This document shows positions 1 through 64,000 of a stretch of 64,000 nucleotides of DNA, piece by piece; the stretch's first letter is position 1; every line of letters begins with the position of its first letter. The translations under genes were made by a program, and so were the position numbers. The notes under the pieces were generated by a model, which was not told the DNA's origin, searched no databases, and saw nothing but the letters and a program-made list of their open reading frames with translations. The DNA comes from Occallatibacter sp. (GTDB lineage Bacteria > Acidobacteriota > Terriglobia > Terriglobales > Acidobacteriaceae): contig JARLFZ010000001.1 in the NCBI GenBank assembly GCA_031296305.1, forward strand, positions 62,001-126,000, given 5' to 3'.

Positions 1-195
1 AACATCGCAACCACCAACTACATGAGCTCCGTCGACGGCGTCTTTGCTGCCGGCGACATGCGCCGCGGTCAATCGCTCGTAGTCTGGGCCATCGCCGAGG
101 GCCGCAAAGCCGCCGCCGCCGTCAACGAATACCTGGCTGCCAAAGACGAACCGTTAGCTCGCGTTCGCTACTCCACCACCGTCAGCTCAAGGTAG
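1..195 (+). CDS. gltD: Glutamate synthase small subunit (GltD), 3' end only
   Basis: The last 64 codons of a gene that begins outside the window. The peptide contains [19 protein letters not shown], the C-terminal NAD(P)-binding signature (GD...RRG..LVVWAI.EGR.AA) of the flavoprotein small subunit of NADPH-dependent glutamate synthase, which passes electrons from NADPH to the large subunit for glutamate synthesis from glutamine and 2-oxoglutarate. Related FAD oxidoreductases share parts of this motif, but the whole string fits GltD best. The stop TAG at 193-195 is followed directly by a dispersed hairpin repeat, and the next gene is convergent. Confidence 0.85.
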
Positions 196-198
196 AAA

Positions 199-249
199 TT
201 GTAGCGCCGGTCTCCAGACCGGCTGTAGCGGGGGTCACCAGACCCCCGC
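199..249. repeat. Family A double-hairpin repeat
   Basis: Two adjacent inverted repeats: GCCGGTCT-cc-AGACCGGC, then GCGGGGGTC-acc-AGACCCCCGC. Near-identical units lie at 16023-16073, 16158-16208, 59089-59138, 61475-61524 and 63463-63618. It sits between convergent genes, so it could end transcription from both sides, but it has no T-tract. It resembles REP/BIME elements in form. Confidence 0.85.
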
Positions 250-328
250 CGGCAACCCGATCGCAGAGAGATTCCGTCTCCCAGGCCATCGATACATCGG
301 CGAAGAATCTCCGGCCGGCCTCGTTACC

Positions 329-1801
329 TCACTTCACCATGCTGCACACACATTCCCGATAAACATCGGCCGTCGCATTCGTCAGCGAGCACACGTACGG
401 ATGCCAAATCAGCGCCATCATCCGCATATCCACGCCCGTCATGTAATACCGCAAATAACTCTGGCTCGCGCTCGTCTGCGCCGACGCATCAGTCTTGAAG
501 CCGCCGATCAAACTCTCCACTGTGGCCGCGGTAAACGCTGGCTCATGATAAGCCTTTGCAAAATCGTATTCTTCGCTCCACTTGGCATCGATCCCGGTTT
601 GATTTGAAGCCGCAATCACGCGATAGTCCTCGAGGATGGCACGCGCCGGATCGATCGTCGCCATCGTGAACGACGGATTGTTCCCGTCGATCGGCGAAAT
701 CGATGCCACCATCTTCAAGGCAACAGGTTTCTGCACCGCGTCGGTCTTCGCCGGGATCAGCAGCCGCACCTCATCCATGTGTGTGTGGGCGAAAATCGCC
801 AGTTGCACCACGTCGCCGTATTCTGCAATCACTTCAGGCAGCGCCTCCGAAGAAAGGAACATCTTCGGCTTGCCGCCTGCGCAAAGAGCCATCCATTTCC
901 TCGCCGTCGAATACGAGTCCACGCCCGGCGGAATGTGCGCCATCACCCATACTTTCTCTTTTTTGTCGCGTGCCTCATTCAATTGTTGTTTCAGCCACGC
1001 AATTTGCGCATCTGCAGGCGCCGCATCCGTCTTGCCACCGCAGGTCTGATAGCGCTCCGACATAAATAGATCGTCCAGCACAAGCAGCCGCGTTTTCTCA
1101 ACCGGCGCACGCAGGCTCACGCTGTAATAGCCGCCGGCCGCAAAGTCTCGCAGCGCCTGCGCCTTTTCCGCGCCCTCTAAATCGGCTGCAAAAACCTGCC
1201 CGCTCTCTTTCAGAAATTTGCTGTTGGCGTCGAGTTGATAGTCGCCGCAGTCGGAATCGTTATTGCCCAGCGCCGCATAGACCGGAACTCCAGGAAGCGC
1301 CGCACGCAAGTTAGCCATCACGTAGACGATGGTCTTCTCCACAAAAGCCCTGTACTCCGCCGGCGTCGCTTTAGGAAAAACCGCGGCGAATTTGCAGGAG
1401 AAGTTGTGCGCAATCAAATCGCCACTCACGAGGACAAACTTCGCCTCACCGGCCTGCGCGTGGATGGCATGCAAACTCGATTGATACAAAGCGTAAGAAG
1501 TGTCATAGCCGCGCGTCGGGCAAGCTTCGTCGAGCTTCGTCCACTGCGCCGCGCCATCGGCTGACGCCGGAGCCGCCAGAATTCGATTCCAGTCCTCAAC
1601 CGGCGCCGCTGCCAGTTGCGCGGCCTTTCCCGGATCACGAAACGGCTCAAAGTGGATATCGCTGACAAAGAGGGCCTGAATCGAATTCGCGCCGCCATTC
1701 GCTACTGCTTGTGCCGGAATCCGCACCGCCAATGCCGACAGGCCTAAAACGAAAGCCGAAGCATACGCGCAAAATCTTCCGGCCTTCAACACGCTTTCCA
1801 T
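329..1801 (-). CDS. Secreted calcineurin-like metallophosphoesterase
   Basis: A 490-residue protein with an N-terminal signal peptide (about residues 1-30). The metallophosphoesterase motifs appear in order: SDIH (D-x-H), SGDL (GD), GNND in place of GNHD/E, MAHIPP, and AHTH in place of GHTH, so a dinuclear metal centre should form. The overall arrangement resembles acid-sphingomyelinase-like phosphodiesterases; the substrate is unknown. I chose the ATG at 1799-1801 over one 11 codons upstream because AGAGGAG lies five bases before it. It is transcribed away from the alpha-galactosidase gene across a 126-base gap that probably holds both promoters. Confidence 0.82.
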   Translation of the reverse strand: MESVLKAGRFCAYASAFVLGLSALAVRIPAQAVANGGANSIQALFVSDIHFEPFRDPGKAAQLAAAPVEDWNRILAAPASADGAAQWTKLDEACPTRGYDTSYALYQSSLHAIHAQAGEAKFVLVSGDLIAHNFSCKFAAVFPKATPAEYRAFVEKTIVYVMANLRAALPGVPVYAALGNNDSDCGDYQLDANSKFLKESGQVFAADLEGAEKAQALRDFAAGGYYSVSLRAPVEKTRLLVLDDLFMSERYQTCGGKTDAAPADAQIAWLKQQLNEARDKKEKVWVMAHIPPGVDSYSTARKWMALCAGGKPKMFLSSEALPEVIAEYGDVVQLAIFAHTHMDEVRLLIPAKTDAVQKPVALKMVASISPIDGNNPSFTMATIDPARAILEDYRVIAASNQTGIDAKWSEEYDFAKAYHEPAFTAATVESLIGGFKTDASAQTSASQSYLRYYMTGVDMRMMALIWHPYVCSLTNATADVYRECVCSMVK

Positions 1802-1927
1802 GACAGCTCCTCTACTTGCTCGATCCTTTATCATTCGGATTTTCGTAGGATAACCCGGACACCCGGCATTCGCGTTTCTCTTCCGTCAATCCCCGCGCCC
1901 CGCCCGGAATATGCTATACGTTTCCTA

Positions 1928-3331
1928 ATGACTAAGCTTGGATCTTTTCCTGTCCTGGTTCTTGCCGCTGCGTGTCTCGTCTCGCAATTCAGCCTCGCGC
2001 AAACGCTCGCTCCCACTCCTCCACTTGGCTGGAACAGTTGGGACGCCTACGGTTTCACCATCGACGAGCAGCAATTCAGAGACAACGCGACCGTCCTGGT
2101 TTCTCTTGAGCAGTTCGGATGGAAATACGCCGTCATCGACGAGGGCTGGTACATGGCCAACCCCGCGGCCGCGGGCAAGGCTGTCGAGCAAAAACAGTAC
2201 CTTTGGAACAACAATGGCCTGTTGATTCCCGTCCCGGCGCGCTACCCATCTGCCGCCGATGGCGCCGGATTCAAGCCTCTCGCCGACTGGCTGCACTCTC
2301 ACGGACTCAAGTTCGGCATTCACATCGTGCGTGGAATTCCCAAGCAGGTAGTCGCGGCCAATCTGCCCATCGCAGGCACGCAATTCCACGCCGCCGACGC
2401 TGCTGACACCACATCTCCCTGTCCCTGGGACGAGGGCAACTGGGGCATCAAGGACAACGCTGCGGGCCAAGCCTATTACGACTCCATGCTGAAGCTTTAT
2501 GCGCATTGGGGCCTGGATTTTCTCAAGGTCGACTGCATCTCCAACAATCCCTACCGGCCCACGGAGATTCGCCAGATCGCCGAAGCCATCCGCAAAACCG
2601 GCCGCCCCATCATTCTTAGCCTGTCGCCCGGCCCCACAGACATTACTCACGCGGCCGAGGTCGCAAAGTACGCGCAGATGTGGCGCATCACCGACGATCA
2701 TTGGGACAAATGGAGTTTTGAAAACAAGCCGGGCGACGAGTATCCCTTCGGATTGCAGGGCGAATTTGATCGGCTTGCGAAGTGGTTCGTGTACACCGGC
2801 CCCGGCAACTGGCCCGACCCCGACATGCTTCCCGAGGGCTGGCTTGGCCCCCACCCTGGCATGGGCGAGCCGCGCCAATCGCGCCTCACCCCCGACGAGC
2901 AACGCACAGAATTCACGCTCTGGTGCGTTACTCGATCGCCTCTCATCCTCGGCGGTAACCTCACGCGCCTCGACGACTTCACGCGTTCGCTCGTAACAAA
3001 TCAGGCCCTCCTCTTCGTGGATCAGAACGCCAGCTACAGCCGTCCCGTCGACGCCTCTGCCCTGGGCGCGGGCTTTGAAAATGTCCGCGTCTGGCGCGCC
3101 ACCATTGAGCAGCCCGGAGCGCGCGGCTACGCAGAATTTTTCGCCTTCTTCAATCTCGGCTCGAGCCCCGCCACTGTGCGCACCACCTGGAAGGACCTCG
3201 GCCTCGATAACCAAAAACACTCCGCCCAAAATGCCTGGGACGATTCCACCACCAAAGAGTCCAAAGACATAAGCCTGACTTTGCCACCGCATGGCAGCGC
3301 ACTGTATCAGGTATCAATGAACGGGAAATAG
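1928..3331 (+). CDS. Secreted alpha-galactosidase, glycoside hydrolase family 27
   Basis: A 467-residue protein: signal peptide (about residues 1-25), then the GH27 opening PPLGWNSWDAYG, a TIM barrel and a C-terminal beta domain. The likely nucleophile is Asp202 in FLKVDC and the acid/base is Asp257, four residues after Arg253 in WRITDD, matching the R-x3-D spacing of the family. It should release terminal alpha-galactose from oligosaccharides in the periplasm or outside the cell. No strong ribosome-binding site precedes the ATG. The DUF1287 gene follows after 3 bases, so the two are probably co-transcribed. A 455-codon open frame on the other strand is a composition shadow. Confidence 0.9.
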   Translation: MTKLGSFPVLVLAAACLVSQFSLAQTLAPTPPLGWNSWDAYGFTIDEQQFRDNATVLVSLEQFGWKYAVIDEGWYMANPAAAGKAVEQKQYLWNNNGLLIPVPARYPSAADGAGFKPLADWLHSHGLKFGIHIVRGIPKQVVAANLPIAGTQFHAADAADTTSPCPWDEGNWGIKDNAAGQAYYDSMLKLYAHWGLDFLKVDCISNNPYRPTEIRQIAEAIRKTGRPIILSLSPGPTDITHAAEVAKYAQMWRITDDHWDKWSFENKPGDEYPFGLQGEFDRLAKWFVYTGPGNWPDPDMLPEGWLGPHPGMGEPRQSRLTPDEQRTEFTLWCVTRSPLILGGNLTRLDDFTRSLVTNQALLFVDQNASYSRPVDASALGAGFENVRVWRATIEQPGARGYAEFFAFFNLGSSPATVRTTWKDLGLDNQKHSAQNAWDDSTTKESKDISLTLPPHGSALYQVSMNGK

Positions 3332-3334
3332 GCA

Positions 3335-3979
3335 ATGCAGCGAAGAACGTTTCTCGGTGCGCTAGCTGCCACATTCGCAGTTGAAAAACTGGGGTGGGCA
3401 GATCCCACGCCGGGCGAACGTTTGGCTGCTGCTGCGCGCGTCCAGGTCGGCCTAACCACCAGCTACGATCCCGCGTGGACATCCATCGCTTATCCGAATG
3501 GCGATGTCCCTCGCAGCACCGGTGTGTGCGCCGATGTTGTGGTCCGCGCAGCCCGCGATGCGCTGGGTCTCGACCTGCAAAAGCTTTTGCACGAAGACAT
3601 GATGAAGCACTTCGATGCCTACCCTGCGCGCAAAGCCTGGGGACAAACCCGGCCAGACGCCAACATCGATCATCGTCGCGTCCTCAATCTGCAAACCTAC
3701 TTCCAGCGCGCGGGCGCGCAACTGTGGACGGCCACCGGCCCTGTGCCCGGCGATAGATTTCCCCAGCCACTCTCGCCGGGCGATATTCTCACCTGGATTC
3801 TCAACTCGGGACAGCCGCACATCGGCATGGTCGTCGGCGTCCCACCAGCGGGTGCCGCAAATGCCCACGAAACCAGCCCGCACGTGGTGCACAACATCGG
3901 CCGAGGCGCGGAAGAATCGCCCCTTTCGGCCTTCTGGCCGCATCACGCCTTCGGCCACTATCGCTGGCCTCTGGCCTGA
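3335..3979 (+). CDS. DUF1287 family protein with Tat-like signal
   Basis: A 214-residue protein. The N-terminus (RRTFLGALAATFA) looks like a Tat or Sec export signal. The mature part has the DUF1287 hallmarks: SYDPAW, AYPNGDVPRSTGVCADVV, the LHEDM segment, and a late GDILTW...HIGMVV block. DUF1287 proteins (for example E. coli YijF) look like NlpC/P60-type papain-fold hydrolases, with Cys in GVC and His in HIG as plausible catalytic residues; the substrate is unknown. It follows the alpha-galactosidase by three bases, and a family B hairpin repeat begins 35 bases after its stop. Confidence 0.82.
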   Translation: MQRRTFLGALAATFAVEKLGWADPTPGERLAAAARVQVGLTTSYDPAWTSIAYPNGDVPRSTGVCADVVVRAARDALGLDLQKLLHEDMMKHFDAYPARKAWGQTRPDANIDHRRVLNLQTYFQRAGAQLWTATGPVPGDRFPQPLSPGDILTWILNSGQPHIGMVVGVPPAGAANAHETSPHVVHNIGRGAEESPLSAFWPHHAFGHYRWPLA

Positions 3980-4014
3980 TCCGCACCGCTGGAGCGGTTC
4001 CAATACCCATTTGG

Positions 4015-4096
4015 GGTGCCCCCGGTCCCTCGCCTTTGGGGACCGGGGAAGACGGCAGCACAGACACTGGCTACACCTATTTTGGAATCGCTCTAG
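4015..4096. repeat. Family B hairpin repeat, long form
   Basis: The core 4015-4048 is GGTGCCCCCGGTCCC, a short loop, then GGGACCGGGG (a 10-bp stem). About 48 further bases up to the CTAGTAG near 4096 match the tail of the copy at 5136-5219 at most positions. Core-only copies occur at 12761-12794, 17919-17952 and 39067-39100. It lies between two genes on the same strand. Confidence 0.85.
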
Positions 4097-4191
4097 TAGC
4101 CTTCGCCCCACACGCACTCCAGCCCAATGTGCGAAACTAATGTGTTTGCAGAGTGAGCCTTCACCGGCGCACTCTGTGGCTGGGGCAAGTC

Positions 4192-5118
4192 ATGCCAATT
4201 CTTCGTTCCGCTTTTATCGCACTCTCCCACAATCGTCCATTGCGCCGTTTCTGCGAACACTCCCGGATGGGAGCCCGCCTCAACTCGCGCTTCATCGCCG
4301 GCATGGCGCCCGACGACGCGTTGCGTGTAGCCGAAGAGGTCAACCGCCAGGGCATTGCAGTCACGCTCGACTCGCTGGGTGAAAGCGTCACCTCCGAGAG
4401 CGAGGCGCATCGCGCGGCCGATATTTACCACAAATTGCTCGATGCCATCGCCACCCGCGGCATCAATGCGAACATCAGCGTCAAGCTCACGCAGATGGGT
4501 CTTGAGCAATCGCCCGATCTGGCCGAATCCATCGCCGCAAACCTCGTCGAACATGCCCGCGCTACGGAAAACTTCGTCCGCATCGACATGGAGGACTCGA
4601 GCCTGACACAAGTCACGCTCGACATCGTGCGCCGCATCCACGCCCGCCCTGATCTGCGCGGCGCTGTCGGCGTCGTCATTCAGGCCTACCTCTTTCGTTC
4701 CCAGGCCGATGTGGAGCAGTTGCTCGCCGAAGGCATCCGCATCAGGCTTTGTAAAGGCGCCTACAAAGAGCCGCCCGAAGTCGCTTATCCCCGCAAGGCA
4801 GACGTGGACGCAAACTTCCTCAAGCTCAGCCACATGCTTCTCAACAGCCCGATCTACCACGGGCTGGCAACCCACGACGAGGCCATTGTGGAAGCCGCAA
4901 AAACCTACGCGGCATCGCGCGGGATCAGCCGCGATCAATTCGAGTTCCAGATGTTGTATGGAGTGCGCCGCGATCTACAGCGCAATCTGGTACGCGATGG
5001 TTACAAGGTGCGCGTCTACGTTCCTTTTGGAACGGAATGGTATCCCTACTTTATGCGCCGCCTGGCAGAACGCCCCGCCAACGTGCTCTTCCTGGCGCGA
5101 AATTTCTTCCGCTCCTGA
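4192..5118 (+). CDS. Proline dehydrogenase (monofunctional, FAD-dependent)
   Basis: A 308-residue single-domain PRODH, the length of monofunctional enzymes rather than PutA. It oxidises proline to pyrroline-5-carboxylate and passes electrons to quinone. Diagnostic strings are VTLDSLGE near the start, DMEDSSLT, RLCKGAYKEP (flavin/substrate region) and YVPFGTEWYPYFMRRLAERP at the C-terminus. An in-frame GTG at 4153 would add 13 residues; I prefer the ATG at 4192 because the protein then begins MPILRSAFIALSHN, as in relatives I recall. No pyrroline-5-carboxylate dehydrogenase gene is next to it. Family B repeats flank it on both sides. Confidence 0.88.
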   Translation: MPILRSAFIALSHNRPLRRFCEHSRMGARLNSRFIAGMAPDDALRVAEEVNRQGIAVTLDSLGESVTSESEAHRAADIYHKLLDAIATRGINANISVKLTQMGLEQSPDLAESIAANLVEHARATENFVRIDMEDSSLTQVTLDIVRRIHARPDLRGAVGVVIQAYLFRSQADVEQLLAEGIRIRLCKGAYKEPPEVAYPRKADVDANFLKLSHMLLNSPIYHGLATHDEAIVEAAKTYAASRGISRDQFEFQMLYGVRRDLQRNLVRDGYKVRVYVPFGTEWYPYFMRRLAERPANVLFLARNFFRS

Positions 5119-5135
5119 CGCTTCCCGCGGCCGAG

Positions 5136-5219
5136 GGTGCCCCCGGTCCCTCGCCTTTGGGGACCGGGGATGATGGCTGCGCGAACGCTAGCTACGCCTA
5201 TCTCGAAATCGCTTTAGTC
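5136..5219. repeat. Family B hairpin repeat, long form, overlapping a gene end
   Basis: The same 34-base hairpin core as at 4015 plus the same tail (GCTACGCCTATCTCGAAATC is the counterpart of GCTACACCTATTTTGGAATC). It lies between the convergent proline dehydrogenase and zinc-ribbon genes, and its last bases contain the stop codon of the zinc-ribbon gene. Confidence 0.85.
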
Positions 5220-5495
5220 CTGCTTGCCCGCCAAATCGCGCTTGCGCATCATCAGACGTAAGCCGCACCCCTTGCACCGCCAGGGATAGAAACCGAACAA
5301 CGGATAAATTCTCTTCTGCAAAAAGCCCTTGCGGAAGATGCGATGAACCTTGTCGCTGCCGCAATCATCGCAAAGCACGCGCTCATTCGCCGAGTTCTCG
5401 TCGACAATATTTACAGCCTTGACTTCAACAATTCTTCCAGCTTTCACCTCGCCAAAACTTACGGCCAAGGCTCGCCGCGTCATTACTTCTGACAT
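5214..5495 (-). CDS. Small zinc-ribbon protein, function unknown
   Basis: A 93-residue protein with two CxxC pairs, CDDC at about 42-45 and CKGC at about 75-78, consistent with one zinc ribbon. A basic, aromatic stretch lies between them (RIFRKGFLQKRIYPLFGFYPW). There are no membrane segments or signal. The ATG at 5493-5495 has GGAG seven bases upstream. The last codon and TAA stop fall within the end of a family B repeat, so the present C-terminus may have been set by repeat insertion. I cannot assign a role; nucleic-acid or protein binding is only a guess from the fold. Confidence 0.65.
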   Translation of the reverse strand: MSEVMTRRALAVSFGEVKAGRIVEVKAVNIVDENSANERVLCDDCGSDKVHRIFRKGFLQKRIYPLFGFYPWRCKGCGLRLMMRKRDLAGKQD

Positions 5496-5782
5496 GCGTC
5501 AACTCCGGGGGACACGCTTCGACTTGCTGGCTACACAATTCTCCAACCAACAGGATCACGGCGCGGTTTTCCGCTTCGTGATTGAAACTCATGGCGAATG
5601 GTTGGGATCACCGGGGACTTGCGCCCAGGGAGATTTATTTTAATCTTATCCCGACAATGGCTGCGAAAGAACGCCCTGGGACCAACTGTGATACTGGGGT
5701 AACTTACAAACCAACAACATCAATTACTACGAACTCCCCACGCGATGCATCATCTCTAAAACGTGTCGTCTTTCAATTGAAC
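5496..5782. other. Intergenic stretch without recognised gene
   Basis: 287 bases between the start of the zinc-ribbon gene and the end of hemH. The open frames crossing it are shadows of neighbouring genes. It is AT-richer than its surroundings around 5640-5770, as expected for the upstream region of the zinc-ribbon gene, but I see no clear promoter or hairpin. Confidence 0.5.
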
Positions 5783-6754
5783 TCACTTGGGCGTGCCCAA
5801 TCGTCCCAACCCACCGCGCGCCAAATCCGCAACTGCTTTCGCCAGCGTCACGGAAGCGTTGAGCGATTCCGGGCGTTCCAGCTGAACGCCCAATTTGCTG
5901 GCGTACGCGCGAAAAAGGATGTCCACGTCGAACAAAATCTCCACATGGTCGCAGAGAAACCCGATGGGCTGCAGAAGCAAAGCCTTCACACCTTCGGCCG
6001 CAATCTGGTCGAGCGTCTCCTCCACGCTCGGCCCCAGCCACGGTCCACCGCTCGCACCCTGGCTCTGAAACGCAAACCACCAGCGGAGAATCTCCGGCAC
6101 CCGCGCGGCCACCAGTTCAGCCGTATGGCGTGCCTCTTCGGCGTACGGATCGACGCCCTGCCCCGGCCACAAACGCTTGCCGGCATCCGCGTCAGCCGCA
6201 GGCGCTTCCACCGTGCGCGTGGGGACGCTATGCGCGGTGAACAACACCGGCACCGGCCCGCCAACTTCCTTTGTCAGCTTTGCCAGGGCCGGCCGCAGCC
6301 GCTCGGCAAACGCGTCAGCCAGCAACGGATGCTGCGCCCATCCCGGCGTAAAGTCGATCCGCAAATCTCCCGCCTCGGCCTCAACCGCCCGCCGGTACAG
6401 CCCCACGCTGGTGCGCGAGTTCTGCGGCGCCATGCAGATCACCGCAGCCTGCTCGATGCCGTCCGCGCGCATCTGCCGCACTACTTCGGGAATATAGGGC
6501 CGCCAGTTTCTCATGCCCACATACACAGGAATCGACTGTCCCGCCGCGGCGAGCTCGGCCTCAACCAACCGCGCCTGCGCCAACGTAATCTCGGTCAGCG
6601 GGCTATGACCGATCTGCGCATAGCGATGCTGAATCTCCTCCACAACCGTCTGCGGCAGCGGCCGCCCGCTCACCACGTTGCGCAAGTATTCGGGAATCTG
6701 TTCGATCGTCTCCGGCGTGCCATGCGCCAGTAGCAAGACTGCCTGTTTAGCCAC
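5783..6754 (-). CDS. hemH: Ferrochelatase (proto- or coproporphyrin type)
   Basis: A 323-residue ferrochelatase that inserts Fe2+ into a porphyrin. It opens with VLLLAHGTPE; the His of LFTAHSVP is the conserved metal/porphyrin residue, and QPIGFLCDHVEILFDVD is the family C-terminal block with the conserved acidic residues. The start is the GTG at 6752-6754: it has GGAGG six bases upstream and overlaps the hemE end by eight bases, implying translational coupling. A frame extending 25 codons further upstream is hemE read out of phase. Because hemQ is present at 41352, the natural substrate may be coproporphyrin III (CpfC-type activity); sequence alone does not decide this. Confidence 0.93.
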   Translation of the reverse strand: MAKQAVLLLAHGTPETIEQIPEYLRNVVSGRPLPQTVVEEIQHRYAQIGHSPLTEITLAQARLVEAELAAAGQSIPVYVGMRNWRPYIPEVVRQMRADGIEQAAVICMAPQNSRTSVGLYRRAVEAEAGDLRIDFTPGWAQHPLLADAFAERLRPALAKLTKEVGGPVPVLFTAHSVPTRTVEAPAADADAGKRLWPGQGVDPYAEEARHTAELVAARVPEILRWWFAFQSQGASGGPWLGPSVEETLDQIAAEGVKALLLQPIGFLCDHVEILFDVDILFRAYASKLGVQLERPESLNASVTLAKAVADLARGGLGRLGTPK

Positions 6755-7829
6755 GCGCGTCCTCCAAGCGGAACTCGCGCACCATCCGTACCACGGCCTG
6801 CACATTCTCCACCGGCGTTTGCGGCACAATCCCGTGGCCCAGATTGAAGATGTGTCCCGGCCGCCCGTTGGCCGCGCGCAGAATCTCCTTCACGCGTTGC
6901 TCCAGCACATCCGGCGGCGCAAACAGCGTAATCGGATCCAGGTTCCCCTGCACCGCGCGCCCGTGACCCACAGCCCGCCAGCCTTCGTCGAGCGGCTGCC
7001 GCCAATCCAGGCCAATCACATCTGCTCCCGTCTGCGCCATCTGATCGAGCAACCCGGCGGTCTCCACGCCAAAATAGATTACCGGCACGCCCATCGCCTG
7101 CACCGCGCGCACCAGCCGTTTTGACGCCTCGAAGGCATAGGCGCGATAGTCGCTGAGCGATAGTGAGCCAACCCAGCTATCGAAAATCTGAATAACATCG
7201 GCGCCCGCCTGCACCTGCTGGCTGCAGTACTCCGTCAGCACAACCACCAGCTTGTCCAAAAGGCTGCCCCACGCAGTGGAGTTGCCGTACATCAATTTCT
7301 TCGTCTCAATGTAGTTTCGAGAGCCGCCGCCCTCAATCATGTAGCTGGCCAGCGTGTACGGTGCGCCGCAAAAGCCAATGATCCCTAGCCGGTCGCGAAA
7401 ATGCGCCGCGACTTTTTCAATGGCCCGCGCCACGTAGCCGAGTTCGCTCGCGCGATCAATCCGCAAAGCGCGCACGTCTTCCGCCGTGCGCACAGGATGG
7501 TGCACCACGGGCCCCTCGCCCGCCTGAAACTCAAAATCCAACCCCATCGGTTCCAGAGGCAGCAGCAGATCGGCAAAGATAATCGCCGCATCCACGCCCA
7601 GTTTCTCCGCGGCAGTGATAGTCACTTCGGCAGCCAGCTTGGGGTCCTTGCAAATCTCCACCAGCGTGTGGTGCTTCCGCACCTCACGGTATTCCTGCAT
7701 GTAGCGGCCAGCCTGCCGCAAAAACCAAACCGGCGTTCGGTCCACCGGCTTGCGCAGACACGCACGCACAAAACGGCTGCCGTCGAGAATCGTTTCGGCC
7801 GCCCCTGAATTCTGGTTATTCAAGTCCAT
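6747..7829 (-). CDS. hemE: Uroporphyrinogen decarboxylase
   Basis: A 360-residue enzyme, the usual family length, that converts uroporphyrinogen III to coproporphyrinogen III. Both family signatures are present: PVWFLRQAGRYMQEYR near the N-terminus (Arg residues bind substrate carboxylates) and GFCGAPYTLASYMIEGG centrally; IFADLLLPLEPMG contains the catalytic-site Asp. It is cytoplasmic. The ATG at 7829 lacks a strong ribosome-binding site. hemH overlaps its 3' end, so the two form an operon supplying consecutive late steps of heme synthesis. Confidence 0.95.
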   Translation of the reverse strand: MDLNNQNSGAAETILDGSRFVRACLRKPVDRTPVWFLRQAGRYMQEYREVRKHHTLVEICKDPKLAAEVTITAAEKLGVDAAIIFADLLLPLEPMGLDFEFQAGEGPVVHHPVRTAEDVRALRIDRASELGYVARAIEKVAAHFRDRLGIIGFCGAPYTLASYMIEGGGSRNYIETKKLMYGNSTAWGSLLDKLVVVLTEYCSQQVQAGADVIQIFDSWVGSLSLSDYRAYAFEASKRLVRAVQAMGVPVIYFGVETAGLLDQMAQTGADVIGLDWRQPLDEGWRAVGHGRAVQGNLDPITLFAPPDVLEQRVKEILRAANGRPGHIFNLGHGIVPQTPVENVQAVVRMVREFRLEDARG

Positions 7830-7913
7830 ATCGTTAAATTCTAACGGTCCATCGCGGAGAAGCTGGCAGCTTAGAGATGTTTTCTATTCCTAGCTCCCTA
7901 TTCCCTGTACTTC

Positions 7914-8945
7914 TCATCGCCACCTGAAAATCCTGAGCGACACCGCAAACGGCACCGCGCACCACGCCAGCAAAATCGCCAACGGCGTCATCATGTGGCC
8001 GAGTGGTATCCCCTGCAGCATGTTGCCGCGGATCGCGCTAATGGCCGCAGTCAGCGGAAGAGCCTGGACAAACGGCTGAAGGAACGCCGGAAAGCGCGAC
8101 GGCGAGAAGAAGACTCCCGACATAATCCACATCGGCATCATGACCAGGTTCATCAGGCCGCTGACAGCCTCCATGGTGCGGGCGCGCGAGGCGACGAGAA
8201 GACCCAGCGCCGAAAAAGTGAGCGAGCAGAGCACGCAGATGAGAGCCAAGTCGGCAACCGGCCCGCGAAACGGCACGCGAAATACCACCCACGCAAAGCC
8301 CAGCAGCACCACAACCTCGATGGCGAGCATGATGAGCCGCGCAAGCAGATAAGCCGCGAGGTATTGCCAGCGCGGCATCGGCGAGGCCACCATCCGCTTC
8401 AGCAGCTTCTTCGCACGCGCATCCACAATCGAGAATCCAAGACCCCACATCGCCGAGCCCATCAGGTTCATGCCCAGCAGACCGGGTACAAGAAAGTCGA
8501 TATAGCGCGAGCCGGTCTCGTGCATCAGTTGATTTTGGGCTTCAACCGGATCGTGCCGTCCCGCCGCAATCTGGATGTCGCGGTCGGCAATCATCCGAGC
8601 GGTCCGCGCATCCGGATTCGTGTCGTCGTATCTATACACGACGCTGTTTCCATTTCCGACGGCCAGCAACAAAATATTTCCCGTCGCCAGGGCGCGCGTC
8701 CCGGCAGCCTCATCCATCTCCATCGCGCGCAGCCCCTTGTTCGCAGCCAACGCCTGCGCCAGTTGCGGCGTCGTCGCGCCCACGGGCAGCACATCCGCCG
8801 GACGATTGCGGAACGCGATCCCCAATCCCAGCGCGAGCAAGATGGGAAACACGAAGATCCAGAAGATCGCCTCCGGCTCGCGCAGCGTCAGCTTGAACCG
8901 CGTTACGGTGAGTTGATAAAGGCTGCTTAATTCAAGCCTATTCAT
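7914..8945 (-). CDS. ABC-2 type transporter permease
   Basis: A 343-residue membrane protein with the ABC-2 layout: one N-terminal helix (about residues 25-45), a soluble loop of about 110 residues, then about five helices from residue 160 on, including LMNLVMMPMWIMSGVFFSP, typical of this superfamily. It overlaps the upstream ATPase gene by eight bases (8938-8945), so both subunits are translated as a coupled pair. The substrate is unknown; drugs, lipids or polysaccharides are handled by relatives. Just after the stop, on the coding strand, is a purine-rich AGGGAATAGGGAG motif similar to those after other genes in this window. Confidence 0.85.
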   Translation of the reverse strand: MNRLELSSLYQLTVTRFKLTLREPEAIFWIFVFPILLALGLGIAFRNRPADVLPVGATTPQLAQALAANKGLRAMEMDEAAGTRALATGNILLLAVGNGNSVVYRYDDTNPDARTARMIADRDIQIAAGRHDPVEAQNQLMHETGSRYIDFLVPGLLGMNLMGSAMWGLGFSIVDARAKKLLKRMVASPMPRWQYLAAYLLARLIMLAIEVVVLLGFAWVVFRVPFRGPVADLALICVLCSLTFSALGLLVASRARTMEAVSGLMNLVMMPMWIMSGVFFSPSRFPAFLQPFVQALPLTAAISAIRGNMLQGIPLGHMMTPLAILLAWCAVPFAVSLRIFRWR

Positions 8946-10005
8946 CGCGCAGGTTCCTCCCCGTCAGGCGCACAAACACGTCCTCAAGCGTGGCCGAATG
9001 CGTGCGAAATTCGCTCAAATGCAGCCCCTGCTCTTCGAGCGCCGCAAAAATACGCGGTACTGCCGTGTGCAGTTCACTCACCGAAAGCTGGTGCAATGCC
9101 TCATCCACACGATGCGATTGCACCCCCGGAATAGCCTTCAGCGTCTCCACATTTACGACGCCCTGCCCTCTCCCTGAACTGTCATCCCGAGCAGAGTTCG
9201 CCGCGTTCTTTGCGGCAAGCGTAGTCGAAGCGTCTGCGGTCGCTTTTAAGCCAACCGCAAACTCCACAATGTCCTCGCCGCCCACCATCGCGATCAGTTC
9301 CTTGGGCGTGCCCAGCGCAATCACGCGCCCATGATCCATAATCGCCACGCGATCGCACAGCCGCTCCGCCTCTTCCATGTAGTGCGTGGTCAGGATGATG
9401 GTGCGACCCGCCAGCTTCAGACGCTCCACCAGATCCCACACATGACGCCGCGCCTGCGGATCGAGCCCCGTCGTCGGCTCGTCGAGAAACAGCAACTCCG
9501 GATCGCCGACCAGCGCTGTCGCCATGGCTACGCGCTGCTTTTGTCCGCCGCTCAAACCGCCCACCCGCGCCTGCCGCTTCTCCTCAAGTTGCGCCAGCGC
9601 AATGGCCTCATCCAGCGTCATGCCGCGCCGGTAGAAACTCCGGAACAGGCGCAGCACTTCTTCCACGGTCAGCTTCTCGGGAAATTGCGTCTCCTGAAGT
9701 TGAATCCCGATCAACTGCCGCAACTCATCGGCATCGCGTTGCCAGCTCCGCCCCAGCAGTTCGACAGTGCCCGCATCCGGCGGCGTCAACCCTTCGCAAA
9801 TTTCGATCGTCGTGGTCTTCCCTGCACCGTTCGGCCCCAGCAGCCCAAAGCACTCGCCCGCACCAACCTCCAGGTCGATGCCGTCGACAGCGCGCACATC
9901 GCCAAAGGCCTTATGGAGCCCGCGAATGCGCACGGCAGCCTTGCCCGTATTTCCCAGCGCCACATCTGGATCTGCGTCCACGCGATCTCTCACTCTGTCC
10001 ACCAC
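8938..10005 (-). CDS. ABC transporter ATPase with a repeat-derived insert
   Basis: A 355-residue nucleotide-binding subunit for the permease that follows. Walker A is GPNGAGKTT, the signature LSGGQKQR, Walker B LLFLDEPTTGLD, and the switch His is in LTTHYMEEA. The C-terminal domain is of the type found in DrrA/CcmA-like exporters (DVFVRLTGRNLRDE end). Residues 254-275 are the translation of a family C dispersed repeat (9181-9246), an insertion absent from the second exporter ATPase of this window. The start is one of two adjacent GTG codons (10005 or 10002), with AGAGG about ten bases upstream. Confidence 0.87.
   Translation of the reverse strand: MVDRVRDRVDADPDVALGNTGKAAVRIRGLHKAFGDVRAVDGIDLEVGAGECFGLLGPNGAGKTTTIEICEGLTPPDAGTVELLGRSWQRDADELRQLIGIQLQETQFPEKLTVEEVLRLFRSFYRRGMTLDEAIALAQLEEKRQARVGGLSGGQKQRVAMATALVGDPELLFLDEPTTGLDPQARRHVWDLVERLKLAGRTIILTTHYMEEAERLCDRVAIMDHGRVIALGTPKELIAMVGGEDIVEFAVGLKATADASTTLAAKNAANSARDDSSGRGQGVVNVETLKAIPGVQSHRVDEALHQLSVSELHTAVPRIFAALEEQGLHLSEFRTHSATLEDVFVRLTGRNLRDE
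9181..9247. repeat. Family C repeat inside the ABC ATPase gene
   Basis: It matches 17827-17889 in the same orientation at most positions, starting GTCATCC(C/T)GAGC(A/G)GAG and ending GTCTGCGGTCGC versus ATCTGCGGTTGC. Read on the minus strand it encodes 22 residues in the ATPase frame without a stop. The other copy is intergenic, so the element is not ancestrally part of the ATPase. Confidence 0.8.
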
Positions 10006-10213
10006 CTCAGACTAACCTCTCCGCTGTTTCTGCCAATGCACGTCTGAACCAACTTCTCATCAAGGTGTCATATTCTGACTCGATTTTGACCCATTTTTCA
10101 CTCTTAAGCCGCGCCTCCGGTACTAGGGTGGTTCCTATCGGCTCGCTGACTTACTGTGCAGCTTACAATGTCGTCAAACCCCCTGCTGCTTAATCCCTCG
10201 CGCGAGGCATACT

Positions 10214-12709
10214 ATGACCGCTCCTGCTCTGCCCGATCTCGGACCGGAAGGTTCCCTCAAAACCCTGAGGACCGCCGCCGGCTCCCATGCCCTGGCGCAC
10301 ACCTTCCTTGACAACCTCTTCTTCGTGCAAGGCCGGTCGCGCGACCGGGCCACCTTCAACGACCTCTACATGGCGCTCGCGCACACCGTCCGCGATCGCC
10401 TGGTCGAGCGCTGGATTCAGACCGTCCTCAATTACCGTGCGCAGGACGTCCGTGTCGTCTGCTACCTCTCCGCGGAGTTCCTTACCGGCCCGCACCTCGC
10501 CAACAATCTCATCAACCTCGGGATCTACGAAGAAACCGAGGAGGCCATGCGCAAGCTCGGCCTCGATCTCGAGACGCTCATCGAGCAGGAAGCCGAACCG
10601 GGCCTTGGCAATGGCGGACTCGGCCGTCTCGCTGCGTGTTTCATGGATTCCCTCGCCACGCTCGATATTCCCGCCATCGGCTATGGCATTCGCTACGAGT
10701 ACGGGATCTTCGATCAGGAGATTCGCGACGGCTGGCAGGTTGAAAACACAGACAAGTGGCTCCGTCTCGGCAATCCCTGGGCGCTGGAGCGCCCCGAAGA
10801 CGCCTTCGAAGTCAAATTCGGCGGCCATACCGAGCGCTACAGCGACGGAAAGGGCGGCTTCAAGGTCCGCTGGAATCCGGCGAAGCTGGTCCGCGGCATT
10901 CCCAACGATACGCCCATTCTCGGCTACCGCACCAACACTGCGAACACCCTGCGCCTTTGGTCCGCTCAAGCCGTCGAGTCTTTCAACATTGAAAGCTTCA
11001 ATACCGGTGACTTCTTCGCCGCCGTCCGCGACAAAGTCGACTCCGAAAACATCTCCAAGATTCTCTACCCCAACGACGAGCAGATCCAAGGCAAGCAACT
11101 GCGTTTGGAACAGCAGTTTTTCTTCGTCTCCTGCTCTCTGCAACACATCGTCAAGATCCAGCAAACGGCGCAACGCCCGCTAGCTGACCTGCACCGGGCC
11201 TTTTCCATTCAGATGAACGACACCCATCCGGCCATCGCGGTCGCCGAATTGATGCGCCTCCTCATCGACGAGAACTCCATGAACTGGGACACGGCCTGGC
11301 GCGTCACCACGCAAACGCTCTCCTACACCAACCACACGCTGATGCCCGAGGCTCTTGAAAAGTGGCCCGTCAGCCTATTCGGTTCTCTGCTTCCGCGCCA
11401 TCTGGAAATTATCAAAGAGATCAACCGCCGCCACCTCGACAATGTCCGTTCTCGCTACCCCGGCGACGAAGACCGCGTGCGACGCCTCTCTATCATCGAC
11501 GACTCCGGGGAGCGCTATGTGCGCATGGCCCACCTCGCCACGCTCGGCAGCCATGCCGTCAACGGCGTCGCCGCCCTCCATTCAGAGTTGCTCAAGTCCA
11601 GCGTCCTGCGCGATTTTTACGAGCTCACCCCGGAGAAGTTCTCCAACAAGACCAATGGCGTCACACCGCGCCGCTGGATGGTGCTCAGCAACCCGCGCAT
11701 GGCGCACTTGATCACTGCGCGTCTCGGGCCCAGTTGGATTCACGACCTTGAAAAACTGCGCAAGCTCGAGCCTCTGGTCGACGACGCGGACTTCACGCAC
11801 GAGTGGCGCGCCATCAAGCACCACAACAAGCAGCGGCTCGCCGCCTACATCTTCCAGTCCCTTGGCATCGCCGTCGAACCCGACTCCATGTTTGACGTCC
11901 TCGTCAAGCGCATCCATGAGTACAAGCGCCAGCACCTCAAAGTGCTTCACATCCTCACTCTGTACAAGCGCATCCAGCAGAATCCCGACATCGTCATGCA
12001 GCCGCGCACCTTCATCTTCGGCGGCAAGGCGGCTCCCGGCTATCACATGGCCAAGCTCATCATCAAGCTCATCCACTCCGTCGCCGAGGTCATTCACGGC
12101 GATCCCATGGTCCGCGACCGCTTGAGAATTGTGTTCCTGCCCAACTTCAACGTGACCCTTGGCCAGCGCGTTTATTCCGCCGCCGACCTCTCAGAGCAGA
12201 TCTCTCTCGCCGGCCTTGAAGCCTCCGGCACGGGTAACATGAAGTTCGCCATGAACGGCGCGCTCACCGTCGGCACCCTCGACGGCGCCAACATCGAAAT
12301 CCGCGAGGAGGTCGGCGCCGACAACTTCTTCCTTTTCGGTCTCACCACTCCGCAGGTCGAACAGAAAAAAGCCGCGGGCTACAACCCCCGCTCCTTATAC
12401 GAGTCCAACAACCACCTGCGCGAGATCGTCGACTCCCTCTCTGCCGGCGAGTTCTCGCACGGCGACCGGCGTCTTTTCGCGCCGCTGGTTCAGTCTCTTC
12501 TCAATGGCGACCCCTACATGCTCTTCGCCGACTACCAGTCCTACATCGATTGTCAGGATGAAATCGATCAGGTCTTCAAGGACGCCGATCGCTGGACGCG
12601 CATGTCGATTCTCAACGTCGCGCGCATAGGTAAATTCTCTTCCGATCGCGCCATTCGCGACTACTGCGCCGACATCTGGAAAACCTGGCCCGTGAAGATC
12701 GAGATTTAG
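10214..12709 (+). CDS. glgP: Glycogen/alpha-glucan phosphorylase (GT35)
   Basis: An 831-residue enzyme, full length for the family, that releases glucose 1-phosphate from alpha-1,4-glucans. The pyridoxal-phosphate signature EASGTGNMKFAMNGALTVGT carries Lys677, the lysine that binds the cofactor. Other landmarks are EPGLGNGGLGRLAACF, the KTNGVTPRRW block and KRIHEYKRQHL. The ATG has GAGG six bases upstream. It is transcribed divergently from the ABC exporter over about 208 bases. The downstream neighbour is convergent with a family B hairpin between them; no other glycogen gene is nearby. Confidence 0.96.
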   Translation: MTAPALPDLGPEGSLKTLRTAAGSHALAHTFLDNLFFVQGRSRDRATFNDLYMALAHTVRDRLVERWIQTVLNYRAQDVRVVCYLSAEFLTGPHLANNLINLGIYEETEEAMRKLGLDLETLIEQEAEPGLGNGGLGRLAACFMDSLATLDIPAIGYGIRYEYGIFDQEIRDGWQVENTDKWLRLGNPWALERPEDAFEVKFGGHTERYSDGKGGFKVRWNPAKLVRGIPNDTPILGYRTNTANTLRLWSAQAVESFNIESFNTGDFFAAVRDKVDSENISKILYPNDEQIQGKQLRLEQQFFFVSCSLQHIVKIQQTAQRPLADLHRAFSIQMNDTHPAIAVAELMRLLIDENSMNWDTAWRVTTQTLSYTNHTLMPEALEKWPVSLFGSLLPRHLEIIKEINRRHLDNVRSRYPGDEDRVRRLSIIDDSGERYVRMAHLATLGSHAVNGVAALHSELLKSSVLRDFYELTPEKFSNKTNGVTPRRWMVLSNPRMAHLITARLGPSWIHDLEKLRKLEPLVDDADFTHEWRAIKHHNKQRLAAYIFQSLGIAVEPDSMFDVLVKRIHEYKRQHLKVLHILTLYKRIQQNPDIVMQPRTFIFGGKAAPGYHMAKLIIKLIHSVAEVIHGDPMVRDRLRIVFLPNFNVTLGQRVYSAADLSEQISLAGLEASGTGNMKFAMNGALTVGTLDGANIEIREEVGADNFFLFGLTTPQVEQKKAAGYNPRSLYESNNHLREIVDSLSAGEFSHGDRRLFAPLVQSLLNGDPYMLFADYQSYIDCQDEIDQVFKDADRWTRMSILNVARIGKFSSDRAIRDYCADIWKTWPVKIEI

Positions 12710-12760
12710 CAGGATCGATCCCCTTCGATTCATTCGATAGGGCAGCCCGTAACCGCCGAC

Positions 12761-12794
12761 GGTGCCCCCGGTCCCTCGCCTTTGGGGACCGGGG
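12761..12794. repeat. Family B hairpin repeat, core form
   Basis: A 10-bp stem (CCCCGGTCCC / GGGACCGGGG) with a loop of about nine bases, between the convergent glgP and methyltransferase genes. It could act as a bidirectional stop for transcription, although no T-tract follows on either strand. Confidence 0.85.
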
Positions 12795-12825
12795 ATAGCT
12801 CCCCGCCAAAATCAGCCGATCGCAA

Positions 12826-13839
12826 CTATTTAATCCCCACCACCATCGAATCCGGACCCACCAGGTGCTCCACCCGCGTCTCTTTGAATCCGGCCTCGTG
12901 CATCCATCCCTGGCAATCCGCGCCGGTGTAGTCGAACCCGCCATAAGTTTCAACCATCATGTGCAGGCTCATCATCAGCCCAAAAGCATTCTTCGCGCGG
13001 TCGTCGTCAATCATGGCGTCGTACACCAGCAGCGCGCCGCCCTCCGGAAGAGCCTCGTACGCCTTTCCGATCAGCATCCGTTTTTGCTCTAGATCCCAGT
13101 CGTGCAGAATGTGTCCCATCATGATCACTTCTGCCTTCGGCAAGGCATCGGTAAAGAAGCTGCCCGCATGGAACCGCAGCCGCGACGTCAATCCGTGAGC
13201 TTCAACATACTCCTCGAAAATCGGGCCCACCTCCGGCAAATCGAACCCCACGCCGAGAAGGTGCTGGTTCTTCAAGAGCACCTGCGTCAGCAGATCGCCC
13301 TGCGCCGGCCCGGTATCGGCAACGGTCTTGTACTGCGCCCAGGGAAACTTCGCCGCGATGGCCAGATTCGCGCCGCGGCTAACGCCGGTCATCGCCTTCA
13401 GAAATTCTTTGAGCCGCGCCGGATCGGCGTAGAGGGTCTCGAACACTGGCGCGCCTCCAACTCTCAATTCGTTTTGCGGCAACCCCGTGCGCAGTCCCTC
13501 CGTCAAATGGTTCCAATGCCCGTACGATCGGTGGTTACACATCTCCAGAATTCCGCCAATATACGAGGGCTTGTGCTTGTCCAGGAACAGGTCCGTGTCC
13601 CGCGTGTTGGAGTACTTTCCTTCACGCCGCTCCAAAAATCCCAGCGCCACCAGTGCGTCCAGAAAATCGCGCGCCGACCTGGGATGCAATCCCAACCGCC
13701 CTGTCAATTCCTCCAGGCCTTCAGGACGCTTTGCCAGCTCGGTAAACACCCCCATTTCCACTGCGCTCAACAAGGTCTTTGAAGCCCAGAATCCAAAGCC
13801 AATTTGCATGATGTGTTCCGGTGTCGGCTGATCGCCCAC
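12826..13839 (-). CDS. SAM-dependent O-methyltransferase-like protein
   Basis: A 337-residue protein with the two-part build of plant-type and bacterial O-methyltransferases: an N-terminal winged-helix dimerisation domain (about residues 10-90, with [20 protein letters not shown]) and a C-terminal Rossmann domain. Motif I reads DTGPAQG rather than the commoner DxGxGxG, a variant I associate with hydroxyneurosporene-methyltransferase-like proteins. HILHDWD near residue 245 is the conserved catalytic-region motif. The acceptor is unknown. The start is a GTG at 13837-13839 with a perfect AGGAGG six bases upstream. Confidence 0.85.
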
Positions 13840-14353
13840 AGTTGACCTCCTCTTTCACTTCAATTTGAATTTCAGATTTCGGGGAAACTGATGCATCCGG
13901 AATTGGGGACCCGTTCTGCTTCCGGATTCGGGGAATGTGCACAATATATCGAACGGCCCGGTCCACTGTCGTTAACAATTTTTGCGTTGGCGTGCCTTCG
14001 GAGCCTGGACGATCACTCCTTCGCGCCGCACGTAGGCCACACGGCGCAGGTGCATCGGCGCCTGTGCTTCGCGCATCCCGCCTGTGTCCAGCTTGAATAC
14101 ACTCCCTGGCTGCGCGATTGGATGAAACAACTGTGCCGTATCGAAAGCGGACACTACGTTGCCCCCGGCGCGAGGGGAGCAGGCATGACCCCTAATCAAC
14201 GCGCCTTCAAAGAGATCAACAAGGCTTGACCGCAGCTTTGTGGGGCTTTTGCGCCCCTCTTCTGCATCGTACGTGTGATGGCATGGCCCATTAGATTGGG
14301 CTAGAATCCGTAACCAAGGTAACACCCATCTATTATCCGCAAGAGGCTGACGC
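13840..14353. other. Long intergenic region, no convincing gene
   Basis: 514 bases between divergent genes. Open frames on both strands (13891-14229 plus, 13972-14391 minus) overlap each other, have no recognisable domain and no good ribosome-binding site, so I do not call them. It contains a near-repeat (TCCGGAATTGGGGA / TCCGGATTCGGGGA around 13898-13934), an AT-rich block at 13940-13950, and one small terminator-like hairpin. It should hold the promoters of the methyltransferase and EAL genes. Confidence 0.5.
14242..14257 (+). terminator. Small terminator-like hairpin
   Basis: GGGGC, loop TTTTGC, then GCCCC followed by TCTTCT. The stem is only five GC pairs with a short pyrimidine tail. 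No gene clearly ends just before it, so it may belong to a lost or unrecognised transcript. Confidence 0.35.
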
Positions 14354-15940
14354 ATGCCGAATAAACCGCGGGTTGGCATCGCCCTGTTCATCGCGCTCGT
14401 AGCCTTTCTTGCGCCCGTTCTGGCCTCTGCTTATCTCGCTTGGTGGGAAAGTTGCGCGACGGAAAAGGCGCTCAGCCTCAATAACGCTCAAGACATCCTG
14501 CGCCGCAGTGAAGAGACCTCCAGCCAGTTCAAGGAAGCGGCGGAGAGACTGGCGCAAGCTGACCTCCCGCCCTGCTCGCCGCAGGACCTCAAGCTCATGC
14601 GGCAGGTCGATCTTGGATCCAGCTATATGAAGGCGGTCGGCCGCGTCACACACGACACCCTGCTTTGCACCTCGCAGGGAGTCACAAATCCTGTCTTCCT
14701 TGGCAAGCCGGATCTGGTGACCGAGCACGGTGTCTCGACTTACTTCAAAAGAAACCTGGCAGGCCAATCTTCGCATCCTCTCGACGTCGTTGCCGTCGGC
14801 GGATTCGCGATGATCGTTGACCCCAACCTGGCCTTCGACATTTCCACCGAAGGTCCGGACGTCGAGCTCGCCGTATTCGTTCCATCCGCACCCCATCACG
14901 ATCTTGTGGCCGCACAGGGCCAGAACTTTCTCTCCGAATGGTTTGAACCAATTGATCAAGGATCAGAGTCCACAATTCTGAACAACGGATGCCTGGTCTC
15001 CAGGGTCCGCTCTGCGCACTGGGACCTCGCCGTCGTGGTTGCCACGCCGCAGGTTTACATCTACCGGCGCGTTGGCCGATTCGCCGTCTTCTTCATCCCC
15101 ATAGGCGTTCTTTGCGGCGCCGTCCTTTGCCTGTCGGTCAGCGTTCTTACGCACGTACACTCCTCGTTCCCCACCATGCTCCGCCGCGCCCTCAAGGACG
15201 GAAGTTTGTACGTCCTGTATCAGCCGGTTGTGGAGTTGGAGACGCGGCGCGTTATCGGCGCCGAAGCCCTGGTCCGTTGGAGAAGCCGCTCTGCCGACAT
15301 GCGCCCCGATTACTTCATTCCTCAGGCTGAACAGTGCGGCATGATCCAACTCATTACCGCGCAGGTCCTCGCCATGGTCGCGCGCGATCTGCCCCGGTTC
15401 CTCAAAATCGATCCCGAGTTCTGCGTCGCCGTGAATTTCTCCGCGGCAGACCTTTGCGACAGCCACACCGTAGATGCCATGGAACAGTTCCTTCGCGTCT
15501 CCGGGGCGCGCCCTCAGAACATCGAGATCGAAGCCACGGAGCGCGCCTTCCTCCAGAGTCCGGAGACTGCGGAGATCCTCGATACGCTGCGCGCCAGAGG
15601 ATTCAGTGTGGCCATCGACGACTTCGGTACCGGCTACTCCAGCCTTTCGTGCCTCCAGTCTCTCTCCCTCGACACCCTCAAAATCGACCGATCCTTCGTC
15701 GAGACCATCAACACCGACGGCGCCACCAGCCAGGTGGTGTTGCACATCATCGAAATGGCCCACTCGCTGCACCTGGAGATGGTTGCTGAGGGCGTAGAGA
15801 CCGAACCGCAGGCGCACTACCTTTTGAACCACGGAGTTCGCTATGCCCAGGGATGGCATTTTGGCCGGCCCATGGACATCGGCCATCTCTGCGAGCAGAT
15901 CCACGTAACCGCCGCCTACGAAGAAGTCGTCTGCGTCTGA
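14354..15940 (+). CDS. CSS-motif / EAL-domain cyclic-di-GMP phosphodiesterase
   Basis: A 528-residue membrane enzyme. A first helix (about residues 8-29) and a second (about 240-265) bracket a periplasmic region of the CSS-motif type with conserved cysteines (CSPQ near residue 75), which senses redox or disulfide state in relatives. The cytoplasmic EAL domain (about 275-520) keeps the catalytic set: GAEALVRW, VNFSAADL, EATER, DDFGTGYSSL, KIDRSF and EGVET, so it should hydrolyse cyclic-di-GMP. There is no GGDEF domain. It stands alone, with no diguanylate cyclase nearby, and is followed by a repeat block. Confidence 0.9.
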   Translation: MPNKPRVGIALFIALVAFLAPVLASAYLAWWESCATEKALSLNNAQDILRRSEETSSQFKEAAERLAQADLPPCSPQDLKLMRQVDLGSSYMKAVGRVTHDTLLCTSQGVTNPVFLGKPDLVTEHGVSTYFKRNLAGQSSHPLDVVAVGGFAMIVDPNLAFDISTEGPDVELAVFVPSAPHHDLVAAQGQNFLSEWFEPIDQGSESTILNNGCLVSRVRSAHWDLAVVVATPQVYIYRRVGRFAVFFIPIGVLCGAVLCLSVSVLTHVHSSFPTMLRRALKDGSLYVLYQPVVELETRRVIGAEALVRWRSRSADMRPDYFIPQAEQCGMIQLITAQVLAMVARDLPRFLKIDPEFCVAVNFSAADLCDSHTVDAMEQFLRVSGARPQNIEIEATERAFLQSPETAEILDTLRARGFSVAIDDFGTGYSSLSCLQSLSLDTLKIDRSFVETINTDGATSQVVLHIIEMAHSLHLEMVAEGVETEPQAHYLLNHGVRYAQGWHFGRPMDIGHLCEQIHVTAAYEEVVCV

Positions 15941-16001
15941 TAGTGATCCACTACAGCCTGCTTACAGAGCAAACCCCGTGGCCAATGCTCTGTGTTTTCA
16001 A

Positions 16002-16274
16002 AATCTTGCGCGCCAGGAGCTTGTAGCGCCGGTCTTCAGACCGGCTGTAGCGGGGGTCTCCAGACCCCCGCTGAGCAGGCCGGCCGTTGAAAATGGCCCG
16101 CCCCACCCGCCCTCGAGACGTCCATAAGGGATGCGGAATCTTGCGCGGCAGGAACTTGTAGCGCCGGTCTCCAGACCGGCTGTAGCGGGGGTCTCAAGAC
16201 CCCCGCTGGGCGAGTCGGCCGTTGAAAATGGCCCGCCCCACCTGCCCTCGAGACGTCTATGAGGGATGCGGATT
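16002..16274. repeat. Tandem 135-bp repeat pair containing family A hairpins
   Basis: Two head-to-tail copies with a period of 135 bases (about 16002-16136 and 16137-16271). Each has AATCTTGCGCG, a family A double hairpin, then a shared trailer (GGCCGTTGAAAATGGCCCGC and CCTCGAGACGT). The copies differ at scattered positions. The pair lies between the EAL gene and ispG, and an out-of-place upstream extension of the ispG frame runs into it. Confidence 0.88.
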
Positions 16275-16379
16275 AAGCCCTCACAAGGCCGCCCCTGCCC
16301 CATCCTTCGCGCGGCCTTTTGCGCGAAAGGTGGGAAACCACCAGGCCCCGTTCGCCTCGCTTCCGGGTACACTAGAACC

Positions 16380-17630
16380 ATGGCGGAGATTCATCGCAGA
16401 AAAACCCCCACCGTAAAAATTGGCCATGTGCGCGTAGGCTGGGAGGTCCCGGTCCTCGTGCAGTCCATGACCAACACCGACACGGCCGACGTGCAATCCA
16501 CCATTGAACAGGTTGCAGCCCTCGCCCTCGCCGGCTCTGAGATCGTGCGCGTCACCGTCAACAACGAGGACGCAGCCGCCGCCGTGCCGCACATCGTCGA
16601 GGGTCTCGAGAAACGCGGCCTCCGCGTCCCCATCGTCGGCGACTTCCACTACAACGGCCACATCCTGCTCAAGAAATATCCCGCCACGGCCCGCGCCCTC
16701 GCCAAGTACCGCATCAACCCCGGCAATGCCTCCATAGGCCGCAAAGACGACAACAACTTCCGCACCATGGTCGAGTGCGCCGTCGAGAATCAAAAGCCCG
16801 TACGCATCGGCGTCAACTGGGGTTCGCTCGATCAGTCTCTGCTCACGCGCATGATGGATGAGAACAGCAAAAAGGCGGAGCCAGCGCCCGCCCGCGACGT
16901 GATGATCGAAGCCATGATTGCCAGCGCCCTCCAGTCCGCCTCTTCCGCGGAGCACTACGGCCTTGGCCACGACATGATCATCCTCTCCGCCAAGGTGAGC
17001 GGCGTGCGCGATCTGCTCGATGTCTACACCAAGCTGGCCGCGCGCTGCGATTACGCTCTCCACCTCGGCCTCACCGAAGCCGGCATGGGCTCGAAAGGCC
17101 TGATCGCCTCCACCGCAGGCCTCGCGCCGCTGCTGCTCAACGGCATCGGCGACACCATTCGCGTCAGCCTCACCCCCAAGCCCAACGGCGACCGCACAGA
17201 AGAAGTGCTGGCCGCGCAGCAGATCCTGCAATCGCTCTCCATCCGCAGCTTCATGCCCCAGGTCACGAGCTGTCCCGGCTGCGGCCGCACCACAAGCACC
17301 TATTTCCAGGAGCTCGCCGAGCAAATTCAGAGCTACCTCCGCACCTCCATGCCCGAATGGCGCAAGAAGTATCCCGGCGTCGAAGAGCTCAAGCTCGCCG
17401 TCATGGGCTGCGTAGTCAACGGCCCCGGCGAGTCGAAGCACGCCAACCTCGGCATCAGCCTCCCCGGCACCTTCGAAGACCCCGTTGCGCCCGTCTACGT
17501 CGATGGCAAGCTCTCGACCACGTTACGCGGCGACACCATCGTCGCCGAATTCAAGCAGATCCTCGACAACTACGTAGAGAGCCACTACGGCCAGGCTGCG
17601 AAAAGCGGCGAACTCGTCGGCACGCACTAA
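16380..17630 (+). CDS. ispG: 4-hydroxy-3-methylbut-2-en-1-yl diphosphate synthase (IspG/GcpE)
   Basis: A 416-residue iron-sulfur enzyme of the MEP isoprenoid pathway that reduces methylerythritol cyclodiphosphate. Landmarks: [12 protein letters not shown] at the start, RINPGN and VNWGSLD in the barrel, and the [4Fe-4S] ligands in SCPGCGRTT and [11 protein letters not shown] (three cysteines). I start it at the ATG at 16380 ([15 protein letters not shown]); an open extension upstream of 38 codons is repeat sequence. Only a weak ribosome-binding site is visible. It supplies isoprenoid precursors, including those for the hopanoids implied by hpn genes further on. Confidence 0.95.
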
Positions 17631-17659
17631 AACTACTTGCATAATTTGGGCCGTGAAAG

Positions 17660-17715
17660 GGCACGACTTCAGTCGTGCCGTCAGGCCGCAAAATGGGCGG
17701 GGCTTTAGCCCCTGA
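17660..17715. repeat. Family D double-hairpin repeat, copy 1
   Basis: GGCACGACT-tc-AGTCGTGCC (17660-17679), then GGGGCTttAGCCCC (17699-17712) and CTGAGG. A second, diverged copy lies at 17988-18046. It follows ispG by 29 bases and could end its transcript, but there is no T-run. Confidence 0.7.
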
Positions 17716-17808
17716 GGAAAGCGTCTCCGGCTAATATGCTTCAAGCGTACAATCGCTTGGCATGAAGGCAAGCTCCGTTCTCTTCATCCTTTTTGCAGTG
17801 CCTCTCAA
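17694..17808 (+). repeat. Duplicated segment, unit 1 (upstream region plus gene start)
   Basis: About 115 bases matching 18027-18142 almost throughout: the GGGCTTTAGCCCCTGAGG hairpin end, AAAGCGTCTCCGGCTAAT, AGCGTACAATCGCTTGGCAT, then the first 13 or so codons of a gene. The second unit continues into the intact TonB-domain gene at 18094; this one does not. Confidence 0.85.
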
Positions 17809-17836
17809 ATCGCCACCCAGAAGCTTGTCATCCTGA
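17762..17836 (+). pseudogene. Truncated copy of the TonB-domain gene (signal peptide only)
   Basis: The ATG and following codons give MKASSVLFILFAV, nearly the same as MRASSVLFILFAI of the intact gene at 18094. After about 13 codons the similarity ends, and the frame reaches a TGA that lies inside a family C repeat. What remains is an export signal with no body, best explained as a partial duplication or a gene copy cut by repeat-associated rearrangement. Confidence 0.72.
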
Positions 17837-17889
17837 GCGGAGTTTGCCGCGTTTTTTGCGGCTAACGGAGTCGAAGGATCTGCGGTTGC
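17827..17889. repeat. Family C repeat, intergenic copy
   Basis: It starts GTCATCCTGAGCGGAG, has a GCCGC-gtttttt-GCGGC hairpin, and ends GTCGAAGGATCTGCGGTT. It is the same element found in frame in the ABC ATPase at 9181-9247, and it is followed 30 bases later by a family B repeat. Confidence 0.82.
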
Positions 17890-17918
17890 CTTTCGCGCCT
17901 TCCACTCAACACGATGAG

Positions 17919-17952
17919 GGTGCCCCCGGTCCCTCGCCGTTGGGGACCGGGG
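17919..17952. repeat. Family B hairpin repeat, core form
   Basis: The same 34-base core as at 12761, with CGCCGTTGG in the loop instead of CGCCTTTGG. It sits beside a family C element, giving a composite repeat block between the truncated gene copy and the second duplication unit. Confidence 0.85.
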
Positions 17953-17987
17953 AAAGCACAACCCTCAGCGATTAGGCCTTGTATCAG

Positions 17988-18046
17988 GACGCGGCATTCG
18001 GCCGCGTCGCAAACGCCCCCAAAAATGTGGCGGGCTTTAGCCCCTG
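17988..18046. repeat. Family D double-hairpin repeat, copy 2
   Basis: The first hairpin is GACGCGGC-attcg-GCCGCGTC, different in sequence from copy 1 but equal in design. The second, GGGCTTTAGCCCC, is nearly identical to copy 1 and begins duplication unit 2 (18027-18142), which leads into the intact TonB-domain gene. Confidence 0.65.
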
Positions 18047-18093
18047 AGGAAAGCGTCTCCGGCTAATGCGCTCTAAGCGTACAATCGCTTGGC

Positions 18094-18495
18094 ATGAGGG
18101 CAAGCTCCGTTCTCTTCATCCTCTTTGCGATCCTCCCTTCCACAACGTCTGCGCAAACGCAGCCAAAATCGCATGCAGTCCGGCCAGAGATTGAACTCAA
18201 CATCTCGTCCGGAGTTGCGGAAAAACTCCTCATCCACAAGGCCGAGCTGCAGTGCCCTAAGATTGCAATGCCTCCACGCATTACGGGCACGGTCGTTGTT
18301 GCGTTCACGCTCGACAGAGGTGGCAACGTTCGCAATCCCACGGTAATCTCCGGCCCTGCCCTGCTAAGGAAGCCCGTTCTTGATGCGGTTCGCCAATACA
18401 AATACAAACCATACCTCTTGAATGGCAAGGCGGTCGAAGTGGAGACGACCGTCTCGGTCGCCGTCGACACAGCTCGCGACTGTCCTAACTGGTAG
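18094..18495 (+). CDS. Small secreted protein with TonB C-terminal domain
   Basis: A 133-residue protein: signal peptide to about residue 20 (ends TTSAQ), then a short linker and a TonB-type C-terminal domain with the usual core (ITGTVVVAFTLDRGGNVRNPTV, then a VLDAVRQYKYKPYLLNGK block resembling A.A.V.QW.F.PA...G). It lacks the N-terminal anchor and proline-rich spacer of a true TonB, so it cannot by itself couple to ExbB/ExbD; such stand-alone domains are common in this phylum and their role is unclear. A truncated copy of its first exon-like 13 codons and upstream region lies at 17694-17836. Confidence 0.75.
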   Translation: MRASSVLFILFAILPSTTSAQTQPKSHAVRPEIELNISSGVAEKLLIHKAELQCPKIAMPPRITGTVVVAFTLDRGGNVRNPTVISGPALLRKPVLDAVRQYKYKPYLLNGKAVEVETTVSVAVDTARDCPNW

Positions 18496-18576
18496 ACAAA
18501 CACAGCATCGTGATCAGCGCTTCCCTTTGCTCGCAAATCGCGCTACGCTGTCAACAATTCTCAACGGAGTTCTGCG

Positions 18577-19098
18577 ATGCGGCTCAACCTCCCCCGCCTG
18601 CTGGCGGTGATTGCCGTTTGCCTGCCGGCGCTCGCCTTTGCCGCCAAACCTAAGCCCTGCGTCACCGCCAATCAGGCAACGCAAATGCTCAACAAAGACA
18701 TTTGCATCTCCGCGCATATCTATGACGTAGTGCAACTTTCAGACGGCACGCGCTTCCTTGACGTCTGCTCTCCAGCGACCCCGGACGAACAATGCCGCTT
18801 CACCGTCGTCAGCTATCGCGAAGATAACGCGGAGGTCGGCGAACTGAAGAAGTATCGCGATATGGACGTGCAGATTCGCGGCATCGTGCGGCCCATGCAC
18901 GGCCGGGCAGGCATGGTCCTGAGCCATGCCAGGCAGTTCTACGGAGGGCCGCCGAAATTCAGGCCGAATCCGCTGCTGGCGCGCGGCTTCAACGCAGAGC
19001 AGGAACGCCCGCCGGTCAGCGATCCCAACCTGCGCAGACAGGGCGGGCGTCGCGCCTTCATGAATACCAGGGATCAGGAGACACTACCGGGCAAATAG
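18577..19098 (+). CDS. Secreted hypothetical protein, possible OB-like fold
   Basis: A 173-residue protein with a clear signal peptide (about residues 1-22, cleavage after AFA). The body has three cysteines early (PCVT, DICI, DVCSP and a fourth in QCRF) and alternating hydrophobic strands such as ICISAHIYDVV and DMDVQIRGIVRP, suggestive of a small beta barrel. The C-terminal 50 residues are polar and probably disordered. GGAG lies seven bases before the ATG. I do not recognise a named family. It is on the same strand as the TonB-domain gene, 81 bases downstream. Confidence 0.65.
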   Translation: MRLNLPRLLAVIAVCLPALAFAAKPKPCVTANQATQMLNKDICISAHIYDVVQLSDGTRFLDVCSPATPDEQCRFTVVSYREDNAEVGELKKYRDMDVQIRGIVRPMHGRAGMVLSHARQFYGGPPKFRPNPLLARGFNAEQERPPVSDPNLRRQGGRRAFMNTRDQETLPGK

Positions 19099-19230
19099 CA
19101 GGTTAGCAGCGCTCGCAGCGTCAGGGCCGGCGAAGAATCTTAATCGAGAGTATTCTGAAATCGACATCCGGTCCCCTGTTTGAGGTCAACGCGGGGATTT
19201 GCGGCTCGCGGACCGGGATTAGGAGGGTGC

Positions 19231-19578
19231 ATGCCGGGCTCTCGCTGGAATCGCCGTGAAACGAACGTGGCGCAGGCCGGGTACTTTACCGTTCTTAGGT
19301 CCGCAGGGTGGTTCTCCACATTGACTCACCTGCCCGGCGGCTATCGTTATGTCGTGAAGGGTCCGGCAACGCCTGAACTTCTGGTAAAGCCTGAAGGGGC
19401 GGGAGCAGCGGCCCAGGAGAACCACGATTCGGCCCAGAGAACGGCTCCAGCCTTTGAAACGTTAGCTCCGAAAGCGAGTGGCCTCCGTCTGCTGCGGCTG
19501 GCGTTGATAGCTTTGGTGGCAGTGGGGCTCACAGCGCTGTTCTTTCTGCTCCTGCATTTGGATTCGCCGGGCGGTTGA
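19231..19578 (+). CDS. Small membrane-anchored hypothetical protein
   Basis: 115 residues. The N-terminal half is polar with a GYFTVLRSAGWFSTLTHLPGG-like segment; one C-terminal transmembrane helix (about residues 85-108, rich in Leu, Ala and Val) precedes a six-residue tail. This fits a tail-anchored or N-out single-pass protein. A frame opening with TTG at 19180 exists, but AGGAGG four bases before the ATG at 19231 settles the start. No family is recognised. Confidence 0.5.
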   Translation: MPGSRWNRRETNVAQAGYFTVLRSAGWFSTLTHLPGGYRYVVKGPATPELLVKPEGAGAAAQENHDSAQRTAPAFETLAPKASGLRLLRLALIALVAVGLTALFFLLLHLDSPGG

Positions 19579-19889
19579 TGGGGCCAGGGTTCGCGGCATC
19601 GCGCAGCCGTCCCTGTTTTTCCGATGGGAAATTCTCTGTGAACCTTTGCTCTTAATAGGTCAATTTCACGGTTCCACTCACCAATTAAATGGTCAATTTC
19701 ATGGTATATGTCTCAAAGAATCGCAACCTCCCAAGCGAACGTTTGCGGGGCAAGCGTAACCAACTAAGCGAACATTTGACGGGGTAAACGCACCATCCAA
19801 ACCAACATTTGGACTGATTCTGCTGGACTTAACGAAATACCCGCCCCCCGATCGCAAGAATGCGGAAACTGCCGCCCATATCACGGCGC
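19579..19889. other. Intergenic region with degenerate repeat block
   Basis: 311 bases between convergent genes. The only structure I see is the repeat block listed separately at 19656-19816. Base composition is AT-richer than the surroundings, consistent with remnants of foreign DNA. Confidence 0.5.
19656..19816. repeat. 33-base-periodic repeats, possible IS21-type end remnant
   Basis: GGTCAATTTCA(C/T)GGT occurs at 19658 and 19691. AAGCGAACGTTTGCGGGG and AAGCGAACATTTGACGGGG occur at 19733 and 19766, with a weaker match (CCAACATTTGG) at about 19801. Spacing within each series is 33 bases. Repeated GGTCAATTT motifs at element ends are known from IS21-family transposons. No transposase is present. 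Confidence 0.45.
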
Positions 19890-21254
19890 CTACGCCTCGT
19901 AGTAAGGCGGAGCGAAGCGCGCCCCGTACCAGAGAATCCAGCAGGCGACGAACAGCGAAACCAGCGTCGCGCCCAGACCGATGCTCAAGGTCGAGTGGTC
20001 GCTGATAGCCCCGATGATCTGCGGCGAGAACGTGTCGCCGAACGCGTGGATGCAGAAGAGATTAATGGAGATAGCCGTAGCCCGCACCGCTCCCTGCACC
20101 GAGTTCACGATGGCGGCGTTGAGCGGGCCGGTATTGAGGAAGATGAAGAACTCGGCGCAAAAGAGCGCAGGAATGGTGGTCGAGTGCGGCCCAAAGAAAA
20201 CCAGAACGCCGAAGGGAATGGTGAGAACGACGCTCCAGAATGAAATCAAGTAGAGTGCGCGATGGTCGGTACGCTGCCAGCGATGCGCAATCCAGCCGCC
20301 GACGAGGGTGCCGCCAATGCCGTCAATGACGGTGATGGCGCCAACCACCAGGCTGGCATTGGCCACAGAAAGCCCGTTCGCGCGGTGCAGAAACGTCGGC
20401 ACCCAGGCCGAGATTCCGCCTAGCGCAAAGGTGATCGCGGCCAGGCCAAAGGTCGAAGTCAGGAACGCTGGATTCTTGAAGATGCGCAGGCGCGGCCGCG
20501 CAAAACGGATGCTGCCGAAGGTGAAGCTGATGGCCGCCACACCAAACGCCGTAAGCAACGCGTCCATCTTAACCAGGCGCAAACGCCGCTTGACGATGCG
20601 TTCGAGCGCAGCCCAGGAGTCGATCCGCGGCGATGGCACAGCCCGGAAACGGTCCTTCCCGCCGCGTTCCGGCTCGCGGCCCCACACGCCATAGAGCGCT
20701 GCGATGATCAGGCCCGGGATGGCGCAAAGGAGAAAGGGCTGTCGCCATCCCCACAGGCTGCCCAGTTCCCCTCCCGCCAGATAGCCGAGCGCCGCGCCCA
20801 CAGGAATGGCCAGATAGAAGATGGAAAGGATGCGGTTGCGGTCGCGCTCCGGGTAGAAATCGGCGAGCACGGCCGGGGCGTAGATACCGAATGTGGCCTC
20901 GCCTACGCCCACCAGCGCACGCCGCGCAAAAAGGCCCCAGTAGGTGTGAACAAAGGCGGTGCCAAGCGTGGCCAAGCTCCAGAGAATCGCGCCCGTGATG
21001 ATGAGCGGCTTGCGGCGAAGCCAGTCGCCCAACCAGCCGCTGGCCGGCGCAGCAAACATATAGAAAAAAAACAAAGCCGTAGTGAGCCTGCCCATCATTT
21101 CGTCGGTGGCGTGGAACTCACTTTGGATAAGAGGCTGCGCGCCGTTAAGAATGTAGCGGTCGAGGTAATTGAGCAGGTTGAGCGCGATGAGCAGCAGGAC
21201 CGTGCCCAATGCTGGGCTTTTGTGGGGACGCAGCTTTCGGAGAAAAGTTGGCAC
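19890..21254 (-). CDS. MFS transporter, spinster-like
   Basis: A 454-residue protein with about 12 transmembrane helices. It opens with a basic tail and the LNLLNYLDRYILNGAQPLI helix typical of spinster/sugar-phosphate-like MFS members, followed by the loop 2-3 motif GWLGDWLRRKPLI and the GEATFGIYAP helix. A longer cytoplasmic loop lies between helices 6 and 7. The substrate cannot be inferred from context. The GTG start at 21252-21254 has CGGAG four bases upstream. It lies about 120 bases downstream of queF on the same strand, without evidence of a shared function. Confidence 0.85.
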   Translation of the reverse strand: MPTFLRKLRPHKSPALGTVLLLIALNLLNYLDRYILNGAQPLIQSEFHATDEMMGRLTTALFFFYMFAAPASGWLGDWLRRKPLIITGAILWSLATLGTAFVHTYWGLFARRALVGVGEATFGIYAPAVLADFYPERDRNRILSIFYLAIPVGAALGYLAGGELGSLWGWRQPFLLCAIPGLIIAALYGVWGREPERGGKDRFRAVPSPRIDSWAALERIVKRRLRLVKMDALLTAFGVAAISFTFGSIRFARPRLRIFKNPAFLTSTFGLAAITFALGGISAWVPTFLHRANGLSVANASLVVGAITVIDGIGGTLVGGWIAHRWQRTDHRALYLISFWSVVLTIPFGVLVFFGPHSTTIPALFCAEFFIFLNTGPLNAAIVNSVQGAVRATAISINLFCIHAFGDTFSPQIIGAISDHSTLSIGLGATLVSLFVACWILWYGARFAPPYYEA

Positions 21255-21376
21255 GCGGCTCCGGTCTTAATGCAAAGCGTCGCGAACAACAAGAGATATC
21301 ACAAAGGCAGCGACCAAGGGAACAAGGGACTCCGGGCCGAGAAACACCTTATAGCCTTTGGCGTCTCGATTTCCGT

Positions 21377-21769
21377 TTACGGCCGCGGCCAGCGCGCCTC
21401 AACCGTTGTGCCAATCCCTCCCCGCGGCCGGAATTCGCCTTTCACCACGGCCCACACCGGGTCGCTGGCCTTCACGACGTCTTCAAGAACCTGGTTGACG
21501 ATGTTTTCCTGAAATATGCCGAGATTGCGGTAGCTGAAGAGATATTCTTTGAGCGATTTCAGCTCCAGACAGCGCTCTTTGGGCATGTAGCGAATGGTGA
21601 GCACACCAAAATCGGGCAAACCGGTTTTGGGGCAGACGGAAGTGAGCTCGGGATCATCGATTTGAATTTCGTAACCGGGAAACTGGTTCTGCCAGGTCTC
21701 GATGGGAGGAAAGACGAAGTCGAGACCGGCTTTTGCGTGCTCATCGGTGTAGCGGGGAGCGGTGGTCAT
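21377..21769 (-). CDS. queF: NADPH-dependent 7-cyano-7-deazaguanine reductase (QueF)
   Basis: A 130-residue single-domain QueF of the short, tunnelling-fold type. It reduces preQ0 to preQ1 in queuosine synthesis. SVCPKTGLPDFG contains the nucleophile Cys46 and Asp53; ELKSLKEYLFSYRNLGIFQEN is the substrate-binding and subunit-interface motif that defines the family. The length matches the unimodular subfamily. No other queuosine gene and no preQ1 riboswitch is visible in the window. Confidence 0.95.
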   Translation of the reverse strand: MTTAPRYTDEHAKAGLDFVFPPIETWQNQFPGYEIQIDDPELTSVCPKTGLPDFGVLTIRYMPKERCLELKSLKEYLFSYRNLGIFQENIVNQVLEDVVKASDPVWAVVKGEFRPRGGIGTTVEARWPRP

Positions 21770-21901
21770 GAGACTATTTTAGCGGGGTTCGCGGAGTTAG
21801 CGCAGCTGGCAACGCCGCGGCGACACCCTGATTTGAGACGTCAATTGTCTGAATCGTAACCTCAACTTTTCTAGTCTTATATACTAACTTTGGTTAAAGG
21901 C

Positions 21902-23140
21902 ATGGCTGAAGCAAGAACGCAAATGAGCCGCAGATGGCTTTGGATCGGTGCGGCAGTCGTCCTGATTGCCGTTTTTCTCACGGCGCGGTTCTTTCTACGG
22001 GACCGCCTGCCGGTGCGCGTGGCGCAAGTGGAGCACCAGCAGCTACTCAACACCGTGAGCACCAACGGTAGGGTCGAGCCGATTACGAACTACCAGTTCT
22101 ACAGCCCGCTTGCCACCACTGTGAAGGGCGTCTTTGCGCAGGAAGGCGACCTGGTGCACAGCGGCAAGCTGATTGTGACGTTGGATGATGTGGCAGCGCG
22201 GGCCCAGGTGGCAAGCGCCGAGAGCGCGGTGAAAACGGCGCAGGCCGCGCTGGACGCCGCGACCCACAACGGCACGCAAGCCGAGCAGCAGGCATCCGCC
22301 GCGGAGATGGAACAGGATCGGCTGGCACGCGACCAGGCGCAACACGATTTGGACGCGCTCACCAAGCTGGCCGCCAGCGGAGCCGCGGCGCCAGGTGAAG
22401 TGAGGGCCGCGCGCGAGCGCCTTGAAACCGCGCAGGCCAGCCTGAATGCCGCGCAACAGAGTGCGCAGCATCGCTACTCCCCCGGAGAGATTGCCCGCGC
22501 CCAGGCGTCACTGAACGAGGCCGAGGCAGCATTGGCGTCGGCACAGCATATCGAAGCGCAAACCGCGTACTCCGCACCGGTGACGGGAACCATCTACACC
22601 ATGGACGCCGCGCCCTCGGAATTCACCGAAACCGGAAAGCTGCTGGTTCAGATGGCCGATCTGCACCAGGAGCGAGTGCGAGCCTACTTTGACGAGCCCG
22701 ATCTGGGCCGCCTGGCGGTGGGGCAGGCGGTGTCGATCCGATGGGATGCGAAGCCCAACCGCGAATGGCACGGCCACATCGTACGGCTTCCAGTAACCGT
22801 GGTGACCTATACCACGCGCAACGTGGGCGAGGTGCTGGTGGATCTGGACGGCTCGGAAGACGACCTGCTGCCCGACACCAACGTGACTGTGACTGTAACC
22901 ATCTCAAGCGAGCCGAATGCACTGAGCATGCCGCGTGAGGCGCTCCACGAACAGAGCGGAAAATATTTTGTCTACAAGGTCGTCGGGGACGAATTGCAGC
23001 GCGTCTCGGTCACCATCGGACCTCCCACTGTAACCCAGGTGCCGGTTCTCTCAGGCCTTCAAGAGGGCGACGTAGTCGCCACCGGAACCAGCAACGGACA
23101 GCCCCTGCAGGAGGGCGTACCCATCAAGGAAGTCCGGTGA
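21902..23140 (+). CDS. HlyD-family periplasmic adaptor (efflux membrane fusion protein)
   Basis: A 412-residue protein: N-terminal membrane anchor (about residues 13-33), barrel-sandwich half-motifs (VKGVFAQEGDLVHSGKLIVTLDD; later YSAPVTGTIYTMDAAPSEFTETGKLL), and between them about 120 residues of Ala/Gln/Glu-rich alpha-helical hairpin (coiled coil). The frame opens with TTG at 21890, but ATG at 21902 is more likely. The next gene (TPR) overlaps by four bases and the TolC-like gene overlaps that one, so this is the first gene of a three-gene operon. No inner-membrane pump is encoded with it. Confidence 0.87.
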   Translation: MAEARTQMSRRWLWIGAAVVLIAVFLTARFFLRDRLPVRVAQVEHQQLLNTVSTNGRVEPITNYQFYSPLATTVKGVFAQEGDLVHSGKLIVTLDDVAARAQVASAESAVKTAQAALDAATHNGTQAEQQASAAEMEQDRLARDQAQHDLDALTKLAASGAAAPGEVRAARERLETAQASLNAAQQSAQHRYSPGEIARAQASLNEAEAALASAQHIEAQTAYSAPVTGTIYTMDAAPSEFTETGKLLVQMADLHQERVRAYFDEPDLGRLAVGQAVSIRWDAKPNREWHGHIVRLPVTVVTYTTRNVGEVLVDLDGSEDDLLPDTNVTVTVTISSEPNALSMPREALHEQSGKYFVYKVVGDELQRVSVTIGPPTVTQVPVLSGLQEGDVVATGTSNGQPLQEGVPIKEVR

Positions 23141-24126
23141 GGCCGATTGCCAGAGCGGTTGCGTTGCTCTTGGCGTGCCCGGCGATGGCCGCGGGCGCTA
23201 TCGCTCTCGCGCAAATTCCCGCAGCTACGCTGAAGCAAGCGGACGATGCCCTGCAGGCGGGCGAAGCAGACCGGGCGCTGAGCCTGCTGACGCCGCTGCC
23301 TGCTCAAGGACAAGGCGCGGCCGAGGCGCAGAATCTGATCTGCCGCGTGCGCTTTACGTTGCAGCAGTGGGACGCGGCGGTCACAGCGTGCGAGCAGTCG
23401 GTGCGCCTGGACCCAGGCAGCTCGATCGGTCACATGTGGCTGGGACGCGCTCTTGGCGAAAAGGCCAGCCGGGCTTCGTTCCTCACGGCGTATTCGCTGG
23501 GCAAGCGTGTGCGCGCGGAATTTGAGCAAGCCGTGCAGCTCGATCCGAAAAACGCCGGCGCGCTCTCCGATTTGGGCGTGTTTTACAAAGACGCGCCGGC
23601 CATTGTGGGCGGCGGAACGGACAAAGCTGAAGCGATTGCCGCGCAACTGGACAAGGTGAATCCCGCTAAGGCATATGAGCTGCGGGGAAACATTGACGTT
23701 GCGCGCAAGGATTATGTGTCGGCCGAGCGCGACTTCAAGCAGGCCATTGCGGTCAGCCCGCACCCCGCGGAGCAATGGACGATTTTGGCGAATTTTTATC
23801 GCAATCAGAAGCGATGGAACGATTTCGATGCCGCAATCCAAAGTTGCGTGAGCGCGGCCGCGCGCGACAAGAACTCCGGCGTAGGTCTCTATGACGGAGC
23901 GGGCCTATTGATCGAAACCAAGCGCAATCCGGCACTGGCCGCAAAAATGCTGGAGGATTATCTTGCGGGCTCATCGAAAAGCGAGGAGGCTCCCGCATTC
24001 ATCGCACATGCGCGGCTGGGGCAGCTGAAACAGCAACTTGGAGATGCCGCCGGAGCACAGCAGGAGTTTGCCGCGGCAACGGCGATGGCGCGCGAATATA
24101 ATCCGGCACAGGATTCCAAACATTAA
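23137..24126 (+). CDS. Secreted TPR-repeat protein in an efflux operon
   Basis: A 329-residue protein with a signal peptide (about residues 1-25, ends ALAQ) and several tetratricopeptide-like repeats (for example residues 32-60, 66-100 with AVTACEQSVRLDPGSSIGHMWLG, 110-140, and 190-220). It is presumably periplasmic and a protein-interaction scaffold. The GTG start overlaps the adaptor stop (GTGA at 23137-23140), has AAGGA six bases upstream, and the following TolC-like gene starts within its stop codon, so all three should be made in fixed ratio. A TPR protein between adaptor and outer-membrane channel is unusual. Confidence 0.82.
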   Translation: MRPIARAVALLLACPAMAAGAIALAQIPAATLKQADDALQAGEADRALSLLTPLPAQGQGAAEAQNLICRVRFTLQQWDAAVTACEQSVRLDPGSSIGHMWLGRALGEKASRASFLTAYSLGKRVRAEFEQAVQLDPKNAGALSDLGVFYKDAPAIVGGGTDKAEAIAAQLDKVNPAKAYELRGNIDVARKDYVSAERDFKQAIAVSPHPAEQWTILANFYRNQKRWNDFDAAIQSCVSAAARDKNSGVGLYDGAGLLIETKRNPALAAKMLEDYLAGSSKSEEAPAFIAHARLGQLKQQLGDAAGAQQEFAAATAMAREYNPAQDSKH

Positions 24127-25490
24127 TGCAAGCATCGGCTTTGAGAACCGCACACAAATCGCGCCCCGCATGGCTCCCGGCATTGGCAGCCGCGGTTCTT
24201 GCCACAGCTGCAGCCGCGGCGCCGGCGCAGGTGTCTCTGACGACGGTCGTGGAGCTGGCACAGAAGAATAGTGTGACGGTGCACTTGGCGCAGGCCGACG
24301 TGCAGAAGGCAACCGCACAACTGGCGCAAACCCGCGATGCCTTCATTCCATCGCTCACGTTCGGTTCGGGCCTGCCGGCATTTCCTGAGGTCGGTTTTAC
24401 GGGCTCCCTGCCGACTATCTACGGCGGCACAGTTCAGTCGCTGGTCTTCAGCATGCCGCAGAATCAGTACATCCATGCGGCTAAGGCCGGCGTGCAGGCA
24501 GCGCAACTGGCATTGAAAGATGCACGCGAACAGGCGGCGCTCGATGCTTCGACCGCTTACATCGAGCTGGACACGGTGAGTCGCGAACTCGAAGCCGCGC
24601 GCGAGCAGGAACAGGCAGCGGCGCGGCTGGTTGAGATCGAGCAGCAGCGCGCCGAGGCCGGTGTAGATCCGCTGAGCCTGCTCTTGCAGGCACAACTGAC
24701 GGCGGCGCAACTCAAGCTGAGCCGGCTGCATCTGGAAACCCGCGCCGCAACTCTGTCAAAACAACTAGCCACGCTCACTGGATTGCCAGTGGGTTCGATT
24801 ACTCCCGACCGCGCGAGCATTCCCGACATCCCGGCGATAACCGGCGATCGGAAGCCGGCGCTAACACCCGGCGTCGAATCGGCGCAGCAACTCGCGCTCT
24901 CCAGGGAACGGCAAGTGCAAGGCGATAAAGAACACCTGTGGCTACTGCCCGAAATTGGCTTCGGACTTATTTACAACCGCAATACGACGCTGCTGAACGA
25001 CGTCGAGAGTTACTTTAATCCGCTGAAGCCCTTTCCCGCGAACAACCTCAGTTCCGGTTTTTCCATTAAGGTTCCGATTTTTGATCCTGGTCTTCACGCC
25101 AAGTTGCGCGAATCGACTGCCGAGGCGCTGCGCGCTCGTGTCGAAGCGGAACAGGCTCAGCAACAGAACGATGTACAGATCGCACAGTTGAGCGCGAGCC
25201 TCCGCGAACTGGATGCGCAGGCCGAGATTGCCAGCCTGAAGCAGCAGATTGCCGGCGAGCAACTGAAGAGCGTGCAGGCGCAAATGGAGCTGGGCAACGG
25301 CGCAGGCAACGGGCCAGGCGCGCCGCCGCAACTTTCGCCCACCGCCGAGCAGCAGGCGCGCATCGACGAGCGTCAGAAGTACCAGGACGCTCTTGACGCC
25401 GGGCTAGTCCTGAGCAAGGCGCGCTTGAACCTGCTCCGGGCCCTCGGCCACATGCAGGACTGGCTCGACGAGCTGCATCAGAAACCCTGA
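24126..25490 (+). CDS. TolC-like outer membrane efflux protein
   Basis: A 454-residue protein with a signal peptide (ends APAQ at about residue 36) and the two long helical regions of the OEP family: residues about 40-230 and 270-450, with the typical ALKDAREQAALDASTAYIELDT helix and AQLKLSRLHLETRAATL. It should trimerise into a channel in the outer membrane and partner the HlyD adaptor two genes upstream. Its ATG shares one base with the TPR gene stop (TAATG). It has more Gln and Ala than its neighbours, as expected for the helical barrel. Confidence 0.88.
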   Translation: MQASALRTAHKSRPAWLPALAAAVLATAAAAAPAQVSLTTVVELAQKNSVTVHLAQADVQKATAQLAQTRDAFIPSLTFGSGLPAFPEVGFTGSLPTIYGGTVQSLVFSMPQNQYIHAAKAGVQAAQLALKDAREQAALDASTAYIELDTVSRELEAAREQEQAAARLVEIEQQRAEAGVDPLSLLLQAQLTAAQLKLSRLHLETRAATLSKQLATLTGLPVGSITPDRASIPDIPAITGDRKPALTPGVESAQQLALSRERQVQGDKEHLWLLPEIGFGLIYNRNTTLLNDVESYFNPLKPFPANNLSSGFSIKVPIFDPGLHAKLRESTAEALRARVEAEQAQQQNDVQIAQLSASLRELDAQAEIASLKQQIAGEQLKSVQAQMELGNGAGNGPGAPPQLSPTAEQQARIDERQKYQDALDAGLVLSKARLNLLRALGHMQDWLDELHQKP

Positions 25491-25500
25491 TCCGGCTTAA

Positions 25501-25540
25501 GCGGAATCAAGTAAGGGAACAAGGGAGCGAGGGAGCAAGC
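25501..25540 (+). repeat. Purine-rich low-complexity tract after a stop codon
   Basis: AAGTAAGGGAACAAGGGAG followed by CGAGGGAGCAAG, ten bases after the TolC-like gene stop. Similar AGGGA-rich tracts sit at or just after the stops of the ABC permease (7885-7913, minus), dedA (40555-40590, minus), mutS (52950-52973) and the ABC exporter (59315-59342, minus), always purine-rich on the coding strand. Confidence 0.5.
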
Positions 25541-25684
25541 CGGCAAAAGAGCCATTCATCGCAATGCCGCGTTGATTCTGATGAAGTTACGGCCTGTATT
25601 GGCCCGCGCTATGGCTGCGAAGAATCGCGCCGGACCGACCCCGAATCCGTCTAATCAATCATCGTGAATGGTAGAATTGAGTTG

Positions 25685-27163
25685 ATGCCCATGCCACTGA
25701 AAACAATCTTCCTCAACCCTCCATCCTTTAAGAACTTCGACGGCGGCGCCAGTTCGCGCTGGCCGGCCACACGCGAGATCGAGTCCTACTGGTACCCGGT
25801 CTGGCTTACCTATCCGGCCGGCCTGCTTGAGGGTTCGCGGGTGCTCGACGCACCGCCCCACCACGTCTCCGCCGAAGAGACGATTGAGATCTGCAAAGGC
25901 TACGACTTCCTTGTTCTCTTCACTTCTACGGTGGGATGGGAGGGCGACCAGCGGCTTGCGGAAACCATCAAGGCGGCGAATCCATCGATCCGCATCGCCT
26001 TTGTGGGACCGCCGGTGACCACCGATCCCGACCGCGCGTTGAACGAATGCTCTGTGCTCGACTTCATTTGTCGGCGCGAATTCGACTACTCGGTTGTGGA
26101 ATACGCCAACGGCAAGCCGCTCAACGAAATTCTTGGCATCAGCTACAAGAAGGACGGCAAGGTGGTGCACAACCCCGACCGCCCGCAGATTGAAGATCTG
26201 GATGCCATGCCGTGGGCGACGAAGATTTACAAGCGCGACATGGATGTAACGCGCTACAACGTTCCGTTCCTCCTTCATCCCTACATCGCGCTCTATTCCA
26301 CGCGCGGCTGCCCGGCACAGTGCACCTTCTGCCTGTGGCCGCAAACGCTCTCGGGCCACGCCTGGCGCAAGCGGTCGACCGATGATGTTGCCGCGGAAAT
26401 GAAGTGGGCCAAGGAGAATTTCCCCGAAGTGAAGGAGTTCTTCTTTGACGACGACACGTTCAACATCCAGAAGGTGCGGACCATTGAGCTTTGCGAAAAG
26501 CTAAAGCCGCTGGGCATCACCTGGAGCTGCACGTCGCGCGTCACCACCGATTACGACACGCTGAAGGCCATGCGCGAAGCCGGTTGCCGGCTGCTGATCG
26601 TCGGCTTCGAGTCGGGTGATCCGCAGATCCTCAAGAACGTGAAGAAAGGCGCAACCGTGGAGCGGGCGCGCGACTTCGCGCGCGATTGCCATTCTCTTGG
26701 TTTGACGATTCACGCCGATTTCATTCTCGGCCTGCCCGGCGAGACCAAACAATCCATCCGCAACACCATCAATTTTGCCAAGACTCTGGACTGCGAGACC
26801 ATCCAGGTGTCGGTCGCGCACGCGTATCCCGGAACCGAGTTCTATGAGTACGCCGCGAAGAACGGCTTCATCACCAATGAGAAGATGGAGGACGGCGGCG
26901 GCCACCAGATGGCGCACATCGAGTATCCCGGCCTGCCCACCGACTACGTAATGGAGATGGTGCACCGCTTCTACGACGAGTATTACTTCCGTCCCAAGGC
27001 GGCGTTCCGCGTGGTGTGGAAGGCCATCCTCAATCGCGATCTGCCGCGGCTTTACGTTGAGGCCAAGTCGTTCCTAAAGCTGCGTGCGCAACGCAACCGG
27101 CAGGTAAAGGAATCGCGCAAGCAGCAGGCGCAGCCTCCCGCAGCCGCCGGCGCCGGCGCGTAA
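25685..27163 (+). CDS. hpnJ: Hopanoid-associated radical SAM protein HpnJ
   Basis: A protein of 492 residues: an N-terminal B12-binding-like domain (about residues 10-165), a radical SAM barrel (about 200-420) and a helical C-terminal tail ending in a Lys/Gln/Ala-rich stretch. The [4Fe-4S] motif is RGCPAQCTFCLWPQTLSGH (CxxxCxxC). FLNPPSFKNFDGGASSR at the start is characteristic of HpnJ, which is linked to formation of the cyclitol-ether head group of bacteriohopanepolyols by ring contraction. Start is ATG 25685 or 25691; a GTG at 25664 also opens the frame. hpnE and hpnK lie within 5 kb, supporting the assignment. Confidence 0.88.
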   Translation: MPMPLKTIFLNPPSFKNFDGGASSRWPATREIESYWYPVWLTYPAGLLEGSRVLDAPPHHVSAEETIEICKGYDFLVLFTSTVGWEGDQRLAETIKAANPSIRIAFVGPPVTTDPDRALNECSVLDFICRREFDYSVVEYANGKPLNEILGISYKKDGKVVHNPDRPQIEDLDAMPWATKIYKRDMDVTRYNVPFLLHPYIALYSTRGCPAQCTFCLWPQTLSGHAWRKRSTDDVAAEMKWAKENFPEVKEFFFDDDTFNIQKVRTIELCEKLKPLGITWSCTSRVTTDYDTLKAMREAGCRLLIVGFESGDPQILKNVKKGATVERARDFARDCHSLGLTIHADFILGLPGETKQSIRNTINFAKTLDCETIQVSVAHAYPGTEFYEYAAKNGFITNEKMEDGGGHQMAHIEYPGLPTDYVMEMVHRFYDEYYFRPKAAFRVVWKAILNRDLPRLYVEAKSFLKLRAQRNRQVKESRKQQAQPPAAAGAGA

Positions 27164-27233
27164 AACCGGCAACGAATCCACCGAGAGAGGGCGGCGCATT
27201 GCGCACGCCCTCATTTCTTTCGCCGTCCAACGG

Positions 27234-27707
27234 ATGAACCGACCGACCATGGTGCATCACTCACTGTCGCCGCGCCAATACCTGATTCTGGGCCTGGTCG
27301 CAGTCTCCGCCCCGCTGGGCGACAGTTGCCTGTCGCGCGGCATGGCCGCGATGCCGCCGATCACGCTGGCGCATCCGGCGTCACTCATCGCCGCAGTCTT
27401 CACGCCCTGGATCGCACTGGGCATTACGCTGCTAATTGGCTTCTTCGCCAGCTATCTCACGGCGCTTTCATGGGCCGATCTCACTTTTGTTCTGCCTGCA
27501 ACCGCCTTCGGCTACGTGATCGTTGCGCTCCTGGCGCACTTCTGGCTGCACGAGACAATTTCTCTAGAGCGCTGGGCAGGCATTGTGCTCATCACGCTGG
27601 GCGTGGGATTCGTCGCACGAGGGCCTTCCCTCACCCAGCACCCTGCTCCTGAAGCCGAGAAATCCGCAGACTTGGAGCCTATTGAGCGGGAGGTCGAGAC
27701 GCAATGA
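27234..27707 (+). CDS. Four-helix DMT/SMR-like membrane protein, subunit 1
   Basis: 157 residues with four predicted transmembrane helices (about 15-35, 45-70, 80-105 and 110-130) and a charged cytoplasmic tail. It ends with the DMT-superfamily pattern ...FWLHETISLERWAGIVLITLGVGFVA, as in half-size EamA, ArnE/ArnF and EmrE relatives. It lies 70 bases after hpnJ and overlaps a second four-helix gene by four bases, so the two probably form a heterodimer. ArnE/ArnF flip a lipid-linked sugar, so lipid export is a reasonable hypothesis here; the sequence does not prove it. Confidence 0.75.
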   Translation: MNRPTMVHHSLSPRQYLILGLVAVSAPLGDSCLSRGMAAMPPITLAHPASLIAAVFTPWIALGITLLIGFFASYLTALSWADLTFVLPATAFGYVIVALLAHFWLHETISLERWAGIVLITLGVGFVARGPSLTQHPAPEAEKSADLEPIEREVETQ

Positions 27708-28123
27708 CGATCACCCTGCCCACCGTGCCTCTGCCGGCAACCATCAATCCGTGGTTTGCAGCGGCGATGATTGCCGCAGTCGTGCTGACCTCGACGACCG
27801 GCGAGGTGCTGACCGCCGCGGCCATGAAGTCGATTGGCGACCTGGACGTGATTCGCGCGCACTCGGGCCTCAAAGGCGCGATCCGCGCCGTGCTCACCAG
27901 CCCTCTATTCTTCGCGGGAGTTTTCTTTCTGGCTCTGGCGTTTTTCTCGCTACTCTTCGCGTTGAATCACCTGAACCTGAGCCTCGTTGGTCCTGCTTCG
28001 GCCTCGCTTACGCTGGTCACCAACGCCGTTGCCGGCAAAATCTTCCTCAAGGAGAATGTCGATCGGCGCCGATGGGCATCCGCGGTGCTGGTGTGCGTCG
28101 GGGTGTATTTGCTGGCGCACTGA
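27704..28123 (+). CDS. Four-helix DMT/SMR-like membrane protein, subunit 2
   Basis: 139 residues, four predicted helices (about 15-40, 62-85, 90-112 and 118-138). LLFALNHLNLSLVGPASASLTLV followed by FLKENVDRRRWASAVLVCVGVYLLAH is the C-terminal DMT signature. The ATG at 27704 overlaps the stop of subunit 1 (ATGA), a sign of translational coupling. The pair stands between hpnJ (same strand) and hpnE (convergent, 19 bases away). It resembles a split EamA transporter or ArnE/F-like pair; the substrate is unknown. Confidence 0.75.
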   Translation: MTITLPTVPLPATINPWFAAAMIAAVVLTSTTGEVLTAAAMKSIGDLDVIRAHSGLKGAIRAVLTSPLFFAGVFFLALAFFSLLFALNHLNLSLVGPASASLTLVTNAVAGKIFLKENVDRRRWASAVLVCVGVYLLAH

Positions 28124-28142
28124 AAAGATAGCAGCCTTCAGC

Positions 28143-29657
28143 TCATCCAAGGAACCGCATCAGCCCTCGTGGCTTCAAGTCCGGATTCAGGATCTTCCGG
28201 CCGTCGCCGAGCGCCGCGCACACCGCTTCGGCCGCCAGATGCCCACTGCGCGCCGCGCTCTCCATCGTCGATGGCCAGCCCGTCGCGATCCAATCGCCGG
28301 CAAGGACGCAATTCGGCCAGGGCGACGCGCTCGTGGGCCGGAACGCATCGATCCCCGGCGGCACCGTGAACGTAGCGCGCACTTCCTTCACCAGCGCGGC
28401 CTTCACCAACTTCGCCTCGGCCACTGCCGGAAAGAACTCCTTGAGTTCGCGCAACGCGAGTTCGATTGCCTCTTCGCGGCTGAGCGCCGCAAATTCATGC
28501 GACGCACTGATGACGAGCTCGAGATAACTTCCCTCGCCCGCACGTCCAGGCTGCAAGCGGCTCTTGTTGTACATCCAGTGAATTGTGCGATCGAGCAAGA
28601 CGGCGTGTTCGAGATCGGTAATATCACGTTCGAACCAGAGATGCACACTGCAAATCGGCCCGTGCTCCTGCCGCTCGATCTGCGCGGCCAGTTCCTTCAA
28701 CCCCTCCGCCGGGGGCATCAGCGGCAGCAGTTTCCCCATCGCCTCAAATGGCAACGCCAGCACCAAATAATCTGCGGCAAGCGTTCCGGCGCGCGTCGTC
28801 ACTTTCCACTGCGAGCTCTCTTCGTCGTAGTCTGCGCTCTCCACGCCGGAATTGAATACCACGTCTCCGCCGCGTGCGCGCAGGAATTGCTCCGCTCCAG
28901 CGTAGAGCTCAGTCAACGGCACGGAGCTCATGCCCATCGCGCCCGCCTGCGCCGAATTCAAAAACAATTCTCGGATCACCTTGGCTGCATAGGGCAGCGC
29001 AATCTCATCCACATCGGCATTCAGGGCGCTGGCAATCACCAGCCGCCAGAAGCGATCGATAGCGCCCTGCGTCTGCCCGTTCCGCCGCAGCCATGTGCCC
29101 AAGGTCTGGGCCGGCTCCGGCGCGACAGGCCGCATCAGCGCACGAAAGGCATGAATCAGAGCTTTCTTGTCTTCGCGCGTAAAGGCTTTGGCCGTGAGCA
29201 AACTGGGCAAACCGTGCAACGGAGCCGGCAACCAGCTTGGCCCGAGCACCGATCGCTGCCCGCCCGGCTCGATCATAGTCATGGTGCGCGTCCAATGAAT
29301 CTTCTTGTCGACTCCGATGCGCCGATAAAAGCCGATCAGATTGGTGCAGCACCCGAAGAGCACGTGCTGGCAGTTGTCGATGACCTCGTCCACGCCAGGA
29401 TGGCGATAGGAACTGGCCCGGCCGCCGAGATAGCCGCGCCGCTCGACGAGCTGAACGCGAAGCCCGGCTTCGGCCAGTGCACAGGCCGCGCTCATGCCGG
29501 CCACGCCTGCGCCGACCACGATTGCCGTTTTCCCCGGTCCCGTGCATAAATCACTCAAGGTCTCACCAGTTCCGATGCCTCTTCTATCATCGCTGAAGAG
29601 GTTGGGTATGCGCAGCCGAACCAGTCCGGAGTTGGTTGACGTTTCCGGTGCGCGCAC
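28143..29657 (-). CDS. hpnE: Hydroxysqualene dehydroxylase HpnE (FAD-dependent)
   Basis: A 504-residue flavoprotein of the phytoene-desaturase/amine-oxidase superfamily. The dinucleotide motif VVGAGVAGMSAACALAEAG lies at about residues 46-64, with YLGGRASSY after it; HVLFGCCTNLIGFYRRIG is typical of HpnE, which converts hydroxysqualene to squalene for hopanoid synthesis. The C-terminal FAD motif is LAGDWIATGWPSTMESAARSG. The start is a GTG at 29657 with GAGG seven bases upstream; about 40 residues precede the FAD fold, so a later start is possible. hpnC and hpnD, its usual partners, are not in the window. Confidence 0.88.
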   Translation of the reverse strand: MRAPETSTNSGLVRLRIPNLFSDDRRGIGTGETLSDLCTGPGKTAIVVGAGVAGMSAACALAEAGLRVQLVERRGYLGGRASSYRHPGVDEVIDNCQHVLFGCCTNLIGFYRRIGVDKKIHWTRTMTMIEPGGQRSVLGPSWLPAPLHGLPSLLTAKAFTREDKKALIHAFRALMRPVAPEPAQTLGTWLRRNGQTQGAIDRFWRLVIASALNADVDEIALPYAAKVIRELFLNSAQAGAMGMSSVPLTELYAGAEQFLRARGGDVVFNSGVESADYDEESSQWKVTTRAGTLAADYLVLALPFEAMGKLLPLMPPAEGLKELAAQIERQEHGPICSVHLWFERDITDLEHAVLLDRTIHWMYNKSRLQPGRAGEGSYLELVISASHEFAALSREEAIELALRELKEFFPAVAEAKLVKAALVKEVRATFTVPPGIDAFRPTSASPWPNCVLAGDWIATGWPSTMESAARSGHLAAEAVCAALGDGRKILNPDLKPRGLMRFLG

Positions 29658-29705
29658 TTATGATCCTCGCTGCGACCGAACGGCCTTTTGATTCCAGGAG
29701 TGCGG

Positions 29706-30167
29706 ATGTCAAACTGCGCAAAATGCGGCCAGCCGCTCAAAGAGGACGCGGGATATTGCGGGCAATGCGGTGCCCCCGCGAACCAGGTTGCTCCCGATTA
29801 TGGAGCGGGTGTCTCTCCTCCCCCAGCCCCAATCTCCTACCCCGTTGCGGCGCAGGCGCCGGGAACGTTGGGCTACGTCAGGCTCACACTCGGTGAAATT
29901 AGCTTCTTTTTCGGTCAAATCACCATCACAATCCTCGTTGACGGCAATGCGGTGCGAACCATTCAAATGAACGAAACGGTCGATTTTGTGGTCCCGGTTG
30001 GAAGGCACTTGATCGAGCTCGTGCAGGTATACCACAGTGCTGCTACTCTCAACGTCCCCATCACGCGCAAGTCAGATCTGGAGCTGAACGTCGTAACGGG
30101 AACTCTAACCGTGGTGACCGGCACCTACAGCACTTTTTTTGGAAAATTCAGTCTGGACTTGGCTTAA
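29706..30167 (+). CDS. Zinc-ribbon protein with C-terminal beta domain, unknown function
   Basis: 153 residues. An N-terminal zinc ribbon (CAKCGQPLKEDAGYCGQCG, residues about 4-22) is followed by a Pro/Ala-rich linker and a beta-rich domain of about 95 residues (ITITILVDGNAVRTIQMNETVDFVVPVGRHLIEL in two parts) that looks like a small PEGA-like sandwich. AGGAG five bases before the ATG at 29706 sets the start; the upstream in-frame extension is not needed. It is divergent from hpnE. The function is unknown. Confidence 0.7.
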   Translation: MSNCAKCGQPLKEDAGYCGQCGAPANQVAPDYGAGVSPPPAPISYPVAAQAPGTLGYVRLTLGEISFFFGQITITILVDGNAVRTIQMNETVDFVVPVGRHLIELVQVYHSAATLNVPITRKSDLELNVVTGTLTVVTGTYSTFFGKFSLDLA

Positions 30168-30309
30168 GGGCGAAATAGCGATGCGCATCGCCGACTGAGG
30201 GGCATTGGAAGGTGCACTGCTGACCGCAACATGCCGATGACCGGGAAGTGCTGCCCGAAGGCAAGAACCTAACGCGAGCGAATAGCGTGTGGCTGCTGCA
30301 CGCAATGCA

Positions 30310-30386
30310 TGGTGGGCAGTGAGGGACTCGAACCCCCGACTTCCTGCTTGTAAGGCAGGCGCTCTAACCAACTGAGCTAACCGCCC
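30310..30386 (-). tRNA. tRNA-Val (anticodon UAC)
   Basis: On the minus strand the sequence starts GGGCGGTTAGCTCAGTTGG, has the anticodon stem CCTGC/GCAGG with loop CTTACAA (anticodon TAC, valine), a TTCGAGTC T-arm, and an acceptor arm GGGCGGT paired with ACTGCCC followed by A and an encoded CCA. Length is 77 bases. It stands in the spacer before hpnK, on the opposite strand to it. Confidence 0.95.
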
Positions 30387-30476
30387 ACTCCGCGCGCTTG
30401 GGCTGCGCCTTTAGTCATGATAGCAGCGCGTTCACCATGCGAAAGGCGCCCCGGCGCAAGTTGATAAACTCACGGA

Positions 30477-31358
30477 GTGCGCCGTCTCATCGTCAACACC
30501 GACGATTTTGGACTGACCTCGGGCGTGAACCGAGCCATCATCGAGTTGCACGCAGCGGGCCTGGTCACGAGCGCCTCCCTGATGGCGCGCGCCGGCGCCA
30601 CAGACGAGGCCGTCGAACTTGCCTGCGCGACACCGTCGCTCGGCGTCGGCTGTCATGTGGTTCTCGTCGATGGCGAGCCAGTGCTTCCGCCGGAAAAGAT
30701 TTCCAGCCTTGTCGATGCGCGGACCGGTCGTTTTCTGAATTCGCTCACAGCATTTCTGCTGCGCCTTTTCACAGGTCGCATCCCCGCAGAAGAGATCGAG
30801 GCCGAAGCCGCTGCGCAAATCGCGTATTTGCAGCAACGCGGCGTGCAGCTGACGCATATCGACACGCACAAGCACGCGCACATTTTCTCCGCTGTGCTTC
30901 GTCCCGTGCTGCGCGCCGCCCGTGCCGCCGGGATTCGCGCGGTGCGTCATCCCTTCGAGCCGGAATGGGCCGTCCGCGCCGCGATTGGCGCTCCATTGGC
31001 GCGCGTGGTACAGATTGCGGCGCTTCGCCCGCTTGCCCCGCGCTCCAGGCACGCCATTGAACAGGGGGGATTTACCACAACCGACGGGACCATCGCTGTG
31101 GCCGGCACGGGCACACTGAATGAGGCGACCCTGCGTTCCCTGCTCGAGCAGCTTCCTGCCGGCACATGGGAACTGGTGACGCATCCCGGCTACAGCGACG
31201 CGGATCTCGCGCGCGTGCGCACCCGCCTCCGGGCTTCGCGCGACGTCGAGCGCTTGGCCCTGACTGCAATCCAAGAGGTCCCCGGCATCGAGCTCATTTC
31301 CTTTGCCCAACTCGAAACTTCTGCCCCGGCCACGCCGGCGGACATGCTAACTCGTTGA
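30477..31358 (+). CDS. hpnK: Hopanoid-associated deacetylase HpnK (YdjC family)
   Basis: A 293-residue YdjC/ChbG-like deacetylase. The metal-site motifs are NTDDFGLTSGVNRAI at the N-terminus (Asp pair) and THIDTHKHAHIF (histidines) near residue 125; HPGY is near residue 238. In bacteria with hpnI-hpnJ-hpnK, HpnK deacetylates N-acetylglucosaminyl bacteriohopanetetrol before HpnJ acts, so this gene complements hpnJ 3.3 kb upstream. hpnI, the glycosyltransferase, is not in the window. The start is a GTG at 30477 with GGA immediately upstream; no better start is seen. Confidence 0.85.
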   Translation: MRRLIVNTDDFGLTSGVNRAIIELHAAGLVTSASLMARAGATDEAVELACATPSLGVGCHVVLVDGEPVLPPEKISSLVDARTGRFLNSLTAFLLRLFTGRIPAEEIEAEAAAQIAYLQQRGVQLTHIDTHKHAHIFSAVLRPVLRAARAAGIRAVRHPFEPEWAVRAAIGAPLARVVQIAALRPLAPRSRHAIEQGGFTTTDGTIAVAGTGTLNEATLRSLLEQLPAGTWELVTHPGYSDADLARVRTRLRASRDVERLALTAIQEVPGIELISFAQLETSAPATPADMLTR

Positions 31359-31436
31359 CTTGCTTTTTCGCTGCATCTTGCGCATACCCAGCGCGCGTCC
31401 GTAACGTAGTAATAGATCGAAGTTCAAGAAGGCAGC

Positions 31437-32591
31437 ATGCGCATCGGGATTACCTGTTATCCCACTTACGGAGGCTCCGGCGTTGTCGCGACGGAGCTGG
31501 GCATTGAGCTTGCCGCGCTCGGCCACGAGATCCACTTCATCTCCTACTCCCAGCCCTTCCGCTTGAGCGGGCGTGACGACGGCATCTACTATCACGAGGT
31601 TCCCGTCTCCAGTTATCCGCTCTTCGAGTTTCCACCGTACGATCTGGCGCTGGCCTCGCGCATGTCCGAGGTGGCCGAGTATTACGGGCTCGATCTGCTG
31701 CACGTGCATTATGCGATTCCGCACTCGGTTTCGGCACTGCTGGCACGCCAGATGCTCGCTGCGCGTGGCCGCCATCTGCCATTCGTGACCACCCTGCACG
31801 GTACCGACATAACGCTGGTCGGACTCGATCGCAGCTATCTGCCCATCACGCGCTACGCCATTCAGGAAAGCGATGGCGTCACCAGCATCTCCAACTACCT
31901 GCGCGAGAGGACCATCGCGGACTTCGACATCACGCGGCCCATTGAGACCATCACGAATTTCGTGAATTGCGATGTGTATACACCCATCTCGGATGCGGCG
32001 CAAAAGGAAAAAGCGTGCGAACGCCACCACTTCGCGGCGCCTGATGAGCCCATCCTGATGCATCTTTCGAATTTCCGTCCCGTGAAGCGCGTGGGTGACG
32101 TGGTGAGGGTTTTTGCGCGCGTGGCGCAAGAGCGACCGGCACAGTTGGTGCTGGTGGGCGACGGCCCGGACCGCTCTTCCGCGGAATGGCTCGCACACGA
32201 CCTCGGCATTCAGAGCCGCGTGCATTTCCTGGGCAAGCAGGAGCGCGTGAGCGAACTGCTGGCGCTGGCCGATCTGTTTCTGATGCCGAGCGAGCTTGAG
32301 TCGTTTGGTCTGGCCGCCCTCGAAGCCATGGCTTGCAAGGTTCCCACCATTGCCACGCGCGTCGGCGGCGTTCCGGAACTCATTGACGACGGCGTGACCG
32401 GCCTGCTATACCCCGTCGGCGACGTGGATGGTATGGCAGCGGGCGCCCTCAACCTGCTGAACGATCCGCCGCGACTGAAGGCCATGCGCGAAGCCGCCCG
32501 CCAGTCCGCGCAAAAACGTTTCTGCTCCAGTCTTGTGGTTCCACGCTACGTGCGCTTTTACGAGCAAGTGCTGGCCCAGACAGCGAAATAG
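31437..32591 (+). CDS. bshA: N-acetyl-alpha-D-glucosaminyl L-malate synthase BshA
   Basis: A 384-residue GT4 glycosyltransferase that joins GlcNAc and L-malate in the first step of bacillithiol synthesis. The N-terminal [22 protein letters not shown] and the central [12 protein letters not shown] and TNFVNCDVY strings are typical of BshA rather than of other GT4 enzymes. The nucleotide-sugar site [16 protein letters not shown] has the E-x7-E pair. AAGAAGG lies four bases before the ATG. bshB and bshC are absent here; HpnK upstream is also a sugar deacetylase, but it belongs to a different family from BshB. It lies 78 bases after hpnK. Confidence 0.9.
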
Positions 32592-32636
32592 AGCGATCGC
32601 TACAATATTTCCGGCGTCCGTTCGTCTCCACAAGTG

Positions 32637-33233
32637 ATGGACATGCCGATGAGCCCCGCACTGATGACTGAGCAGGATCGACAAATCTCCGAGATGGTTG
32701 CGGAACAAGGCTCACGGCTGCGCAATTTTATCCGCAAACGCGTGCCCAACGAGGCTGACGCCGAGGATCTGCTGCAGGAAGTCTTTTCTGAAGTTGTTGA
32801 GGCATTCCGGCTGCACGACCCCATCGCCGAGTGGAGCGCCTGGATGTTTCAGGTGGCGCGCAACCGCATCGTCGACTTTTTCCGCAGAAAGCAGCGCTGG
32901 ACGTACGCCGGCAATCCTTCACCGGAGCCGGACGAAGCGGAGATTTCGCTTCTCGATAGTTTGCCCTCCCCGGACGCCGGACCTGCTGAAGCGTACGCGC
33001 AAACAGTCCTGCTCGATGCACTGGAAGAAGCCCTCGATGAGCTTCCCGTCGAACAGCGCGAGGTTTTTATCGCGCACGAGGTCGACGGTGAGAGCTTCAA
33101 ACAGATCGCCGCGCGCACTGGAGTCAGCGTCAACACGTTGCTCTCGCGCAAACATTATGCTGTAGCGCGCTTGCGCAGCCGATTGAGCGGCCTCTACAAC
33201 GAATTTCTGATCACAGGAGAAGAATCCAAATGA
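32637..33233 (+). CDS. ECF-type RNA polymerase sigma factor
   Basis: 198 residues with sigma-70 region 2 (residues about 20-90, PNEADAEDLLQEVFSEVVEAF and WMFQVARNRIVDFFRRKQRW) and region 4 (about 135-185, LPVEQREVFIAHEVDGESFKQIA and GVSVNTLLSRKHYAVARLR). Several start codons are in frame (GTG 32634, ATG 32637, ATG 32643, ATG 32649); I give the first ATG. The stop overlaps the next gene by four bases. No anti-sigma factor of a known type is adjacent, so the small membrane protein downstream is the natural candidate for its controller. Confidence 0.88.
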   Translation: MDMPMSPALMTEQDRQISEMVAEQGSRLRNFIRKRVPNEADAEDLLQEVFSEVVEAFRLHDPIAEWSAWMFQVARNRIVDFFRRKQRWTYAGNPSPEPDEAEISLLDSLPSPDAGPAEAYAQTVLLDALEEALDELPVEQREVFIAHEVDGESFKQIAARTGVSVNTLLSRKHYAVARLRSRLSGLYNEFLITGEESK

Positions 33234-33577
33234 ATAGCCAACGTCCACGCCGTTTTCGCAAGCTTCTTTTCATCGTGCCCACAGCCATTGCCGCAGCAGC
33301 ACTGCTGGGCTGGGTGGTTATGAGTCTGTGGAACGGCCTCATGCCTCCGCTCTTTGGCCTGAAACTCGTCACATACTGGCAAGCCATCGGGCTCATGATC
33401 CTCTTCCGGCTGCTCTTCGGCAGCTTCGGCGGGCCCCGTGGCCGCGGGCACGGGCGTTGCCGCGGGGTCATGAGGGAGCGTTGGGAAGAGATGACTCCCG
33501 AGCAACGCCAGCAATTCCGCCAGCGCATGCAGGCTTATTGCCAGGCTCCCTCTTCCGATTCGACCCCTGCCGCATGA
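33230..33577 (+). CDS. Small two-helix membrane protein coupled to the sigma factor
   Basis: 115 residues: a basic N-terminus, two transmembrane helices (about 11-33 and 46-66), then a Gly/Arg-rich loop and a soluble tail with RERWEEMTPEQRQQFRQRMQ, a helix of the kind seen in periplasmic metal- or stress-sensing proteins. The ATG sits in the sigma-factor stop (ATGA at 33230-33233). The arrangement is that of a sigma/anti-sigma pair, but I recognise no anti-sigma domain. A strong terminator follows directly. Confidence 0.72.
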   Translation: MNSQRPRRFRKLLFIVPTAIAAAALLGWVVMSLWNGLMPPLFGLKLVTYWQAIGLMILFRLLFGSFGGPRGRGHGRCRGVMRERWEEMTPEQRQQFRQRMQAYCQAPSSDSTPAA

Positions 33578-33581
33578 CCGC

Positions 33582-33617
33582 GCGGGCTCGACGGGAGTCG
33601 AGCCCGCCTTCGGTTTC
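33582..33617 (+). terminator. Rho-independent-like terminator after the sigma-factor operon
   Basis: A perfect 11-bp stem GCGGGCTCGAC, loop GGGA, GTCGAGCCCGC (33582-33607), then CTTCGGTTTC. It begins four bases after the stop of the small membrane protein, closing the two-gene operon. Confidence 0.82.
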
Positions 33618-33664
33618 TTCAAGTTCCTGAGGCGACGCATCGAACTGCGACTCGCAGGGCTTCC

Positions 33665-34777
33665 CTACAAAGTGCGCTTGAACAACGGCGTGGCCACCAG
33701 CAGTGTGGTGATGCCGAAGACCACGAGAAACAGAAGGTCATGCCCGATGGCCACCCAGCCGCCGTCTTTGAGCAGAACCTCCTTGAAACCGTGGATCACA
33801 TAGGTAAAGGGATCGACCACGCCGATGACCTGCATCCACTTGGGAAATGACGCTATGGGATACATGGCGCCCGAGGGATATAACAGCAGGACATTGAGCA
33901 CGCCGAACATGGCGCGGGGCACGAGCGGGTCGTCGACACGCACCATGAGCAGAAACATCATGCCATTGAATGCAATAGAACCGGCAATGATCAGGCTCAA
34001 CGTCTGCAGCATGATCACGGGATGAAAGACAATGCCCAGCCCGGCGATGAGCGACCCAATGACCACGATGGATATTCCGCTCAGCGTCGCCTTAATGGCG
34101 CCGGCGATATTCAGTCCGAATACCAGCTCCAGTTTCGTAATCGGCGTCACTAGGTAGCCTTCGTGCACGCCGCGCGCCTTGTCATCGATGTAGAGCATGC
34201 CGCCGCCGATCATCACCGAGATATACATCGCCAGCGCCACCGTCATCGGCAAAAGATACTTCAGATAATTCACGTACGGGTAAAGCTCGACAATTTCGAG
34301 TGCGATGGTCTTTGCAAGCCGGTCTTCAACCTGCGGCGCGTTCATGGCGTCCACAAGCAACCCCATCTCGCCTTCGAGGGTCGATGAAGTGAACAGATCA
34401 GAGTTATCGACGACGAGACCGAGTTTGGGCGCGTCCTGTGAGTAAACGCGGCGCGAATACTGCGCCGGAATAATTACGGCTGCATCGATTTTGCCGGTGC
34501 GCACATCTTCGCGCGCCTGCACTTCACTGGTGTACTCGATGGTAGAGAAGGTTTTGATGTTCGCGGCCACGGCGTCGAAGGCCTCGCGCACCTTTACCGC
34601 CTGCGGTCCGTGGTCGTAATCCACCACCGCCACGTGGGTGCCCACGATCTTGCCCCCGAACGCGTTCCCGATGATTACGAGCTGCAGAATCGGCATCATG
34701 AGCGACATGATCATGAGCGTGGGCGAGCGGAAGAACTTGCGCATTTCGCGCTCGATAATGGCGAACATGCGATTCAT
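33665..34777 (-). CDS. ABC-2 type permease (YbhS/YbhR-like)
   Basis: 370 residues. It starts MNRMFAIIEREMRKFFRSP, a typical opening of YhhJ/YbhS-type exporters, then one helix, a periplasmic domain of about 140 residues (VAVVDYDHGP...VVDNSD), and five helices in the second half, including GGMLYIDDKARGVHEGYLV. It overlaps the ATPase gene by four bases. In E. coli the related ybhFSR system has two permeases; only one is present here, so a homodimer is expected. It is the last gene of the TetR-adaptor-ATPase-permease operon. Confidence 0.87.
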   Translation of the reverse strand: MNRMFAIIEREMRKFFRSPTLMIMSLMMPILQLVIIGNAFGGKIVGTHVAVVDYDHGPQAVKVREAFDAVAANIKTFSTIEYTSEVQAREDVRTGKIDAAVIIPAQYSRRVYSQDAPKLGLVVDNSDLFTSSTLEGEMGLLVDAMNAPQVEDRLAKTIALEIVELYPYVNYLKYLLPMTVALAMYISVMIGGGMLYIDDKARGVHEGYLVTPITKLELVFGLNIAGAIKATLSGISIVVIGSLIAGLGIVFHPVIMLQTLSLIIAGSIAFNGMMFLLMVRVDDPLVPRAMFGVLNVLLLYPSGAMYPIASFPKWMQVIGVVDPFTYVIHGFKEVLLKDGGWVAIGHDLLFLVVFGITTLLVATPLFKRTL

Positions 34778-35817
34778 GGGCGCGCTCCAGGCCGCGGCGG
34801 CATGGTGAAAACAGGCTTCACCTGCTCGTCGCGCAGTTGCCGCCCGGTGTAGTGGATAAACACGTCGTCGAGTGTAGTGTTTTGCACGCTCAGCGAGGTG
34901 AGCGTCTCACCCAGGCTTGCCGCCAGCTCCACAATCTGCATGGTGGTCTTCGATCCCGACTTGGTGATGACGCGATAAAACCCCGCGCCCTCGGGTTGCA
35001 CGCTGGTCACGCCTTCCATCGCCTCCAAGCGCGCCGGCCACGCTTCGTCGTCGCGGTCGAAATGCACTTCCACCACGTTCGCGCCGGCCACACTGTTCTT
35101 CAGCTCCACGGGTGTGCCCAGCGCCACCAGCTTGCCATGATCCACAATGGCGATGCGGTCGCACAGCTTGTCGGCCTCATCCATGTAGTGCGTGGTGAGG
35201 AGCATGGTGAGGTTGCGCGTGGTCTTGAGCTTGTTCAGCATCTCCCATACCGCGATGCGCGAAACGGGGTCGAGGCCGGTGGTCGGCTCGTCCAGAAAAA
35301 AGATGCGCGGATTGTGCACCAGGCCACGCGCGATCTCAAGCCTGCGCCGCATGCCGCCTGAAAGCGTTTTGGTCTGCGCATCGCGCCACTCGGTCAGATC
35401 GACGGCTTCGAGCACCGCATCGATGTTTTTTTTGCGCTGCTCGCGCGGCACGCCGTAGAGCTTGGCGTAAATCGACAGGTTTTCCTCCAGGGTCAGGTCC
35501 TGGTCGCTGGTGAGCGCTTGAGGAATCACGCCGATTGCCTGCCGCACGTCGTCCGGGTCTTTACTCACGTCGTGTCCGGCCACAATGGCTTTGCCCGCGG
35601 TGACCGGGATGAGCGTGGTCATCATGCGGATGAGCGTGCTCTTGCCTGCGCCGTTCGGTCCCAGCAGACCGAAGATCTCGCCCTCGGAGACGCTGAAATT
35701 CACGTCCTTGACGGCTTCAAAGTCGCCGTAGCGTTTCCAAATTTGCTCCACCGCAATGGCCACAGGACGCGGTGCGCCGTTGCCATTTGCGGGCAAGCCG
35801 TTGTCGGGCGCGCTCAC
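34774..35817 (-). CDS. ABC transporter ATPase (YbhF/DrrA-like)
   Basis: 347 residues from the GTG at 35815-35817, which overlaps the adaptor stop by four bases; a frame extending 60 codons upstream is antisense-free noise inside the adaptor gene. Walker A GPNGAGKST, signature LSGGMRRR, Walker B IFFLDEPTTGLD and switch LTTHYMDEA are all present, followed by the C-terminal exporter domain ending DVFIHYTGRQLRDEQ. It has a single nucleotide-binding domain, unlike the fused double ATPase of E. coli YbhF. It drives the permease encoded next. Confidence 0.88.
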   Translation of the reverse strand: MSAPDNGLPANGNGAPRPVAIAVEQIWKRYGDFEAVKDVNFSVSEGEIFGLLGPNGAGKSTLIRMMTTLIPVTAGKAIVAGHDVSKDPDDVRQAIGVIPQALTSDQDLTLEENLSIYAKLYGVPREQRKKNIDAVLEAVDLTEWRDAQTKTLSGGMRRRLEIARGLVHNPRIFFLDEPTTGLDPVSRIAVWEMLNKLKTTRNLTMLLTTHYMDEADKLCDRIAIVDHGKLVALGTPVELKNSVAGANVVEVHFDRDDEAWPARLEAMEGVTSVQPEGAGFYRVITKSGSKTTMQIVELAASLGETLTSLSVQNTTLDDVFIHYTGRQLRDEQVKPVFTMPPRPGARP

Positions 35818-36878
35818 TGCTTCACCAACTTTGCCTTGGGGATGTAGACCTCGGCCGTCATTCCGGGCACAAACTTCTCCCCGGGATTGGGGATGAGCAG
35901 CTTCAACTGAATCGTCTTGATGTCGCGCTTCATGCTGTTCACGTCGCGCTGCGTGGCAAAATCGCCCTCGGCCGACTTGGCGATCACGTAGCCCCATACG
36001 GTGACGCCGCTGGGCATCACCACGCGCAAGCTGTCGTGCAGTTGCACGGCATCGGACTGCGTCTCGGGCAACGGCGCGTAAACCCAGGTCTGCGTCAGGT
36101 CCATGATGGTGACAATGGGCGCTCCCGCGGCCACCACTTCACCCTGCCGCGCAGCCCACACGTCCACTTTGCCGTTGATGGGCGACATGATCTGTGAATA
36201 TCCTTCTTCCACTTGCGCCTGTTCCGCCAGTGCGCGGGCGTTGGCCGCGTCGGCGCGGGTCTGATCTACCGTGCGCGCCGAGACCTCGGTTAACATTTCG
36301 TGAGCACGCGCCTGGCGAAGATTGGCCTGCGCGGCAGCAAGATTGTCGCGCGCCGCATCCACCGCGGCCTTGGCTGCGCGAAGGGCCGTCTCCATTTCGT
36401 CGCGCGTCTGTGTGCTATCGATTCCCTGCTCGGCCAGAGCGACTGCGCGGCTGGTATCGGCCTGCTGATGCTCATACTGCGCCTGGGCCTGCGCCAGAGC
36501 GGCCTGCGCCGCCTGCACCTGCGCCTCTGCGCTCACTACTGCGCTCGATGTCTCGCCGCGGTTCTGCTGTTCCGTATCTTCGGTGCTGTTCACCTTATAG
36601 CGCTGGCTCGCCTCTGTGGCCTCGGCAGCCTTCAGCTGAGCCTGCAGATCTTCGCTTTCGATCACCGCAATCAGCTCGCCTTGCGTCACGTCCTGTCCCT
36701 CTTCCACGGTCAGCGTCTGAATGCGTCCCGGAATTTTGGAGCTGACGATGACTTCGTTCGCATCCACAGTCCCGATCAGTTGCAAATCTGTGGAACGCCG
36801 CGTAGTGGTGAGATACCAGATCAGCGATCCCACCAACAGCACTCCAAGAAGAATAAAAACTCGATTTCGCGCGTTCAC
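35814..36878 (-). CDS. HlyD-family adaptor (YbhG-like)
   Basis: 354 residues: N-terminal anchor (about 7-24), lipoyl-like half motifs (VSSKIPGRIQTLTVEEGQDVTQGELIAVI and later SPINGKVDVWAARQGEVVAAGAP), a coiled-coil hairpin of about 130 residues rich in Ala and Gln, and a C-terminal beta barrel. It links the inner-membrane ABC exporter to the outer membrane. The GTG start at 36878 has AGGTGA seven bases upstream and lies 12 bases after the TetR gene, so it is in the same operon. It has no outer-membrane channel gene of its own. Confidence 0.87.
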   Translation of the reverse strand: MNARNRVFILLGVLLVGSLIWYLTTTRRSTDLQLIGTVDANEVIVSSKIPGRIQTLTVEEGQDVTQGELIAVIESEDLQAQLKAAEATEASQRYKVNSTEDTEQQNRGETSSAVVSAEAQVQAAQAALAQAQAQYEHQQADTSRAVALAEQGIDSTQTRDEMETALRAAKAAVDAARDNLAAAQANLRQARAHEMLTEVSARTVDQTRADAANARALAEQAQVEEGYSQIMSPINGKVDVWAARQGEVVAAGAPIVTIMDLTQTWVYAPLPETQSDAVQLHDSLRVVMPSGVTVWGYVIAKSAEGDFATQRDVNSMKRDIKTIQLKLLIPNPGEKFVPGMTAEVYIPKAKLVKQ

Positions 36879-36890
36879 TCGCTCGTCACC

Positions 36891-37625
36891 TCAAATGATC
36901 GATTTCTGCTTGAATTCAGAAGTCTCCGGCATCGGCATATCGGCCAGCACCTTTGCTGCCAGCTCCGCTCCACGCTTCCGATCCTGGAAGAGAGCCTGGC
37001 CAAGAAACTCCACCGTCGACGCCCTCCGCGCCCGCAGCACCTCGGTGTCGAATGGCTCAAAAGGCATGATCAGCCGCCACACCGGCGCACTGAGAAAATA
37101 GAAGACATTGCCGCCCAAGGCCGAAAGCACAATCTGCAGCCATTCAATTTCGATCAACTCGCCCGACGCGATACCTTCACGCACCATCGACTGGAACATG
37201 GCATGCAGCGGCGCGAAGATCCGTTTGGCCAGAATGGGCAACTCGCCTTCTTCGCCCTTATGTAGCCGGATCATCTCCTGCTGCATCAGGCTCTGGAACT
37301 CGCGCTGCGTCAGAATCCTGTCAAAATGCTCCAATGCCGCGCGCAGCAGCCGCTCTCCGGGGCTGGCTTCACGAAGAAATACAGCCATCGAACGGTCGCG
37401 CACTCGCGCCGAGACCATTTCAAGTGCGGCGGCGTAGAGCTTTTCCTTGCTCTCGAAGTAGTAGTAGAGCAGTGCCTTGTTGACGCCGGCGGCGGCGGCG
37501 ATCGACTCGGTGCGCGCCCCGGCCAAGCCATTCGCGGAAAACTCGGTCAGTGCGGCGTCAAGAATGCGGCTTCGCGTCTCGGCCGAACGGTCGGCTTGGG
37601 TTTCGGTATTGGGGTGCTGAGTCAT
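36891..37625 (-). CDS. TetR-family repressor (CecR-like)
   Basis: 244 residues. The helix-turn-helix is at about residues 18-62: RSRILDAALTEFSANGLAG, then TESIAAAAGVNKALLYYYFESKEKLY, typical of TetR. The C-terminal ligand domain is longer than average, as in CecR (YbiH), which controls the ybhGFSR exporter that this operon resembles. A clear palindrome lies directly before the start codon, so it probably represses itself and the three exporter genes behind it. No ribosome-binding site fits between palindrome and ATG, so the mRNA may be leaderless. Confidence 0.9.
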   Translation of the reverse strand: MTQHPNTETQADRSAETRSRILDAALTEFSANGLAGARTESIAAAAGVNKALLYYYFESKEKLYAAALEMVSARVRDRSMAVFLREASPGERLLRAALEHFDRILTQREFQSLMQQEMIRLHKGEEGELPILAKRIFAPLHAMFQSMVREGIASGELIEIEWLQIVLSALGGNVFYFLSAPVWRLIMPFEPFDTEVLRARRASTVEFLGQALFQDRKRGAELAAKVLADMPMPETSEFKQKSII

Positions 37626-37627
37626 AA

Positions 37628-37648
37628 TTAACTAACTGGTTAGTAAAT
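37628..37648. promoter_or_regulatory. Probable TetR operator
   Basis: An inverted repeat ACTAAC-tg-GTTAGT (37631-37644), extending to TTAACTAAC / GTTAGTAAA with one mismatch. It begins three bases upstream of the TetR start codon at 37625, the usual place for an autoregulated TetR operator. Confidence 0.75.
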
Positions 37649-37744
37649 TACCCCATATGACTCAGAGAAAACAAGCCCCTAAATGAAATTTGCTCAGGTT
37701 CCTCTGCAACTTAAAGATTCAATGTGCCTTATGAGCACCTACCT

Positions 37745-38146
37745 CTACCCCGCTCTAGCCATTAGCCGCCGCATCGGCTCATTGTCTGCGTACACTCGCC
37801 ACTCCGACACCTTACCGTCTTCGACAAATGCCCGTAGCGCCGCCGGTGTCTTCCACTGGTTTTCCGCCGTGATCTTCCCACTGCCTGCGTAGGTTCCTTG
37901 CGCCGTACCGAGCAGCACCACGATCGGACCGTCGCAAAAGGTCTCCTCTACTGCAATCGAGTAATCCGGGACCATATTGAAATAGCCCTTCCATCCCGCA
38001 CGCAACGCTTCGCGGCCCTGCATCACACCGCCAAGCGCATCAACAAAACGGTGTTCCTCCGACATCAATTCTGCCAGTGCGTCCACGTCCTGCCGGTTGA
38101 TGGCGCGCACGAATGCACCCACAACTGCCTCAACAGATTCACTCAT
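37745..38146 (-). CDS. SnoaL/NTF2-like small protein
   Basis: 133 residues with the NTF2-like cone fold pattern: an N-terminal helix pair (VGAFVRAINRQDVDALAELM), SEEHRFVDALGG, a GREALRAGWKGYF helix and a sheet with YSIAVEETFCDGPIVVLLGTA. Members include polyketide cyclases and limonene-epoxide-hydrolase-like enzymes as well as proteins of unknown role. It lies 29 bases after purU on the same strand and may be co-transcribed; no functional link is known to me. Confidence 0.75.
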   Translation of the reverse strand: MSESVEAVVGAFVRAINRQDVDALAELMSEEHRFVDALGGVMQGREALRAGWKGYFNMVPDYSIAVEETFCDGPIVVLLGTAQGTYAGSGKITAENQWKTPAALRAFVEDGKVSEWRVYADNEPMRRLMARAG

Positions 38147-38175
38147 ACAGCCTCGCCTCCTCCTCCCCGCCGCTC

Positions 38176-39024
38176 TTAGTCAAACACCACCGTCTTGTTC
38201 CCGTAGCACAGGATGCGCCGGTCGAGGTGCCAGCGTACGGCACGGGAAAGCACCATGCGTTCCAGGTCCCTGCCCCGCGCCACCAGATCCTCCACCTGGT
38301 CGCGGTGCGAAATGCGCGCCACGTCCTGCTCGATAATCGGACCGTCATCGAGAACCTCGGTGACGTAATGGCTCGTTGCCCCGATAAGCTTGACGCCACG
38401 GGCATGAGCCGCGTGGTACGGCCGCGCGCCGGTAAAGGCGGGCAAAAACGAGTGATGCACGTTGATGATCCCGGCCGGAAAACGCGCCACAAATCCCGGC
38501 GAGAGAATTTGCATATACCTAGCCAGGATAATGAGCTCAATCTTGTCCCGCTCCAGCATTTCGAGTTGCCGTACTTCAGCGGCGGCGCGGGTTTCTGTCG
38601 TTACCGCCACATACTCGAAGGGCACATTGTAAAAAGCCGCCAGATTTGCCACATCGCGGTGGTTCGAAATAACAAGCGGAATCTCACAGACCAGCTCACC
38701 CGTGCGCCAGCGGTGCAGGAGATCGGCCATACAGTGCAGATACTGCGAGCAGAAGAGCGCCACCCGCGGCTTGCGCGCGCTCGAGGTGAGCTTCCACGTC
38801 ATGTTGAGTTCAGAGGCGAGCACGGCATAGGCAGCGCGAAAGCCCTCGAGGTCGAAGCCATCCAGCTCGAACTCCACGCGCATGAAGAACAGACCGAGGC
38901 CGCGGTCGATGTGCTGGTCGGCGTGCAAAATGTTGGCGCCACGCTCGAAGAGCAGTCCCGACACGCGCGCCACCAGGCCCTTGCGATCGGGGCAATCGAT
39001 CAACAGAACCGCTGAATCTTTCAT
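38176..39024 (-). CDS. purU: Formyltetrahydrofolate deformylase
   Basis: 282 residues, the normal PurU length: an N-terminal ACT domain (about 5-80, LLIDCPDRKGLVARVSGLL) and a C-terminal formyltransferase-fold domain. The catalytic set is seen in INVHHSFLPAF (Asn and His) and EVLDDGPIIEQD (Asp). It hydrolyses 10-formyl-THF to formate and THF, feeding purine synthesis and balancing one-carbon pools. A family B repeat lies 43 bases upstream of its start. Confidence 0.95.
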   Translation of the reverse strand: MKDSAVLLIDCPDRKGLVARVSGLLFERGANILHADQHIDRGLGLFFMRVEFELDGFDLEGFRAAYAVLASELNMTWKLTSSARKPRVALFCSQYLHCMADLLHRWRTGELVCEIPLVISNHRDVANLAAFYNVPFEYVAVTTETRAAAEVRQLEMLERDKIELIILARYMQILSPGFVARFPAGIINVHHSFLPAFTGARPYHAAHARGVKLIGATSHYVTEVLDDGPIIEQDVARISHRDQVEDLVARGRDLERMVLSRAVRWHLDRRILCYGNKTVVFD

Positions 39025-39066
39025 GGTTCTTTCAGATTACGCCATGGGCCAAACAGAATACGAAAC

Positions 39067-39100
39067 GGTGCCCCCGGTCCCTCGCATTCGGGGACCGGGG
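39067..39100. repeat. Family B hairpin repeat, core form
   Basis: The same 10-bp stem as the other copies with loop TCGCATTCG. It lies seven bases after the stop of the inositol-phosphate synthase gene and upstream of purU, both on the minus strand, so it may end the former transcript. Confidence 0.85.
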
Positions 39101-39107
39101 CAGAACG

Positions 39108-40490
39108 CTAATCGTAATAATCAAGTCCCAGGTGCGTGACCAGGTCCGCGCCCATGATGTGACGCAGCGTGTTCTTGAGCTTCATCGACTGGATGAACAG
39201 ATCGTGCTCGGGATAAAGCCCCGGCGCGCTCTGCGGCGACTTCAAATAAAAGCTGAGCCACTCCTGAATCCCGATCGACCGCAGCTCCGGCGCACGCTTA
39301 GCGAGATCGAGAAAGAGCACGAGATCGAGCGCAATCGGCGCAGCCAGAATCGAGTCGCGGCACAGAAAGTTGACCTTCAACTGCATGGGATAACCCAGCC
39401 AGCCGAAGATATCGATGTTATCCCACGCCTCTTTCTCGTCGCCGCGCGGCGGATAGTAGTTGATGCGAATCTTGTGGTAGATGTCCTTGTAGAGATCGGG
39501 ATAAATCTCCGGCTGAAAAATATACTCGAGTGATCCGAGCTTCGACTCTTCCTTGGTCTTGAACGATTGCGGCTCATCAAGCACTTCGCCGTCACGGTTA
39601 CCGAGAATGTTGGTGGAGAACCACCCGCTGACGCCAATCATGCGCGCCTTGAAAGCCGGCGCCAGCACCGTCTTCATGAACGTCTGACCGGTTTTGAAGT
39701 CCTTGCCGCAGATGGGCGCCGCGTTCTGCTTCGACAGCTCGATCATGACCGGCAGGTCTACGGTGAGATTCGGCGCGCCATTGGCGAAGGGCACACCTTC
39801 CTTGAGCGCCGCGTACGCATAAATCTGCGAGGGCGCGATGGCGCGATCGTTCTTCTCCAACCCCTTTTCGAACGCTTCGATGGTGCGATGCACAGGCTTC
39901 GGCTCGAGGAAAATCTCCGTCGAGGCGGCCCAGATCATGACCACGCGGTCGACCTTCTTTTTGAAAGCCCGAATGTCGGCGCGCAACTGCTCCGCGAGAT
40001 CGCGCTTGTTCTTGCCCTTCTTTACGTGCTTGCCTTCGAGCCGTTTGACGTAATACTGATCGAAGACCGCGGGCATGGGCTTGATCTTTTGTAGATACGG
40101 CTTGAGCTTTTTCAACATTTCAGGCTTGAGTACGGCTGCATGCGCGGCCGCCTCGTACACGTTGTCTTCAAAAATGTCCCAACCAGTGAAGACGATGTCT
40201 TTCAGGTCGGCCAGGGGAACGAAGTCCTTAATGAACGGCGACTTGTTATCCGTGCGCTTGCCCAACCGGATGGTGCCCATCTGCGTGAGCGAGCCGACTG
40301 GCTTCGCGAGTCCGCGGCGAATGGCTTCTACGCCGGCGATCATCGTGGTGGCAACGGCGCCCAGGCCCACCACCATCACTCCCAATTTACCCTTCGCGGG
40401 CTCAACTTTTGTTGCGGCGGTCTTCTTACTCACGAGCACTTTGCCCACCACAACTTGAGACTTCTTGCCGCCTTTCCGCTTCGTTGCCAT
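39108..40490 (-). CDS. ino1: myo-Inositol-1-phosphate synthase
   Basis: A 460-residue enzyme that converts glucose 6-phosphate to inositol 1-phosphate with NAD. After a Lys-rich N-terminal tail (about 34 residues) comes GVMVVGLGAVATTMIAGVEA, the Rossmann motif; KTGQTFMKTVLAPAF and the GVSGWFSTNILGNRDG region carry the catalytic lysines and substrate contacts. The length and order match bacterial and archaeal Ino1. The product could feed phosphatidylinositol or compatible-solute synthesis; no partner gene is adjacent. AGGAG five bases before the ATG is a good ribosome-binding site. Confidence 0.92.
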   Translation of the reverse strand: MATKRKGGKKSQVVVGKVLVSKKTAATKVEPAKGKLGVMVVGLGAVATTMIAGVEAIRRGLAKPVGSLTQMGTIRLGKRTDNKSPFIKDFVPLADLKDIVFTGWDIFEDNVYEAAAHAAVLKPEMLKKLKPYLQKIKPMPAVFDQYYVKRLEGKHVKKGKNKRDLAEQLRADIRAFKKKVDRVVMIWAASTEIFLEPKPVHRTIEAFEKGLEKNDRAIAPSQIYAYAALKEGVPFANGAPNLTVDLPVMIELSKQNAAPICGKDFKTGQTFMKTVLAPAFKARMIGVSGWFSTNILGNRDGEVLDEPQSFKTKEESKLGSLEYIFQPEIYPDLYKDIYHKIRINYYPPRGDEKEAWDNIDIFGWLGYPMQLKVNFLCRDSILAAPIALDLVLFLDLAKRAPELRSIGIQEWLSFYLKSPQSAPGLYPEHDLFIQSMKLKNTLRHIMGADLVTHLGLDYYD

Positions 40491-40563
40491 TGCTTCTCCT
40501 GTTCTTCTGTTTTGAAAATGATTTCGAATTCTCGTACCACGGGAAACTTCGCTTGCCCTTTCC

Positions 40564-41211
40564 CTACTGGCTACTCTCTACTCCCTGTTTTTTCCACCGC
40601 TTGACGTGCACCCAAAGGAACCACAAAACAAATGCGACGACTGCCAACTCCACGGCCAAATGAAAACGATGAAATGCTTCCTGCAAGCGCGGATCGGTAT
40701 TCCAGCTTTGGCCCAGCTTCATGCCCACCCAGGCCAGGCAGAAATACCAGATCAGGGAACCTATGGTGGTGTAAATGTGAAAACGCAAGCGCGGCATTTT
40801 GCCGATTCCCGCGGGAAATGCGACGTAGGTTTGCACCATCGGCAACATGCGCCCCGCGAGAATCGCTATCGATCCATAATTCACAAAGAACTTTGTCATC
40901 AGATCGAGATCGTGGCTGTTCATCAACACCCATTTGCCGTAGCGCGCCACCAGTGGCCGCCCGCCTTTGGCGCCGATCCAATATGCGATTGCCGAACCGA
41001 TATTGCAACCCACCGCTCCAGCAATAGCCACGAAAACAAGATTGAAGCGCCCCTGGTACGCGAGGTATCCAGAGAACGGCATGATGGCTTCAGAGGGAAT
41101 GGGAATGCCGCACGAGTTCAGCGTGATGAGCCCGGCGATGCCTGCGTATCCGCCGGCGTTGATGACATGAATGACAAATTGAAATACGAGTGCGACGATC
41201 TTTTCGCTCAT
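40564..41211 (-). CDS. DedA-family membrane protein
   Basis: 215 residues with about five hydrophobic segments. The re-entrant motif GIPIPSEAIMPFSGYLA and the later AGRMLPMVQTYVAFPAGIGKMP (conserved Arg) are DedA hallmarks; several members are lipid carrier or undecaprenyl-phosphate flippases. I start at the ATG at 41209-41211 (MSEKIVALVFQF); the frame runs 26 codons further upstream without support. The last codons and the bases after the stop form a purine-rich AGGGAGTAGAGAG tract. Confidence 0.88.
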   Translation of the reverse strand: MSEKIVALVFQFVIHVINAGGYAGIAGLITLNSCGIPIPSEAIMPFSGYLAYQGRFNLVFVAIAGAVGCNIGSAIAYWIGAKGGRPLVARYGKWVLMNSHDLDLMTKFFVNYGSIAILAGRMLPMVQTYVAFPAGIGKMPRLRFHIYTTIGSLIWYFCLAWVGMKLGQSWNTDPRLQEAFHRFHLAVELAVVAFVLWFLWVHVKRWKKQGVESSQ

Positions 41212-41351
41212 GAGCGTACCCAGTATATAAGCCACTCGAGCGCTCGAGCGGTGCACGTGCCGCGGTGTACCGAGAAAAGAATCATGCACACGTCTGCATT
41301 TCTCATTTGTTAGGATGAGATGTACTCGCTGCGCATTTTGAGGAGGTTTCG

Positions 41352-42182
41352 TTGCCCGATTTCCCGCCCGTACCGCTTACTTTGGAAGGCTCAAGTGTGC
41401 TCCACCAGTTCTTCCGTTTCGACTGGAAGTCGTGGCGCGGCTGCGCGCCGAGCGAACGCAAGAAGATTGCTGCCGATGCAATGGACGTGCTGCGCGCGCT
41501 CGAACGTGCGGCGCCCGATGCACCAGCGCGCACGGCGCTCTACTCCGAACTTGGCCACAAGGGCGACCTGATCCTCGTGCACTTCCGCGAATCGTTTGAA
41601 GCGTTGAACCAGGTCGAGCTGGACCTGGCGCAGACCGCGCTCTACGACTTCCTCACGCCGACGCATTCTTACGTGTCGGTGGTTGAGCTGGGCCTTTACG
41701 AGTCGAGCCGCAAAACTTATGAGGCCGCATCGGCAAAGGGATTTGAGGCGCACACACCGGAGTGGAACGCCGAGATCGCAAACTCGCTCGCGCGCGGCGC
41801 CGACGCCATGAAGCCGCGGCTGTTCCCTTCCGTACCCGACGCGAAGTACCTATGCTTTTATCCCATGGACCGCAAGCGCGGCGAGCAGGTGAACTGGTAC
41901 ACCGTGTCGTTTGCCGAGCGCCAGCGCATGATGCACGAGCACGGCATGATCGGTCGCAGATATGCAGAACAAGTGAAGCAGATCATCTCCGGATCGATTG
42001 GGATGGACGATTGGGAGTGGGGCGTCGACCTCTTCGCCGACGATCCGGTGGTCTTCAAGAAACTGATCTACGAAATGCGCTTCGACGAAGTGAGTGCGGT
42101 GTATGCGCTGTTCGGGCAGTTCTACCTTGGAGTGCGGCTGCCGGTGGAGAAGCTGGGTGCGTGGCTGGAAGGGAAACTCTAG
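41352..42182 (+). CDS. hemQ: Coproheme decarboxylase HemQ
   Basis: 276 residues of the chlorite-dismutase fold family. The opening LTLEGSSVLHQFFRFDW and the C-terminal HEHGMIGRRYAEQVKQI plus GMDDWEWGVDLFADD match HemQ, which oxidatively decarboxylates coproheme to heme b, rather than chlorite dismutase. Start codon is TTG at 41352, set by a perfect AGGAGG five bases upstream. This gene indicates that heme is made by the coproporphyrin-dependent route. It lies 36 bases before nth on the same strand. Confidence 0.88.
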   Translation: MPDFPPVPLTLEGSSVLHQFFRFDWKSWRGCAPSERKKIAADAMDVLRALERAAPDAPARTALYSELGHKGDLILVHFRESFEALNQVELDLAQTALYDFLTPTHSYVSVVELGLYESSRKTYEAASAKGFEAHTPEWNAEIANSLARGADAMKPRLFPSVPDAKYLCFYPMDRKRGEQVNWYTVSFAERQRMMHEHGMIGRRYAEQVKQIISGSIGMDDWEWGVDLFADDPVVFKKLIYEMRFDEVSAVYALFGQFYLGVRLPVEKLGAWLEGKL

Positions 42183-42218
42183 GAAGGAGGTCGATAAAGA
42201 GGCGTTACACTCCTACTC

Positions 42219-42926
42219 ATGCCGCTCCGTAGCTCCACACCCGCTAGGCACAAGAAGACACCCACACGGGTCACTCGCGGTGCGCTCGCCCCGGACCGCG
42301 TTGCCGCCATTCTCAAGGGTCTCGACGAAGCGTATCCCGAAGCCGAGTGCGCCCTAATGCATCGAACGCCCTGGGAACTGCTTGTCGCGACCATTCTTTC
42401 TGCGCAGTGCACTGACGTGCGCGTAAATATGGTGACGCCGGAACTGTTTCGGCGCTTCCCTACTCCCGAGGCGATGGCGAGAGCGACCCTGCCTGAACTT
42501 GAAGAGTTGATTAGGACTACCGGCTTCTTCCGCAACAAAGCCAAGTCGATTCAGGGCGCAGCGCGCAAGATCATCGCAGACTTCGGCGGCCATGTTCCAC
42601 AGACGCTCGCCGAACTCATCACGATTCCAGGCGCAGCGCGCAAGACGGCGAATGTCGTGCTTGGTGTCTGCTTCGGGAAAGCCGAGGGCATTGTCGTCGA
42701 TACGCACGTCTTCCGTATCGCACGTCGCCTGGAATTGGCCAGAGCTGACACGGCCGAGAAGGTGGAGCAGGAATTGATGCAGGTAATTCCGCGCGACCGC
42801 TGGATCAGCTTTTCACATCAGATCATTCATCACGGCCGGCAAGTTTGCATCGCGCGCAATCCAAAATGCAACGTGTGCAACATCGAGCCGCTCTGCCGGT
42901 CGAAGGATAAGACCTGGGAGTCGTGA
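42219..42926 (+). CDS. nth: Endonuclease III
   Basis: A 235-residue DNA glycosylase/AP lyase for oxidised pyrimidines. The helix-hairpin-helix ITIPGAARKTANVVLG carries the catalytic lysine, and VVDTHVFRIARRL the catalytic Asp. The C-terminal CIARNPKCNVCNIEPLC has the C-x6-C-x2-C-x5-C spacing of the [4Fe-4S] cluster. The N-terminal tail of about 25 residues is basic. The ATG at 42219 has no close ribosome-binding site, though GGAAGGAGG lies 30 bases upstream. It is convergent with the epimerase, nine bases away. Confidence 0.94.
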   Translation: MPLRSSTPARHKKTPTRVTRGALAPDRVAAILKGLDEAYPEAECALMHRTPWELLVATILSAQCTDVRVNMVTPELFRRFPTPEAMARATLPELEELIRTTGFFRNKAKSIQGAARKIIADFGGHVPQTLAELITIPGAARKTANVVLGVCFGKAEGIVVDTHVFRIARRLELARADTAEKVEQELMQVIPRDRWISFSHQIIHHGRQVCIARNPKCNVCNIEPLCRSKDKTWES

Positions 42927-42935
42927 CAAAGTGAC

Positions 42936-43862
42936 TCAGGTTTTGCTTCGGTAGGATTCGGCGGCGATGTGGATTCCCTCCGGGTACGGCGTTCCTGCGA
43001 AGCCAAATTCGCGAACGAACTTTGATGAGTCGAACAGATACGGTCGGTCGTTCTGATAGAGCATCTCATAGGACTCGCGCACCTCGGAATTGAACAAGCC
43101 CACGATGCGAATCGTCGGTCTGCCGAGGATGCGCACCTTCGACGGCACGCCGAATTCCCTGGCCGCCATGGCGATGAACTCCCGTCCGGTCGGTGGGTCG
43201 GGCGCAGTCGGCAGATGCCACGCCTGATTCCACGCAGAATCGCTCCGCGCCAAAACGTCCAGGCCAAGCGCGGCGTCGGGCGTAAAGGTGAGGGAGTGCG
43301 GCACATCCGCATTCGCGAGCCACGAAGGCGTAGCGCCCTTGGCCAACGCCTCAAAGACGAGCATGTTCGGTACGCCGTTGCGCGTCTTCGGGCCATAAAA
43401 GTCCGCCGAGCGCGCAATCATTGCCTTCAGGTTACCTGCCTTCGCTTCGGCCATGAGCATGGTAGCGATGCGGGCGCGCACTTCGCCCTTCTTCGAGCAG
43501 GGATTGTATGGAGTCTGCTCCGTCATCGGCCCATCGACCTTGCCGTACATGTACACATTGTCGAAGAAGATCAGCTTGGCTTGCGCGCGCTTGCACGCCT
43601 CGACCACGTTCTCGATGATGAGTGGCCAGAGCTGCCGCCAGACGCCGATGTCGTATTTGAGGCCGGCAAGCAGAAAGACCACGCTCGATCCTGCCACCGC
43701 CCGAAGAGTCTCTTCACGATTAGAGAGGTCCGCCACATGAACTTCTGCGCCGGGCAGCGGTTTGGGGTTGCGGCTTACTAGCCGGACAGGTGCGTTGCGC
43801 GCCGTGAGAATCTTCGCCAGCTCATTACCGATAGGCCCGCCAGCTCCGAGAATCGTGTCCAT
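42936..43862 (-). CDS. NAD-dependent epimerase/dehydratase-like protein
   Basis: 308 residues, extended SDR fold. The nucleotide motif is GAGGPIGNELAKIL, at residue 6; FFDNVYMYGKVDGPMTE carries the likely Tyr of the active site, but the usual YxxxK spacing is not obvious, so it may be an atypical, possibly non-epimerase member. It starts 41 bases after hemD on the same strand and probably belongs to the ccsA-hemA-hemC-hemD operon as its last gene. No link to heme is known to me. Confidence 0.78.
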   Translation of the reverse strand: MDTILGAGGPIGNELAKILTARNAPVRLVSRNPKPLPGAEVHVADLSNREETLRAVAGSSVVFLLAGLKYDIGVWRQLWPLIIENVVEACKRAQAKLIFFDNVYMYGKVDGPMTEQTPYNPCSKKGEVRARIATMLMAEAKAGNLKAMIARSADFYGPKTRNGVPNMLVFEALAKGATPSWLANADVPHSLTFTPDAALGLDVLARSDSAWNQAWHLPTAPDPPTGREFIAMAAREFGVPSKVRILGRPTIRIVGLFNSEVRESYEMLYQNDRPYLFDSSKFVREFGFAGTPYPEGIHIAAESYRSKT

Positions 43863-43903
43863 GGAATCATTGTCGCGCGCTTCAATTGTCTCGCCAATGA
43901 ATT

Positions 43904-44689
43904 TTATGCATCGATAGCCCAGAGGCTTTGCACAGCCACGCTTAGCCCGGAGATATCTGACGGATTTGCCTCGGCCGCGGGTTCCCAGCCTAGTTCGCGG
44001 AGAGTTTGGCTCGTGATGGGACCAATGGAGACGGCGCGAACTCCGGCAAATGGAAATGCGATCCCGGCGGCTCGGGCAGCATCGGCAAGATGCGTGACGC
44101 TGGAGGAACTGGTGAAGGTTGCCGCATCGATTCCCTTCTCTAATGCCGCGCGCAACAGTTCCGGCGCGGCTGCCGGCAGGATGTTTCTGTAGGCATCGAC
44201 CACATCGACCATCGCTCCCGTGGCGCGAAGCGCGTCGGGAATCACGTTGCGGGCATTTTTGGCGCGGACGAGCAGAATTTTTTTACCGGCGGATTGATCG
44301 ACCAGGCTCTCAACCAAGGCTTCCGCGATGTACATCTCCGGCACCAGAGCCACGGACAGCCCGGCTTGGCGCGCGGCGGAGGCCGTGGCTTCGCCGACTG
44401 CAGCCACCTTTAACCCCGAAATCTTGTCCAAAGGTCTGCTCAATGCAATTGCACGCTCCACAAGCGAACGCACTGTGTTGGCGCTGGTGAGGATGAGCCA
44501 ATCATATGAATCGAGTGAGCGCAACGCACGGTCAAGCGGCGCGAGATCGGCTGGAGGCGCAATCTCCAACACGGGAACTTCCACCGGCTCGGCACCGAGC
44601 GCACGAAGAGCATCGCTGAGTTTGCCTGCCTGGCGTACAGCACGCGTGACCAGCACCCGGCGGCCCGCGAGCGGCAGCGCCAACATCAT
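43904..44689 (-). CDS. hemD: Uroporphyrinogen-III synthase
   Basis: 261 residues, two-domain HemD fold. Sequence conservation in the family is low, but GRRVLVTRAVRQAGKLSDALRALGAEPVEVPVLEI at the start (given here in part), LILTSANTVRSL, and TFTSSSSVTHLADA near residue 190 are typical. It cyclises and inverts hydroxymethylbilane to uroporphyrinogen III. Its start overlaps the hemC stop by four bases (ATGA at 44686-44689), confirming identity by context. Confidence 0.9.
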   Translation of the reverse strand: MMLALPLAGRRVLVTRAVRQAGKLSDALRALGAEPVEVPVLEIAPPADLAPLDRALRSLDSYDWLILTSANTVRSLVERAIALSRPLDKISGLKVAAVGEATASAARQAGLSVALVPEMYIAEALVESLVDQSAGKKILLVRAKNARNVIPDALRATGAMVDVVDAYRNILPAAAPELLRAALEKGIDAATFTSSSSVTHLADAARAAGIAFPFAGVRAVSIGPITSQTLRELGWEPAAEANPSDISGLSVAVQSLWAIDA

Positions 44690-45654
44690 GCGGCTCCCCC
44701 GGAGACTTCGCTCGCTGCCGCAAGCAGTGGACCCGCGCCGGCTTCCATCAGCATCGCGGCAACCTCGCGGCCGAGCGCTCCGGGATCACCGTTGTCGCGC
44801 ACGCTTCGATGGTAAACGCGCACGGTGGTGCCGCTTTCCGGACTGGCAACGACGCCGAAAACCTCATCGTGCGCTCGGATTTCGCCTTTACTTTCCCACG
44901 CCTCAAATGGCACCTGACGGCAGTGAATCCCGATAGGCACCTGGCAACCACCGCCCAGCGCAGCCAACGCTGCCCGCTCCACCGCGACGGCGAAGCGCGT
45001 ATCGGCGTGATCGAGAAAACTCACCGCATCGATAGTCGCAGCATCGTCGTTACGCGTCTCAATTCCGAGCGCGCCCTGACCGGCGGCAGGACAGAACTCT
45101 TCAGGCGAGAGCCGCTCGCGCACCCAATCGGTACGACCCAGGCGGTCGAGCCCTGCCGCGGCCAGCAGAATCGCTTCCACCTGCCCCTCGGCCAGCTTGC
45201 GCAGTCGTGTATCAACATTGCCGCGAAACTCCACCAAATCGAGGTCAGGGCGCAGCGCCTTCAACTGCGCGCGGCGTCGCTGGCTGCTGGTGCCCACGCG
45301 CGCGCCCAGCGGCAGTGCCGCGAGATTGGCATGGTTGATGGAAACGAATACGTCGCGCGGATCGACGCGCACCGGCGTGGCCGCGAGCGTAAATGGTTCC
45401 GGCAATTCGGTCGGCAGATCTTTAAGCGAATGCACGGCGAGATCGACGCGACCGTCGGCCAACGCCTCCTCAATTTCCTTGGTGAACATTCCCTTGGAAC
45501 CGACCTGCGCGAACGCGACTTCCTGCAAACGGTCGCCAGTGGTTTTGATGATTTCGATTTCGACGTCGTGGCCCTCGACACGCAGCAATCCGGCAATGTG
45601 ATTTGCCTGCCAAAGCGCGAGTTGCGATCCACGGCTCCCGATGCGCAGCTTCAT
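44686..45654 (-). CDS. hemC: Hydroxymethylbilane synthase (porphobilinogen deaminase)
   Basis: 322 residues. RIGSRGSQLALWQA at the start, VHSLKDLPTELP in the active-site region, and the cofactor cysteine in ALGGGCQVPIG (Cys237), to which dipyrromethane is attached, identify it. It polymerises four porphobilinogens. It overlaps hemA upstream and hemD downstream by four bases each, so all three are translationally coupled. Confidence 0.96.
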   Translation of the reverse strand: MKLRIGSRGSQLALWQANHIAGLLRVEGHDVEIEIIKTTGDRLQEVAFAQVGSKGMFTKEIEEALADGRVDLAVHSLKDLPTELPEPFTLAATPVRVDPRDVFVSINHANLAALPLGARVGTSSQRRRAQLKALRPDLDLVEFRGNVDTRLRKLAEGQVEAILLAAAGLDRLGRTDWVRERLSPEEFCPAAGQGALGIETRNDDAATIDAVSFLDHADTRFAVAVERAALAALGGGCQVPIGIHCRQVPFEAWESKGEIRAHDEVFGVVASPESGTTVRVYHRSVRDNGDPGALGREVAAMLMEAGAGPLLAAASEVSGGAA

Positions 45655-47051
45655 CGGCGTGCCCTCAAGCGACCTTCAAAGACTTTCATGTTGATAACAC
45701 GCTTGCTCTCGGAGTCCTCGGTATTCGGGGTTTCCGGTTCCGGCTTCCCCGCCGGTTCACTCGCAGCTTGAGCCTCAACCGGGGCAGCCGCCGACACCGA
45801 CCACTCGTCGCAGAGCGCCTCGAGGCGGGACTCGTCGCCATCGCGCGCCGCTTGCTTGATCGCCTGCATGGGCGGATGCAAAAACTTGTTCACCAATCCC
45901 CGCGTCAGCGCTTCGACGGCGGCCAACTGCTCGGCTGAAAGCGTGCCCAGCCGGTTGTGAATCCGCTCCATCTCGGCCACGCGAATTTCCTCGGCCTTTC
46001 TTTGAAGCGCAACAATCGCCGGCGCAACATTGACGGTCCGTTGCCGCAAGTGGAAGCGCTCCACCTCCGCGGCGATCAGCGTCTCCGCGTCGACCGCCTG
46101 GCGGCTGCGCTCTTCCATGTGCGACGCAGCCACTTGCTGCAGGTCGTCGATATCGTAGACGAAGATGCCGTCGAGCTCGTTCATCTCCGGGTCGACGTCG
46201 CGCGGCACAGCGATGTCGATGAAGAACATGGGCCGGTTGCGTCGCTTCTGCAGGAAGGCCTGCCCGTGCTCGCGCCGGAAGATTGGATGCGGCGCGCCCG
46301 TGGAACTGATGACAATGTCGGCGCGGCTGGCGGCTTCGTAGAGCTGTGCGAAGTCGATGACCTGGGGCACCACCACGCCGGAAAACTCGTCGGCCATGCG
46401 CCGCGCGCGCTCGGCGGTGCGATTGCTGACCAGGATGGCGCCCGCACCCTGCTGCACAAGATGCCGCGCGGCGATTTCGCTCATTTTTCCCGCGCCCACC
46501 AGAAAAACCGTGCGTCCTTCAAGCGAACCGAAGATCTTGCGCGCCAGATCGACGGCAACGGAGGCGATAGAAACCGAATTCGATCCGATTCCTGTCTCGC
46601 TGCGCGCCCTTTTCGCCGCCGCAAACGCGCTTTGCAGCAGATGTTCCAATTGGCCCGAGACGGTTCCTGCGGCCCGCGCCACGGCGAAAGCTTCTTTCAC
46701 CTGGCCCAGAATCTGCGGCTCACCCACCACCATCGAGTCGAGGCTAGCGGCCATGCGAAACAGGTGACTCACAGCTTCTTTGTCGTGGTACTCGTAGAGA
46801 TGCGGCGCAAGCACTTGGGCGTCGATGCCGAAGTAGCTCGACAGGAAACCAGCGACCGGCACATCGGGGCCCTCGATGGCGGTTACGAGCTCCACGCGGT
46901 TGCAAGTGGAGACGATCATGCACTCTGCGACTCCCGGCGTCGCAGCCAACGCGCGGGTGGTCTCGGCCAGGTCGTCGCGGCCGATGGCGATCTTCTCCCG
47001 CAGCGCGATGGGCGCCGTCTTGTGGTTCACGCCAATGAGTGCGAGTGTCAT
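45651..47051 (-). CDS. hemA: Glutamyl-tRNA reductase
   Basis: 466 residues from the ATG at 47049-47051, which overlaps the upstream membrane-protein stop by four bases; an 84-codon upstream extension is that gene read in another frame. LIGVNHKTAPIALRE opens the catalytic domain, Cys50 in STCNRVE is the nucleophile, GVGKM-like VGAGKMSEIAA is the NADPH site, and a C-terminal dimerisation domain follows. About 55 extra Ala/Pro/Glu-rich residues are at the end. It makes glutamate-1-semialdehyde, the first committed and usually the regulated step of heme synthesis. Confidence 0.95.
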   Translation of the reverse strand: MTLALIGVNHKTAPIALREKIAIGRDDLAETTRALAATPGVAECMIVSTCNRVELVTAIEGPDVPVAGFLSSYFGIDAQVLAPHLYEYHDKEAVSHLFRMAASLDSMVVGEPQILGQVKEAFAVARAAGTVSGQLEHLLQSAFAAAKRARSETGIGSNSVSIASVAVDLARKIFGSLEGRTVFLVGAGKMSEIAARHLVQQGAGAILVSNRTAERARRMADEFSGVVVPQVIDFAQLYEAASRADIVISSTGAPHPIFRREHGQAFLQKRRNRPMFFIDIAVPRDVDPEMNELDGIFVYDIDDLQQVAASHMEERSRQAVDAETLIAAEVERFHLRQRTVNVAPAIVALQRKAEEIRVAEMERIHNRLGTLSAEQLAAVEALTRGLVNKFLHPPMQAIKQAARDGDESRLEALCDEWSVSAAAPVEAQAASEPAGKPEPETPNTEDSESKRVINMKVFEGRLRARR

Positions 47052-47881
47052 TGGGGACCGAACCTGTGCACCTGGCTGAAGAAGTTGACTGCCCAAACCA
47101 CCATCATCACGACCAGCGCGCCGCCGGAAACATAGGCTGCCCTGCGGCCGCGCATTCCTACGCGGATGCGAAGCAGAAGGAGCGTCGCGTAAACAATCCA
47201 CATGACAAAGGAAGCAACGATATTGGGATCGAGATAATAGGCAGCGCCCAGCGAGGTTTCCTGCACCAGGACAGCTCCAAGTAGCAGACCCACGGTCATG
47301 CACGGAAAGCCGAATTCAAGGGTGGCCGAAGCGAGGCGCTCGAGCGTGTCGAGCGCCGGCAGCCAGTCGAGTGGAGACAATCCCCCTTTGCCGGGTTTCG
47401 GCTTGGACTTGATGCGCCGCTCCTGCACCAGGTAGAGCATCGACGACAGCAAACTGAAGCAAAGAGCCGCATAGGCCAGCAATAAGGCGATAATGTGCGC
47501 TACCAGCCAGCTCATCCAAACTCGCTGCGAGGGAAAACGGTAGCGATCCGCCCCCAGCGAGGGGATGAATACGAGGAAGAACGTCGCCGGCAAGGCAAAG
47601 ATTCCCAGGGAGATGGCATCGTAGAGCCACCAGGCAAGAAAGAACAAGCCGGCCACGGCAAAGCCCAGCAGCGACTCAATCTCGCGCACGCCTACCGGCA
47701 TCAGGCGATGCGCCTGCACCAACATTTCGACCACGGAGACAAAATGAAAGAAAAAGGCCATTCCGCCCATGTGGACGCAGGTCTTGCGCCAGGGCAAGGA
47801 TTTTGAGAGCACAGCGGGGAAGATGGCGACACATCCGCCGGCATACAAAATAGCCGCAACTCGTAGCCAAAGCAGATACAT
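47048..47881 (-). CDS. CcsA/HemX-type membrane protein
   Basis: 277 residues with about eight transmembrane helices and the cytochrome-c-assembly family layout. The usual tryptophan-rich heme-handling loop is not intact: the region reads SLGAAYYLDPN instead of a W-G-x-Y-W-x-W-D-P motif, which is the pattern of HemX, a membrane protein that lowers HemA levels in Bacillus, rather than of CcsA proper. It is the first gene of the heme operon and overlaps hemA by four bases. I take the ATG at 47881; an earlier in-frame start would overlap a Crp/Fnr-like palindrome. Confidence 0.82.
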   Translation of the reverse strand: MYLLWLRVAAILYAGGCVAIFPAVLSKSLPWRKTCVHMGGMAFFFHFVSVVEMLVQAHRLMPVGVREIESLLGFAVAGLFFLAWWLYDAISLGIFALPATFFLVFIPSLGADRYRFPSQRVWMSWLVAHIIALLLAYAALCFSLLSSMLYLVQERRIKSKPKPGKGGLSPLDWLPALDTLERLASATLEFGFPCMTVGLLLGAVLVQETSLGAAYYLDPNIVASFVMWIVYATLLLLRIRVGMRGRRAAYVSGGALVVMMVVWAVNFFSQVHRFGPQ

Positions 47882-47912
47882 GGCAGCTCTTACCTTAAAG
47901 GCGTTACCGATA

Positions 47913-47935
47913 AGTATACTGTGATGCAAATCACC
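47913..47935 (-). promoter_or_regulatory. Crp/Fnr-like palindrome and -10 before the heme operon
   Basis: GTGAT-GCAA-ATCAC (47921-47934; TGTGATGCAAATCACC overall) lies about 40 bases upstream of the ccsA-like start codon. On the minus strand a TATACT hexamer (47913-47918) directly follows it. If that is the -10, the palindrome falls in the promoter spacer, where a bound protein would repress. The same palindrome class precedes two small genes at 48426 and 49903. Confidence 0.55.
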
Positions 47936-48130
47936 TTGCGGGCCCGGAGCGCGGAGGGGCTGACGCTATGCCCTCAAGAACAAGGGGGGTTGATTCGTGC
48001 TGTGGGCGCGAATTTCCAAGGCTGCGTTCGGCCGGGTGAAGGTGCGCAAAGGAATTGACTCATCCATCACGCGTGAACGCGATGCTTTGAGCCAGCCCCG
48101 GGCGAGCCGTCGAGCGACGCCTTGAGAACC

Positions 48131-48358
48131 TCAGAAACCAGATCTGGAAAATCCCCCTCCTGCAACCTCGCGCAGGAACTGAGAGCCCCGCCCTAACTCG
48201 CGCTCCGGATGGACCGACAGCTCGTCCACCATTTCCCGCTGCATTTGGAGTAGATAGCTTTCCGCTTCGTAAACCAGATCGCGCAGGTTGTTGTTGCTTG
48301 CCACGCCGATCGCACGTTCAATGGCAATCAGCTTCTTTAACAGGAGAGTGTGATTCAT
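48131..48358 (-). CDS. Small helical protein of unknown function, paralog 1
   Basis: 75 residues. The first 45 form an amphipathic helical region, LLLKKLIAIERAIGVASNN followed by LRDLVYEAESYLLQMQ, nearly the same as in the protein encoded at 49640-49837 (LLQKLIAIERAVGVAHNN, LVYDAESYLLDMQ). The tail is Gly/Arg-rich and ends LREVAGGG..., similar to LREIA in the paralog. There is no signal or membrane helix. The start ATG 48356-48358 follows an AAGGGG. Its promoter carries a GTGAT-N4-ATCAC palindrome at the same distance as in the paralog. I do not recognise the family. Confidence 0.7.
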   Translation of the reverse strand: MNHTLLLKKLIAIERAIGVASNNNLRDLVYEAESYLLQMQREMVDELSVHPERELGRGSQFLREVAGGGFSRSGF

Positions 48359-48390
48359 CGGTGGGGGGCCCCTTTTAATTATCGGTGCGA

Positions 48391-48439
48391 GGGTTCCAGT
48401 GTGCCGTCGGATGCGCCCCTTGGATGTGATTTGGATCAC
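48391..48439 (-). promoter_or_regulatory. Predicted activator-dependent promoter of small gene 1
   Basis: A palindrome GTGAT-TTGG-ATCAC at 48426-48439 (plus-strand reading) centred at 48432.5. On the minus strand CACACT at 48398-48403 sits where a -10 would be if the palindrome is centred at -41.5 (start point near 48391). The 49900 promoter has CAAACT at the same place. The distance from palindrome to start codon is 67 bases. Confidence 0.6.
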
Positions 48440-48520
48440 CCGCTTTCTCGCAATCCGGCGGACCGCGGCGCATCTCCTCGGATGGCCACTATCGGCCGAA
48501 TGAAGCGCACCTCCCTCCCC

Positions 48521-48546
48521 GGCGCCTGCGTAGTGCGGGAGGCGCC
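48521..48546 (-). terminator. GC-rich hairpin downstream of the secreted protein gene
   Basis: GGCGCCT (48521-48527) and AGGCGCC (48540-48546) with partly complementary flanks (CCTCC / GGAGG) make a long GC-rich hairpin 35 bases after the minus-strand gene at 48581. There is no T-tract, so termination would have to be factor-assisted. Confidence 0.35.
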
Positions 48547-48580
48547 GCGGAGGGGGTGTCTCATACCAACGCCGTGAGCG

Positions 48581-49381
48581 TTACTGCTTCTTGGCAACGA
48601 AGGTAGAAATCCGGCCTGTGACCTTGTCGTTATCGACCACGGTCATCATCTTGCCGTTCGCCGAGACAGTCATTGTCGAAACATCGACAACTTTGCCGTC
48701 GCGCTTGTCGGTTTCCTCAATCGTATTGGCATTGATCTTCTTCAGCGAGACAGCGTTGTAGTAATGAGTACCCGTCGCAGGATAGTCGGCGCCGTCAAAC
48801 TTCGCGGTATAGGACTCACCGGTCGGCGAGGTCATCGTGAACTGATCGCCATTCGTCTTGTACGTGGTCAGCAGGGCATTGTCGCTTCCGGTCTGCTTCT
48901 GGATGATCCACTGGCCAGAGGTCGCGTGCACGCCTGCTGGCGCCACGCCGCTCCGCTTGGCAGTCGCTTCAAAGCTTATCGACGCGCTGCCATTCACGGG
49001 GTGACCGGTCGATTTGACCGTGAGGGTTTTGCCGTCGGCAGAGACCGTACGGGTCTGTTCGTAGTCGGCTTGGCCGCCCTTCTTGGTCGCGACCGAGATC
49101 GTGTGCGGATCGACGATCGTCACGCTGATCGAGTCGTACGCTTGCCCGGTAACTGCGTGATCCTGCCCGTCGGCGGCAACGTCGAATGTGGGGTTGCATG
49201 TGACGCAGTGGTACCAGCCCTGGCTGATGTAGAAAGCCAGGGGTTTCGGGCTGAACTTGGTCTGCGACAAGTCAGTCTTCCAGGTTCCGTCGAATGGGGA
49301 TTGAGCCTTGGCGGCCGTGGCAACGCAGAGCGCCACCAGGGCAATCAACGCGCCATAAACATACTGCTTCATTCTGTTCAT
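48581..49381 (-). CDS. Secreted hypothetical protein, beta-rich
   Basis: 266 residues with a signal peptide (about 1-27, ends AKAQ), then SPFDGTWKTDLSQTKFSP, an opening seen in many secreted acidobacterial proteins of unknown role, and a beta-rich body with repeated Thr/Lys/Gly strands (KTLTVKSTGHPVNG, KMMTVVDNDKVTG) reminiscent of a lipocalin-like barrel. It has CVTC as a possible disulfide or metal site. GGAGGA eight bases before the ATG at 49379-49381 decides the start over one five codons upstream. The function is unknown. Confidence 0.72.
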   Translation of the reverse strand: MNRMKQYVYGALIALVALCVATAAKAQSPFDGTWKTDLSQTKFSPKPLAFYISQGWYHCVTCNPTFDVAADGQDHAVTGQAYDSISVTIVDPHTISVATKKGGQADYEQTRTVSADGKTLTVKSTGHPVNGSASISFEATAKRSGVAPAGVHATSGQWIIQKQTGSDNALLTTYKTNGDQFTMTSPTGESYTAKFDGADYPATGTHYYNAVSLKKINANTIEETDKRDGKVVDVSTMTVSANGKMMTVVDNDKVTGRISTFVAKKQ

Positions 49382-49639
49382 CTGATCTTCCTCCATGGGG
49401 ATATTCGGATTCGGTGCTGGGGCCGGAATTCGGCACGGCAGAATCGGGGTGACCCTGCAAGCCGCAGCGATTGTACATGGACGCAGCGACGCCCGCCTAG
49501 CTTATTTCTTCATGGCAATGACGGCAGATTCACTCGTTCTTGAAACCAGCGAAGATTTTTGAGAGTTGTTTTTACGAAGTCGGCTTAACAGGCCGCACGC
49601 CATCCGAATCGCCGCAGAGGTTGAGCCCTCGCGGACTGC

Positions 49640-49837
49640 CTACGCGATTTCGCGCAGGTATGGAGTGGGCCGGGACCTTTCGCTGGCCGGCTGACTCATG
49701 GCCGCGAGCGCTTCGCACTGCATATCTAGGAGATAGCTCTCCGCGTCGTAAACCAGGCCGCGAACAGTGTTGTTGTGTGCCACTCCAACCGCACGTTCAA
49801 TCGCAATCAGCTTTTGTAGCAGAACATCGAGACTCAT
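49640..49837 (-). CDS. Small helical protein of unknown function, paralog 2
   Basis: 65 residues, MSLDVLLQKLIAIERAVGVA at the N-terminus, then HNNTVRGLVYDAESYLLDMQ and a polar tail ending YLREIA. It is clearly related to the protein at 48131-48358 over its first 40 residues and at its last few. The ATG at 49835-49837 has AAGGAG eight bases upstream; a 12-codon upstream extension is unnecessary. The promoter has a perfect 20-base palindrome. The gene lies antisense to the spurious N-terminal extension of the mutS frame. Confidence 0.72.
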   Translation of the reverse strand: MSLDVLLQKLIAIERAVGVAHNNTVRGLVYDAESYLLDMQCEALAAMSQPASERSRPTPYLREIA

Positions 49838-49867
49838 CAGTGGGTCTCCTTTGGATTTTTCGTGCGA

Positions 49868-49919
49868 GAACACCAGTTTGCCGATCTCTGCCGCTTCTGA
49901 AAGTGATCTATATCACTTT
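49868..49919 (-). promoter_or_regulatory. Predicted activator-dependent promoter of small gene 2
   Basis: A perfect palindrome AAAGTGAT-CTAT-ATCACTTT at 49900-49919, core GTGAT-N4-ATCAC centred at 49909.5. CAAACT on the minus strand (49875-49880) lies at -10 if the centre is at -41.5. The sequence around it (GGCAAACTGG, later CTCGCAC) matches the 48391 promoter (GGCACACTGG, later CTCGCAC). Confidence 0.65.
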
Positions 49920-50132
49920 AGTTGCAGGTACCGGGTTTGGCACTGCGTTGTCCTCACAGCCGTTCCACATCGCCCTGAGGCCTCGACCCTCATCCCGCTT
50001 GGATTCAGTCGGCACCTCGCAATACCTCCATTTCAGTTCGATGCAACAAGCTCTCGCGGAGTTTTAAGCCACGAATTCCACCGTCCCACCCGCTACCCTG
50101 TGGCTCACCACCGCGATAGTCTTAGAACCAGC

Positions 50133-52967
50133 GTGATCCGCGACGACTCTCAACCCCGCTCCGTGCACCTCTCTCCCCCGGGCACGACCCCGCTCCTGGA
50201 CGCAGCTCTGCCCCCACGGCCGGACGAAGTTAGTGCCTCCGTGCATGCTGGCGATGTCACTGAGCAAGAAGAGTTTGCGCTCACTTCCCTGCCCGCGGGC
50301 AGACCATCGACGGAGAAAGACTCTACGGAACTGACGCCGTTTATGCGCCAGTGGACCGCAGCCAAGAAACAGAACCCCGATGCACTGCTCTTCTTCCGCA
50401 TGGGCGACTTTTACGAGCTCTTTTATGACGACGCCGCGGTAGCCAGCCGCGAGTTGCAGCTGACGCTGACCGCGCGCGACCGGGAGCGCAGCATCCCCAT
50501 GTGCGGCGTTCCTTACCACGCCGTGGAGCAGTACCTGACGCGCCTCCTTCGCAAGGGCTATCGCATCGCTCTCTGCGATCAGATGGAAGACCCCAAGCTC
50601 ACAAAGAAAATCGTCCGGCGCGAAGTGACGCGGGTGCTTTCCCCGGGAACGGCCCTCGACGCTGGACTAGGGCAGGAACAGAACAACTTTCTCGCGGCGC
50701 TTTACGAAGCAACGCCCAAAAGCGCCCGCGCCAGCGAAACGGTGTACGCGCTGGCGCTGCTGGATGTTTCGACGGGCGAGTTTCGCACCGCGGAGTTTCG
50801 CGGCACGGATGCCCGGGCGCAAGCCATCGATGCGCTGCTGCTGGCCGCTCCCAGCGAGGTGCTTGTCGCCGCGAGCGCGGAACTTCCGGCCCAACTGGAG
50901 AGGATTCCGGCGCGCACGCGGGTTGAGGACTGGGTGTGGACGCCCGAATTTGCGGTCCCGCTTGTCGAGCGTCAATTGAATGTGCGTTCGCTCGAGGGAT
51001 TCGGCCTGAACGGCCACGAGCCTGCGGCGATTGCGGCCGGAGCGGTACTGCACTACGTCCGCACCACGCAAAAGAATGAAGCTCTGCACATCGATTCGCT
51101 GAAATTCGAGGAGCATTCGACGGCCCTGGAGCTGGATCAGGTGACGGTCCGCAACCTCGAATTAGTGGAGCCTCTATTTTCCGGCCAGGATGACCGCGTC
51201 ACGCTATTTCGCACCCTCGACGTCTGCCTGACGCCGATGGGCAAGCGGCTACTGCGGGCAACCATTCTGCGACCATTGAACGCCGCGCCGGAGATCGGCG
51301 CGCGCTACGAAGCTGTCGCCGAAGCGCACGGCGACTTACTGAAGCGTGAAGAACTGCGGCGGGCGTTCGGCAGCATTCTGGATCTGGAACGCCTGCTGGC
51401 GCGAATTTCGCTCGATTCCGCTGGTCCGCGCGATGTGCGCGCGCTCGCTGCGAGCCTGGCGCGGCTTCCGGGCTTGAAAGTCGCACTCGAAGCCATGAAG
51501 GCGTCCCGATGGCGCACCCTTTCCGCGCATCTCGACACGCTCGACGACCTGACAGCGCGCATCGTGCGAACGCTGGTGGCCGAGCCGCCGCTAACGCTTG
51601 TCGATGGTGGCGCCATCGCTCCGAACATCGACGCGGAACTCGATGAGTTGCGTTCGGTTTCCTCCACAGGCCGGCAGGCCATTGCGGCCATCGAAGACCG
51701 CGAGCGGCAACGCACCGGCATCGCATCGTTGAAGGTGCGCTATAACTCAGTCTTCGGTTATTACATCGAAATCACCAAGGCAAACCTCGCGCTGGCTCCC
51801 GCTGACTACGAGCGCAAGCAAACGCTTGTGAATGCTGAGCGCTTCACTACGCCGGAACTGAAGGACTACGAACGCAAAATTCTTACGGCGCACGACCGCT
51901 GCATCGAAATCGAAAAGCGCATCTTTGCCGAGCTGAGAAAGTTCGTTCTAGAGAGCGCCGGCCGCATCCGCCGCAGTTCCGCAGTCGTGGCCGAAGCGGA
52001 CTTGCTGGCATGTTTTGCCCACCTGGCCGCGGCACGGCGTTATGTGCGTCCGCAACTGGTCGAGGAGCCGGTGCTGGAGGCTGTGGCGGCGAGGCATCCG
52101 GTGATCGAGCAGTGGATGGAAGAGACGCGCGAGGGGCGTTTCATCGCCAACGATCTCTATCTCTCCGCCCTTGAAGAATCTCTTCCAAAAAGTGAAAGCG
52201 CGCAAGCGCCGAGCCTGCTGCTGGTGACTGGGCCTAACATGGGCGGCAAGAGCACTTATCTGCGGCAGGCAGCGATGCTGGTGCTGATGGCGCAGATGGG
52301 CAGTTTCGTTCCCGCCGACTCAATGCGCTTCGGCCTGGTCGATCGCATTTACACGCGCATCGGCGCCAGCGACAATGTGGCCCGCGGCCGTTCGACTTTT
52401 ATGGTCGAAATGACGGAGACCGCAACCATCCTGAACACGGCAACCAGTCGCTCGCTGATCCTGCTCGACGAGATGGGCCGCGGAACCGCGACCTTCGACG
52501 GGCTCTCGCTGGCCTGGGCGACGGTGGAATTTCTGCATGCCGAAGTAGGCGCGCGCACTCTGTTTGCCACGCACTATCACGAACTCACCATGCTCGCGGA
52601 GAAGTTGCAGCGCGTGCGCAATTTGCGTGTGGGCGTGAAAGAGACGGCAAGCGGCATCGTGTTTCTGCACAACATTGAGCCCGGCGCGGCCAGCAAAAGC
52701 TACGGCATTGAAGTGGCGCGGCTGGCCGGACTGCCAGCAGCGGTGATCGAGCGCGCCAAGAACGTGCTGCGCCAGCACGAAAAGCAGGAGCGGCAGAGCG
52801 TGCAGGTAGAAACGGAGCCGGACCCAATGCAGATGACGATCTTCACGCCGCTGTCGCAGAGGATAGTGGATCGCATTGAGGCCACGGACGTGAACTCGTT
52901 GACGCCACTGCAAGCGCTGAACCTGCTTGAAGAGCTGCAACAGGAACTAAAGAAGAACAGGGACTGA
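50133..52967 (+). CDS. mutS: DNA mismatch repair protein MutS
   Basis: About 944 residues. The mismatch-recognition domain begins TPFMRQWTAAKKQNPDALLFFRMGDFYELF (in part), with the Phe-x-Glu pair in DFYELF; the ATPase has TGPNMGGKSTYLRQ (Walker A), LILLDEMGRGTATFDG (Walker B) and the ATHYHELT switch. The start is uncertain: I see no ribosome-binding site, and give GTG 50133; GTG 50163 and GTG 50241 are alternatives, all leaving an unconserved N-terminal tail. The frame is open to 49767, but there it overlaps an antisense gene. nagZ follows after six bases; MutL is not in the window. Confidence 0.93.
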   Translation: MIRDDSQPRSVHLSPPGTTPLLDAALPPRPDEVSASVHAGDVTEQEEFALTSLPAGRPSTEKDSTELTPFMRQWTAAKKQNPDALLFFRMGDFYELFYDDAAVASRELQLTLTARDRERSIPMCGVPYHAVEQYLTRLLRKGYRIALCDQMEDPKLTKKIVRREVTRVLSPGTALDAGLGQEQNNFLAALYEATPKSARASETVYALALLDVSTGEFRTAEFRGTDARAQAIDALLLAAPSEVLVAASAELPAQLERIPARTRVEDWVWTPEFAVPLVERQLNVRSLEGFGLNGHEPAAIAAGAVLHYVRTTQKNEALHIDSLKFEEHSTALELDQVTVRNLELVEPLFSGQDDRVTLFRTLDVCLTPMGKRLLRATILRPLNAAPEIGARYEAVAEAHGDLLKREELRRAFGSILDLERLLARISLDSAGPRDVRALAASLARLPGLKVALEAMKASRWRTLSAHLDTLDDLTARIVRTLVAEPPLTLVDGGAIAPNIDAELDELRSVSSTGRQAIAAIEDRERQRTGIASLKVRYNSVFGYYIEITKANLALAPADYERKQTLVNAERFTTPELKDYERKILTAHDRCIEIEKRIFAELRKFVLESAGRIRRSSAVVAEADLLACFAHLAAARRYVRPQLVEEPVLEAVAARHPVIEQWMEETREGRFIANDLYLSALEESLPKSESAQAPSLLLVTGPNMGGKSTYLRQAAMLVLMAQMGSFVPADSMRFGLVDRIYTRIGASDNVARGRSTFMVEMTETATILNTATSRSLILLDEMGRGTATFDGLSLAWATVEFLHAEVGARTLFATHYHELTMLAEKLQRVRNLRVGVKETASGIVFLHNIEPGAASKSYGIEVARLAGLPAAVIERAKNVLRQHEKQERQSVQVETEPDPMQMTIFTPLSQRIVDRIEATDVNSLTPLQALNLLEELQQELKKNRD

Positions 52968-52973
52968 GGGACT

Positions 52974-54080
52974 ATGAAAGAAACTTTGCGTCAGGCTGCC
53001 GGAAGTTTGCTGGTGGTGGGGTTGGCCGATAAAGAGCTCACCCCGATGGAGCGCGCGTGGCTCAAGCTGGTTCGGCCCGCAGGCATCATTCTCTTTAAAC
53101 GAAACATCGTCGATGCCGCGCAAACACGCGCTCTGCTCTCCGAGGCAACCAGCTTTTGCACGCCGCATTGCGGCGCTTTCGTTGATGTGGAAGGCGGCAC
53201 GGTCGACCGGCTGCGCGACGTGCTGGCTCCGATTCCCTCGGTGCAGGCTGTGGCGCAAGCCGCCCGCGCAAAGGCGCGCCCCGCAATCGCCCGCGAGCAC
53301 GGCGAGCTGGTGGCGCGTGCCGCAAAGGCCTTCGGCTTCAATTCGTCCTTCGCGCCGGTGCTCGATCTGGCGCTGCCGGAGTCGCGGGCAGTGATGCAAA
53401 CTCGCTGCGCCGCCGAAACCGGCGCGGGCGTCACCGCATACGCGCGCGAGTTTCTTGCCGGACTCGCATCGCAGAACGTGGCCGGTTGCGGCAAGCACTT
53501 CCCCGGCCTCGGCGGCGGCACCCTCGATTCGCACCTGGAAACGCCGGCAATCAATCGTCCATGGCCCGAGCTGTGGAAAGAAGATCTGGAGCCTTACCGC
53601 GCGCTGCGCAACGCTCTGCCGATGGTGATGGTGGCGCATGCAGCGTACCCGCTTACAGCCGACCCCAAGAACCCCGCCACGGTGTCGAAGTTCTGGATGC
53701 AAACCGTGCTGCGCAAGCGGATAGGCTATTGCGGCATCGTCGTCTCCGACGATCTCGAGATGGGCGGCGTGACAAAGTTCATGCCCATCGCCGAGGCCGC
53801 CGTAGCCACCGTACGCATGGGCTGCGATCTGGCTTTGATCTGCCACCACCCTGAGCCGATCTTGCAGGTGTACGAAGCGTTGATTCGCGAGGGCGAGCAC
53901 TCCGCGGCATTCAGCAAGATTCTGCTCGAGCGTGCGCGTGAGTCGGCTCGAAAGCAAGTCAAGACATTCCCGGCAAAAATGCCAGCAGCGCTCAACCCGA
54001 AACAGTTTGAAGCTCTGCGAGCGCGGATTGTGCGCTTCAGCGAGGTGGTGGTGAAGGCCGCTGCCCAGGGGATCGCATGA
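52974..54080 (+). CDS. nagZ: Beta-N-acetylhexosaminidase NagZ-like (GH3)
   Basis: 368 residues, single GH3 barrel as in NagZ. GKHFPGLGGGTLDSHLE is the variant of the KHFPGHGxTxxDSH loop (His of DSH as acid/base helper), and the nucleophile is the Asp of VVSDDLEMGG. It should remove GlcNAc from cytosolic anhydro-muropeptides. anmK follows with a four-base overlap, which is functional support: NagZ and AnmK act in the same recycling pathway. There is no signal peptide, in keeping with a cytosolic enzyme. Confidence 0.87.
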   Translation: MKETLRQAAGSLLVVGLADKELTPMERAWLKLVRPAGIILFKRNIVDAAQTRALLSEATSFCTPHCGAFVDVEGGTVDRLRDVLAPIPSVQAVAQAARAKARPAIAREHGELVARAAKAFGFNSSFAPVLDLALPESRAVMQTRCAAETGAGVTAYAREFLAGLASQNVAGCGKHFPGLGGGTLDSHLETPAINRPWPELWKEDLEPYRALRNALPMVMVAHAAYPLTADPKNPATVSKFWMQTVLRKRIGYCGIVVSDDLEMGGVTKFMPIAEAAVATVRMGCDLALICHHPEPILQVYEALIREGEHSAAFSKILLERARESARKQVKTFPAKMPAALNPKQFEALRARIVRFSEVVVKAAAQGIA

Positions 54081-55243
54081 AGACGCACGCCATGACGGTC
54101 GCCGGCGTGATGAGCGGGACGTCCGCCGATGGGGTCGACGTGGCAGTGGTGCAAATTGCAGGATCCGCGACTCGCCCGAAACTTACACTCCTTGCGCACG
54201 AGCACTTCGCCTATCCAGCTCCATTGCGGCGCTCTGTGCTCGCCGCGATGAATGCGCAATCGACCTCGACGGCCGAATTGGCGCGGCTCAACTGGCGCCT
54301 CGGCCTCGCCTACGCCGAAGCAGTCAACGAAACCAGAAAAGAGCACAAGCTGCGGCTCGATCTGGTCGGCTGCCACGGACAGACGCTCTATCACCAGGCC
54401 CGCCCAGCCCAGTATTCAGGCCGCAAATTTGCGTGCACATGGCAGGCGGGTGAGGCGCAGGCGATCGCAGCAGAGTTGCGCGTGCCCGTGGTATCGAACT
54501 TTCGCCCGGCAGACATGCTGGCTGGTGGCCAGGGCGCTCCGCTCGTTCCGCTTTTGGATTATGTTCTTTTCGCAGATAAGAAGCGCGGGCGCGTTTTGCA
54601 AAACATCGGCGGCATCGCCAACTTGACTGCCCTCCCCTCCAAAAGTCTGCTCCACGCAGTGGCGTTCGATATTGGGCCGGGCAACATGGTCATCGACTGG
54701 CTGGCGCAAAAACTCTTCGGCAAGCCTTTCGACCGCAACGGAGCGCTGGCGGCGCGCGGAACTGTAATTGAGTCCGTACTGAAAGACGCGCTGCGCCATC
54801 CATATTTCAAATCGCGCCCACCCAAGACCGCTGGGCGCGAACAGTTCGGCCGGGCTTACGCGGCGGAGTTTCTGAAAAAGTGCCGTGCACAATCCAAGAA
54901 CCCCAACGATGCGCTCGCGACGGCGACAGCCTTGACTGCGGAAACGATCGCACGGAGCTACACGCGTGATGTCGAACCGCGCATGAAGAACCACGCCGTG
55001 GATTTCATCGTCTCCGGCGGCGGCGCACGCAACCGGACGCTGATGAAGATGCTGGCCGCGAGGCTGGAACCGCGGGGATGCACGTTGCGATCGAGCGACG
55101 CCTTCGGATTGCCTGCGGAAGCCAAGGAAGCGGCAGCATTTGCGCTGCTCGCGTGGTGCACGTGGCATCGCCTGCCGGGCAACATTCCCAGCGCAACAGG
55201 AGCAAAGCGCGCCGTCATCCTGGGACAAGTGACCTACGCGTAA
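54077..55243 (+). CDS. anmK: Anhydro-N-acetylmuramic acid kinase
   Basis: 388 residues of the ASKHA fold. MTVAGVMSGTSADGVDVAVV is the N-terminal phosphate loop; GCHGQTLYHQ, NIGGIANLT and FDIGPGNMVID are family blocks, and IVSGGGARNRTLM lies near the C-terminus. It opens the anhydro ring and phosphorylates anhMurNAc to MurNAc-6-phosphate. The ATG overlaps nagZ (ATGA at 54077-54080). MurQ, the next enzyme, is not in the window. Confidence 0.94.
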   Translation: MKTHAMTVAGVMSGTSADGVDVAVVQIAGSATRPKLTLLAHEHFAYPAPLRRSVLAAMNAQSTSTAELARLNWRLGLAYAEAVNETRKEHKLRLDLVGCHGQTLYHQARPAQYSGRKFACTWQAGEAQAIAAELRVPVVSNFRPADMLAGGQGAPLVPLLDYVLFADKKRGRVLQNIGGIANLTALPSKSLLHAVAFDIGPGNMVIDWLAQKLFGKPFDRNGALAARGTVIESVLKDALRHPYFKSRPPKTAGREQFGRAYAAEFLKKCRAQSKNPNDALATATALTAETIARSYTRDVEPRMKNHAVDFIVSGGGARNRTLMKMLAARLEPRGCTLRSSDAFGLPAEAKEAAAFALLAWCTWHRLPGNIPSATGAKRAVILGQVTYA

Positions 55244-55574
55244 GGCGCTTGCGCTCGCGGCGTCGGCGGTGCAACAGATTCTGGCGCGCGACCTGCGGCC
55301 GTGAATCTCGGGTGCATCGATACACTCCTCGTGCACAACCGGCGGTTAAACCGCGTGGTTCCATCGCCTTCAGGAAGTTATACCTTTCTGGGAACGGCAT
55401 TGCCCAAGCAAGACTGAGCTGGTGTTGTCCAGTGAGGATGTGATTCCAGTCCCCAATGTTCAGGCACTCCTCTGCTACCATAAAGATGATTGTGGCTCCC
55501 GGCGCCGTGCTGATTTCCCGCCATCCAAGGATCTGAGCACTACGGCGGCTTGAGCCACCCAAAGGAGAACTTTT
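55244..55574. other. Intergenic leader region before fructose-bisphosphate aldolase
   Basis: 331 bases with no supported gene. It should hold the promoter of the aldolase gene. Small inverted repeats are seen (for example AACCGGCGGTTAAACCGC around 55337-55354), but no family A-D repeat and no confident -35/-10 pair. Confidence 0.5.
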
Positions 55575-56624
55575 ATGCCTCTAGTTTCCATGCGGCAGCT
55601 CCTCGATGAGGCTGCCAAGGGCGGATACGGTGTCGGCGCGTTCAACGTGAACGACATGGAGCAAATTCAAGCCATCATGATGGCCGCCAAGCAAACTAAG
55701 TCGCCAGTCATCGTGCAGGCTAGCCGCGGCGCGCGCCAGTTTGCCGAGGACCTCTACCTCTTCAAGCTGATTCAGGCCGCCGCGGAGCTGAATCCCGAAA
55801 TTCCCATCGCCATGCACCAGGATCACGGCAACAGTTTTGACACCTGCAAGAGCGCCATCGCACTCGGTTACACCTCCGTGATGATGGACGGCTCGCTAAA
55901 GGAAGACGGCAAGACGCCGTCGACGTTTGAAGAGAATGTTGACGTGACGCGTCGCGTGGTCGACTACGCACATGAGCGCGGCGTCACCGTGGAAGGCGAA
56001 ATCGGCGTGCTGGGCGGGGTGGAAGATGGCCATGGCGCGGGCGGCACGGGCTTGGAGCACATCACCGATCCCGACCAGGCTGTCGAATTTGCCGAGCGCA
56101 CCGGGGTTGACGCGCTGGCCATCGCCATCGGCACCAGCCACGGTGCTTACAAGTTCAGCAAGAAGCCCGACGGCTCTGTGCTCAAGATGGACGTGCTCAT
56201 CGCGATCCACAAGCGGTTGCCGCACACGCATCTCGTGATGCATGGCAGTTCTTCGGTCCCCAAGGACCTTCAGGATATCGTCAACGAATATGGCGGCAAG
56301 CTCAAGCAAACCTGGGGCGTGCCCGTCGAGGAGATCCAGCTCGGCATCCGCAACGGCGTGCGCAAGGTGAATGTGGACACCGACAATCGCCTGGCCATCA
56401 CCGGCGCCATCCGCAAAGTGCTCTGGACGCAGCCGGAGAAGTTCGATCCGCGCGACTACATGAAGCCAGCCCGCGAGGCCATGGCCAAGGTTGTGGCCCA
56501 GCGCATGACCGAATTCGGTCAGGCCGGCCATGCCGGCGACTACACGCAGATTCCGATCAGCGAAATCGCCGAGGGCTACAAGAGCGGCAAGCTCGACACG
56601 CGCCCCTCCGTTGCTGCCAAGTAA
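55575..56624 (+). CDS. fba: Class II fructose-bisphosphate aldolase
   Basis: 349 residues. GAFNVNDMEQIQAIM at the start, MHQDHGNSFDTCKSAI (catalytic Asp and zinc His), GEIGVLGGVEDGH (metal and substrate loop), GTSHGAYKF and VMHGSSSVP (zinc His) are the class II motifs. It splits fructose-1,6-bisphosphate in glycolysis and runs in reverse in gluconeogenesis. AAAGGAG lies seven bases before the ATG. It stands alone with its own terminator. Confidence 0.95.
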   Translation: MPLVSMRQLLDEAAKGGYGVGAFNVNDMEQIQAIMMAAKQTKSPVIVQASRGARQFAEDLYLFKLIQAAAELNPEIPIAMHQDHGNSFDTCKSAIALGYTSVMMDGSLKEDGKTPSTFEENVDVTRRVVDYAHERGVTVEGEIGVLGGVEDGHGAGGTGLEHITDPDQAVEFAERTGVDALAIAIGTSHGAYKFSKKPDGSVLKMDVLIAIHKRLPHTHLVMHGSSSVPKDLQDIVNEYGGKLKQTWGVPVEEIQLGIRNGVRKVNVDTDNRLAITGAIRKVLWTQPEKFDPRDYMKPAREAMAKVVAQRMTEFGQAGHAGDYTQIPISEIAEGYKSGKLDTRPSVAAK

Positions 56625-56649
56625 CTCCAGCACCACGCTCAAAAGACGA

Positions 56650-56691
56650 ATGCGCCACGCCGCGATTGCGGGTGGCGCATTTTTCTTTTTG
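56650..56691 (+). terminator. Rho-independent terminator after fba
   Basis: ATGCGCCAC-g-CCGC, loop GATT, GCGG-GTGGCGCAT, then TTTTTCTTTTT. The long stem and strong T-tract make this the clearest intrinsic terminator in the window, 25 bases after the aldolase stop. Confidence 0.9.
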
Positions 56692-56726
56692 CACGCATCT
56701 TCTTGCCCCTTGCCGGCGGCCCCCTT

Positions 56727-57122
56727 TCAGAGCCCGTAACCGGTATCGCCGCTCTCTTCGCTGCCCACTTCCTCATGGCGCTGAGTATGCAGCGGCTTCA
56801 AGTCGCGCGGCACCACGACGGTCCGCTCGACTCTATCCTTCGACTTCATCGCCTCTTCCACGCCGAAGGTCATGGCCATTTCGTCGATCTTGTCGTCGAA
56901 GTGGCGGCGCAGGAGCGACAGGTCGGCGCGCAGCTCGGCGCGTTGCTGGGGATCCTCGTCGTTAGAGGCCTCCCATCTTGCAGTGAGAATGATCGAGAAA
57001 CGCAGAGCGGCAAGCTCTTCGGTTTCGTAAGCCAGCATCGCCTCTCGGCTTTCCTTGATATACCGCGAAGCAGGTCCCATCAACGATGGATGCAGCGGAG
57101 CATGAAGCAATTCCGTGGACAC
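56727..57122 (-). CDS. Hypothetical helical protein
   Basis: 131 residues, mostly predicted helix, with charged stretches (ESREAMLAYETEELAALRFSI; QRAELRADLSLLRRHFDDKIDEMAMTF, each shortened) and a polar C-terminus. There is no signal or membrane segment. The start is the GTG at 57120-57122 with GGAGG six bases upstream. A CCGCGG-ATTTT-CCGCGG hairpin lies three bases before that ribosome-binding site. I do not recognise the family. It converges with fba, sharing the terminator region. Confidence 0.65.
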   Translation of the reverse strand: MSTELLHAPLHPSLMGPASRYIKESREAMLAYETEELAALRFSIILTARWEASNDEDPQQRAELRADLSLLRRHFDDKIDEMAMTFGVEEAMKSKDRVERTVVVPRDLKPLHTQRHEEVGSEESGDTGYGL

Positions 57123-57392
57123 GGCAGTCCTCCCTCCGCGGATTTTCCGCGGGGATGATCTCGAGCGATCAGCCGGAAACCACCAGCCTCGAGAGCACCG
57201 GCCCGTTGCCCCATTCTTCGGCTGGAATGGCCTTAGTGTGTAGGGGTGAATTGGAGTGCGCTGTGCGCCAAGTCACTCGATGTTGGGAGGGAGTTCCAAA
57301 AATGTCATTTGCTTTACGCTAAGGCGCTTCGATCCAACACTAAACGTGCAGAAGGGGGCAGGCTTTCGCGAGTTGTAACTTTTGTAACGGGC

Positions 57393-59081
57393 TCAGGCCA
57401 CTTCAGTGGAGATGGGCGCAGCGGTTACGCCCGTCGCTCCACTCGATGCGCCCGGCTGCATCAGGAGCCAGTAGTGGAAGCCATCCACAATGGCCATCAG
57501 CGCGGCCTGATTCAAGTCGCTGCTCACGCCCGCGGTGGTCCACGGCTCGTGGCCGTCGGCATTAAAGCTCACCGCGACCCGCACATGGGCGGCGGAATCG
57601 TACGCCTTCACGTCGAGAGCGGTGACGGTGAAGGTTCCCAGATGCATGTCGGCCAGGGACGGAAATAGCTTTTCGAGTTCGCGGCGAAGGGCCTTGGTTA
57701 GTGCGTCCACCGGGCCTGCGCCTTCGGCCCGAGTGGTGGCGACTTTCGAATCAGCGAGCATAAGCGTCATAAACGCGAGGGCATAGTGGTCACCGACGTC
57801 GTCGCACTCGTCGAAGATGCGCCAACTCCTCACGCTAAACCAATTCGGCAATGTTTCCAGCGTTCTCATACAAGCCAGGCGGAAGGAAACTTCGCTGGCC
57901 GTAAAGCCTCCGCCCTCGATCATCGCCGCATTCGTTTCCATCAGCGTCTGCGCCTGTGCGGAGTTGAGCGGCACGCCCATCGACTCCGCCAGCAGCATGA
58001 TGTTGGCCTTGCCCGATTGCGCGTTCACGCCGATGACCGGGCTGGCACCCACGCGCGCCGGATCGCACCACAGGTACGCGCCGGGATTCTTGCGCTCGCT
58101 CGAGCCATGCATTCCCGCCCAGGTGCCGAACGCGCCCGGTCCCACGATGGGCGCGCCGTGCGGCGGTTCGAGCGCGAACGCCGCGTAGGCCGAATGCGCC
58201 AGGCTGGTCAATCCCGTGAGCGCCTGCGGCGAAACAAACTCAGCTTCCCCGCGCAGTTGCATGGCTCCGACTACCGTAGTCAGATTCACGTTGCCGCAGC
58301 GCTCGCCGGTGCCGATGAGTGTTCCCTGCACCTGGACAGCGCCAGCCATAATCGCAGCGCGCGTGTTGGCCACGCCCAGGCCGCGATCCGTGTGGCCGTG
58401 GAATCCAAAGCCGGCGCCGGGAAACTCGCGGATGAGGCCGCCGATCACCTGCTGCACTTCTTCGGGATTCGCTCCGCCGTTGGTGTCGCACACCACGATG
58501 CGGCTTACGTTCTGGCGAACGCACTGTTCGGTAAGCTGGCGAAAATGTTCGAGGCTGCGCTGGGCAAAATCGCCGCTGCATGGATTGCCGTTTTCACAGC
58601 GCCCGCATTGCGCATCCATGGCGTGTTCCAGGTCGACGATCACTTCGAGGCCGTGAGATTGCAGGCAGTCGATGGTTTCCCACGTCATGCGCAGATTCTC
58701 TTCAGGGCTCACACCAAGTGAGCGCTCTACATCGAGCAGCCTCGACTTGACCACGATCACCGCAACGGGAACACGCCGCTTGTGGCGCAGGATGAATTCG
58801 ACATCGGGCCAATCTTCGACTTTCGCGCCGCGGCCGCGCGTGCGCCCGAATAAGGCCAGCTTCATCGCGCGCGTATCGACATTGGCGAGAGCACTGGTCA
58901 GGTCGCTCACAAACTGGTTGGCTCCGGCGAATCCGATCTCGGCGTAGCGCACGCCGAACGCCGCCATACGCTCAAGCAAAAGCACGGCATTGGGCACCGA
59001 GATCTCCAGATTCGGCTGCTGCAAACCGTCGCGGAGGCTGGTGTCAAAGATCTCGACTTTTCTGATGGTCTTTTCCGTCAT
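57393..59081 (-). CDS. cimA: (R)-citramalate synthase CimA-type
   Basis: 562 residues: a DRE-TIM (HMGL-like) barrel with DTSLRDGLQQPN, catalytic region GFHGHTDRGLGVAN (metal His pair), VCDTNGG, and a C-terminal LeuA-dimer regulatory domain (LGTFTVTALDVKAY, VRVAVSFNADG). It condenses pyruvate and acetyl-CoA for threonine-independent isoleucine synthesis, if the family assignment holds; isopropylmalate-synthase-like activity is the alternative. I start at the ATG at 59079-59081, since the upstream 25 codons are a family A repeat. The repeat therefore lies in the immediate leader. Confidence 0.87.
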   Translation of the reverse strand: MTEKTIRKVEIFDTSLRDGLQQPNLEISVPNAVLLLERMAAFGVRYAEIGFAGANQFVSDLTSALANVDTRAMKLALFGRTRGRGAKVEDWPDVEFILRHKRRVPVAVIVVKSRLLDVERSLGVSPEENLRMTWETIDCLQSHGLEVIVDLEHAMDAQCGRCENGNPCSGDFAQRSLEHFRQLTEQCVRQNVSRIVVCDTNGGANPEEVQQVIGGLIREFPGAGFGFHGHTDRGLGVANTRAAIMAGAVQVQGTLIGTGERCGNVNLTTVVGAMQLRGEAEFVSPQALTGLTSLAHSAYAAFALEPPHGAPIVGPGAFGTWAGMHGSSERKNPGAYLWCDPARVGASPVIGVNAQSGKANIMLLAESMGVPLNSAQAQTLMETNAAMIEGGGFTASEVSFRLACMRTLETLPNWFSVRSWRIFDECDDVGDHYALAFMTLMLADSKVATTRAEGAGPVDALTKALRRELEKLFPSLADMHLGTFTVTALDVKAYDSAAHVRVAVSFNADGHEPWTTAGVSSDLNQAALMAIVDGFHYWLLMQPGASSGATGVTAAPISTEVA

Positions 59082-59088
59082 CGCGTCC

Positions 59089-59138
59089 TGTAGCGCCGGT
59101 CTCCTGACCGGCTGTCGTGTGGGCGTCCACGCCCGCAC
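59089..59138. repeat. Family A repeat, variant second arm, in the cimA leader
   Basis: The first hairpin GCCGGTCT-cct-GACCGGC is as in other copies, but the second is GTGGGCG-tcca-CGCCCGCAC-like instead of GCGGGGGTC. It ends seven bases from the cimA start codon on the minus strand. The copy at 61475-61524 shares the variant arm. Confidence 0.82.
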
Positions 59139-59342
59139 ATTTCCGGGCACCACCAAATCGCACTGTCAGAGCACGATCATTCGCCAGGGCTTTTCAGCCG
59201 TGCGACAAGAAAACTCTCACATTACCATCATATCGTGACCCAGGATTTCAGGCGCTCCAACGTCAGAGGCAAAGATAGGCAGGAGTGAAAAAATAAATCT
59301 GGGACGGGCTAGAGCAATTCTGATCTCTGTTCCCTGCTTGAT

Positions 59343-61424
59343 TCACACCGCAGGCGCGGCTGAAGGCTCCCGTGACGGCGGCACCAGGGCGCCAGTTTCC
59401 TGGTCCTTGTACTGCAACTGGTAGAGCTTCCAGTAAAGACCGCGCTGCGCGAGCAACTCCTGGTGCGAGCCCATCTCGCGCAACTGGCCCTTGTGCATCA
59501 CCAGAATGGTTTCAGCCCTTTGCACTGTCGACAGCCTGTGCGCAATGAGCACACTGGTGCGCCCTTCGACCAATCGCTCGAGTGCCCCGCGAATGCGCAG
59601 CTCCGTGTCGGTGTCGACGCTCGACGTGGCTTCGTCAAGAATGAGAATGCGCGGGTTGTAGGCCAGCGCGCGGGCAAAGTTGATGAGCTGCTTTTGCCCC
59701 GTGGAAAGCGAGTTGCCGCGCTCGCGTACCGGCTCGTCGAAGCCGCTGGGAAGCGACTCGATGAAGTCGAGTACGTTGACGTCCTTCGCGGCGCGGCGCA
59801 TGGTGGCGTCGGAGATTTCTTCATTGCCGAGGCGAATGTTTTCACCGATGGTGCCCGAGAAGAGGAAGGGATCCTGCAACACCACCGCGAAGTGGCGGCG
59901 GAGCGCCGTCAAATCGTGATCGCGAAGGTCCACGCCATCAATGAGGATGCGGCCGGCAGTGACCTCGTAAAAGCGCATCATCAGGCTGGTGAGCGTGGTT
60001 TTGCCCGCACCAGTGTGACCGACAATCGCCACCGTCTGCCCCGGCTCGATGGTGAAGGAAACGTCTTTCAGAATCCACTCGATATTCTCGAGGCCGGCGA
60101 GTTCAGCGCCATCTACCGCCCCGTGCTCGGCCTTTGCCACCGCGGCCTTCTGCGCATCCGTGAGCTTTTGATAGGTGAACCAGACATGCCGAAATTCAAT
60201 GCGATTCGATCCGTCGCCGGCTATGACGTGCGCTGGGCTGACAATCTCCGGCGCTGAATCCATAAGCTTGAAAATGCGCTCACACGCGGCCATCGCGGAT
60301 TGCAGGATGTTGTACTTGTCGCTCAGGTCCTGGATGGGCCGCCAGAAGCGCAACGAAAATTGCGTGAACATGATGAGCACGCCGATGGTGACCGTGGGCG
60401 GCAGGTGCAGCGCCCCAAAGCCGCCGCGCCACACCACGAGAGCAATGGCGACAGAAGAGAGAAAATCGACAGCCGGATAATAAAGCGCGTAGGCAAGGAT
60501 CGTGTCCATGAAGGCAATCATGTGCTGCCGGTTTACGGCTTCGAAGTCCCTGTAGGCGCGATCCTCGCGATTGAATAGTTGCACAACGCTCATGCCCGAA
60601 ATGTGCTCTTGGGTGAAACTATTGATACGCGCGATGGCAGTCCTCACGCGCCGGAAGCTCTCACGCACATGATCTCTGAAGACGCGCGTGACGATCAAAA
60701 TCAGCGGCAGCACCGCGAAGGCCAGCAGCGACAGCCACCAACTGATGGCGAGCATGACGGCGGCCATAATGGCGAGCATGAAAAAGTCGTTGACGATGGC
60801 CAGCACACCGTCGGTGAACATGTCGTTGACGGCGTCGACATCTGACGTGATACGCGTGACCAGACGTCCCACTGGATTCACGTCGAAGAAGCCCACGTGC
60901 ATGCGCTGCATATGGCGGAAGATGTCGCGGCGCAGATCGAACATGATCTTCTGGCCGGTCCATTGCATCAGGTAGACCTGAACGAACTGGAAGAGATAGG
61001 CGGAAACCAGCATCGTCAGGTAGATGGCTGCGAGCCGCGTCACGCCCGCAACGGCTCCTTCAGGAAGCAGGCGGGCGAGAGGACTCGCATTCGCCACCCA
61101 ATGCGCCACAGCATTCGAGGGATCTGTTGCGATCAGGTCGGGGGCCAGATAGCGATCGACGGCCACCATTACGAGGATCGGTCCGGCTACGTCGCAGAGC
61201 GACTTCAGCGTAACGGAGAGCGCAGCGATGCCGGCCTGCAGCCAGTAGGGGCGCACATAGTGGCCCAGCCGCCGCATCAAGTGCGCGTCATACACTTTGC
61301 CGACCGGATCTTCATCAGGCTTCTTACGGGTTTCCTCGCGGGGTTCGCTCAAACTGGACGGTGCCCCGGGTTTCGCCGAGGGTTCAGAGCCGGATTTGGT
61401 CTTGTTGTCTTCTGATTCCGCCAT
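59343..61424 (-). CDS. ABC exporter, fused membrane and ATPase domains (MsbA/MdlB-like)
   Basis: 693 residues: a charged N-terminal tail (about 60), six transmembrane helices (about 65-370) and a nucleotide-binding domain with GHTGAGKTT, LSTGQKQ, ILILDEATSSVD and AHRLST. Between the A-loop Tyr in VWFTYQ and the strand before Walker A, about 28 extra residues (LTDAQKAAVAKAEHG and GAELAGLE) are inserted, which is unusual. As a half-transporter it should dimerise; the substrate is unknown. The ATG at 61422-61424 has no close ribosome-binding site, though GGGAGG is 24 bases upstream. The frame extends into a family A repeat. Confidence 0.88.
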   Translation of the reverse strand: MAESEDNKTKSGSEPSAKPGAPSSLSEPREETRKKPDEDPVGKVYDAHLMRRLGHYVRPYWLQAGIAALSVTLKSLCDVAGPILVMVAVDRYLAPDLIATDPSNAVAHWVANASPLARLLPEGAVAGVTRLAAIYLTMLVSAYLFQFVQVYLMQWTGQKIMFDLRRDIFRHMQRMHVGFFDVNPVGRLVTRITSDVDAVNDMFTDGVLAIVNDFFMLAIMAAVMLAISWWLSLLAFAVLPLILIVTRVFRDHVRESFRRVRTAIARINSFTQEHISGMSVVQLFNREDRAYRDFEAVNRQHMIAFMDTILAYALYYPAVDFLSSVAIALVVWRGGFGALHLPPTVTIGVLIMFTQFSLRFWRPIQDLSDKYNILQSAMAACERIFKLMDSAPEIVSPAHVIAGDGSNRIEFRHVWFTYQKLTDAQKAAVAKAEHGAVDGAELAGLENIEWILKDVSFTIEPGQTVAIVGHTGAGKTTLTSLMMRFYEVTAGRILIDGVDLRDHDLTALRRHFAVVLQDPFLFSGTIGENIRLGNEEISDATMRRAAKDVNVLDFIESLPSGFDEPVRERGNSLSTGQKQLINFARALAYNPRILILDEATSSVDTDTELRIRGALERLVEGRTSVLIAHRLSTVQRAETILVMHKGQLREMGSHQELLAQRGLYWKLYQLQYKDQETGALVPPSREPSAAPAV

Positions 61425-61474
61425 CGGCCGCGTAGGGTGGGCTTCCTCCCTTATTGTACGAGGAGTGCGGCAGA

Positions 61475-61524
61475 TGTAGCGCCGGTCTCCTGACCGGCTG
61501 TAATGCGGGCGTCCACGCCTGCGC
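61475..61524. repeat. Family A repeat, variant second arm, upstream of the ABC exporter
   Basis: GCCGGTCT-cct-GACCGGC followed by ATGCGGGCGTCCACGCCTGC. It lies 50 bases upstream of the ABC exporter start, on the leader side. Same variant as at 59089-59138. Confidence 0.82.
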
Positions 61525-61562
61525 ATGTTCATAACCTATTACGAAGTCGGGCGGCCAATGCT

Positions 61563-61688
61563 CTATTCGCCGGGTCCGGCCTTGGCCGAGGGCTTTGGCT
61601 CGGGTTTGGGCTTCGGCCTGGGCCGCGAAACGCCGAAACTCAGCAGCACAAACCCGAAGCCCTTCTTGAGCGTATCGAGGAAACTCAT
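61563..61688 (-). CDS. Very small Lys/Pro-rich protein
   Basis: 41 residues: MSFLDTLKKGFGFVLLSFGV, a hydrophobic helix that could insert in the membrane, then a tail with alternating Lys/Arg and Pro (RPRPKPKPEPKPSAK). The gene begins 52 bases after the cytochrome c gene on the same strand. The frame is open 39 codons further upstream, but that part overlaps the cytochrome gene. The ribosome-binding site is weak, so the call rests on the protein-like composition and position. Confidence 0.45.
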   Translation of the reverse strand: MSFLDTLKKGFGFVLLSFGVSRPRPKPKPEPKPSAKAGPGE

Positions 61689-61740
61689 GGTCCCACTTTC
61701 CCTTCGTTCCTGAGCAACACGACCACCTGCCGCTCGCGCT

Positions 61741-62307
61741 TCAAGGCTTTTGCACAACGGGTGGCGCGGGAGGCGCAGCCGTCTGCTCGCCGCGGATGAT
61801 GGCAAGGGCCGCCGGAGGCAATGGCTTATCGGCGTTGGCCAGCAGCAGACTTACCTGCCACATTTGCGTGTCGGTGAGCGTGACCTTGAAAGAAGGCATG
61901 CCGGTCAGCCGAATCCCATTCGCGACCTTCCAATATGTTTCGCCCGGCGGGTCGTCGCTCACGCCCACCACGTCGCTGTTCTTGTGCTTCACCCACAGCC
62001 CCGGAGCGCCGGGATACATATGCGCGCCAAAGCTCGAGGGCTTGCCATAAAACCCGTGGCAGGCCGAGCATTGGTCGCGGTAAACCTCCGCCCCAGCCGT
62101 GAGATTGTCCTGGTCGGCCTGGATGGGCGGATTCCCCGGCAATTCGCGGGCAACCCGCGCGTCGAGCGCCACATGCGTAATCTGCTTCTCCATAGGCAGG
62201 GGCGGATCGGCCACGGCCACCGGCACGTTCCCCCAGTGGAACCACGCCAAAAGCGCTAGCGGCGCCAGTATCAGCGCCAGAATCATTCCAAAGACGATGC
62301 GACCCAT
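61741..62307 (-). CDS. Membrane-anchored c-type cytochrome
   Basis: 188 residues: an N-terminal helix (about 4-24) as anchor or signal, then one class I heme c domain with CSACH (Cys80, Cys83, His84) and the axial methionine probably in GMPSF near residue 146. The C-terminus is Ala/Pro-rich. It is a mono-heme electron carrier on the outer face of the inner membrane. GGAGGGAG precedes the ATG by about ten bases. No oxidase or complex III gene is adjacent. Confidence 0.88.
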   Translation of the reverse strand: MGRIVFGMILALILAPLALLAWFHWGNVPVAVADPPLPMEKQITHVALDARVARELPGNPPIQADQDNLTAGAEVYRDQCSACHGFYGKPSSFGAHMYPGAPGLWVKHKNSDVVGVSDDPPGETYWKVANGIRLTGMPSFKVTLTDTQMWQVSLLLANADKPLPPAALAIIRGEQTAAPPAPPVVQKP

Positions 62308-62673
62308 GGTTTCTTGCTCCCTCCATCCCCGACTTTAACTTCTGGCAGTCTTGCAGATCATTTCAGCAGTTTACGCAACAATAACAGGTACGCATTCAGA
62401 AATGGAGTTGGACCGTTGGGGCGCATCGCTTCCCAGATCGCCTTCTATCCCCCAGCGGCTTCGATCAGGCCCAGTTGCTGGCCGACCTGAAAGCGATTGT
62501 TTAGCCTCTCAGTTGCCGCTTCACTCCTCCGCGCGTCAAAACAGAGCAGGACAACGGACAAACCCCGGCCAAGGCTCCCCCCAACTCGTTCCAAGATGTT
62601 TTAATACCAATGGGGGGAGCTAGTCGGCCGTTTGGGTCCGCTCCCGTACTCCCGTGGAGGAATCCCGATACCG
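62308..62673. other. Intergenic region between divergent genes
   Basis: 366 bases separating the cytochrome and outer-membrane protein genes. Open frames here are short and unsupported. I see no family A-D repeat; it likely holds both promoters. Confidence 0.5.
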
Positions 62674-63444
62674 ATGCAATCTTTTCGCCGTCTCGCCTTT
62701 TTGCTGGCGTTCGCATTGCCGGCCATGCCAGCCGCATTCGCACAAAGCTCAAATAGTTCTCCATCGAGCGCCACGCCCGACCAAAGCCAATCTGGAAATC
62801 AGACCAGCTCCAGTCAGCAATCCGCCCAGGAATCCCAGGGGCAAATCAACGTCCAGGCACGCATCCGCCAGCGCCGCGAACAGCGCCGCGCCACCGCCAT
62901 CCACGACGCCTACGACCACAAGTGGGAGTCCTACGCCGACATGGGCTATCTCCGCTTCCAGCCTGGCCCGTCGCTGCAGCGCCTCACTTTCTACTCGTGG
63001 GAGACGGGCCTGACCCGCTTTTCCAACGAGCGGCTGGGCTACACCCTCGACGGCCGCGGCTACTACGGCACCGCCTACGTGGGCCTCAACCCCTACAGCC
63101 AGGGCGCGTTCACTCGGCCCGAGATCAGCATGTACAACGTGCTCTTCGGCCCGGTTTACCGCTTCTATCTGCAACCCAAGTATTCGGTCTCAGGCCGCGT
63201 AATGGGCGGCTGGGCGCACGGCAACTTCTCCGGCGACACCAACGGCATCACGCCTAAGCTTCTCGGCCTCTACCCGGATGCCAATACTTTCGCCGCCAGC
63301 GCCAGCGTCATTGGCGAGTACAATCTGGCGCCGAGCGTCGGCTTCAAACTCGCGCCCGAGTATTTCGTCACCGGTTTCGGCTCGACTGTGCAGAGCAGCC
63401 TCGGCTTTACCGCCGGCATCGTCTACCGCTGGGGAAAGCAGTAA
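62674..63444 (+). CDS. Probable outer-membrane beta-barrel protein
   Basis: 256 residues with a signal peptide (about 1-24, ends AFAQ), a Ser/Gln-rich linker (25-65), a basic helix (RIRQRREQRRAT) and about 160 residues of alternating strands with many Tyr, Gly and Phe (RLGYTLDGRGYYGTAYVGL, YRFYLQPKYSVSG, VGFKLAPEYFVTGFG). It ends GIVYRWGKQ; a terminal aromatic strand of this sort suits a small barrel. The ATG at 62674 follows GGAGG by 14 bases, so an upstream start 14 codons earlier cannot be ruled out. The function is unknown. Confidence 0.72.
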   Translation: MQSFRRLAFLLAFALPAMPAAFAQSSNSSPSSATPDQSQSGNQTSSSQQSAQESQGQINVQARIRQRREQRRATAIHDAYDHKWESYADMGYLRFQPGPSLQRLTFYSWETGLTRFSNERLGYTLDGRGYYGTAYVGLNPYSQGAFTRPEISMYNVLFGPVYRFYLQPKYSVSGRVMGGWAHGNFSGDTNGITPKLLGLYPDANTFAASASVIGEYNLAPSVGFKLAPEYFVTGFGSTVQSSLGFTAGIVYRWGKQ

Positions 63445-63462
63445 ACGAACGGCGCAGCGAAC

Positions 63463-63618
63463 TTGTAGCGCCGGTCTCCAGTCTTGTAGCGCCGGTCTCC
63501 AGTCTTGTAGCGCCGGTCTCCAGTCTTGTAGCGCCGATCTCCAGTCTTGTAGCGCCCGTCTCCTGTCTTGTAGCGCCGGTCTCCTGACCGGCTGTAGCGG
63601 GGGTCTCCAGACCCCCGC
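63463..63618. repeat. Family A repeat with a 21-base arm amplified six times
   Basis: Starts of TTGTAGCGCC at 63463, 63484, 63505, 63526, 63547 and 63568, exactly 21 bases apart. The first five units contain only the left half of the first hairpin (TTGTAGCGCCGGTCTCCAGTC); the last continues into a full family A element ending at 63618. Single-base differences mark units 4 and 5. It follows the outer-membrane protein gene by 18 bases. Confidence 0.92.
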
Positions 63619-63746
63619 ATCGAGCGCATATCCACTGCCTCTCCGGTTGCCCCATCCAAAAGCTCGCAGCAACGCGGCGAGCTTTTGGGTGGGACAGCGC
63701 GACTCCGTCCCATACCGCGTCACAGCATCCCTGCCACGCGAACCTC

Positions 63747-63752
63747 TATAAT
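63747..63752 (+). promoter_or_regulatory. Consensus -10 box before the last gene
   Basis: TATAAT, a perfect hexamer in a GC-rich region, ten bases before the ATG at 63763. No good -35 is visible 16-18 bases upstream. If used, the mRNA would have almost no leader. Confidence 0.4.
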
Positions 63753-63762
63753 GGCTTCCGCC

Positions 63763-64000
63763 ATGAAAAACTTAATTTCACGTCGCAATTTTCTGCAATC
63801 GTCCACACTTGCCGCAGCCTCCGCCGCTTTAGTCAGCGCCACACATGCACCGGCTCAGGTTCTTCCCGCCTCGGGAAAGCCCTCGCCCGTCCGCCTCGGA
63901 CTTGCCAGCTACACGTTTCGTAACTTCACACGCGCGCAGCTCATCGGCTTCATGAAGCAGCTCAATGTGCTCGACCTGAATGCGAAGGACGTGAAGGACC
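63763..64000 (+). CDS. Tat-exported sugar phosphate isomerase/epimerase-like protein, 5' part
   Basis: 79 codons before the window ends. The N-terminus has a Tat signal (SRRNFLQSSTLAAASAALVSA split by the window of 20 residues), then VRLGLASYTFRNFTRAQLIGF and LNVLDLNAKDVKD, the first barrel strands of the xylose-isomerase-like TIM-barrel family. An in-frame ATG at 63751 overlaps the putative -10, so I start at 63763. The substrate cannot be told from this part. Confidence 0.78.
   Translation, partial: MKNLISRRNFLQSSTLAAASAALVSATHAPAQVLPASGKPSPVRLGLASYTFRNFTRAQLIGFMKQLNVLDLNAKDVKD

Follow-up and report, generated by a model that had tools for sequence, protein, structure and literature searches.

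The window, a stretch of 64,000 nucleotides, belongs to contig C83 of G000, a draft genome of 4.1 Mb (84% complete) whose relatives mark it as acidobacterial, and encodes an ABC exporter whose ATPase gene contains a short, dispersed palindromic repeat read in frame. The ATPase harbors an ABC_tran domain (PF00005, E 5.8e-30) followed by a C-terminal domain of the DrrA1-3-like type (PF13732, E 2.2e-5, slightly below the curated cut-off), and its closest named relative, at 71% identity, comes from an Acidobacteriaceae metagenome bin. The ATG start of the partner permease gene overlaps the 3' end of the ATPase gene at its stop codon, and the two genes are probably cotranscribed. The repeat within the ATPase gene belongs to what we call family C, and a second, unrelated palindromic family, D, is also found in the window. 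The relevant features are as follows.

7914..8945, minus strand: ABC-2 permease, partner gene of the ATPase (PF01061, E 8.7e-29)
8938..10005, minus strand: ABC-exporter ATPase (ABC_tran and DrrA1-3-like C-terminal domain), 355 aa, GTG start
9180..9247, plus strand: family C palindromic repeat, in frame in the ATPase; on the minus strand, residues 254-273 and the next few
9200..9216, plus strand: variable inner hairpin of the ATPase copy, GCCGCG-TTCTT-TGCGGC
12758..12799, plus strand: family D palindromic repeat, one of five window copies (4012, 5133, 12758, 17916 and 39064)
17826..17893, plus strand: the window's other family C copy, in the intergenic space between an ORF that ends at 17630 and one that starts at 18094

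The core of the repeat, TGTCATCC...TCTGCGGT, occupies window positions 9180-9240, inside the ATPase gene, and an extension reaches 9247. It is translated as the stop-free peptide KATADASTTLAAKNAANSAR (residues 254-273). The original prediction had located the repeat at 9181-9247, which is correct within one base, and had stated that the frame is kept and no stop is added, as is borne out by the 355-residue ORF that reads through this segment. The match that it had noted to the copy at 17826 is also real, with identity at 57 of 68 positions; that copy is intergenic as described, but the genome holds dozens of copies rather than two. The arms of the inner hairpin pair in the DNA fold. The ATPase copy was also examined as a single strand for strong folding, and none was found (z -0.6 and -0.2 versus shuffled sequences).

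In the AlphaFold2 model of the ATPase both domains are modelled well (mean pLDDT 87.9), and the nearest solved structure in the PDB is 4yer. The insert is situated in an exposed loop that follows the first strand of the C-terminal domain and is not a core element; this keeps the earlier placement in that domain and narrows it to a single loop. Residues 254-285, between the strand 245-253 and the helix 286-290, are without secondary structure, pLDDT falls under 50 at residues 267-278, and the loop that bears the insert is thus predicted to be disordered.

In family C the arms are constant, TGTCATCCTGAGCG...AGTCGAAGGAYCTGCGGTTGC, and the inner hairpin that they enclose varies from copy to copy; as aligned, the left arm is TGTCATCCTGAGCG and the right arm is AGTCGAAGGAYCTGCGGTTGCYYTTC. 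Copies are mostly 40-80 bp in size and intergenic, and some hold another unit nested within. The genome contains about 40-50 of them: a two-ended pattern finds 10 sites (0 when reversed), a 65-base query finds about 40 elements, and 52 left ends are present, some tandem or degenerate. Searches with exact patterns detect family C in 38 of the 59 genus genomes and, across the phylum, in 20 of 297 genomes, largely members of the family to which the window belongs; reversed controls gave 0 matches in both sets. A minority of copies is enclosed by a longer form whose ends are inverted repeats, CTAGTGTnnnGAGTCWGAAGTTCG, seen in G000 at C88:30173-30304 (L256) and on C89 and C154; this form occurs in 13 of 79 genus genomes and is commonest in G064. 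The inverted repeats CTAGTGT...GAAGTTCG border some family C copies, not the ATPase copy, which holds the core only, and empty sites are too diverged for a target-site duplication to be read. Around the intergenic copy of the window, direct repeats at 17690-17796 and 18022-18128 are 92% identical; they reflect duplication, in truncated form, of the 5' end of the ORF at 18094, and the truncated ORF takes its stop codon from the family C copy at 17826.

No Rfam family matches the repeat. The core ends in the aligned copies are TGTCATCC and CTGCGGTTGCYYTTC, from which the GTAG tag is absent; the CGTC tag is likewise absent from the consensus arms, and where CGTC does occur, within the ATPase copy, it derives from GGATC by a change private to that copy. 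A link to a RAYT (Y1 transposase) was sought in G000, where at 84% completeness the gene could be missing, and was not found: the sole Y1_Tnp gene found there is bordered by GTAGCCCCAGTC-type repeats, and the nearest family C copy lies more than 3 kb off. No parent transposon was identified. That the element is mobile, as described earlier, is inferred from its dispersal; no transposase could be tied to family C. A literature search on the family C sequence gave no relevant paper among the matches listed, and one on palindromes of Acidobacteria returned only a survey of REPs (PMC3733652) and one unrelated study.

Alignment of ATPase orthologues, as the original prediction had suggested, reveals the gap. 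The insert is missing in 33 homologues from other lineages and in most of 31 same-genus orthologues, in which the loop between VEFAV and GVQSHR has 13-31 residues in most cases and up to 55 where repeats are present. Because distant homologues and most same-genus orthologues lack it, the segment is an insertion rather than ancestral coding sequence; its presence across distant orthologues, which would have refuted the prediction, was looked for and not found. Nucleotide profiles of families C and D were built from copies elsewhere in the genome, and 35 ATPase genes were searched with them. The C profile matches the loop of G064 (1.6e-15), of the window's own gene (8.8e-14, solely in the insert) and of G029 (1e-7), and twice that of G019, which carries two tandem units (6e-8 and 2e-7). 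The loop of G074 contains a decayed relative, recognized by alignment with G029, and next to this unit, in frame, is another palindrome, GGGTGCCCCGTCCAAGC...GCTTGGGCGGGG (L173). The inner hairpin of the G000 copy is not matched in the other carriers, each of which has other hairpins. Family D sits in frame in the same loop of three further species, its profile matching there in G003 (2e-11), in G062 (4e-11) and, weakly, in G061 (0.0055). Neither profile has a significant match elsewhere in the 35 genes. The loops of G035, G023 and G078 are repeat-like by eye and without significant match to either profile; those of G035 and G078 have 43 and 45 residues.

Family D, which is unrelated to family C, has about 40 copies in G000. 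A further family of the window, D1 (GTAGCGCCGGTCTCCAGACCGGC...), is a GTAG-tagged, REP-like repeat with seven copies (195-252, 16017-16209 and 59084-63621), and is accompanied by a 21-bp tandem array at 63441-63605.

Parsimony on a tree of the permease and the ATPase minus its loop requires at least three changes for C and at least three for D, and the grouping of carriers as one clade is rejected both for C (p-AU 1e-6) and for D (p-AU 7e-4). Since every family C carrier falls within one well-supported clade of ten, fewer C insertions, combined with losses, are possible. Taken together, the comparisons of these genes indicate that the ATPase loop is a recurrent landing site for unrelated repeat families.

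Purifying selection acts on either side of the insert and is strong in the C-terminal domain downstream of it. Between G000 and its sister species G019, also a repeat carrier, dN/dS is 0.013 in this domain, with synonymous sites changed at about half of positions since the split, and values of 0.04-0.15 are obtained in other comparisons involving carriers. The loop itself is near neutral or close to saturated. Strong purifying selection after the insert suggests that the ATPase gene is read through the repeat, and lends indirect support to production of the protein with its insert.

Family C is also found in other genes, as a count of copies within coding sequence, again proposed by the original prediction, makes clear. 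In an Lhr-type helicase of G000 a copy lies in frame in a loop and is read in the same TADPST..AQDD frame as in the ATPase; this helicase-loop copy occurs in five genomes (G000 and four relatives) and is not there in seven other relatives. In the helicase of G019 (L223) a second unit is apparently nested in the family C hairpin with the frame kept. An ABC-F ATPase of G000 has a degenerate copy in its C-terminal linker, read in another frame, and a similar one is present in G006. Among the roughly 38 full copies outside the exporter ATPase, only that of the helicase is in a recognizable gene. Further ORFs that run across family C copies lack any Pfam match and seem spurious, and so few copies count as lying inside genes. 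A DUF5995 gene (L057, ORF from 606) takes its stop codon, TGA, from within a family C copy. Where the length of a copy is divisible by three, one antisense frame meets a TGA of the repeat, and the TADPST..AQDD frame is polar and usually open.

These observations are very probably explained by a dispersed palindromic repeat that inserted in a loop of the C-terminal domain, with insertions filtered by selection and tolerated rather than adopted. Arrival would have been by insertion, as opposed to recombination or copying. Family C insertions may arise at many sites in the genome, and those that survive in genes would be the ones that keep the frame, escape the TGA that some repeat frames contain and land in a loop without fixed structure. 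The frame used in the ATPase would give a polar peptide rich in Ala, Ser, Thr and Pro (TADPST...AQDD) that is able to stay unfolded. The ATPase loop may be one of few places where insertions survive, such that C and D settled there in different species; once settled, repeats would drift, turn over their hairpins and be lost. The insert peptide most likely only lengthens the loop and has no further role. The original proposal of a hairpin repeat tolerated as protein is thus upheld by a dispersed repeat at a site that is empty in distant homologues and most relatives.

A possible, though rather doubtful, alternative is that a single family C insertion occurred in the ancestor of the ten-species clade, that it was later lost or overwritten in half of these species, and that hairpins were swapped by recombination between copies, which would make the loop an old scar and not a site of repeated C landing. 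The confinement of all C carriers to one starred clade is in keeping with this, as are the flanking residues (VCA...EC.PT) common to G064, G029 and G074, the resemblance of the hairpin in the right-hand unit of G019 (GTCCGC...GCGGAC) to that of G064, and the same frame being read in every C carrier. Against it, the grouping of the C carriers as one clade is rejected, about five losses would be required, G062 has D in the loop, and the D insertions that G003 and G061 acquired separately are left unexplained.

Insertion and tolerance have also to be set against explanations that assign the repeat a function or deny that it is one. That the repeat was adopted, the peptide or the longer loop working in the exporter, for example in contact with the permease, was the other option offered by the original prediction and now seems improbable: an in-frame, repeat-derived insert does persist in both G000 and G019 despite the extent of synonymous change between them, but the loop is hypervariable, near neutral and anywhere from 13 to 55 residues long, its repeats are not the same in all species and are subject to decay, and the majority of orthologues have none. 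We consider it just as improbable that the element works as DNA or RNA, through an mRNA hairpin that tunes expression of the downstream permease, with the coding effect incidental. The overlap and probable cotranscription of the two genes would suit such a role, as would the mostly intergenic location of family C, yet as folded DNA the ATPase copy does not exceed shuffled sequence in stability, and its hairpin is not kept from one carrier to the next. Finally, residues rich in Ala, Ser and Thr are frequent in this loop in other species, and the segment might on that basis be ordinary low-complexity coding sequence with a chance or convergent likeness to the repeat. The chance of this is negligible given a 68-base nucleotide match, its E value to the profile of other copies and the gap in orthologues, and the match at the nucleotide level led us to reject it.

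Selective tolerance of inserted repeats can be extended, tentatively and with the odds against it, to the idea that, in a few proteins of this bacterial family, disordered loops serve repeatedly as docking sites for unrelated palindromic repeats, which would be translated in a favored peptide frame, have their hairpins replaced over time and then leave. If this were true, the repeats of a genome would supply new protein loops steadily. Across the genus, a single site in a single gene presents an unusually clear series, from an empty loop through single, tandem and decayed units to an unrelated one, and on this series the long-standing question of whether repeats in proteins are tolerated noise or raw material becomes testable. 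Gene prediction and orthology assignment in these genomes will also encounter repeat-derived peptides in real proteins.

Several known systems bear comparison. Some MITEs are described as forming in-frame fusions (reviewed in PMC10969869), and a minority of family C copies resembles them in lying within a longer form with terminal inverted repeats, unlike the ATPase copy, which is core only, and with no parent transposon identified. Rickettsia palindromic elements (RPEs; Ogata and colleagues 2000, 2002), as outlined in the same review, are found in frame in unrelated protein genes, where they are retained; they are about 150 bp long and nearly half are in genes. Family C shares with them a dispersed palindromic nature and in-frame insertion relative to orthologues, but is mostly 40-80 bp and, in G000, nearly always intergenic. 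The intragenic GTAG- and CGTC-tagged REPs surveyed in 2013 (BMC Genomics 14:522, PMC3733652) are short dispersed palindromes, mostly intergenic, with some in frame in unrelated proteins, and family C is like them in all of these respects; it differs in having neither end tag, in its constant arms around a variable hairpin, and in that no associated transposase was found. The same survey reports one case, recB of two Xanthomonas species, of different REPs at about the same site, whereas here two unrelated families occupy one loop across several species. The type of event is therefore already known from intragenic REPs and RPEs, and what sets the present case apart is a landing site common to two unrelated families.
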